Made by a program: the position numbers and the translations under genes
Part shown: positions 1 to 32,110 of the stretch, one piece after another
Layout of the letters: each line of letters begins with the position of its first letter
How positions within the stretch are numbered: position 1 is the first letter of the stretch
Assembly: GCA_012974425.1 (NCBI GenBank)
Contig: JAAXQE010000318.1
Span: forward strand, 1-32,110
Direction: 5' to 3'
DNA length: 32,110 bases
Source: Geopsychrobacter sp.
GTDB taxonomy: Bacteria > Desulfobacterota > Desulfuromonadia > Desulfuromonadales > Geopsychrobacteraceae
The notes under the pieces: generated by a model
Told to the model about the DNA's origin: nothing
What the model saw: the letters and a program-made list of their open reading frames with translations, nothing else
Databases searched by the model: none

Positions 1-1
1 A

Positions 2-2494
2 CGGATGCAGGATCAGCTCGAATTACAGCAGCTCCACTCGGTATTGCTGCTTGACGCCGATGGAAAGCTGCTGATCAGGGTCGGGGAGCGACAGGCTACC
101 AATTGTGGCAGCGCTTCTCATCTTGGCGCGGCCCAGTCTCTGACCCGGAGCGGGAGGAGTTTTTATGGGGATATTTGCTCGGAACGCACCGAGGGGGAAG
201 ACACGCATGCCCATCTCGACCTGTTTATTCCACTGCTCGCAGAAACAGCGGGAGGCTTGGAAGCAAGCGCATTCATTGTCTTCCGCGATGATCCGAACCG
301 CTATCTTTTCCCCCTGATCGAGGCCTGGCCGACCCCGAGCGAAAGCGCGGAGTCGGTTCTGCTGAGGGCAGGGGAAAAGGGGATTGTAACTCTGAGTGAA
401 CGGCGTCACCAGGCAGATACTCCGGCCGAACATTTTCTCCCGACGCCAGGCCTGTTGACTCCGCCCGGTCTGGTCATGGCCGGAGAGGAGGGCGTTATCG
501 AGCACTTCGATTACCGCAATACCCAAGCCCTCTCTGTGGTGCGCAAGGTTGAAGGTTCTCCTTGGTTTTTGATCGCCAAGATGGATATTGCCGAGATTTA
601 CGCACCAGTCATCCGTTTGGCGCATAACATCCTTATCGTCGTTTTTGCGTTTATCCTTGCCACCGGAGTGACCGCTTATCACTGGTGGCGACAGATGCGG
701 GCAAGTTTCCTGGTGGGCCACTACCAAACCGAATTGAAACGCCAAATGCTCGAGCAGCGCTGTAATGCACTGACCATGTATGCCAACGATATTATTCTGC
801 TGGTCAACTCTGCGGGGCAGATTATCGAAGCGAATGATCGTGCGGTGGAGGCCTTCGGCTTTTGCCACGCGGAGCTGCTTAGCCTAGAGGTTGACGCCTT
901 ACGTCCCGCGCGTGAAAAAGGACTGTCTTTGGAGCAGCATACAAGGCTGCGCGAGGAAGGTTCTCTGTTGTTTGAGGCGCTGTTTCTGCGCCGCAATGGC
1001 AGTGAGTTTCCGGTTGAGGTCAGCGCGCGTTTGATAGAGTTGGACAATGAGTTCTTTTCACAGGGGATACTGCGCGACATCACCGAAAGAAAGAAGGCTG
1101 AGGCACAGATTCAGTACCTTGCCCATTATGATGCCTTGACCGGTCTGCCTAACCGGTCGCTATTACAGGATCGTCTGACTCAGAGCCTGGCCAGGGCCCA
1201 TCGCCATAATGGCCAGGTTGCCGTGCTGTTCCTCGATTTCGACCGCTTTAAAAATATCAATGACTCCCTCGGACATTCTGTCGGTGATAGCGTCTTACAG
1301 ATGGTGGCGACGCGGCTTGAAACCTGTATTCGCGAAGGGGATACTGTTGCCCGGCTGGGCGGCGACGAATTTGTCATCGTCCTGCCCGATCTGCAGCAGG
1401 TCGAGTCTGTCGCCCAGGTGGCCAAAAAGGTCCTGAAACTTGGCTCAGAGCCCTATGTTTTTGCCGGACATCGGCTTAGGGTAACCATCAGTGTCGGCAT
1501 CAGTGTCTACCCCAACGACGGCTGCGACATCGAATCCCTGTTGAAAAATGCCGATGCCGCCATGTATCACGCTAAGGAGGCGGGGCGAGACAGTTACCAT
1601 TTCTACACCCAGAATATGAATGACCGGGCGCTCGATATTTTGCAGATGGAGAACGGCCTGCAACAAGCCCTGGTCAACAATGAGTTCAGCCTCTCTTATC
1701 AGCCGCAAATTGATATCCAGAGTGGGCGGATCGTCGGAGCCGAGGCTCTGCTGCGTTGGAATCATCCGGCAAGAGGACCAATCTCCCCGGCAGATTTTAT
1801 TCCGCTTGCCGAAGAGCGTGGTCTGATTGTGCCGATCGGCGCATGGGTTCTCGAAACCGCCTGTCGGCAGCACAGGCAATGGCAAGAGGAGGGACTGCGG
1901 CAGATCCAGATCGCCATCAATATCTCCGCTTTGCAACTCCAGCATGCAGGTTTCGTCAACAATCTCGCCAGGGTTCTGGAAGAGACCGGGATGCCTCCCG
2001 AACTGCTGGAACTGGAATTGACGGAATCTGCTGTCATGCAGGACGCAGAGCAGAATATCGGTCTGTTTGGGGAACTAAAAGAGATGGGTGTGTCTTTAGC
2101 TATCGACGATTTCGGGACCGGTTATTCCAGCCTCAGTTATCTTAAACGCTTCCCCATCGATCATTTAAAGATCGATCGCTCGTTCATCACGGACCTGACT
2201 CTCAATACCGAAGATCAAGCGATTGCGCGGGCGATCATCGGCATGGGAGCAACCTTGAAAATGAAAACTATTGCGGAGGGGGTCGAGACCGAAGAGCAGC
2301 TCAGCTTTCTCAGACAGGAGGGCTGTGATGGTTTTCAGGGCTTCCTGTTCAGTGAACCGCTGCCGGCTGCTGAGTTTGCCCAGCTTCTAGGCGATGACAG
2401 AGGTCTCAATGTGGGGTCGGACCTGACTGCAGCGACATCTCAAGGGTTGCCAGTCGACCAGGGTGAGTTCAGCATTAACTCGCTGAATCGATAG
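2..2494 (+). CDS. Sensor diguanylate cyclase/phosphodiesterase (Cache-like N-terminus, TM, PAS, GGDEF, EAL), 5'-truncated by window edge
   Basis: Frame is open to the 5' edge. Motifs: PAS region 'ANDIILLVNSAGQIIEANDRAVEAFG', GGDEF motif 'ARLGGDEFVIVL', EAL domain 'GAEALLRWNHP', 'DDFGTGYSSLSYLKRFPIDHLKIDRSFI'. Confidence 0.93.
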   Translation, partial: RMQDQLELQQLHSVLLLDADGKLLIRVGERQATNCGSASHLGAAQSLTRSGRSFYGDICSERTEGEDTHAHLDLFIPLLAETAGGLEASAFIVFRDDPNRYLFPLIEAWPTPSESAESVLLRAGEKGIVTLSERRHQADTPAEHFLPTPGLLTPPGLVMAGEEGVIEHFDYRNTQALSVVRKVEGSPWFLIAKMDIAEIYAPVIRLAHNILIVVFAFILATGVTAYHWWRQMRASFLVGHYQTELKRQMLEQRCNALTMYANDIILLVNSAGQIIEANDRAVEAFGFCHAELLSLEVDALRPAREKGLSLEQHTRLREEGSLLFEALFLRRNGSEFPVEVSARLIELDNEFFSQGILRDITERKKAEAQIQYLAHYDALTGLPNRSLLQDRLTQSLARAHRHNGQVAVLFLDFDRFKNINDSLGHSVGDSVLQMVATRLETCIREGDTVARLGGDEFVIVLPDLQQVESVAQVAKKVLKLGSEPYVFAGHRLRVTISVGISVYPNDGCDIESLLKNADAAMYHAKEAGRDSYHFYTQNMNDRALDILQMENGLQQALVNNEFSLSYQPQIDIQSGRIVGAEALLRWNHPARGPISPADFIPLAEERGLIVPIGAWVLETACRQHRQWQEEGLRQIQIAINISALQLQHAGFVNNLARVLEETGMPPELLELELTESAVMQDAEQNIGLFGELKEMGVSLAIDDFGTGYSSLSYLKRFPIDHLKIDRSFITDLTLNTEDQAIARAIIGMGATLKMKTIAEGVETEEQLSFLRQEGCDGFQGFLFSEPLPAAEFAQLLGDDRGLNVGSDLTAATSQGLPVDQGEFSINSLNR

Positions 2495-2576
2495 ATTTAT
2501 TAGTTTTGCCAAATAGTATATGATTCTGTTATACTTGATCTCCGTTAGTCAGCTTACGGCAAAAGGAGAATAAACA

Positions 2577-2972
2577 ATGTCGACAAATAGTCTCTGGGGA
2601 GAAATACCCGATCTCGAGAATATCAAAACTCCGGGCTCAATGCTCGCCGAGCAGGGGGAGATGCTCAGCGAAGTGACGAGTGGACGGCTAAAGTGCCGGA
2701 TCGATAGATCCCAGAGTAACAATAGGTTTACCTACGAAATGAAGATCGTAGTTCCGTGCTTGGCTAACTATTCCCAAAAGATCCTCAAGGTGACCCATGA
2801 CCTGTCTATCTATCCGGTCATGCTCTCTCACGAGCAGTCTGGCCGTGAATACACCGCTAGGAATGATGCCCAGTTTATGGCTCATCTCGGCGAGATCCTC
2901 TCTTCTGAGGAGAATCGTTTGATCATCTGTGGACTCAATGCCCAGGTTCGCCTTGCGGCAGAGGATGAATAA
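2577..2972 (+). CDS. Hypothetical protein (131 aa)
   Basis: ORF with RBS-like 'aaaaggagaa' about 8 nt upstream of the ATG, followed by a clear intrinsic terminator. No recognised domain. Confidence 0.75.
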   Translation: MSTNSLWGEIPDLENIKTPGSMLAEQGEMLSEVTSGRLKCRIDRSQSNNRFTYEMKIVVPCLANYSQKILKVTHDLSIYPVMLSHEQSGREYTARNDAQFMAHLGEILSSEENRLIICGLNAQVRLAAEDE

Positions 2973-3010
2973 GCCAGTCCATAGGATTTACTTCAGGTTA
3001 GAAATAAAAG

Positions 3011-3041
3011 TGGGCCGGTCAATTTGACCGGCCCATTTTTA
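3011..3041 (+). terminator. Intrinsic terminator
   Basis: Perfect inverted repeat TGGGCCGGTCAA/TTGACCGGCCCA followed by TTTTT. Confidence 0.9.
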
Positions 3042-3084
3042 TTTGCCGCCGGTTTTTAGAAAAGCGCTCAAATTTGATTAAGTG

Positions 3085-3215
3085 GCACAGGGGCAAAATG
3101 CCTCTTCCAAATCTTCGGCCTCGATCCAGGCCAGGGCTTGTGCTGCGCTGCAGAAAAACCTGCCAACGGCGCGGCCGACACCTCGGTCAAACCATCCGCA
3201 ACGAATTGCATCATC
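3085..3215 (-). pseudogene. Fragment of a PfkB-family/adenosine-kinase-like gene, frameshifted
   Basis: DNA aligns by eye to 4045-4175 of the intact pfkB gene (shared TGCCTCTTCCAAATCTTC, TCCAGGCCAGGGCTT, CAAACCATCC). Minus-strand translation, in two frames, gives 'MQFVADGLTE' and 'FFCSAAQALAWIEAEDLEEAF', versus the intact 'MVQFFRDGLAE' and 'LFCNEAEALAWTGCEDLEEAL'. Confidence 0.8.
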
Positions 3216-3480
3216 CGTATTTCAAGAGAGACCATTGCGAAGTTATTTACTTATAGGATTTGGATCCGAGTCTGGTTGCCGAGTGCATAGGATGTTGCTT
3301 GAAGGAGCGACGCCCTGATTTTGTAGAATGATTAATTGAGCTATGCGCGCCACTTGTCTTTCTTGTCCTGCTATTGTCTAGCGAAACAATAGGCAATTCT
3401 TGGTTGACATTAAAAGCAAACGATGTTCTTCTGTTGTCATGATTTGAGGTTACTCACAATAAACGAGGAGGATATGATCC

Positions 3481-3663
3481 ATGGCGGAGATTACGAAGTT
3501 TCAGCAAATGAATGGATGTTCGGCTTGTAAGTATGCAGCGGGTAAAGACCCTGAGGGGAACTCTACTTCCACGTATGGCAAGGGTTTCTGGTGTAGCAGT
3601 TTAAATAAGGCAGTTGATTCAGGAGATGGTGTCGCCTGCGCAAGTTGGGAATATGAGAGCTAG
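3481..3663 (+). CDS. Small four-cysteine protein (60 aa), possible metal or Fe-S binding
   Basis: ORF with strong RBS 'gaggagg' upstream and a terminator just downstream. Cys pattern CX2C-X21-C-X14-C. Confidence 0.8.
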   Translation: MAEITKFQQMNGCSACKYAAGKDPEGNSTSTYGKGFWCSSLNKAVDSGDGVACASWEYES

Positions 3664-3671
3664 AAGATACT

Positions 3672-3703
3672 CAGGCCAGTCATCTTGACTGGCCTGTTTT
3701 TTT
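3672..3703 (+). terminator. Intrinsic terminator
   Basis: CAGGCCAGTCA-tct-TGACTGGCCTG followed by TTTTTTT. Confidence 0.9.
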
Positions 3704-3733
3704 ATCAACTGCATTTTTATTTTCAGAAAACGT

Positions 3734-4753
3734 TTAACTTACATTTACAGCCGTTGATTGGTCATTAAAAACTTCCGCCAGTATTTCCGCATGGGCCTCT
3801 TTTAGCAGGCGTGGACCGAAGCTCTCTACGACCTTGGCTGATGACAGGCTGGCGAGTCGGCCAGCATCGGGGAAGCAGTCGCCGCGACTGAGTGAGAATA
3901 AAAATGCGCCTGCAAACATATCACCGGCACCGTTACTGTCGACTGCGCTGACGGTATGAGGCGCAACCTTGTGGATTGTTTCGCCATCAAACAGAACAGC
4001 CCCTTGCGCACCACGGGTAATCGCGAAGCTTCTGGCGATCGGTTGCAGGGCATCAAGTGCCTCTTCCAAATCTTCACATCCGGTCCAGGCCAGGGCTTCT
4101 GCTTCGTTACAGAAGAGTATGTCGACCCCAGTCCCGATCATCTCAGCCAAACCATCCCTAAAAAATTGCACCATCGCCGGGTCGGAGAAGGTGAGTGCGG
4201 TTTTCACACCGGCTGCTTCGGCGAGGCGTTTGGCTTCAATTGCTGCGGCGCGTCCACTGGGAGAGGTGACCAGGTAGCCTTCAATGTAGAGATATTCAGA
4301 GGCGGCGATCACTTGCGGCTCGAGTTCGGCCAGCGAAAAGCCTTCTGAGATACCCAGAAAGGTATTCATGGTCCGTTCGGCGTCGGGGGTGACCATGACC
4401 AGACATTTGCCGGTTTTACCGGCACCCCGGCCATTGTCGGCATTGCTGGCAACTCCAGCTGCGTGCAGGTCACGCAGGTAGAAATCGCCGGTTTCATCGG
4501 CGGCCAGTTTACAGGAGTAGAAACAGTCGGCACCGAACTGGGCGGCAGCTATCACCGTGTTGGCTGCGGAGCCGCCACAGGCCCATTTTCCGGGATGACC
4601 TTCCAGCGCGGCAACCAGTTCGTCCTGGCGTTGTTCGGTGACCAGGGTCATGATCCCTTTTTCGATCGCGCAGGCGGCGAGGAAGCTCTCCCCAACCTTA
4701 AATTCCATGTCGACCAGGGCGTTACCGATGGCGCAGAGCTGATATCTTTTCAT
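3734..4753 (-). CDS. PfkB-family carbohydrate/adenosine kinase
   Basis: MKRYQLCAIGNALVDMEF start; PfkB signature region 'TVSAVDSNGAGDMFAGAFLF'; 'GKWACGGSAANTVIAAAQFGA'. The ORF track extends to 4825, but ATG at 4753 matches family N-termini better. Confidence 0.9.
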   Translation of the reverse strand: MKRYQLCAIGNALVDMEFKVGESFLAACAIEKGIMTLVTEQRQDELVAALEGHPGKWACGGSAANTVIAAAQFGADCFYSCKLAADETGDFYLRDLHAAGVASNADNGRGAGKTGKCLVMVTPDAERTMNTFLGISEGFSLAELEPQVIAASEYLYIEGYLVTSPSGRAAAIEAKRLAEAAGVKTALTFSDPAMVQFFRDGLAEMIGTGVDILFCNEAEALAWTGCEDLEEALDALQPIARSFAITRGAQGAVLFDGETIHKVAPHTVSAVDSNGAGDMFAGAFLFSLSRGDCFPDAGRLASLSSAKVVESFGPRLLKEAHAEILAEVFNDQSTAVNVS

Positions 4754-4957
4754 GCGTAGATTCCTTTTAGGCATAACTGATTTCTTGAGAAAACCGACTT
4801 TAACCAATTCTCTACTCTGAGCCAACTGATTTCGCGATAACTCGTGTGTGGGGGCATTTTGGGTAAGCGCACCGCTGTAATACTGTTAAATTATTGAAAT
4901 ATCTCTGCCTTTTTGTTTAACTCGATACAGAACAGCCTCTTTAAGGGGAGTTACTTG

Positions 4958-5779
4958 ATGAATTTTCTGGAGAAAATCAATCTGAACCTCCCAAGTAAAC
5001 AGCTGCTGCGCAAAATTCTGGAAACCGGACTCTTTCTGCTGATGGTCGCAGTGGTGTGTCGTGGTTTCTATCATGGTGCCGAGAACCTGGGTTATAACTG
5101 GCAGTGGTACCGCATCTCCCGTTACTTCGGCACCTTTGCGCAGGGCGGCTGGCAGGCCGGGCCGCTGGTGACGGGTTTGTTGGTGACCCTGCAGGTCGTC
5201 ACGGTCAGTCTGTTGTTTTCCTTGCTTATCGGACTACTGGTGGCGCTGATGCGCCTGAGCCGCAGCCCTGTGGCCCGCCTGCTTGCCAGTTGCTACCTGG
5301 AACTGATCCGCAACACCCCGCTCTTGGTGCAGATCTTTCTGATCTATTTTGTGCTGGCCCCGATCCTCGGGATTGAGCGTTTCGCGGCTGCGGTTCTGGC
5401 GCTCAGCCTGTTTGAGGGGGCCTATGCCTCGGAGATTTTTCGCGCCGGGATATTGGCGATTCCGGTTGGCCAATGGGAGGCCGCAGCCTCATTGGGGATG
5501 TCGTCACGCCAACGCTACCGCTATGTAGTGCTGCCCCAGGCGCTGCGCAATATGGCGCCCCCCTTGACCAGTCAGGGGATTTCGCTGATCAAGGATTCGG
5601 CGCTGGTTTCAACCATCGCGATCTATGATCTGAGCATGCGCGGCCAAGAGTTGGTTGCCGAGAGCTTCCTGACCTTTGAGGTCTGGTTCACAATTGCCCT
5701 GATTTACCTCTGTTTAACCCTGGGACTTTCCGCCGTGGTACGCTTATTCGAATGGCGTCTGGGTGCCCCGGGCGCATGA
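4958..5779 (+). CDS. Polar amino-acid ABC transporter permease (HisM/GlnP type)
   Basis: RBS 'aaggggag' before ATG 4958; EAA-loop region 'GQWEAAASLGMSSRQRYRYVVLPQALRNMAPPLTSQ'; 'ELIRNTPLLVQIFLIYF'. Confidence 0.92.
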   Translation: MNFLEKINLNLPSKQLLRKILETGLFLLMVAVVCRGFYHGAENLGYNWQWYRISRYFGTFAQGGWQAGPLVTGLLVTLQVVTVSLLFSLLIGLLVALMRLSRSPVARLLASCYLELIRNTPLLVQIFLIYFVLAPILGIERFAAAVLALSLFEGAYASEIFRAGILAIPVGQWEAAASLGMSSRQRYRYVVLPQALRNMAPPLTSQGISLIKDSALVSTIAIYDLSMRGQELVAESFLTFEVWFTIALIYLCLTLGLSAVVRLFEWRLGAPGA

Positions 5780-5799
5780 TCCCTTGCCGAGGAGAATGT

Positions 5800-6621
5800 A
5801 TGCCAGCGTTTAGAACGGTCCTGCTACTTGTTATCTTCCTTTTTGCAACAACATCTGCGTTTTCCGCCAGTATAAAACGGGATCTGTCCAAAGAGAGCAG
5901 CCTTGAGCAGGTGCTGAGCAAGAATCGCCTGCGGGTTGGTTTTTCGACCTTCGTCCCCTGGGCGATGAAGAATAAACGGGGTGATTTTGTCGGGTTCGAG
6001 ATCGATGTCGCCAGGAGACTTGCCGCCGATATGGGAGTCGCGATCGATTTTATTCCAACCAAGTGGTCTGGCATTATCCCGGCGCTGTTGACCGGTAAGC
6101 TCGATGTGATTATCGGCGGGATGGGGATTACTCCCGAACGGAACCTGAAGGTGAACTTTACCGATCCCTATGAATTCTCAGGGATGTCGCTTGTGGCTAG
6201 CAGCAAGCTGCCGGGGAAAACCGAGATCGCCAGTTTCAATCAGGCTGAGACCACAATTGTTGCCCGAATTGGAACAACTGCTGCCGAAGCCGCCAAAAAA
6301 TATCTGCCCAAGGCCGACTTGAGACTCTTCGATGATGAAGGCCAGGCCTTGCAGGAGGTCCTGAACGGGCGCGCTATGGCGATGGTTTCCTCGCAACCCT
6401 TCCCCGAGTTTCAGAGTCTGAAGTACCCGGAACGTCTCTATTTGCCGCTGGCTGGTGAGACCTTCACCAAGGAACCGATCGGGATTGCGCTTGGCAAGGG
6501 GGACGTCGACTTTCTCAATTTCCTGAACAACTGGATCCGGGTGCGTCAGGCCGATGGTTTTCTGCAGGAGCGTTACGCCTACTGGTTTACCACCCAGGAC
6601 TGGCAGGGGCAGATGGAGTAG
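5800..6621 (+). CDS. Amino-acid ABC transporter substrate-binding protein (SBP_bac_3 type)
   Basis: Signal peptide 'MPAFRTVLLLVIFLFATTSAFSAS'; 'LRVGFSTFVPWAMKNKRGDFVGFEIDVARRLAADMG'; 'DVIIGGMGITPERNLKVNFTDPY'. RBS 'gaggag'. Confidence 0.92.
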   Translation: MPAFRTVLLLVIFLFATTSAFSASIKRDLSKESSLEQVLSKNRLRVGFSTFVPWAMKNKRGDFVGFEIDVARRLAADMGVAIDFIPTKWSGIIPALLTGKLDVIIGGMGITPERNLKVNFTDPYEFSGMSLVASSKLPGKTEIASFNQAETTIVARIGTTAAEAAKKYLPKADLRLFDDEGQALQEVLNGRAMAMVSSQPFPEFQSLKYPERLYLPLAGETFTKEPIGIALGKGDVDFLNFLNNWIRVRQADGFLQERYAYWFTTQDWQGQME

Positions 6622-7509
6622 ATGTCATTACTGCCTGGTGGGAAAATAAAATGGAGCGGCATCGATCTGGTGCTGCTCCTGCTGCTGGGGCTGGTCGGCA
6701 CCCTGTTGGTGTATCGAATCAACGAGAACCTGGCCTATCGCTGGAACTGGGCGGCCATACCACAGTATTTTTTCTACTTCGATGAAGAGAGCGCCGCGTA
6801 CCTGCCGAACCTGCTGGTTCAGGGGCTGCTGACGACAATTCGCTTGAGTATCTGGAGTCTGGTGCTGGCGTTGCCGTTGGGGATTGTGATCGGTCTGCTG
6901 CGGATCAGTCAGCATCTGTTCAATCGACTGGTGGGCGGCAGCTTTGTCGCTCTGTTCCGCAACCTGCCGCCATTGGTGCTGGTCTTCATCGGCTACTACT
7001 TCATCAGTGATCAAATTTTGCCGCAACTCGGCCTGCCCGCGCTGATCCAGCGCCTCCCCGCGTCGAGTGAGACTCTCGTGCGCCTGTTTTTCGCTCCACC
7101 CGCTCAGCTCGAGGCTTTTCTGGCGGCGGTGATGACGCTGGCTCTGCTCGAAGGGGCCTATATCGCGGAAATTGTGCGTGCCGGACTGCAGGCGGTTGTC
7201 AGGGGGCAGTGGGAGGCGGGGGCGGCGCTCGGGTTTAAGCGCTGGCAGATTCTGCGTCAGATCATCTTTCCGCAGGCCTTGCGCCCGATGGTTCCGCCTT
7301 TGGCCGGTCAATTTATTTCAACCATCAAAGATTCGGCAATCGTTTCGGTCATCTCTATCCAGGAGTTGACCTTTCAGGGGATGGAGTTGATGTCGGCCAC
7401 GTATCTGACCTTTGAGATCTGGCTCTGCATCGCACTCCTCTATTTCCTGTTGACCTTCGGCTGCTCACTTGTGGCGCGGCGCCTCGAAACCTCCTTGGCC
7501 GACCGCTAG
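6622..7509 (+). CDS. Polar amino-acid ABC transporter permease
   Basis: 'GQWEAGAALGFKRWQILRQIIFPQALRPMVPPLAGQFISTIKDSA' EAA loop; starts directly after the SBP stop codon. Confidence 0.92.
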   Translation: MSLLPGGKIKWSGIDLVLLLLLGLVGTLLVYRINENLAYRWNWAAIPQYFFYFDEESAAYLPNLLVQGLLTTIRLSIWSLVLALPLGIVIGLLRISQHLFNRLVGGSFVALFRNLPPLVLVFIGYYFISDQILPQLGLPALIQRLPASSETLVRLFFAPPAQLEAFLAAVMTLALLEGAYIAEIVRAGLQAVVRGQWEAGAALGFKRWQILRQIIFPQALRPMVPPLAGQFISTIKDSAIVSVISIQELTFQGMELMSATYLTFEIWLCIALLYFLLTFGCSLVARRLETSLADR

Positions 7510-7568
7510 AAGTCAGCGGGCTTCCGCTGATTGCTCATGGATCGTCCAGCAGTTTTACTGAAAACGCC

Positions 7569-7598
7569 TTGACAGCGGCACCGGCCAGTCCTTACAAT
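7569..7598 (+). promoter_or_regulatory. Candidate sigma70 promoter of the Ni/Co transporter operon
   Basis: TTGACA (7569-7574), 18-bp spacer, TACAAT (7593-7598), about 50 nt upstream of the nikK-like ATG. Confidence 0.65.
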
Positions 7599-7628
7599 TT
7601 GTGCTACGATTTTCATATTTGTGCCACG
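7597..7628 (+). repeat. Direct repeat ATTTGTGCYACG, two copies 20 bp apart, overlapping the -10/start region
   Basis: ATTTGTGCTACG at 7597-7608 and ATTTGTGCCACG at 7617-7628. Confidence 0.7.
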
Positions 7629-7647
7629 CAAAAGGGATCTTTTTAAA

Positions 7648-8436
7648 ATGCCAAATATCCGTCTGGTTCTCGCCTGTGCCCTGCTGCTTGTCGCCGGCCC
7701 CGCACTGGCGCATTTCGGGGTGATCCTGCCGTCTGATGATATCATCGCGCAAAATGAGAGCAGAACTCTCGAGCTGCAGGTCAAGTTTATTCATCCGGCC
7801 GAGGGCCAATATATGGAGATGGCCAGGCCGCAACGGTTCGAGGTGCACAGGGGGGGGAAGCGCGAAGATCTGCTGCCTGCCCTTGAAGCAGTCACATTTC
7901 AGTCTGCGGGTCAAAAAACGCCAGTCCGATACTGGCGCGCAGCCTATCAGGTGCGACGTCCCGGTGATCACACCTTCTTTGTTGAGCCGACCCCTTACTG
8001 GGAAGCGGCGGAGGATAAATTTATCCTGCATTATACCAAGGTCTGTGTCTCTGCCTTCGGCCTGGCGGGGAGTTGGGATCAGCCGCTGGGCGTTGAAACC
8101 GAAATCGTGCCCCTGAGTCGTCCCTATGGGCTCTGGACCGGAAATCTGTTTTCCGGGCAGGTGCTGCTGAAGGGAAATCCTCTGCCGTTTGCCGAAATTG
8201 AGGTTGAATACCTGAATGAGGCGGCAATCGGAGAGCAGCTCTCTTTTCCTGCAGGCCCCTTTGTGGCGCAGACGCTTAAGGCCGATAACCAGGGGTTTTT
8301 CCATTATGCCATGCCGAAGGCAGGTTGGTGGGGTTTTGCCGCACTCTCGGATGCGGACTGGAAATTGCAAAAAGATGGCGAGGGTAAAGGTGTCGAGCTC
8401 GGCGCGGTCTATTGGGTCAGGGCGACAGATCTCTAA
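7648..8436 (+). CDS. nikK: DUF4198 periplasmic component of Ni/Co ECF transporter (NikK-like)
   Basis: Signal peptide ending in 'AGPALAHFGVILPSDD'; 'ELQVKFIHPAEGQYMEMARPQRFEV'; located at the head of a cbiMQO operon. Confidence 0.8.
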   Translation: MPNIRLVLACALLLVAGPALAHFGVILPSDDIIAQNESRTLELQVKFIHPAEGQYMEMARPQRFEVHRGGKREDLLPALEAVTFQSAGQKTPVRYWRAAYQVRRPGDHTFFVEPTPYWEAAEDKFILHYTKVCVSAFGLAGSWDQPLGVETEIVPLSRPYGLWTGNLFSGQVLLKGNPLPFAEIEVEYLNEAAIGEQLSFPAGPFVAQTLKADNQGFFHYAMPKAGWWGFAALSDADWKLQKDGEGKGVELGAVYWVRATDL

Positions 8437-8451
8437 ACTTTGGGTTTCCAG

Positions 8452-8778
8452 ATGAAAAAAGCCTTGCTGCTTCTCTTGCTTATGGGTCTGCTTGGCGCCA
8501 CTCCGGCACTGGCTCACAAGGTCAATCTGTTTGCCTACGTGGAGGGCGGTCAGATCTTCATGGAGAGCTATTTCCCCGACGGACGCCCGCTTAAACAGGC
8601 TATCGTTGAAATTTATTCGCCCGAAATGCAATTACTGCAGCAGGGTGTGACCGATGATGAGGGACAGTATACCTGCGCCATCCCGCGGTTTGTCGCTCTG
8701 GAATTACGGGTCAGGGCGAGCATGGGGCATCAAGCCAGCTTTATCCTCAAGCGGACCGAACTGGAGTCGGGGCGATGA
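8452..8778 (+). CDS. NikL-like N-terminal part (signal peptide plus carboxypeptidase-regulatory-like fold)
   Basis: 'PALAHKVNLFAYVEGGQIFMESYFPDGRPLKQAIVEIYSPEMQLLQQGVTDDEGQYTCAIP'. Confidence 0.75.
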   Translation: MKKALLLLLLMGLLGATPALAHKVNLFAYVEGGQIFMESYFPDGRPLKQAIVEIYSPEMQLLQQGVTDDEGQYTCAIPRFVALELRVRASMGHQASFILKRTELESGR

Positions 8779-9053
8779 CTGTTTTCCGCCGGGTTATCTA
8801 TCTTGGGTTGCTGGTTTCCTGTCTTTTTTTTGTCGGCCCGCAACTGATCATGGCCCAGCAAGTGCCGGCGCAGGTTGAACTGTTGCAAGAGAAGAACCAG
8901 CAATTGCATCAACAATTGCGCGATGCGCGCCGCGAGATCGCCCGCTTGAAGGCTGAGGATTCCGCGCCGGGGTGGAAAGATGTCGTGACCGGTCTTGGCG
9001 CGATCTTTGGTCTCTGTGGCGTTGTGATGATGGTGAACGCCCGGCGGCGTTAA
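8775..9053 (+). CDS. NikL-like C-terminal part: own signal/TM, coiled coil, C-terminal TM (92 aa)
   Basis: ATGA overlap with the previous ORF; 'LLQEKNQQLHQQLRDARREIARLKAE' coiled coil; C-terminus 'WKDVVTGLGAIFGLCGVVMMVNARRR'. Confidence 0.75.
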   Translation: MTVFRRVIYLGLLVSCLFFVGPQLIMAQQVPAQVELLQEKNQQLHQQLRDARREIARLKAEDSAPGWKDVVTGLGAIFGLCGVVMMVNARRR

Positions 9054-9091
9054 ATATCGATGACAATCTTTTTCGGAGCTTCTCTTTTTTT

Positions 9092-9712
9092 ATGCATATC
9101 TCTGATGGTGTTCTCCCAACCGCTGTTGCGCTCGGTAGCTATGCGCTGAGTGCCGGGATAGTAGTCTGGAGTCTGCGCCGCACGCCTACGGATGATCTGC
9201 CTAAGGTGGCAGTCATGACCTCTGCATTTTTTGTCGCATCGCTGATCCATTTACCCTTCGGGCCAACCAGCGTTCATCTGCTGATCCCTGGCCTGGTCGG
9301 GGCGCTCCTCGGCCCTTCAGCCTTTCTGGCTATCGCGCTGGGCCTGGTATTGCAATGCCTGTTGTTTCAGTTTGGCGGGCTGACCGCACTCGGGGCAAAC
9401 CTGTTGCTGATGGGACTACCGGCGCTCTTGGCGGGTCTGGTTTTCTATCACTTCAAGGGACGCGGTAAGAAACAACGCATCCTGGTCGGTGCCCTGTGCG
9501 GCGGCGGGGCGACGCTTTTTTCGGCCCTGTTGCTCGCTCTCCTGCTGGCCAGTGGCGGCGAAGATTTTATGGGGGTCGCCAAGCTGGCCTTGCTCGCCCA
9601 TATCCCGGTGGTCCTGGTCGAAGCCGGGGTCAGTGCCATGGTTGTCTCTTTTCTGCTCAAGGTGAAGCCGGAACTGCTTGATATCCCCTTCGTGCTCAAG
9701 GAGAAACTGTGA
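9092..9712 (+). CDS. cbiM: CbiM/NikM substrate-specific ECF component
   Basis: N-terminal 'MHISDGVLP' with the His2 motif typical of CbiM/NikM; 'HLPFGPTSVHLLIPGLVGALLGP'. Confidence 0.92.
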   Translation: MHISDGVLPTAVALGSYALSAGIVVWSLRRTPTDDLPKVAVMTSAFFVASLIHLPFGPTSVHLLIPGLVGALLGPSAFLAIALGLVLQCLLFQFGGLTALGANLLLMGLPALLAGLVFYHFKGRGKKQRILVGALCGGGATLFSALLLALLLASGGEDFMGVAKLALLAHIPVVLVEAGVSAMVVSFLLKVKPELLDIPFVLKEKL

Positions 9713-10623
9713 GCGGTACGCTCCCGGTCTCTGTTTTATGGTTGTTGCCGTTGCTGCTTTTGCCGCTGGCGGTCTATTCCGGCTTTCGCATGCTGATCGG
9801 TATCGCACGCAAGGAGCAGGGCGCAGAGGAGCGCGACTGGTCGGTCCCGCAGATTGAGTTTGAAGGGGGTGAGATCTCAGCGGTCCATCGCTGGGATGTG
9901 CGCTTTAAGCTGGCCAGTTTTCTACTCCTGGCTTTTTTGATCGTATCCCTGCAGCATCCGCAAACGGCTGGGGCGGCACTGCTGTTGGCCCTGGTCGGCT
10001 ACCGGCTGGCCGCTATCCCCTGGCGGCGTGGCTTGAAGCGCCTGCTCGGCATGGCAGGCTTTTTGTCGATGTTCCTGCTGATGCTGCCGCTGACCGCGGT
10101 GCAACAGAGCAGTGATCTGGTGCTGGTGTTCGGCAGCATCGACTGGCTTAATTTTAATCTGCGCGGCCTGGATCTGGCTATATTGATCATCCTGCGCGCC
10201 GCGACGGTCGCCCTGTTGATGGAACCCCTGTTGGCAACCGCACCATTGCCGGTGACCCTGGCTGGACTCGCGCGGATGGGGGTGCCGCGCCGCCTGACCG
10301 AGCTGCTGCTGATTACCCACCGTTATCTCTATGTCTTCCTCCACGAAGCGCGGCGCATGCAGATCGGCATGGAGGTGCGTGGCTTTCGCAAATCGACCAG
10401 TCTGGCGACCCTGCGTTCAGTCGGTAATTATGTCGGGATGCTCTTTGTGCGCAGCTTTGAACGCACCGAGCGGGTCCATGCGGCCATGCTGGCGCGTGGC
10501 TATCAGGGTCACTGGCCCCAGCCTATCAGCTTCAATGTGCGCTCTGGCGATTATCTTAAGGCGGGCCTGGTGATCGGCATCGGACTGCTGCTGGTCATCT
10601 GTGACCAGTTCTTGGGGGGATAG
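9709..10623 (+). CDS. cbiQ: CbiQ/NikQ energy-coupling factor transmembrane protein
   Basis: 'RWDVRFKLASFLLLAFLIVS'; 'LARMGVPRRLTELLLITHRYLYVFLHEARRMQIGMEVRGFR'; GTG start overlapping the cbiM stop. Confidence 0.9.
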   Translation: MSGTLPVSVLWLLPLLLLPLAVYSGFRMLIGIARKEQGAEERDWSVPQIEFEGGEISAVHRWDVRFKLASFLLLAFLIVSLQHPQTAGAALLLALVGYRLAAIPWRRGLKRLLGMAGFLSMFLLMLPLTAVQQSSDLVLVFGSIDWLNFNLRGLDLAILIILRAATVALLMEPLLATAPLPVTLAGLARMGVPRRLTELLLITHRYLYVFLHEARRMQIGMEVRGFRKSTSLATLRSVGNYVGMLFVRSFERTERVHAAMLARGYQGHWPQPISFNVRSGDYLKAGLVIGIGLLLVICDQFLGG

Positions 10624-10629
10624 ACATAG

Positions 10630-12447
10630 ATGCATCAGCATATGAAAGCAGCCGAGTTTGAGCATGATAACCGCCTGTTGATGCAGGTTGAATCCCTCGC
10701 CTACCGCTATCCGGATGGCACCCAGGCGCTCGCTGGGATTAATCTTCAAGTCAGGGCCGGTGATCGCATCGCCCTGGTCGGACACAACGGTTCAGGTAAA
10801 ACGACTCTGGTCAAACAGCTCTGTGGTCTGCTGCTGCCGGACGCGGGGAGCGTCACCTATAAAGGCGCGCAATTTGTCGGAGCGCATCTGGCGAGTGCCC
10901 GTCTGGAGATTGGCTTGCTTTTTCAGGATCCTGACGATCAGCTGTTTGGTAACAGCCTCTATGAAGACGTGGCCTTCGGCCCGCGTAATCAGGGGCAGTC
11001 TGAGGTCGATGTCGATCTGGCGGTGCGTCAGGCGCTGAAGGCTGTCGGGCTCGAAGCTCTGATGTTCAAGCCACCCCATGCCCTGAGTTACGGGCAAAAG
11101 AAGCGCGCTGCCCTCGCCGGTCTGCTGGCGATGCGCCCCTCCTTATTGATTCTGGATGAACCGACCGCCAACCTCGACTCTGTACAGGAACAGATCTTTC
11201 TCGATCTGCTCAAGAACTATGCGGGAACCCTTATTCTGATCAGCCATGATCTGATCTTCCTCTACGAACTCTGTGAGCGCGCGCTGGTGCTGGATAGCGG
11301 TCGGGTTCACCACGATTATCCGCTGAAAGAACTGGTCGCGCATCGCCCCTCCTTGCGCGAGCACGGTTTGGACTTCTCTTTCCGTTTTGCCGAGAGCCGC
11401 CAGAAAGCGGAGACGGTAGCGGTTGAACGACGTAAATTCGCGCATAAGATTGAGCTTGATGTCTCAGCTGGTAGTCGTTCTTCTGCTCTGGTTGATGTTC
11501 GATCCCTGTCCTATCGCTATCCAGACGGGACCCAGGCGCTGAAGGAGATAGATCTGGCGATAAAGCCGAGCGAGCGGCTCGCCTTGGTCGGAGCGAATGG
11601 GGCCGGTAAGAGTACTCTGCTGATGTGCCTGCTGGGTATTTTCCCTTTTAGCGGAGAGTACCGTTTTGCCGGCAAAAAGATATTACCGGGTAAGGGACGA
11701 GCGGTCTGGCGACAGACCGGGATGGTCTTTCAGGACTGCGCCGATCAGCTGGTCTGCCCGAGCTGTTATGATGAGGTTGCCTTTGCCCCGCGTCAGTTTG
11801 GCGTTGCTGAGGAGCAAGTCAGGGAGCGTGTCGAATTAGCCCTTAAAATGGTCAAGCTCGATGGGTTTGAGGAGCGCGTCCCTCTGCATCTCTCCGGTGG
11901 CGAACGGAAGCGTCTGGCTCTGGCCAGTGTGCTGAGCCTGCAGCCACAGCTCTTAATTCTGGATGAACCGACCGCAGGCCTCGACCCGCAGGGCGAAGAG
12001 CTGCTGCTCGATATCTTAAGTGAAATTGATGCCACTCTGATTCTGGTTAGCCACGATATCTTCTTCGTGCGTGAACTGACCCAGCGCACCCTGGTCATGC
12101 ATGCTGGCGAGATCGCCCTCGATTATTCAACCAAGAGCTTTTTTGCCGATAAAAACCTGACCAGTCTGAATGGTCTCGATTATACCTATCGCGACCGCTG
12201 TGCGCTGCAGATCCGAGAGTTGCAACACCGCCACGAGCATGCCCATCCGCACCGCCACCTTCACGAGCATAGCCATCGACATGGCGATCTGGTTCACCGG
12301 CACCCGCACGAACATCAGCACGAGCATGAGCACAGTTATGTCCACCGTCACGCTGATCAGGGTGCCCATCAGCATCCTATCCAGAATGAATATCATGAGC
12401 ATGACCATCCTGCTCATGAAGAGGACGACCACGACCACGCACACTAA
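10630..12447 (+). CDS. cbiO: CbiO/NikO: two fused ABC ATPase domains with a His-rich C-terminal tail
   Basis: Two Walker A motifs (GHNGSGKTTL, GANGAGKSTL), two Walker B motifs (LLILDEPTANL, LLILDEPTAGL), two signature motifs (LSYGQKKR, LSGGERKR). The last 73 residues contain 28 His. Confidence 0.93.
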   Translation: MHQHMKAAEFEHDNRLLMQVESLAYRYPDGTQALAGINLQVRAGDRIALVGHNGSGKTTLVKQLCGLLLPDAGSVTYKGAQFVGAHLASARLEIGLLFQDPDDQLFGNSLYEDVAFGPRNQGQSEVDVDLAVRQALKAVGLEALMFKPPHALSYGQKKRAALAGLLAMRPSLLILDEPTANLDSVQEQIFLDLLKNYAGTLILISHDLIFLYELCERALVLDSGRVHHDYPLKELVAHRPSLREHGLDFSFRFAESRQKAETVAVERRKFAHKIELDVSAGSRSSALVDVRSLSYRYPDGTQALKEIDLAIKPSERLALVGANGAGKSTLLMCLLGIFPFSGEYRFAGKKILPGKGRAVWRQTGMVFQDCADQLVCPSCYDEVAFAPRQFGVAEEQVRERVELALKMVKLDGFEERVPLHLSGGERKRLALASVLSLQPQLLILDEPTAGLDPQGEELLLDILSEIDATLILVSHDIFFVRELTQRTLVMHAGEIALDYSTKSFFADKNLTSLNGLDYTYRDRCALQIRELQHRHEHAHPHRHLHEHSHRHGDLVHRHPHEHQHEHEHSYVHRHADQGAHQHPIQNEYHEHDHPAHEEDDHDHAH

Positions 12448-12609
12448 CCCGCCCCCATTCAGAGGTTTGTTCGTGAGCCTCCCATTGCATATCTCCGCAG
12501 CTAGTGTTTGCAGCCCGTAAATTTAATGGCAATGTATGACCTCACTTGAAATCAGGGTTTTAGCCGGATATCCTGTCTGATATGACATTAACGACAGGGA
12601 GGTTGTGCC

Positions 12610-13593
12610 GTGCTGAATATTGCAATTTTAGCGTTCGATAATTGCCTGCTTTCGAGTATCGCCGGTCCGTTGGATCTGTTTACTGTGGCGAATTGGGAAA
12701 TAAAGAAGCGAAATAAGACAGATTTTCAGCCCTTCTGCCGTTGGGAGGTGCTGACGGTCGATGGCGGGCCGGTGGTCTGTTTCAGTCAGGAACCCCTGGT
12801 TCCTCACCGTTCGATCGGCAATTGTCGCCTGCCCGATCTGATTATCCTCCCCTCGGTGCTCGGAAATATCGAATCCCTACGCCAGGAGAAGGAGGCGATC
12901 GCCTGGCTGAAGGCGCAACATGCCCGTGGAGCGATAATCGCGAGCATTTGTGCCGGGGCCTTTCTGGCCGCCGAGGCCGGGATTTTGACTGGGCGTGAAG
13001 CGACGACCCACTGGCAGTTGGCCGATCGTTTTCATCAAAACTACCCCAAGGTCAAATTGCAGGCTGATCGTCTGTTGATCGATGGTGGGGATTATCTCTG
13101 CGCCGGCGGAACCAGTGCCCATCAGGATCTGGCGATCTATCTGTTGGAAAAATTTGGTTCGGCAGAGCTGGCCGATGCCTGTGCGCGGATGATGCTGATC
13201 GACCGTGGCCGCCGTGAACAGGCGCCCTATATCCGTTTTCGGCGCCAGAAGACCCATGGTGATGAAAAGATTGTCGCGGTGCAGCGTCATCTGGAACAGA
13301 ACCTGACCAAACGGACCACTGTGGTTGAGATGGCGCAGTTGGCCGGAATGGTCGAGCGGACTTTTTTACGCCGTTTCAAAAAAGCAACCGGAGACACGCC
13401 GCTTGAATATCTGCAACGCCTGCGCATCGAAGCGGCGAAACGGCTGTTTGAGCGGGGTGAGATCCGCATAGATTTGATTACCAGGGCGGTTGGTTACGCC
13501 GACACCAGTTCGTTCAGACGGCTCTTCAAGCAGATAGTTGGCGTTTCACCGACGGTCTATCGGCGCCGTTTTGTAGAGTTGCAGGGGAGTTAG
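12610..13593 (+). CDS. GlxA-family transcriptional regulator (DJ-1/PfpI domain plus AraC HTH)
   Basis: 'IASICAGAFLAAEAGILTGREATTHWQLADRF' (PfpI-like nucleophile elbow) and C-terminal AraC HTH 'VGYADTSSFRRLFKQIVGVSPTVYRRRF'. Confidence 0.92.
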   Translation: MLNIAILAFDNCLLSSIAGPLDLFTVANWEIKKRNKTDFQPFCRWEVLTVDGGPVVCFSQEPLVPHRSIGNCRLPDLIILPSVLGNIESLRQEKEAIAWLKAQHARGAIIASICAGAFLAAEAGILTGREATTHWQLADRFHQNYPKVKLQADRLLIDGGDYLCAGGTSAHQDLAIYLLEKFGSAELADACARMMLIDRGRREQAPYIRFRRQKTHGDEKIVAVQRHLEQNLTKRTTVVEMAQLAGMVERTFLRRFKKATGDTPLEYLQRLRIEAAKRLFERGEIRIDLITRAVGYADTSSFRRLFKQIVGVSPTVYRRRFVELQGS

Positions 13594-13637
13594 CGGCTCA
13601 GGCTCTGAATCGAAAGCCAACTGGTGCAGGGGGCAGG

Positions 13638-14864
13638 CTAGCGGACCTGTTCTGTTTCCGGGGGCTGGTAGCTCTCAACCCGATTTCGACCATTCTTTTT
13701 GGCCCGGTAGAGAGCTTGATCCGCCAGATTGATCGTTTCAGTCAGGTTGCTCTCAGGGCTGATTCCGGCAATCCCCAGGCTGATGTTGACAGTCAGGGAC
13801 TGTTCAGCGATAGCAAAGGGTTTATCCGCGACAGCACTGCGGATCCGTTCGGCCACGATGCGGGCACTGGCGAGGTCGGCATTTGGCAGGATAATCAGGA
13901 ATTCCTCACCGCCGTAACGGCCCAGGATATCGTAGAGGCGCAACCCTGGTTTTATGCGGTCGGGCATTTGGCGCAACACCTCATCTCCGGCCTGGTGGCC
14001 GTAGACGTCATTGACTTGCTTGAAATTATCGATGTCAAGCATGATCAGGCTCAGTTCACCGTTGCCACCATCGGGGCCATGGCGCAGCGCGCGGGACATC
14101 TCCTTCTCGGCGCGCATCATCAGTTCGCCGCGATTAAAGATGCCGGTTAATGCGTCGATCATCGCCAGATTGCGCAAGCGCTCTTCCGCCTCGGAGACCT
14201 GTCTCATGCTGCTGCGTGCTATGCTGAAGGCGATAAGGTAAACGAGCAGTAAAATTGCCGAGAGCAGAAGGAGTGATTGCAGGGTTCCGTCACCGATCTC
14301 TTTGCGAAACTGGGTGACATCCATGTAGAGCTCAAAAACCCCGAGAATCTCTCCATCGAGCAGAATCGGCGTATAGGTTTCGACCACATCGACATCGAAG
14401 GCGGTCTCATTTTTGAGGTCGCGCATCGCTTCCTTGACCTCAAGCTGGGAATTGCTGGCTCCGTCGAGGGCTTCAAGCAAGCGTTTGTTTTGTGGGTTAA
14501 CCTCACCGATGATGGTGTTGTCGGTACTGTAGATGAGGGTGGTATCGGGTGAGAAAATCTTGATCTTGACAATATCGAAGGGGTGCAGCGAGTCGCTTAA
14601 GCTTTGATTCAGCCAGCTTATATAGGCAGGCTTGATCTGAAGTTGTGGCCTCTGGGCCTCATTCGGCGTAAACAGGGCGTCGCGTTGCTGTTCGGCCAGC
14701 AGGCGGCCAATCAGGATGGACTGTTTTTCTGCCATTCTGATAACCTGGCGAGAATAGATGCGGTGCATGCCAAAGCCGGCCAATGCGATAATCGCTATTC
14801 CGGACAGAAAGGCCAGGATGATCAGCAGCCGGACCAGGCTGGCAATGTTTTTATCTGCCTTCAT
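13638..14864 (-). CDS. Membrane-anchored GGDEF diguanylate cyclase with extracytoplasmic sensor region
   Basis: Two TM segments flanking a sensor region; 'DALTGIFNRGELMMRAEKEM', 'GRYGGEEFLIILPNADL'. Start set to ATG 14864 (MKADKNIASLV). Confidence 0.9.
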   Translation of the reverse strand: MKADKNIASLVRLLIILAFLSGIAIIALAGFGMHRIYSRQVIRMAEKQSILIGRLLAEQQRDALFTPNEAQRPQLQIKPAYISWLNQSLSDSLHPFDIVKIKIFSPDTTLIYSTDNTIIGEVNPQNKRLLEALDGASNSQLEVKEAMRDLKNETAFDVDVVETYTPILLDGEILGVFELYMDVTQFRKEIGDGTLQSLLLLSAILLLVYLIAFSIARSSMRQVSEAEERLRNLAMIDALTGIFNRGELMMRAEKEMSRALRHGPDGGNGELSLIMLDIDNFKQVNDVYGHQAGDEVLRQMPDRIKPGLRLYDILGRYGGEEFLIILPNADLASARIVAERIRSAVADKPFAIAEQSLTVNISLGIAGISPESNLTETINLADQALYRAKKNGRNRVESYQPPETEQVR

Positions 14865-14950
14865 TGCGGACGCTCCGGTTAAGCCCTCCAGCAAAATAAG
14901 AAGTATCAAATGTAGCAGTTTTTTTAAGTATGTACCATAAATATATTCTT

Positions 14951-14994
14951 TTAAAAAAGCGGGCTGAAGGGAACCCTTCAGCCCGCTTTTTTAA
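14951..14994 (-). terminator. Bidirectional-looking intrinsic terminator after the rubrerythrin gene
   Basis: Perfect 21-nt inverted repeat TTAAAAAAGCGGGCTGAAGGG/CCCTTCAGCCCGCTTTTTTAA. Confidence 0.9.
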
Positions 14995-15010
14995 AAGGCG
15001 CAGTGCTGGC

Positions 15011-15559
15011 TTAAGCGAAGAAGCGCTTCAGTAGTCCAGCAAAGGCAGAGCCGTGTCGGGCCTCGTCCTTACACATTTCGTGAACCGTGTCGTGGATGGC
15101 ATCCAGGTTGAGCTCTTTGGCGCGGGTGGCCAGTTTCTTCTTGCCTACGCAGGCACCATGCTCAGCATCGACGCGGGCTTGCAGGTTGGTCTTGGTGTCG
15201 GCAACGAGGCACTCGCCAAGCAGTTCGGCAAATTTCGCTGCGTGCTCGGCCTCTTCGAAGGCGATCCGCTTGTAGGCTTCAGCAACTTCCGGATAGCCTT
15301 CACGATCGGCTTGACGACTCATGGCCAGGTACATCCCGACCTCGGTGCACTCACCGGTAAAGTTGGCGCGCAGGCCCTCGAGGATTTCCGAATCTACCCC
15401 TGCGGCAACACCGATGCGGTGCTCATCGGCCCAAGCGAGTGAGGCATCAGGGTCCACCGCGGAAAATTTATTGGCCGGTGCTTTACACTGTGGGCAGCAC
15501 TCTGGGGCTGAATCAGCTTCATGAATATAACCGCAAATAGTGCAGACAAATCTTTTCAT
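15011..15559 (-). CDS. Rubrerythrin with N-terminal rubredoxin-like domain (reverse rubrerythrin type)
   Basis: N-terminal '[25 protein letters not shown]', then diiron motifs '[38 protein letters not shown]' and 'MCKDEARHG'. Confidence 0.92.
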
Positions 15560-15716
15560 GGTAGGTTTTCTCCTTGGGTGAGGGTATATTGAGCGTATAC
15601 ATTACTAAATTGGTCGTGATTATACCTGAAATCAGTCAGCTGTCAACTGCACTTTTCATCTATAATTGCCGGCGGTGTTGCCAGTCTCTTTTTTGATTGT
15701 TGAATTGAAGGATTCT

Positions 15717-16205
15717 ATGGGAATCAGAAGTATCGGCCTTGTCTATTTGTTTATCGTCGGCCTGGCATACCTTTGGGCCTTCAGGCGTGATCCGCAAAAG
15801 GCGCAGGCCGCCATAAAAGCCGGCGCAGCATCTCTCTTGAACCTGCTGCCACTCCTGCTGGCAGTCTTCGCTCTGGTCGGCCTGTTTCAGGAATTTCTGC
15901 CACCGCAGATGATTGAATCCCTGTTGGGGCAGGGGAATCGAGCGGCTTCCTTGCTCATCGGTGGTTTAGTCGGCGCCATCTCAATCGGCCCACCCCTGGC
16001 GTCTTACCCGATAGCGGGTTCCTTGCTGGCTAATGGTGCCTGGCCCCCTGCGGTGGCGGCATTCATCATGTCCTGGATCTCTGTCGGAGTGGTTACTCTG
16101 CCCTTTGAGGCGAGTATTTTCAGTTGGCGTTTTGCCCTGTTGCGCAATGCGCTGACCCTGATTGCGGCGCTTTTTTGCGGTCTGCTCCTGGGAGGATTTC
16201 TGTGA
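15717..16205 (+). CDS. Half-length membrane permease (DUF318/UPF0718- or SpmA/Gate-like)
   Basis: Hydrophobic; 'FQEFLPPQMIESLLGQGNRAASLLIGGLVGAISIGPPLASYPIAGSLLANGAWPPAVAAF'. Confidence 0.7.
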   Translation: MGIRSIGLVYLFIVGLAYLWAFRRDPQKAQAAIKAGAASLLNLLPLLLAVFALVGLFQEFLPPQMIESLLGQGNRAASLLIGGLVGAISIGPPLASYPIAGSLLANGAWPPAVAAFIMSWISVGVVTLPFEASIFSWRFALLRNALTLIAALFCGLLLGGFL

Positions 16206-16723
16206 GTAAATCCAGCTCAGTTTTCAGCTGGCTTAGGCAGCAGCGCATGCTCTGTGCGGTCTGTCTCATCTATCTCTGGGCCTGGTCTCTGGCACCGCAC
16301 AAGGCCTTGTCCGCGCTGCAGGCAGGGATGAACCTGTTTATCTCGGTCACAATCCTGATCGCAGCAGTTTTTGCTTTAGTCGGTCTGATTCAGGTCTGGA
16401 TAGGTCGCGATATGATCGCCGCGGTTCTGGGACCTGAAGGGGGAGTGAAGGGCCTGTTGATTGCGGTCGGCTGTGGAGCGATATTGATCGGCCCGGCTTA
16501 TGTCATCTTTCCGTTGCTGATGAGCTTGCGGAGACTCGGGGCACGCTGGGCGGTGGTGGCGATAGTTCTGGCCGCATACGCTCTGAAGCCGCAGATGTTG
16601 CCGATAGAGGCAGAGTTTCTCGGTTTGCCCTTTGCCCTGGTGCGTGGTGGGTTAACCCTGCTGCTGGCGATTCCGCTAGGATTGGCGGTCGAGTGGTTTA
16701 TGCCGGAGGAGGAATCCCTCTAG
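16202..16723 (+). CDS. Second half-length membrane permease, paralogous to the preceding ORF
   Basis: GTG start overlaps the upstream TGA; 'VFALVGLIQVWIGRDMIAAVLGPEGGVKGLLIAVGCGAILIGPAYVIFPLLMSLRRLGARWAVVA'. Confidence 0.7.
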   Translation: MSKSSSVFSWLRQQRMLCAVCLIYLWAWSLAPHKALSALQAGMNLFISVTILIAAVFALVGLIQVWIGRDMIAAVLGPEGGVKGLLIAVGCGAILIGPAYVIFPLLMSLRRLGARWAVVAIVLAAYALKPQMLPIEAEFLGLPFALVRGGLTLLLAIPLGLAVEWFMPEEESL

Positions 16724-16765
16724 GATTGTCCGACAGTCTCCTGGTAGCCAGTGTCGCTGCCCGCT

Positions 16766-17509
16766 TCAGAGTTGGAGTTGCAGACCGTCTCGGGCTATCT
16801 CCAGCTCGATGGAGTGTCGTTGTTTGTCGATCATTGGACCGGTGTGGGTCAGAATGATGCGTTCTGCGCTCAGCTCGGCCAGATGCTGCTTAAGGGTCAG
16901 GTAGTCGAGATGCCCGGTGCTGGGTTGGTCGTAGTTGCAACACTCACAGATGAAGAGATCACTGCCTTTACTCAGCTCGATCAAGGAGTTATTCCAGCTG
17001 GTGTCGCCAGAGTAGGCGATTGTCCGGCCAGCCATTTTAACCCGCAAGGCGTAAGCGCCAGGCTGCTGAGCATGGCTGACGGCAAAGGTCGAAAGGGTAA
17101 AGGACTCCGCGACCGACTCATTTCGGACATCGAGCAGATGATATTCGACCACGAAGGGGAGGGGCCCATCCAAGGTTCCGGGGTAAAAGACTCTACAGGC
17201 TTCAACGACGCGACCTTCTGTCCCGGCAGGGCCATAGATGTGCAAGGGTTTGCTGCGCTTGCTGACAAAGATGGCGTCAAGCAGCAAAAACGGCAGACCG
17301 CCAAAATGGTCGCCGTGCAGATGGGAGATGGCAACAGAGTCGATCTGATTGCTGTTTAAGCCACAACGCTGCAGGCCGGTGAGCAGCGTTACGCCGCAAT
17401 CGAGAAGCAGACCATGGGTCTGCGACTCGATAAAAATACCACTCTGCAGGCGTCCGCCACTTGAAAATGCATCACCGCTCCCGATAAATGTCAGATTCAG
17501 TGGTTTCAT
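16766..17509 (-). CDS. MBL-fold metallohydrolase (RNase Z-like)
   Basis: 'LTFIGSGDAFSSGGR', 'VAISHLHGDHFGGLPFLLLDAIF', 'IAYSGDTSW', 'IILTHTGP'. Confidence 0.9.
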   Translation of the reverse strand: MKPLNLTFIGSGDAFSSGGRLQSGIFIESQTHGLLLDCGVTLLTGLQRCGLNSNQIDSVAISHLHGDHFGGLPFLLLDAIFVSKRSKPLHIYGPAGTEGRVVEACRVFYPGTLDGPLPFVVEYHLLDVRNESVAESFTLSTFAVSHAQQPGAYALRVKMAGRTIAYSGDTSWNNSLIELSKGSDLFICECCNYDQPSTGHLDYLTLKQHLAELSAERIILTHTGPMIDKQRHSIELEIARDGLQLQL

Positions 17510-17510
17510 C

Positions 17511-18368
17511 TCATTGTTGCCGGGTTGCTTGTGCCGGAGTGACCTGACGTAATTCTTCATCGATCAGCCGGCTGAACCCTGCCATGCTACGTTCCGGTAG
17601 CAATCTACCATTAATGAAAACTGTTGGTGTGCCGCGGACTCCGATCGCCGATCCTTCTTTGATATCGCGATTGAGAAGTTCGTTCGTGATAGGGTCGATC
17701 CGGTCCTTTTTCAACTGCTCCATATCGAGCCCGGCCTGGGCAGCGAGATCATCGATTTTCTTCGGATTGAGACTGTTGTAGTTCGCGAAGAGCAGGTCGT
17801 GGAGTTCCCAGAACTTACCCTGTTTGTCGGCAGCAAGAGCGGTCAGGGCGGCGTTGCGCGCGTTGCGATGGTTCCCCAGGGGGAAGTTCTTGAACACCAG
17901 CTTAACCTGGCCGGCATACTTTTCAATAACCTGCTTGAACAATGGAACTGCCTTGGCGCAATAGGGGCATTCAAAATCATCGTAGACGACAATCGTAACC
18001 GGAGCGCTCTCGTCACCGAGGAAAGGAGAGCCGCTGATATCGATCTCTTGTGAGACTTCGAGCAAGGCGATCACCGCCTGTTTCTTGGCGGTTTTTTGTA
18101 AGAGCAGATGCTGAGGGCCCAAGGGACTAATCTGGTCGACTTCGGGATCAACCGCAACCCTTCCCTGCAGTTCACCGCCGATGGCGTAGATCAGGATCTG
18201 GCTGTCTTCGGTCAGGACATAGAGTCGGCGTCCATCAGCGGTGCTGGTCAACTGTTTGGGGGTTGACTCAAGTTGCATGGTCTTCAATTCCTGAAGCTTG
18301 ACCACGCCAGCAAAAGAGGGTGTTGTCCAGATAAGCAATGTCAGGATTAGCAGTGATAACCGGCGCAT
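17511..18368 (-). CDS. Secreted thioredoxin-fold (DsbA-like) protein with CPYC motif and N-terminal propeller-like extension
   Basis: Signal peptide 'MRRLSLLILTLLIWTTPSFA'; 'VYDDFECPYCAKAVPLFKQVIEKY'; cis-Pro region 'GVRGTPTVFINGRLL'. Confidence 0.88.
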   Translation of the reverse strand: MRRLSLLILTLLIWTTPSFAGVVKLQELKTMQLESTPKQLTSTADGRRLYVLTEDSQILIYAIGGELQGRVAVDPEVDQISPLGPQHLLLQKTAKKQAVIALLEVSQEIDISGSPFLGDESAPVTIVVYDDFECPYCAKAVPLFKQVIEKYAGQVKLVFKNFPLGNHRNARNAALTALAADKQGKFWELHDLLFANYNSLNPKKIDDLAAQAGLDMEQLKKDRIDPITNELLNRDIKEGSAIGVRGTPTVFINGRLLPERSMAGFSRLIDEELRQVTPAQATRQQ

Positions 18369-18400
18369 AAATTCTCCTTGTTTATGAAACAATGAAATGG

Positions 18401-19486
18401 TCAGAGCGGTTGGCGCATCTTCTGGATCAGAGCCAGATCGGCAATTACCAGGGCGGCCATCGCTTCAACGATCGGCACGGCGCGCGGAACAACACAGGGA
18501 TCATGACGGCCCTTGGCTTCAAGGGTTGCAGCCTCTCCCTGATAATCGACCGTTTGTTGGGCCAGGCCGATGGTTGCTGGTGGCTTGAAGGCAACCCTGA
18601 AATAGACATCCTCGGCGTTTGAAATTCCACCCTGCACACCGCCGCTCCGATTGGTCAAGGTGGCCAGGCGACCGTTCTTGAAGCAGTAGGGATCATTATG
18701 CGCCGAGCCACGCATTTTCGCGCCTGCAAAGCCATAGCCGACCTCAAACCCCTTGGTCGCAGGGATGGAGAGCATGGCGTGGGCCAACCGAGCCTCGAGC
18801 CGATCGAAGGCTGGTTCACCAAGCCCGGCGGGCAGATTTCGGCAGACGCAGGTCAGGACGCCTCCAATCGAGTCCTGCTCGGCGCGAGCGGTCAGAATTT
18901 GTTCGGACATCAATTGTGCCGCAACCGGATCTGGACAGCGCACATCATTCGCGTCGACCAGATCGCGGGTCAGATTGGCATGGTCGACATCCTGGGCATC
19001 AATCTCTCCTACCGAGCTGACCCAGGCGATTATCTCTATCCCATATTCCTCGGCGAGAAATTTTTCGGCGATGGCCCCCGCCGCGACCCGGCCGATCGTT
19101 TCACGTGCGCTCGAGCGACCTCCGCCACTTGACGCATGGATGCCATACTTCTGACGATAGGTCAGATCTGCGTGGGACGGCCGCGGGATCTGGCTCATTG
19201 AGCCGTAATCTTGCGGGCGTTGATCTTTGTTTCGGACCAACAGGCCGATCGGGGATCCAAGCGTCAGGCCATTTTCGACTCCCGAGAGAATTTCAACCTG
19301 ATCGGCTTCATCGCGATCGGTCGCTAATTTATTTTGCCCGGGACGTCTCCGATCCAGTTGAATCTGGATGTCGGCGGGTTCAAGCTTCATGCGTGGCGGA
19401 ACACCATCCACTACGACGCCGACGCCTGCGCAGTGGGATTCACCAAAGGTCGAAATTCGAAAAAGGGTACCAAGACTGCTCGACAT
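18401..19486 (-). CDS. aroC: Chorismate synthase
   Basis: '[26 protein letters not shown]', '[14 protein letters not shown]', '[24 protein letters not shown]'. Confidence 0.96.
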
Positions 19487-19629
19487 GTTGACAACAGGCT
19501 CCTTGTTAGTGTGTCGATTGAACACTGAATATAACAGATTTAGTGACAGGGGTGTAGTTTGTCAGAATTGTGCAGCAGGCAGAAATGTTTTATCGGAATT
19601 AAATTTTTTTACCGCTGATAAAATATTTC

Positions 19630-19762
19630 TTGACCAATCCGCTGTTCCGGGGTATATCGATGAGCGTGGATGCAACTTACAGTTCTGCTCGCTCGATTTC
19701 TGTGACAGCTCCATTTATGTCTCTCCAATTTGCGCCCTGTTGCCCGACAGGGCGCCATTTTT
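19630..19762 (+). ncRNA. Candidate intergenic small RNA (promoter-like element to intrinsic terminator)
   Basis: TTGACC (19630-19635), 17-bp spacer, TATATC (19653-19658), then terminator GCGCCCTGT-tgcccg-ACAGGGCGC-catttttat at 19732-19762. No recognised + strand CDS in between. Confidence 0.4.
19732..19762 (+). terminator. Intrinsic terminator in intergenic region
   Basis: 9-bp perfect GC-rich stem, 6-nt loop, CATTTTTAT tail. Confidence 0.75.
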
Positions 19763-19928
19763 ATCCTCCTAAAACCATATCAGTATATTAATCCTGCTTG
19801 TAGTTGTTTTGGACGCGGCCAATGGCTGATCTTCGGCACTTCATTGCGGGGTTTAGGCGTTTTTAGCAGCTACTCTCTGGCGACAACGAACGTCTAGACG
19901 CTAACCTGGTTAAGGGGCAGAATCCCCA

Positions 19929-20129
19929 AATGCTGTTTATTTGCTGCTCTGATCCAGGTGGCGATCTGTGAGATGCGCAATAGCAACGATCTGATCGTTA
20001 TTGAACGATCAGGGCATCGGGATGAGTATTGTCACGCAGATTATTGGCGGGCATGGCGGTGAGATCGAGATTATTAGTCATCCGGATAATGGCATCCGAG
20101 TCGAGCTCCGTCTACCATTACCCGCCTGA
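19929..20129 (+). pseudogene. Decayed C-terminal catalytic region of a histidine kinase
   Basis: Frame from 20004 gives 'NDQGIGMSIVTQIIGGHGGEIEIISHPDNGIRVELRLPLPA*' (G2 box and C-terminal strand of HATPase_c). Other frames upstream give 'NAVYLLL' and 'LIQVAICEMRNSNDLIVIE'. Confidence 0.7.
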
Positions 20130-20178
20130 GCATTTCGCGCCCCTCCCCTTTAAAACAGCCTGGATTTATAGTCTCAGC

Positions 20179-22092
20179 TTAATTAATTTGAATGATGGCA
20201 CCGTCTTTGATCTTAAGCTGGAAGAGGACCTTGTCGGCTTCTCCGGTAAAATCGAAGCTGGTAGCGCCGGTGACGCCGGGATAGCCTTTCAGCTCAGCAA
20301 TGGCGTCGCGCAGGCTGGCTCGGTCGGTAATCTCTGGATTGTCGAGTTGGCCGAAGAGGATGTTAGCCGAATCGAAGGCCTGTGCTTCAAGAATAGAGGG
20401 TTCTTCGTCGTAGGTTTCAACGTAGGTATCGATAAATTCCTTGACGAAGGGGTATGGACTGTCGAGGAAAAACCCGTCAACAAAAACAGCCCCTTCAACA
20501 TGTCGGCCAGCCAAGCGGAGCAGATCGGGAGAGTTCCAGCCGTTGATCCCCAAGAGTGGCAGGTCTTGAATGCCGTAGAAGGCGAGCTGGGGGGCAATCA
20601 GGCCGATCCGATCTGCATAGTCGGGGAGAAAGAGCGCATCGAAGGTTGTTGAGGGATACTCGGGATGCTCAGGCAGAAAGAGATCGTCGAGGAGATCCTC
20701 TTCGCTCTTTTGGCGGTAATCGGTTTTTCTCCGTTCATCCGATTTCCCCATCAGGTGCAGAATCTGGCTACGAAAGTCGTTGGCCTCTTCAGGGTAGCTC
20801 TGCTCATCGATGACCAGCCCGCCCAGCTTGAGGACCTCTTCAGAGAAGAGTTCTGCCATCTCACGGCCGAGACGATTATCCGGAGCGAGAACGCCGAAGG
20901 AATGTAGTCCCTGCTGCAAAATTGCGTAGCGTGCCAGTGCGCGTGCCTGCAGCCTTGTTGTCAACGAATTGCGAAACACAAATGACCCGACCTCAGGGAT
21001 AGAGGCACGCTGTGAGAGCGCCAGCAGTGGTGTTTCATTCTGTTGGGCACTGGCCGAGGCTGCGATAGCTGCGGCACCAGTCAGCGGGCCGAGAATCGCC
21101 ATTACCCGCTCCTCGTTCGCCAAGGCTGTCGCGGCATTACGCGCTCTCGCAGGATCCCCCTGGGTGTCGCGATAGATTACCCGCAGGGGGGGATTGTCAG
21201 AATTGTGAAGCTTGAGGGCGAGCTCTATCCCCCGTTTTACCAGGGTACCAAAGGCTGCATAGCGTCCCGTCAGTGGCAGAAGTACGCCGATGGCATCCCG
21301 CTGGAGCCAGGCACCCTGACTAAAGCGATCCATCAGTTGTGCTGCTTCGTCGCGCCAGGGGAAGGAGATCTGGCTGGAGAGGATCTGTTGCAGATATTTA
21401 AGAGCTTCCTGCTGATCACTATCGACCAGAGCCTTGCGCGCAAGCTGCAGGCGGGCATCCTGTCCGATCGGGCCATTTCTGAAAAGAAAGCTTGCTTCGC
21501 TCAGCAGGCTGGCGTCGTTATTTTCCTGCAGCAGCGAGTGGACGCGTTCCAGCAGTTTTTCGCGATTATTCGCGGCGCGAAGCGCCTGGTTGTAAAAGTA
21601 AAGAGAGCGCAGCGGGTCCTCGAGCCGTTCATAGGCGAGAGCCATCCCTTCAAACAGGTACTGCTGGTCCGCCGGGCTGAAGGTCTGATTTACAACCTGG
21701 CGTAATTGGCTGAGTCCGGGGCTGATTTCACCCGCCATGACCAGGCTGTAGCCGATCAGTAAACGCACTTCACTGGAACGTTCTTCTTCGGTCACCCGCT
21801 CAAGGTAGAGCAGGGCATCTGAAAAGCGGTTCTGGGCGAGGAATATCCGGCCGAGATAGGCATAGGCCTGGGCGGCATCGGCGGAACCGTGATGGCGCAG
21901 CACAAAGCTGCGAAACCGCGATAATGCCAATGTCTGATCGCCGTTACGGTAAGCAGCCTTGGCTGCCGCGAAGGCCTCTTCGGCTGCGGCACGTTGGGCT
22001 ACAGATTGATCGCGCGCAGCAAAGGAGGTTGCAGGCAGGCCGGCAATAATCAACAGGAAAAAAAACAAAAGCCTAAGCAGATAAGGTTTCAT
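20179..22092 (-). CDS. LpoA-like / periplasmic ligand-binding (Peripla_BP_6) protein with N-terminal TPR region
   Basis: Signal peptide 'MKPYLLRLLFFFLLIIAGLPATSFA'; TPR-like helices; 'IGVLLPLTGRYAAFGTLVKRGIELAL', 'AILGPLTGAAAIAASASAQQNETPLLALSQ'. Confidence 0.87.
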   Translation of the reverse strand: MKPYLLRLLFFFLLIIAGLPATSFAARDQSVAQRAAAEEAFAAAKAAYRNGDQTLALSRFRSFVLRHHGSADAAQAYAYLGRIFLAQNRFSDALLYLERVTEEERSSEVRLLIGYSLVMAGEISPGLSQLRQVVNQTFSPADQQYLFEGMALAYERLEDPLRSLYFYNQALRAANNREKLLERVHSLLQENNDASLLSEASFLFRNGPIGQDARLQLARKALVDSDQQEALKYLQQILSSQISFPWRDEAAQLMDRFSQGAWLQRDAIGVLLPLTGRYAAFGTLVKRGIELALKLHNSDNPPLRVIYRDTQGDPARARNAATALANEERVMAILGPLTGAAAIAASASAQQNETPLLALSQRASIPEVGSFVFRNSLTTRLQARALARYAILQQGLHSFGVLAPDNRLGREMAELFSEEVLKLGGLVIDEQSYPEEANDFRSQILHLMGKSDERRKTDYRQKSEEDLLDDLFLPEHPEYPSTTFDALFLPDYADRIGLIAPQLAFYGIQDLPLLGINGWNSPDLLRLAGRHVEGAVFVDGFFLDSPYPFVKEFIDTYVETYDEEPSILEAQAFDSANILFGQLDNPEITDRASLRDAIAELKGYPGVTGATSFDFTGEADKVLFQLKIKDGAIIQIN

Positions 22093-22123
22093 GCTGAGTC
22101 CATTTGTAGGGTGTGACGACTTT

Positions 22124-23239
22124 TCAGCCGAACAGTTCCTTAACCTTATCAAAAAAACCTTTGCCGAGGGGGTGGATATCCTCACCACTCACGGCAGCGA
22201 ATTCTTCAAGAAGTTCGCGTTGGCGCGCATCGAGTTTGGTTGGTACTTCTACGCGCAGGATTACCATCTGGTCGCCACGCCCGTAGCCCTGCAGCGAGAC
22301 GATCCCCTTGCCGGGTAACTTGAAAATCTTACCACTTTGCGTTCCTGCGGGGACCTTGATGGAGACTTTCCCCTCGAGGGTTGGCACGTCGATTTCACAA
22401 CCGAGAGCGGCTTGCACAAAAGAGATTGGGACTTCACAGATGACATCCTGTCCTTCCCGTTCAAAAATGGGATGGTCCTCAACGGTGATGACAACGTAGA
22501 GATCACCGGAAGGTCCACCCTGCGCCCCTGCTTCCCCTTCACGGCTGAGTTTAAGCCGTGTGTCAGTTTCGACTCCAGCCGGAATCTTCAGGGACAGGCT
22601 ACGTTTCTTTTTGATCAGGCCCGAGCCGTGACAGTCGGGGCAGGGATCGGCAATGATTTTTCCTGCGCCTCGACAGTCAGGACAGGGTCTGGTCATCGTG
22701 AAAAAGCCCTGCTGAAAGCGAACCTGGCCCTGCCCGCGACAGGTATTACAGGTTTGAGCTTCGGTCCCTTTGCGCGCGCCCGAACCGTTACAGCTTTCGC
22801 AGGCCTGCTTGCGCGGGAGTTGCAGGTTTTTTTCTGCACCAAAGGCGGCATCTTCAAAAGATATTGTCAGGTTGTAGCGCAGGTCATCGCCACGTTGACC
22901 CCGGCTACTTCCACGTCGTGACCCACCACCGAAGACATCACCAAAGATGTCGCCAAAGATATCTTCGAAGGGGGAACCTCCGAAGTCGAATCCGCCGCTA
23001 GAGAATCCGCCGCCATTCATGCCTGCGTGACCGTATTGGTCGTAGGTTGCGCGCTTCTGGGCATCGGCAAGCACAGCGTAGGCTTCGCTCAATTCCTTGA
23101 ACTTCTCTTCGGCCGGTTTGTCTCCCGGATTTTTATCGGGATGAAACTTAATCGCCAGACGGCGGTAGGCCTTTTTGATTTCGGTGTCACTCGCGTTGCG
23201 GTTGACTTCGAGGATTTCGTAATAGTCACGTTTAGACAA
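22124..23239 (-). CDS. dnaJ: Chaperone DnaJ
   Basis: J domain with 'HPDKNPGD', G/F region, four CxxCxGxG zinc repeats. Confidence 0.97.
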
Positions 23240-23259
23240 AATGGAATGGTTCCTGTAGC

Positions 23260-23285
23260 AACCCGGCAGCAGAGGCTGCCGGGTT
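23260..23285 (-). promoter_or_regulatory. Perfect hairpin between dnaK and dnaJ without a U-tract
   Basis: AACCCGGCAGC-agag-GCTGCCGGGTT, 11-bp stem and 4-nt loop. Confidence 0.65.
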
Positions 23286-23335
23286 GAGGTTTAGAGATGG
23301 TACTTGTTCAGGATGATCTGAAGTTGCGGCTGTGC

Positions 23336-25225
23336 TTACTTCTTATCGTCGGCAACATCTTCAAATTCGGCATCGACCACACCGTCATCGGCGTTCGACT
23401 CAGCGGCATCCTCGCCGGGCTGAGCATCTGCATACATGGACTCGGCCAGTTTGTGAGAGGCCTGGGCCAGGGCTTCAGATTTCTGCTTGATGATCTCAGG
23501 ATCATCACCCTCCAGCGCGGTTTTCAGCTCGGCCAGGGCCGCTTCGATCTGCCCTTTGGTTGCGCTGTCGATCTTTTCGCTGTGCTCCTTGACGGCTTTT
23601 TCTGTGGTGTAGATCAGGCCGTCAGCCTGGTTGCGGGCTTCAATCAGCTCACGCTTCTTCTGATCCTCGGTGGCATGGGCTTCGGCATCCGTGACCATAC
23701 GATCGATCTCTTCTTGTGAGAGGCCGCTCGATGCGGTGATCTGGATCGATTGCACCTTGCCGGTACCCAGATCCTTGGCGGAGACATGCAGGATGCCGTT
23801 GGCATCGATATCGAAGGTGACCTCTATCTGTGGTACGCCACGTTGTGCGGGTGGCAGACCAACCAGTTCGAAGTTGCCGATGGTCTTGTTGTCGGTCGAC
23901 ATTTCGCGCTCACCCTGCAGAACATGGACCGAAACCGCTGGCTGGTTGTCGGCTGCAGTCGAAAAGACCTGGCTCTTCTTACAGGGGACGGTGGTGTTCT
24001 TTTCGATCAACTTGGTCATGACGCCACCCAGGGTTTCGATACCGAGGGAGAGTGGTGTGACATCAAGCAGCAGCACGTCCTTGACTTCGCCGGTGAGAAC
24101 ACCGCCCTGGATAGCGGCGCCGATCGCAACGACCTCGTCGGGATTGACCCCCTTGCTTGGGTCCTTGCCGAAGATCTCCTTGACCTTCTGCTGAACGATC
24201 GGCATGCGTGACATGCCGCCAACCAGCAGGACCTCGTCGACATCATTGGCTGACAGACCGGCATCCTTGATCGCCGTCCGGCAGGGGGCGATCAATTTGT
24301 CGATCAAGTCAGAACAGATGCTCTCCAGTTTGGCGCGTGAGAGCTTGATGTTAAGGTGCTTCGGACCGCTCTGATCGGCGGTGATGAACGGCAGGTTGAT
24401 GTCGGTCTCCATCGACGAGGAGAGCTCGATCTTGGCCTTCTCGGCACCTTCTTTGAGGCGCTGCAGGGCCATTTTATCAGAGCGCAGATTAATCCCCTGA
24501 TCTTTCTTGAACTCATCAGCGATGTAATCGATGATGCGCTGATCGAAGTCTTCACCTCCCAGGAAGGTATCCCCGTTGGTCGATTTAACCTCGAAGACGC
24601 CGTCGCCGAGTTCCAGGATCGAAACATCGAAGGTCCCACCGCCCAGGTCAAAGACCGCGATGGTCATCTCTTGTTTTTTGTCGAGGCCGTAAGCCAGTGC
24701 GGCGGCAGTCGGCTCGTTGATGATGCGCAGAATGTTCAGACCGGCGATCTTGCCCGCATCCTTGGTTGCCTGACGCTGCGAGTCGTTGAAGTAGGCCGGT
24801 ACGGTGATGACTGCGTCAGTGACATCCTCGCCCAGATAGTCTTCAGCGGTCTGCTTCATCTTTTGCAGGATCATCGCCGAGATTTCCTGTGGGCTGTACT
24901 GCTTGCCGCGGGCCTCGACCCAGGCGTCGCCATTGTCAGCCTTGACAATCGTGAACGGGCTGATCTCCTGGTCCTTCTTGACCTGCTCGGTGTCATACTT
25001 GCGCCCGATCAGGCGTTTGATGGCAAAAAGGGTATTCTCCGGGTTGGTGACAGCTTGACGCTTGGCCTGCTGACCGACCAGCCGCTCACCTGATTCAGAA
25101 ATAGCAACCATCGAGGGAGTTGTGCGTGCACCTTCCGAGTTGGCGATGACAACCGGCTCGCCGCCCTCCATAATCGACACACACGAGTTGGTGGTGCCGA
25201 GATCGATTCCGATAACTTTAGCCAT
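23336..25225 (-). CDS. dnaK: Chaperone DnaK
   Basis: '[38 protein letters not shown]', '[17 protein letters not shown]', typical acidic C-terminus. Confidence 0.98.
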
Positions 25226-25284
25226 GATTCTTCTCCTTAAGTTCTAATTCAGGCCTTAAGACCTGTGCTTTATAGGTGTCCCTG

Positions 25285-25947
25285 TTATTCGCCATCTTCA
25301 GCAGGCGTCGGGGTCTCTTCGTTCTCAACTGCAGGTTGGGGTGCCTTGGCAACCATGACCATCGCCGGGCGGAGCAGGCGACTGTTCAGCAGGTAGCCTT
25401 TTTGGAGTTCATTGGCAACGTGGTTGGCCGGGACATCTGTGGTCTCGAGCTGACCCACCGCTTGATGATGAGCCGGGTCGAACGCCTCGCCCATTGAAGA
25501 GAGGGATTCGACCCCGAATTTCTGCAGTACGCTGTTGGACTGAGAGAGGGTCATCTCCACCCCTTCCAGCAGACCGGCACCATCATCCTGGCTCTTGGCA
25601 TGCTCAATCGCGCGTTCAAGATTGTCGATAACCGGCAGGATCTCGCGCAGAATATTCTCATTGCTGAATTTTGCGATATCTTCCTTTTCGCGCTGGGTCC
25701 GTTTGCGCAGGTTGTCCATCTCGGCCAGGGTGCGCAGATATTGCTCCTGATTGCTGCGCGCTTCTTCCCGGGCAGCTTCCAGGTCAGCGGTCAGGCTAGC
25801 TGTGTCACTGGTAATTTCTGCAATCTCTTCCTGCAACTCCTCCGGAATATCGACCTTGGGCCCGAAGTTTTCGGTCATTTCTTCTATCTCGGCCATATCT
25901 TCACGAGATAGCTCTTCTGTGATGTCCACTTTTTTCTTTTTTGCCAC
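25285..25947 (-). CDS. grpE: Nucleotide exchange factor GrpE
   Basis: '[43 protein letters not shown]', '[24 protein letters not shown]'. GTG start at 25947 preceded by 'aaggagaa'; the track's longer start overlaps hrcA. Confidence 0.93.
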
Positions 25948-25963
25948 CTTCTTGTTCTCCTTT

Positions 25964-27016
25964 TCAAGATTCTCGATCGAGAAGACGGCCAACCAGGCTG
26001 GCCGTAAAATCGACAATCGGGATAACCTGTGAATAATTCATACGAACCGGCCCGATGACGCCGAGAGTTCCGACGGCACCATTCTGACCGGAAAAAGGGG
26101 CGGTAATCAGGCTGCAGCCTTCAATTTTGGAATCTGAGGCCTGACTGCCAATAAAAATCTGGACCCCGCTGGCCGATTGACTGCTGTCGAGCAGTTCGAT
26201 CAACTGTTGCTTGCTTTCCAGGGTGCGCATGATCCTCATCATCGAGTCATGCGAGGCGAAATCGGGTTGTTCCAGCATGCGCGAGGTGCCGGCTACATAG
26301 ACCTGCTCGGCAATATCCCCTTGCAGGGCCTTGTCTGAAAGTTCAAAGGCCTGTTTCTGAATTTTGTTCAGCCGGGTTTTCTCTTCGCGCAGTTCAAAAG
26401 CGATCCTCTCGCGCACCTGAGTAATGGTCATCCCCGGCAAGCGGTGGTTCAGGTAGTTGGTGATCGATTCGAGTTCGCGCGCGCTGAAGTCGATGCCCGG
26501 CTCAATGACCTTGTTCTGAACCAGACCCGATTCAGAAACAAAAATCACCAGCAGGCGCCCCTGCGATAGCCGAACAAACTCGATCTGGCGAAAGATTGTC
26601 GAGTTGAAACGCGGCGCCATGACCAGCCCGGTATAGCTCGAGATGCCGGAGAGCAGGTTGCCGACTTCCTGCATGACATCTTCCATGCATTTGCCGGCAA
26701 AGCGCGTATCATCATCGATGCAGCTGCGAAACTCTTCTGACAGATCACGTATCTGTAACAGCGACTCGACGTAGTACTGGTAGCCCTTTTCGGTCGGAAT
26801 ACGCCCGGCAGAGGTATGCGGGGAGGCGAGAAAACCCATATCTTCGAGATCGGCCATGACATTGCGCACCGTGGCCGGAGAGAGGTGGAAGGCGTGGCGG
26901 GTGGTGATGGCGCGGCTACCGACCGGTTCTGCGGTATGGATATAATCCTCGATAATCGCCTCGAGGATGTTTTGACTGCGCTCGTTTAAGGGTGCACCCA
27001 TCTTGAAAATACTCAC
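25964..27016 (-). CDS. hrcA: Heat-inducible transcription repressor HrcA
   Basis: 'LNERSQNILEAIIEDYIHTAEPVGSRAI', 'LSPATVRNVMADLEDMGFLASPHTSAGRIPTEKGYQYYV'. Start may be ATG 27001. Confidence 0.96.
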   Translation of the reverse strand: MSIFKMGAPLNERSQNILEAIIEDYIHTAEPVGSRAITTRHAFHLSPATVRNVMADLEDMGFLASPHTSAGRIPTEKGYQYYVESLLQIRDLSEEFRSCIDDDTRFAGKCMEDVMQEVGNLLSGISSYTGLVMAPRFNSTIFRQIEFVRLSQGRLLVIFVSESGLVQNKVIEPGIDFSARELESITNYLNHRLPGMTITQVRERIAFELREEKTRLNKIQKQAFELSDKALQGDIAEQVYVAGTSRMLEQPDFASHDSMMRIMRTLESKQQLIELLDSSQSASGVQIFIGSQASDSKIEGCSLITAPFSGQNGAVGTLGVIGPVRMNYSQVIPIVDFTASLVGRLLDRES

Positions 27017-27038
27017 TTAAAAGTGGCTTAAAACAACA

Positions 27039-27065
27039 TTAGCACTCAACGCGAGTGAGTGCTAA
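27039..27065. promoter_or_regulatory. CIRCE element (HrcA operator)
   Basis: TTAGCACTC-aacgcgagt-GAGTGCTAA, an exact match to the CIRCE consensus (9-9-9), just upstream of hrcA. Confidence 0.97.
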
Positions 27066-27068
27066 TGG

Positions 27069-27097
27069 AAGTTACCAACCGCTCCCTGTTTTGTCAA
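27069..27097 (-). promoter_or_regulatory. Candidate sigma70 promoter for hrcA-grpE-dnaK-dnaJ
   Basis: On the minus strand TTGACA (27092-27097), 17 bp, TAACTT (27069-27074), next to CIRCE. Confidence 0.55.
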
Positions 27098-27108
27098 GCC
27101 GATTGGGA

Positions 27109-28236
27109 CTAAAGAAAGTGACTGATCAGATGATCGTAGAGTAACCAGCTTTCTGCCGTAAAAAAATAGTGGTTACCCCTTTGTTGCAGGTGGGGGCTGA
27201 GGCTGGCAAGGGCTGCGGGGAAGGCCTCTGCCAGTGAGATTCCGAAGCGCTGGGCAAAGGCCGCAGAATCGACCCCCTCACTGGTGCGCAAGGCCAGATA
27301 GAGGGTTTCTGCCATGGCCTGTCGTTGGTCGAATTCTTCCAGGAGTTCGGCCGGGTTCTGGCCGCGGTTGAGTTGTTGCTGATAGTTCATCAGGTCCGGC
27401 GGGATAGCGCTGCGCTTGCCGTAACCTGTGGCATCGAAAGCATGAGCCCCTGCACCAGCGGCAAGGCAGGTTTTGCGTTGCCAATAGGCCTGGTTATGGC
27501 GGCAGCGGAAGCCGGGCCGGGCAAAGTTGGAAATCTCGTAGTGCTCATAGCCTGCTGCGCTGAGGAGACGGTTCAGCTGCAGGTAGCTTTTTGCATAGGT
27601 TTCTTCATCAACTTCCGCGACTTGACCCCTGGTCACCATCTCTTGAAGAAGGGTATCGTTTTCGACAGAGAGACCGTAAATTCCGACGTGTTCAGGGGAA
27701 AGCGCCAGCAGTTTCTCTATCTCTTGTTCGAGATCAGAGGGGCCCTGGCCCGGCAGGGCAAAGATCAGGTCGACAGAGATGTTTGTGAAGCCGATGTCAC
27801 GCGCCAGCATGAAGGATTTCGCGGCCTCCTCGGCGCTGTGCCCACGGCCGAGAAGCTGCAGGTATTTATTATCGAAACTCTGGATTCCAAGGGAGAGACG
27901 ATTGATGCCCGCAGCCAGAAAGCCTGCGAGGGAGCTAGCCGTCAGGGTGCCGGGGTTGGCTTCAAGGGAGATTTCGATGTTCTGACTGAGGGGGAAGAGC
28001 TCCCGACAGCAGGCCAGAGTGCTGCTGACCTGCGCCGGAGAGAGCAGCGAGGGGGTACCGCCGCCGAAAAAAATCGTCTCAATCTCAGGTCTCTGTTCTG
28101 TGCCGATCAGCCGCAGGTTGCGCTCCAAGAGCAGGTGCCAGGTTGCTAGCTGATCTCCTGCCGGTGGGGCCGAGAAGAAGTCACAGTAGTGACACTTATG
28201 CGCGCAGAAGGGGATATGCAGATAGAGCCCGGCCAT
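27109..28236 (-). CDS. hemW: HemW / oxygen-independent coproporphyrinogen-III-oxidase-like radical SAM protein
   Basis: 'GLYLHIPFCAHKCHYCDFFS' radical SAM motif with HemW-type fourth Cys context; 'ETIFFGGGTPSLLSPAQ'. Confidence 0.93.
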   Translation of the reverse strand: MAGLYLHIPFCAHKCHYCDFFSAPPAGDQLATWHLLLERNLRLIGTEQRPEIETIFFGGGTPSLLSPAQVSSTLACCRELFPLSQNIEISLEANPGTLTASSLAGFLAAGINRLSLGIQSFDNKYLQLLGRGHSAEEAAKSFMLARDIGFTNISVDLIFALPGQGPSDLEQEIEKLLALSPEHVGIYGLSVENDTLLQEMVTRGQVAEVDEETYAKSYLQLNRLLSAAGYEHYEISNFARPGFRCRHNQAYWQRKTCLAAGAGAHAFDATGYGKRSAIPPDLMNYQQQLNRGQNPAELLEEFDQRQAMAETLYLALRTSEGVDSAAFAQRFGISLAEAFPAALASLSPHLQQRGNHYFFTAESWLLYDHLISHFL

Positions 28237-28259
28237 GGAATCCTCTTCAGGGTAGAGAC

Positions 28260-30038
28260 TCAGAGCAGGATGTAGCAGAGCGATAACACGACCAGAAAGA
28301 CGACCGCCAGAAAAACTCCGCCGCCGATCGGATAGGCCGCGTGGCGTGTGCGGTGCTCGGCCGCGGCGAGACGCTTGGCCAGATGTTCTTCGTCGCCAGT
28401 GGCTTCAACCAGCAGACGAACCCCATGTTTCTGCAGCGAGGCCGCCGGATCTTTGGCAAAGCGCGCCAGAACTGCGGGTAGTTCCTGCATGAATACCCGG
28501 TCGCCGAAGGCGTTGAGGCCGTTGAACAGTTTCTCACAGTTGGTGAAAAACAGCCGTCCGCCCTTGCGGTAAAACCAGTCGGTATCAAGATTAATCGCGC
28601 GGATTTCGGCCGGATAGATGCCGGACAGCATCAACAGCGCGAAAGCGAGAGCGCCGAACAACAGGGTCTGTAGCTGACCGATAACATGGGCGCCGGTATA
28701 GGGGAGGTAGTCGACTGGAAAAGGCAGTAGATTATAGAGCGGCTTTGGAAACAGACCGATCCCAAAGCAGAGTACGGCGGCAATCCCCATAGCCAGCAGC
28801 ATGTTCCATGGCGCTTCCTTCGGCCGTAATCCGGAATCACGCCCGAAAAACATGAAAAACGGGATCTTGATTCCGGCTATGAGAAAAACTCCGCTCGAAG
28901 CGAACATCAGGATCAGCCAGATCATTGTCAGGCCTTCGTAGCCTGCAGCGCTGACAATCATCGATTTACTGACAAATCCGGAAAAGAGCGGAAATGCCGA
29001 AATCGATGCGGCGCCGATAATACAACAGACACAGGTAAACGGCATATACCTGTAGAGTCCGCCGAGATCTGTACATTTGGTCTTGCCGGTCCGGTACATG
29101 ACGGCACCGGTACTCATGAAGAGCAGCCCCAGGTAGAGGACACAGACGATGGCGTGACTGATCGCACCGTTGATGGCCAAGGCCGAACCGATACCGACAC
29201 CACACATCATGAAGCCGCCCTGAATGATCAGGCTATAGGAAAGGACTCCGCGGGTGTCATTTTCAAGGACCGCGTAGAAGAGTGGGAGAAAGACCATCAA
29301 CGCACCGAGCCAGATCAGCATCTCGGTTCCGGGAAAGGTACGGGCCATAACATAGACCGCGCTCTTGGTGGTGAAGGCGCTGAGGAAGACCGCACCGGAA
29401 AAGGAGGCCGTAGGATATGCATCCTTGAGCCAGGCATGCAGCGGCGGGATCGCCGCGTTCACGGCAATTCCGATAAAGATCAGCGCTGAAGAAAGGCCGC
29501 TCAGACCGACAAATTCGACGGCCAGGGAACCGGTTTCATGCAGCCGCAGGACAATTCCGGCCAGCAGAAACAGGCCGCCGCAGAGATGGATCAAGATATA
29601 ACGGAACGCCGCATGGCGCGATGCCTGGTCACGGGCAGCCAGAACGACGAAGGTTGAGGCGATCGCCATCAGTTCCCAGAAGATGTAGAGGCTGAAGAAA
29701 TCGCCGGCAAAGGTGACCCCGAGAGCGCTGCCGGCATAGATCATCGCCGCAGACTGCTCGAGCCGGTCGTTGTTCTGCAGGGCAAAAAGAACGGCCAGAA
29801 AACTGATGATGCAGAAGATATAACCGAAAACCCGGTTCAAGCGATCAACCTTGAGCAGGGCCATCTCCTGGTCAAGAAAGTTATAGCTGAAGTGCACACC
29901 TTCAGGCAGAAAATAGACTGCAACCAGCGCCAGAAGGGGCGCGGTCAGCAGCACCAGTTTGCGTGGCCCACTCGGAAACAGCGGCGCGAGCAGCGCCGCG
30001 GCCAGAAACCAAAACGCCGGGGGCAACTCAGTTATCAT
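28260..30038 (-). CDS. Proton-conducting antiporter-like membrane subunit (MrpD/NuoM/NuoL-like)
   Basis: 'FFSLYIFWELMAIASTFVVLAARD', 'HAWLKDAYPTASFSGAVFLSAFTTKSAVYVMARTFPG'. Confidence 0.88.
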   Translation of the reverse strand: MITELPPAFWFLAAALLAPLFPSGPRKLVLLTAPLLALVAVYFLPEGVHFSYNFLDQEMALLKVDRLNRVFGYIFCIISFLAVLFALQNNDRLEQSAAMIYAGSALGVTFAGDFFSLYIFWELMAIASTFVVLAARDQASRHAAFRYILIHLCGGLFLLAGIVLRLHETGSLAVEFVGLSGLSSALIFIGIAVNAAIPPLHAWLKDAYPTASFSGAVFLSAFTTKSAVYVMARTFPGTEMLIWLGALMVFLPLFYAVLENDTRGVLSYSLIIQGGFMMCGVGIGSALAINGAISHAIVCVLYLGLLFMSTGAVMYRTGKTKCTDLGGLYRYMPFTCVCCIIGAASISAFPLFSGFVSKSMIVSAAGYEGLTMIWLILMFASSGVFLIAGIKIPFFMFFGRDSGLRPKEAPWNMLLAMGIAAVLCFGIGLFPKPLYNLLPFPVDYLPYTGAHVIGQLQTLLFGALAFALLMLSGIYPAEIRAINLDTDWFYRKGGRLFFTNCEKLFNGLNAFGDRVFMQELPAVLARFAKDPAASLQKHGVRLLVEATGDEEHLAKRLAAAEHRTRHAAYPIGGGVFLAVVFLVVLSLCYILL

Positions 30039-30276
30039 AATAATCCTCGTCTTTCTTCACAAGCATGCGTAGTCCCTTGGCTCCCAACACCAGCAGCACA
30101 CAGGAGATAAATCCGTAAGCGGCGAAGAAGTTCGGTACGCCATCAAAACCGAAGGCAGGGTGCTTGGCGACAAAAAAGTCGAGGACCAGCAGCAATGCAA
30201 GGCAGGCGTAGAAAATCCGCAAAAACAGGGTCAGGTTGGTTTTTTTGTCAAACCAGCCACTTTTTTCTGTTTGCAT
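30028..30276 (-). CDS. Small membrane protein (82 aa) in antiporter cluster
   Basis: ATG 30276 (MQTEKSGWFDKKTNLTLFLRIFYACLALLLVLDFFVAKHP...); two hydrophobic segments; overlaps neighbours at both ends. Confidence 0.75.
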   Translation of the reverse strand: MQTEKSGWFDKKTNLTLFLRIFYACLALLLVLDFFVAKHPAFGFDGVPNFFAAYGFISCVLLVLGAKGLRMLVKKDEDYYDN

Positions 30277-30434
30277 CAGTGGCCCCCAGAAGAGAGCAGC
30301 CCGCTGAAAGCCAGCAGCAGGTATAGGGTACCCAGGACAAACACAAGATAAAATGCCACGCGATATCCCGGCCAAGGGGACTGTGCGAGGACAATAATCT
30401 CAGCCTGTTCATTCTTTTGAATATCCTCAGCCAT
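30276..30434 (-). CDS. Small membrane protein (52 aa) in antiporter cluster, absent from the ORF track
   Basis: Minus-strand translation MAEDIQKNEQAEIIVLAQSPWPGYRVAFYLVFVLGTLYLLLAFSGLLSSGGH*; TGATG stop/start overlap with the downstream ORF. Confidence 0.78.
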   Translation of the reverse strand: MAEDIQKNEQAEIIVLAQSPWPGYRVAFYLVFVLGTLYLLLAFSGLLSSGGH

Positions 30435-30437
30435 TGT

Positions 30438-31907
30438 TCAACCTCCCAGGGCCTGCTGTGCCAGTTGCAGGAAAATGCCGTGAAAAAAGAACAGAGCCAA
30501 TGAGGCGATGGCAGTCATGCAGAGCGGTACAAGACAGAAAAGCGGTGCTTCTTTGATTTCGTCAACCTCACCGGCAGGCAGGGGAACCATAAAGGCACGA
30601 TAAACGATCGGTAGAAAATAGGCAGCGTTCAGCAATGAACTGGACAGCAGGACGACCAACAATATCAACTGGCCACTATCTACGGCTCCGATCAACATCA
30701 TCCACTTGCTGGTAAAGCCGCCCATTGGAGGCAGGCCAATGATGCTCATTGCGCCGAGGGAAAAAGCGAAAAAAGTGATCGGCATTTTGCGACCCAGGCC
30801 ATCCATCTGGCTGATATATTTCTTTCCGGCCGCGACATAGATCGCCCCGGCGCAGAAGAACAGGGTGATCTTGCCGAAGGCATGCATGGCGATATGCAGC
30901 AGACCGCCGGTCATCCCGGCCGCCGTCAGCATCCCGGCGCCCAGAATCATGTAGGAAAGCTGGCCGATGGTTGAATAGGCCAGCCGGCGCTTGAGATTAT
31001 CCTGAGACAGAGCCACCAGCGAGGCGACGATAATCGTGATCGATGCAATGGTGGTAATGACAACGCCAAGATTCACATCCTGCAGCAGATCAACCCCGAA
31101 GATGTGGAAGATGACGCGCAGGATCGAAAAGACCCCGACCTTGACCACCGCCACGCCGTGTAAAAACGCACTGACCGGAGTCGGGGCGACCATTGCCGCC
31201 GGCAGCCAGCCATGAAAGGGCATCAGGCCGGCCTTGGCAAAGCCGAACAGAAACAGGACCAGAATCAGTCCCAGAGTCGCAGGACTCGCGCCGCTGCCGG
31301 TCAGGATCCCGCCCTGGCTGAAGTCGAGGGTGCCCGCCAACTGATAGGTCAGCAGCATCGCCGGCAGGGCAAAGCCGATCGAGGTGCCGAGGATGTAGGT
31401 CAGGTACTTGCGCCCGGACTTCTTCGCTTCGGCGTCCTGGTGATGGGCAACCAGCGGGTAGGTCGAGAGCGAGAGCATCTCGTAGAACAGGTAGAGGGTC
31501 AGCAGGTTGGCCGAAAAGGCCACGCCGATGGTCGCCGAGATCGCCACGGCAAAGGAGGCAAAGTAACGGGTCTGGTCGTGCTCATCCAGCGCGCGCATGT
31601 AGCCGATCGAATAGAGCGAGGTAAAAAACCAGAGGATTGAAGCGACCAGGGCGAAGAACATTCCCATGGCATCGACCCGCAACTGAATCGGCACATTGGG
31701 GATGACTTCGGCGATGGTAAAGACAAAGCCGCCGCCGTTCAAGACTGTTGGCAGCAGCGAGGCGACGATGATGACCTTGGCCGCCGCGATGAGCAGCGTC
31801 CAGCTTTCGCGCAGGTTTGGCTTGCGGTCAGAGGCCAGGATCGGGATCGCCCCGCAGAGGGAGACGAGAATTGCCATCAGCGGCCAGATGGAATATTGAT
31901 AAATCAT
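30438..31907 (-). CDS. Proton-conducting antiporter-like membrane subunit (MrpD/NuoM/NuoN-like)
   Basis: 'LLTLYLFYEMLSLSTYPLVAHHQDAEAKKSGRKYL', 'LMPFHGWLPAAMVAPTPVSAFLHGVAVVKVGVFSILRV'. Confidence 0.9.
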   Translation of the reverse strand: MIYQYSIWPLMAILVSLCGAIPILASDRKPNLRESWTLLIAAAKVIIVASLLPTVLNGGGFVFTIAEVIPNVPIQLRVDAMGMFFALVASILWFFTSLYSIGYMRALDEHDQTRYFASFAVAISATIGVAFSANLLTLYLFYEMLSLSTYPLVAHHQDAEAKKSGRKYLTYILGTSIGFALPAMLLTYQLAGTLDFSQGGILTGSGASPATLGLILVLFLFGFAKAGLMPFHGWLPAAMVAPTPVSAFLHGVAVVKVGVFSILRVIFHIFGVDLLQDVNLGVVITTIASITIIVASLVALSQDNLKRRLAYSTIGQLSYMILGAGMLTAAGMTGGLLHIAMHAFGKITLFFCAGAIYVAAGKKYISQMDGLGRKMPITFFAFSLGAMSIIGLPPMGGFTSKWMMLIGAVDSGQLILLVVLLSSSLLNAAYFLPIVYRAFMVPLPAGEVDEIKEAPLFCLVPLCMTAIASLALFFFHGIFLQLAQQALGG

Positions 31908-31929
31908 TGCAATCGATGCCCTCGCAAAA

Positions 31930-32110
31930 TCAGAAGCCAGCAGGCAGGGCCAGCTTGATGACCCCCTGGACCAGTTGGCCGGAACCGAGGCCGATAATTA
32001 TTAATGCCGCCGCGCTCACCAGCAGAGACCCCTGCATATACCAAGGTGCTGGGGGTGTTGGTTGTAGGGTTTGGTCATGTCCCTGGTCGCCTTTGCCGAA
32101 ATAGGCAATT
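31930..32110 (-). CDS. C-terminal part of another membrane subunit of the antiporter cluster (truncated by window edge)
   Basis: Minus-strand frame '...YFGKGDQGHDQTLQPTPPAPWYMQGSLLVSAAALIIIGLGSGQLVQGVIKLALPAGF*', open to the 3' edge of the window. Confidence 0.65.
   Translation of the reverse strand, partial: IAYFGKGDQGHDQTLQPTPPAPWYMQGSLLVSAAALIIIGLGSGQLVQGVIKLALPAGF

Follow-up and report, generated by a model that had tools for sequence, protein, structure and literature searches.

Does this Geopsychrobacter operon encode NikL, a component of nickel/cobalt ECF transporters, as two separately made proteins, or is the division of the gene only apparent? The initial annotation of the window (the whole 32,110-nucleotide stretch of DNA that was analysed) had proposed that NikL is divided over two ORFs by a functional gene fission and that a 4-bp ATGA overlap leads into a second ORF of 92 amino acids. 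The genome bearing the window is a 3.28-Mb draft in 327 contigs, and the nearest named relative for the operon is a Geopsychrobacter MAG with a 94% identical NikM. Six genes lie on the plus strand at 7648-12447, namely nikK (DUF4198), nikL1, nikL2, nikM, nikQ and a double-domain nikO, and the locus contains the following features.

7602..7628, plus strand: candidate NikR-type operator GTGCTAC-N13-GTGCCAC, about 20 bp upstream of nikK.
7648..8436, plus strand: nikK, periplasmic DUF4198 protein (PF10670, E = 2.5e-54); predicted mature N-terminus His (cleavage between ALA and HFGV).
8452..8778, plus strand: nikL1 (proposed name; ORF1), ATG at 8452, TGA at 8778, 108 amino acids; signal peptide and globular beta-sandwich domain of NikL.
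8775..8778, plus strand: ATGA start/stop overlap of nikL1 and nikL2, a candidate for translational coupling.
8775..9053, plus strand: nikL2 (proposed name; ORF2), ATG at 8775, TAA at 9053, 92 amino acids.
9092..9712, plus strand: nikM/cbiM, substrate-binding S component, starting MHISDG (PF01891, E = 6.1e-51).
9709..10623, plus strand: nikQ/cbiQ, T component (PF02361, E = 2.4e-33; TIGR02454), with a DWSVP motif and an additional hydrophobic segment at the N terminus.
10630..12447, plus strand: nikO/cbiO, two ABC ATPase domains (two ABC_tran stretches) on a single chain that ends in a His-rich tail.

With nikK, nikM, nikQ, nikO and NikL in one operon and no CbiN, the locus has the components of the NikKMLQO-type ECF transporter (NikL family NF058648, H. 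influenzae HI1622 type), and both NikL parts as well as NikK, NikM, NikQ and NikO are recognisable. The window's NikM was the sole CbiM-family protein found in the genome, in which CbiN had no match. Among NikK homologues, A-H is conserved after the signal.

The two ORFs jointly cover the NikL family model NF058648 (180 positions) except for the linker, each matching its own part: ORF1 aligns to positions 2-98 (E = 2.9e-25, 89.3 bits) and ORF2 to positions 130-180 (E = 1.9e-9, 37.7 bits). Neither alone reaches the 100-bit cut-off that would mark a one-chain NikL. In profile-profile comparisons, the ORF1 family matched the N-terminal part of one-chain NikL with a probability of 100, and the ORF2 family matched the C-terminal part with a probability of 99.1 over 54 columns. 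All aligned homologues of either ORF also matched NF058648 (44/44 for ORF1 and 49/49 for ORF2). The NikL-type C-terminus that had been attributed to ORF2 is thus borne out, as is the ATGA overlap at the head of this 92-amino-acid ORF.

The split point coincides with a domain boundary. In an AlphaFold2 model (pLDDT 92.5), ORF1 forms a complete seven-stranded beta sandwich that lies whole within the ORF, and mature NikL1, predicted to start after cleavage between ALA and HKVN, has no transmembrane (TM) segment. Residues invariant in 44 ORF1 homologues include His22, Glu38, Tyr40 and His93, of which His22 is predicted to be the mature N-terminus. In 25 one-chain NikL proteins, too, this first mature His, directly after the predicted cleavage site, is invariant, as is a Gly-His. 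Fold searches with ORF1 returned generic beta-sandwich proteins as neighbours, and weak Foldseek matches included CopC and the metal-binding protein Zcp (TM-scores about 0.4-0.6). Among solved structures, no sequence match was explanatory for ORF1, the sole one being a collagen adhesion protein repeat.

ORF2 comprises a signal-like N-terminus (residues ~1-27), a helical coiled coil (30-62) and a C-terminal TM segment with a Gly motif and a basic tail (67-92); its structural model shows helices at 2-20, 30-62 and 67-91 (pLDDT 73.5). The initial annotation had described the N-terminal segment as new and as a signal or TM segment. Its hydrophobicity and novelty held up: ORF2 homologues start with such a segment (L071 was taken from an over-long ORF, in which an internal ATG reveals the same hydrophobic segment), and the 40-90-residue linkers of one-chain NikL contain nothing comparable. 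As to its nature, a signal peptide is favoured over a second TM anchor. The median uncharged run in ORF2 homologues is 14 residues at the N terminus and 20 in the C-terminal TM segment, and, with cleavage judged from motifs, 37/49 proteins carry an AxA-like site and 13/49 a strict AxA site. The ORF2 N terminus therefore has the appearance of a signal peptide that can be cleaved, not of another anchor in the membrane, and mature ORF2 would keep one TM segment, as one-chain NikL does. Matches of ORF2 to DivIC/FtsL-type proteins were taken as generic similarity between proteins with a membrane segment plus a coiled coil. In one NikL2 subgroup (L045, L047, L050, L052 and L053), a single Cys is conserved shortly past the predicted cleavage site; the window's NikL2 is without it.

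An uncleaved N-terminal segment would turn ORF2 into a two-TM component of the CbiN/NikN type that has replaced the NikL C-terminus. Its length of 92 amino acids and its layout (hydrophobic, periplasmic stretch, hydrophobic) are CbiN-like, and NikN and CbiN are known to share a topology without sequence similarity (PMC2667541). However, the ORF2 profile fits the NikL C-terminus and not CbiN (probability 1.5), ORF2 has no Pfam CbiN (PF02553) match, and the short N-terminal run fits a signal peptide, which leaves this alternative unlikely. NikL2 would nevertheless resemble CbiN/NikN in being a small membrane protein that partners the M component, albeit one without sequence relation to CbiN.

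Given that the window comes from a 327-contig draft and that the two halves sit in different frames, an ordinary one-chain nikL broken by a sequencing or assembly frameshift had to be considered. The locus was present in 6/8 other genomes of the genus that we searched (the remaining two, both drafts, gave no match); all six have the same split, with no fused gene, and they include the single-contig genome G003. Recurrence of the split in this closed genome and in independent assemblies rules out a read error. Moreover, the additional signal-like segment of ORF2 is missing from one-chain linkers, and both ORFs are under purifying selection, with dN/dS values against the nearest relative of 0.23 for ORF1 and 0.19 for ORF2. 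Within ORF2, dN/dS is 0.10 over codons 29-92, and the signal segment is weakly constrained (0.8 on 27 codons). An artefactual split is consequently hardly conceivable.

Programmed frameshifting could also join the two frames into a single NikL, making the split merely apparent, and the second frame is indeed -1 to the first where the 4-bp overlap occurs, in 39/54 split loci. Yet the remainder have other spacings and frames (in some loci the ORFs are separated by a gap or by a stop in the same frame), and the variable frame relation (offsets 43/9/2) argues against such a mechanism. In addition, the junction in the window shows no slippery site, and a joined chain would contain an internal signal sequence. 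We regard programmed frameshifting as very improbable. The observation of a divided NikL is thus confirmed, and its reading as a gene fission, as initially proposed, is supported.

The split is widespread. A public-genome scan with one genome per species, based on the ORF1 alignment, yielded 80 loci, of which 54 were split, 22 one-chain and 4 unclassified (two at contig ends and two with a short NikL without a detected C-terminus), and the split loci were almost all from Desulfobacterota, which include sulfate and metal reducers. At the level of the order, many families have the split form and a few have one-chain NikL. Of 394 genomes sampled from the phylum, 185 had NikL matches, most of them one-chain and a minority split, and a plasmid collection contained one distant match. 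Separately, several full-model NF058648 matches carry one in-frame stop (L066 and L067, from G058 and G076, as well as matches in G413, G591, G575 and G398); in L066 and L067 this is a split whose two halves share a frame.

In a NikM tree rooted with CbiM of CbiMNQO systems, a distant outgroup with a branch length of 5, all 55 split rows formed one group (bootstrap 99, SH-aLRT 96; recovered in 98% of bootstrap trees). This group is nested inside one-chain loci, the closest of which (L100, L119, L125 and L138) have the order K-L-M-Q-O; most one-chain loci have K-M-L. Because the split loci form one NikM group beside one-chain K-L-M-Q-O operons, a single ancient fission of nikL is likely from these sequences, and we infer that nikL first moved upstream of nikM and then divided once. 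The NikK tree, a quick tree with few starred forks, is roughly compatible, but requires two changes for the split group.

The tree could be explained by one change in either direction, and free-standing NikL N-domains exist, which speaks for an ancestral split and an origin of one-chain NikL by fusion. Against this improbable order of events, the CbiM-rooted tree nests the split group among one-chain loci, beside K-L-M-Q-O operons, and most NikL matches in the phylum sample are one-chain. Fission rather than later fusion is the likely direction, based on the distant CbiM outgroup and on how widely one-chain NikL is distributed, although it is not proven because the root lies far away.

The fission coincides with changes elsewhere in the operon. 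NikQ proteins of split loci are mostly 300-320 amino acids long, and 40/45 NikQ proteins of the split clade, versus 0/19 of the one-chain clade, have DW[ST][VI]P after a hydrophobic segment at the N terminus. NikO spans 545-700 amino acids with two ATPase domains in most complete split loci, as opposed to about 210-330 amino acids in one-chain loci, and many split-clade NikO proteins, including that of the window, have a His-rich C-terminal tail. Compared with the NikKMLQO type, in which the order is mostly K-M-L-Q-O, the split clade is therefore distinguished by the order K-L1-L2-M-Q-O, a NikL that consists of two proteins with two signal sequences, a tandem-ATPase NikO and an N-terminally extended NikQ. 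Judged by these comparisons, the fission is not peculiar to the window's genome; it belongs to one nickel/cobalt ECF clade with an altered gene order, tandem NikO and longer NikQ.

Part of the split clade has the NikO tail, with ~28 His among the last 80 residues in close relatives; the Desulfobulbales-like part has almost none of it (2-5 His). L138, a one-chain neighbour of the split clade, has two adjacent separate nikO genes (5373-6918), an arrangement from which the tandem NikO may have arisen.

What might a divided NikL do? The roles of NikK and NikL in nickel ECF transporters are poorly known. The Ideonella DUF4198 protein (IsDUF4198) binds Ni2+ via its N-terminal His with a Kd of 18 nM, metal binding by such a His has also been shown for other families, and when fused to nickel permeases of the HupE type, N-terminal-His domains have been termed metal 'anglerases' (PMC12537917). 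NikL1 resembles such catchers (DUF4198, DUF6702, 'anglerases' fused to HupE/UreJ, CopC) in its beta-rich, putatively periplasmic domain and its link to Ni transport, and it is predicted to share their conserved His exposed by signal cleavage (PMC12537917). It differs from the DUF4198, DUF6702 and CopC-type families in having no Pfam match above cut-off, and NikL is not named in the paper on N-terminal-His catchers (PMC12537917). With its layout of a His-first domain, a linker and a TM segment, one-chain NikL may by analogy be a tethered metal catcher; in the split form, we infer, the catcher would be freed and the coiled-coil/TM stub would stay with NikM.

We propose that NikL1 would be exported and its signal cut so that it begins with His, becoming a free periplasmic metal catcher beside NikK; NikK would have the same kind of N-terminal His, and the two would convey the ion within the periplasm. 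With a signal of its own for export, NikL2 would keep only its C-terminal TM segment, oriented N-out and C-in as in one-chain NikL. This glycine-rich segment could pack against NikM/NikQ, making NikL2 a membrane partner of NikM, and NikL1 or NikK may dock on the coiled coil, with docking in place of tethering. NikM would then take the ion via its own N-terminal Met-His, NikQ and the double NikO would drive uptake, and co-translation across the ATGA overlap could hold the halves near 1:1. That ORF1 and ORF2 are halves of NikL, made separately after one ancient fission and working in this manner, is in our judgement highly probable.

TM-less NikL-N-like proteins of 103-108 amino acids are encoded beside DUF4198 genes at four further loci (L060:4296-4622, L062:1374-1685, L057:2361-2675 and L058:4333-4653), which suggests that the NikL domain can exist untethered. 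They have His after the signal and a later Gly-His or Asn-His. By eye, an FeoB-like gene neighbours those at L060 and L062 and a TonB-dependent-receptor-like gene lies near those at L057 and L058; perhaps these loci are metal uptake modules for other ions. More speculatively, and in our view less likely than not, the ECF clade may have turned a tethered catcher into a free periplasmic metal shuttle while its energising module was remodelled by a tandem NikO and an extended NikQ. If so, the importer would use a soluble binding protein much like a canonical ABC importer.

The transporter itself is known, and the split NikL is apparently undescribed: we found no description of a divided NikL in the open literature searched. 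Desulfogranum mediterraneum (L153), a bearer of the Desulfogranum-type nik cluster, falls in the split group; the consulted passages of a cable-bacteria paper report a doubled NikO and a differing operon structure in Desulfogranum and make no mention of a divided NikL (PMC11247825). In the window and most relatives, each half scores under the NikL cut-off and the genes are therefore likely left as hypothetical proteins; many Desulfobacterota are likely mis-scored as being without NikL in nickel/cobalt uptake. A separate catcher and anchor can each be deleted, moved or supplied alone, which renders the role of tethering testable.

Finally, sites upstream of the operons bear on the substrate. 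The candidate operator at 7602-7628 matches the deltaproteobacterial NikR consensus GTGTTAC-N13/14-GTAACAC (PMC545781) at 11/14 positions, which is weak on its own, and a NikR-family protein scoring below the family cut-off is encoded elsewhere in the genome. Across the split group, NikR-like sites with no more than three mismatches, one of them perfect, were found upstream of nikK in 14/50 operons compared with 2.7% of shuffles. These sites speak for nickel as the transported metal in at least some of the split group.
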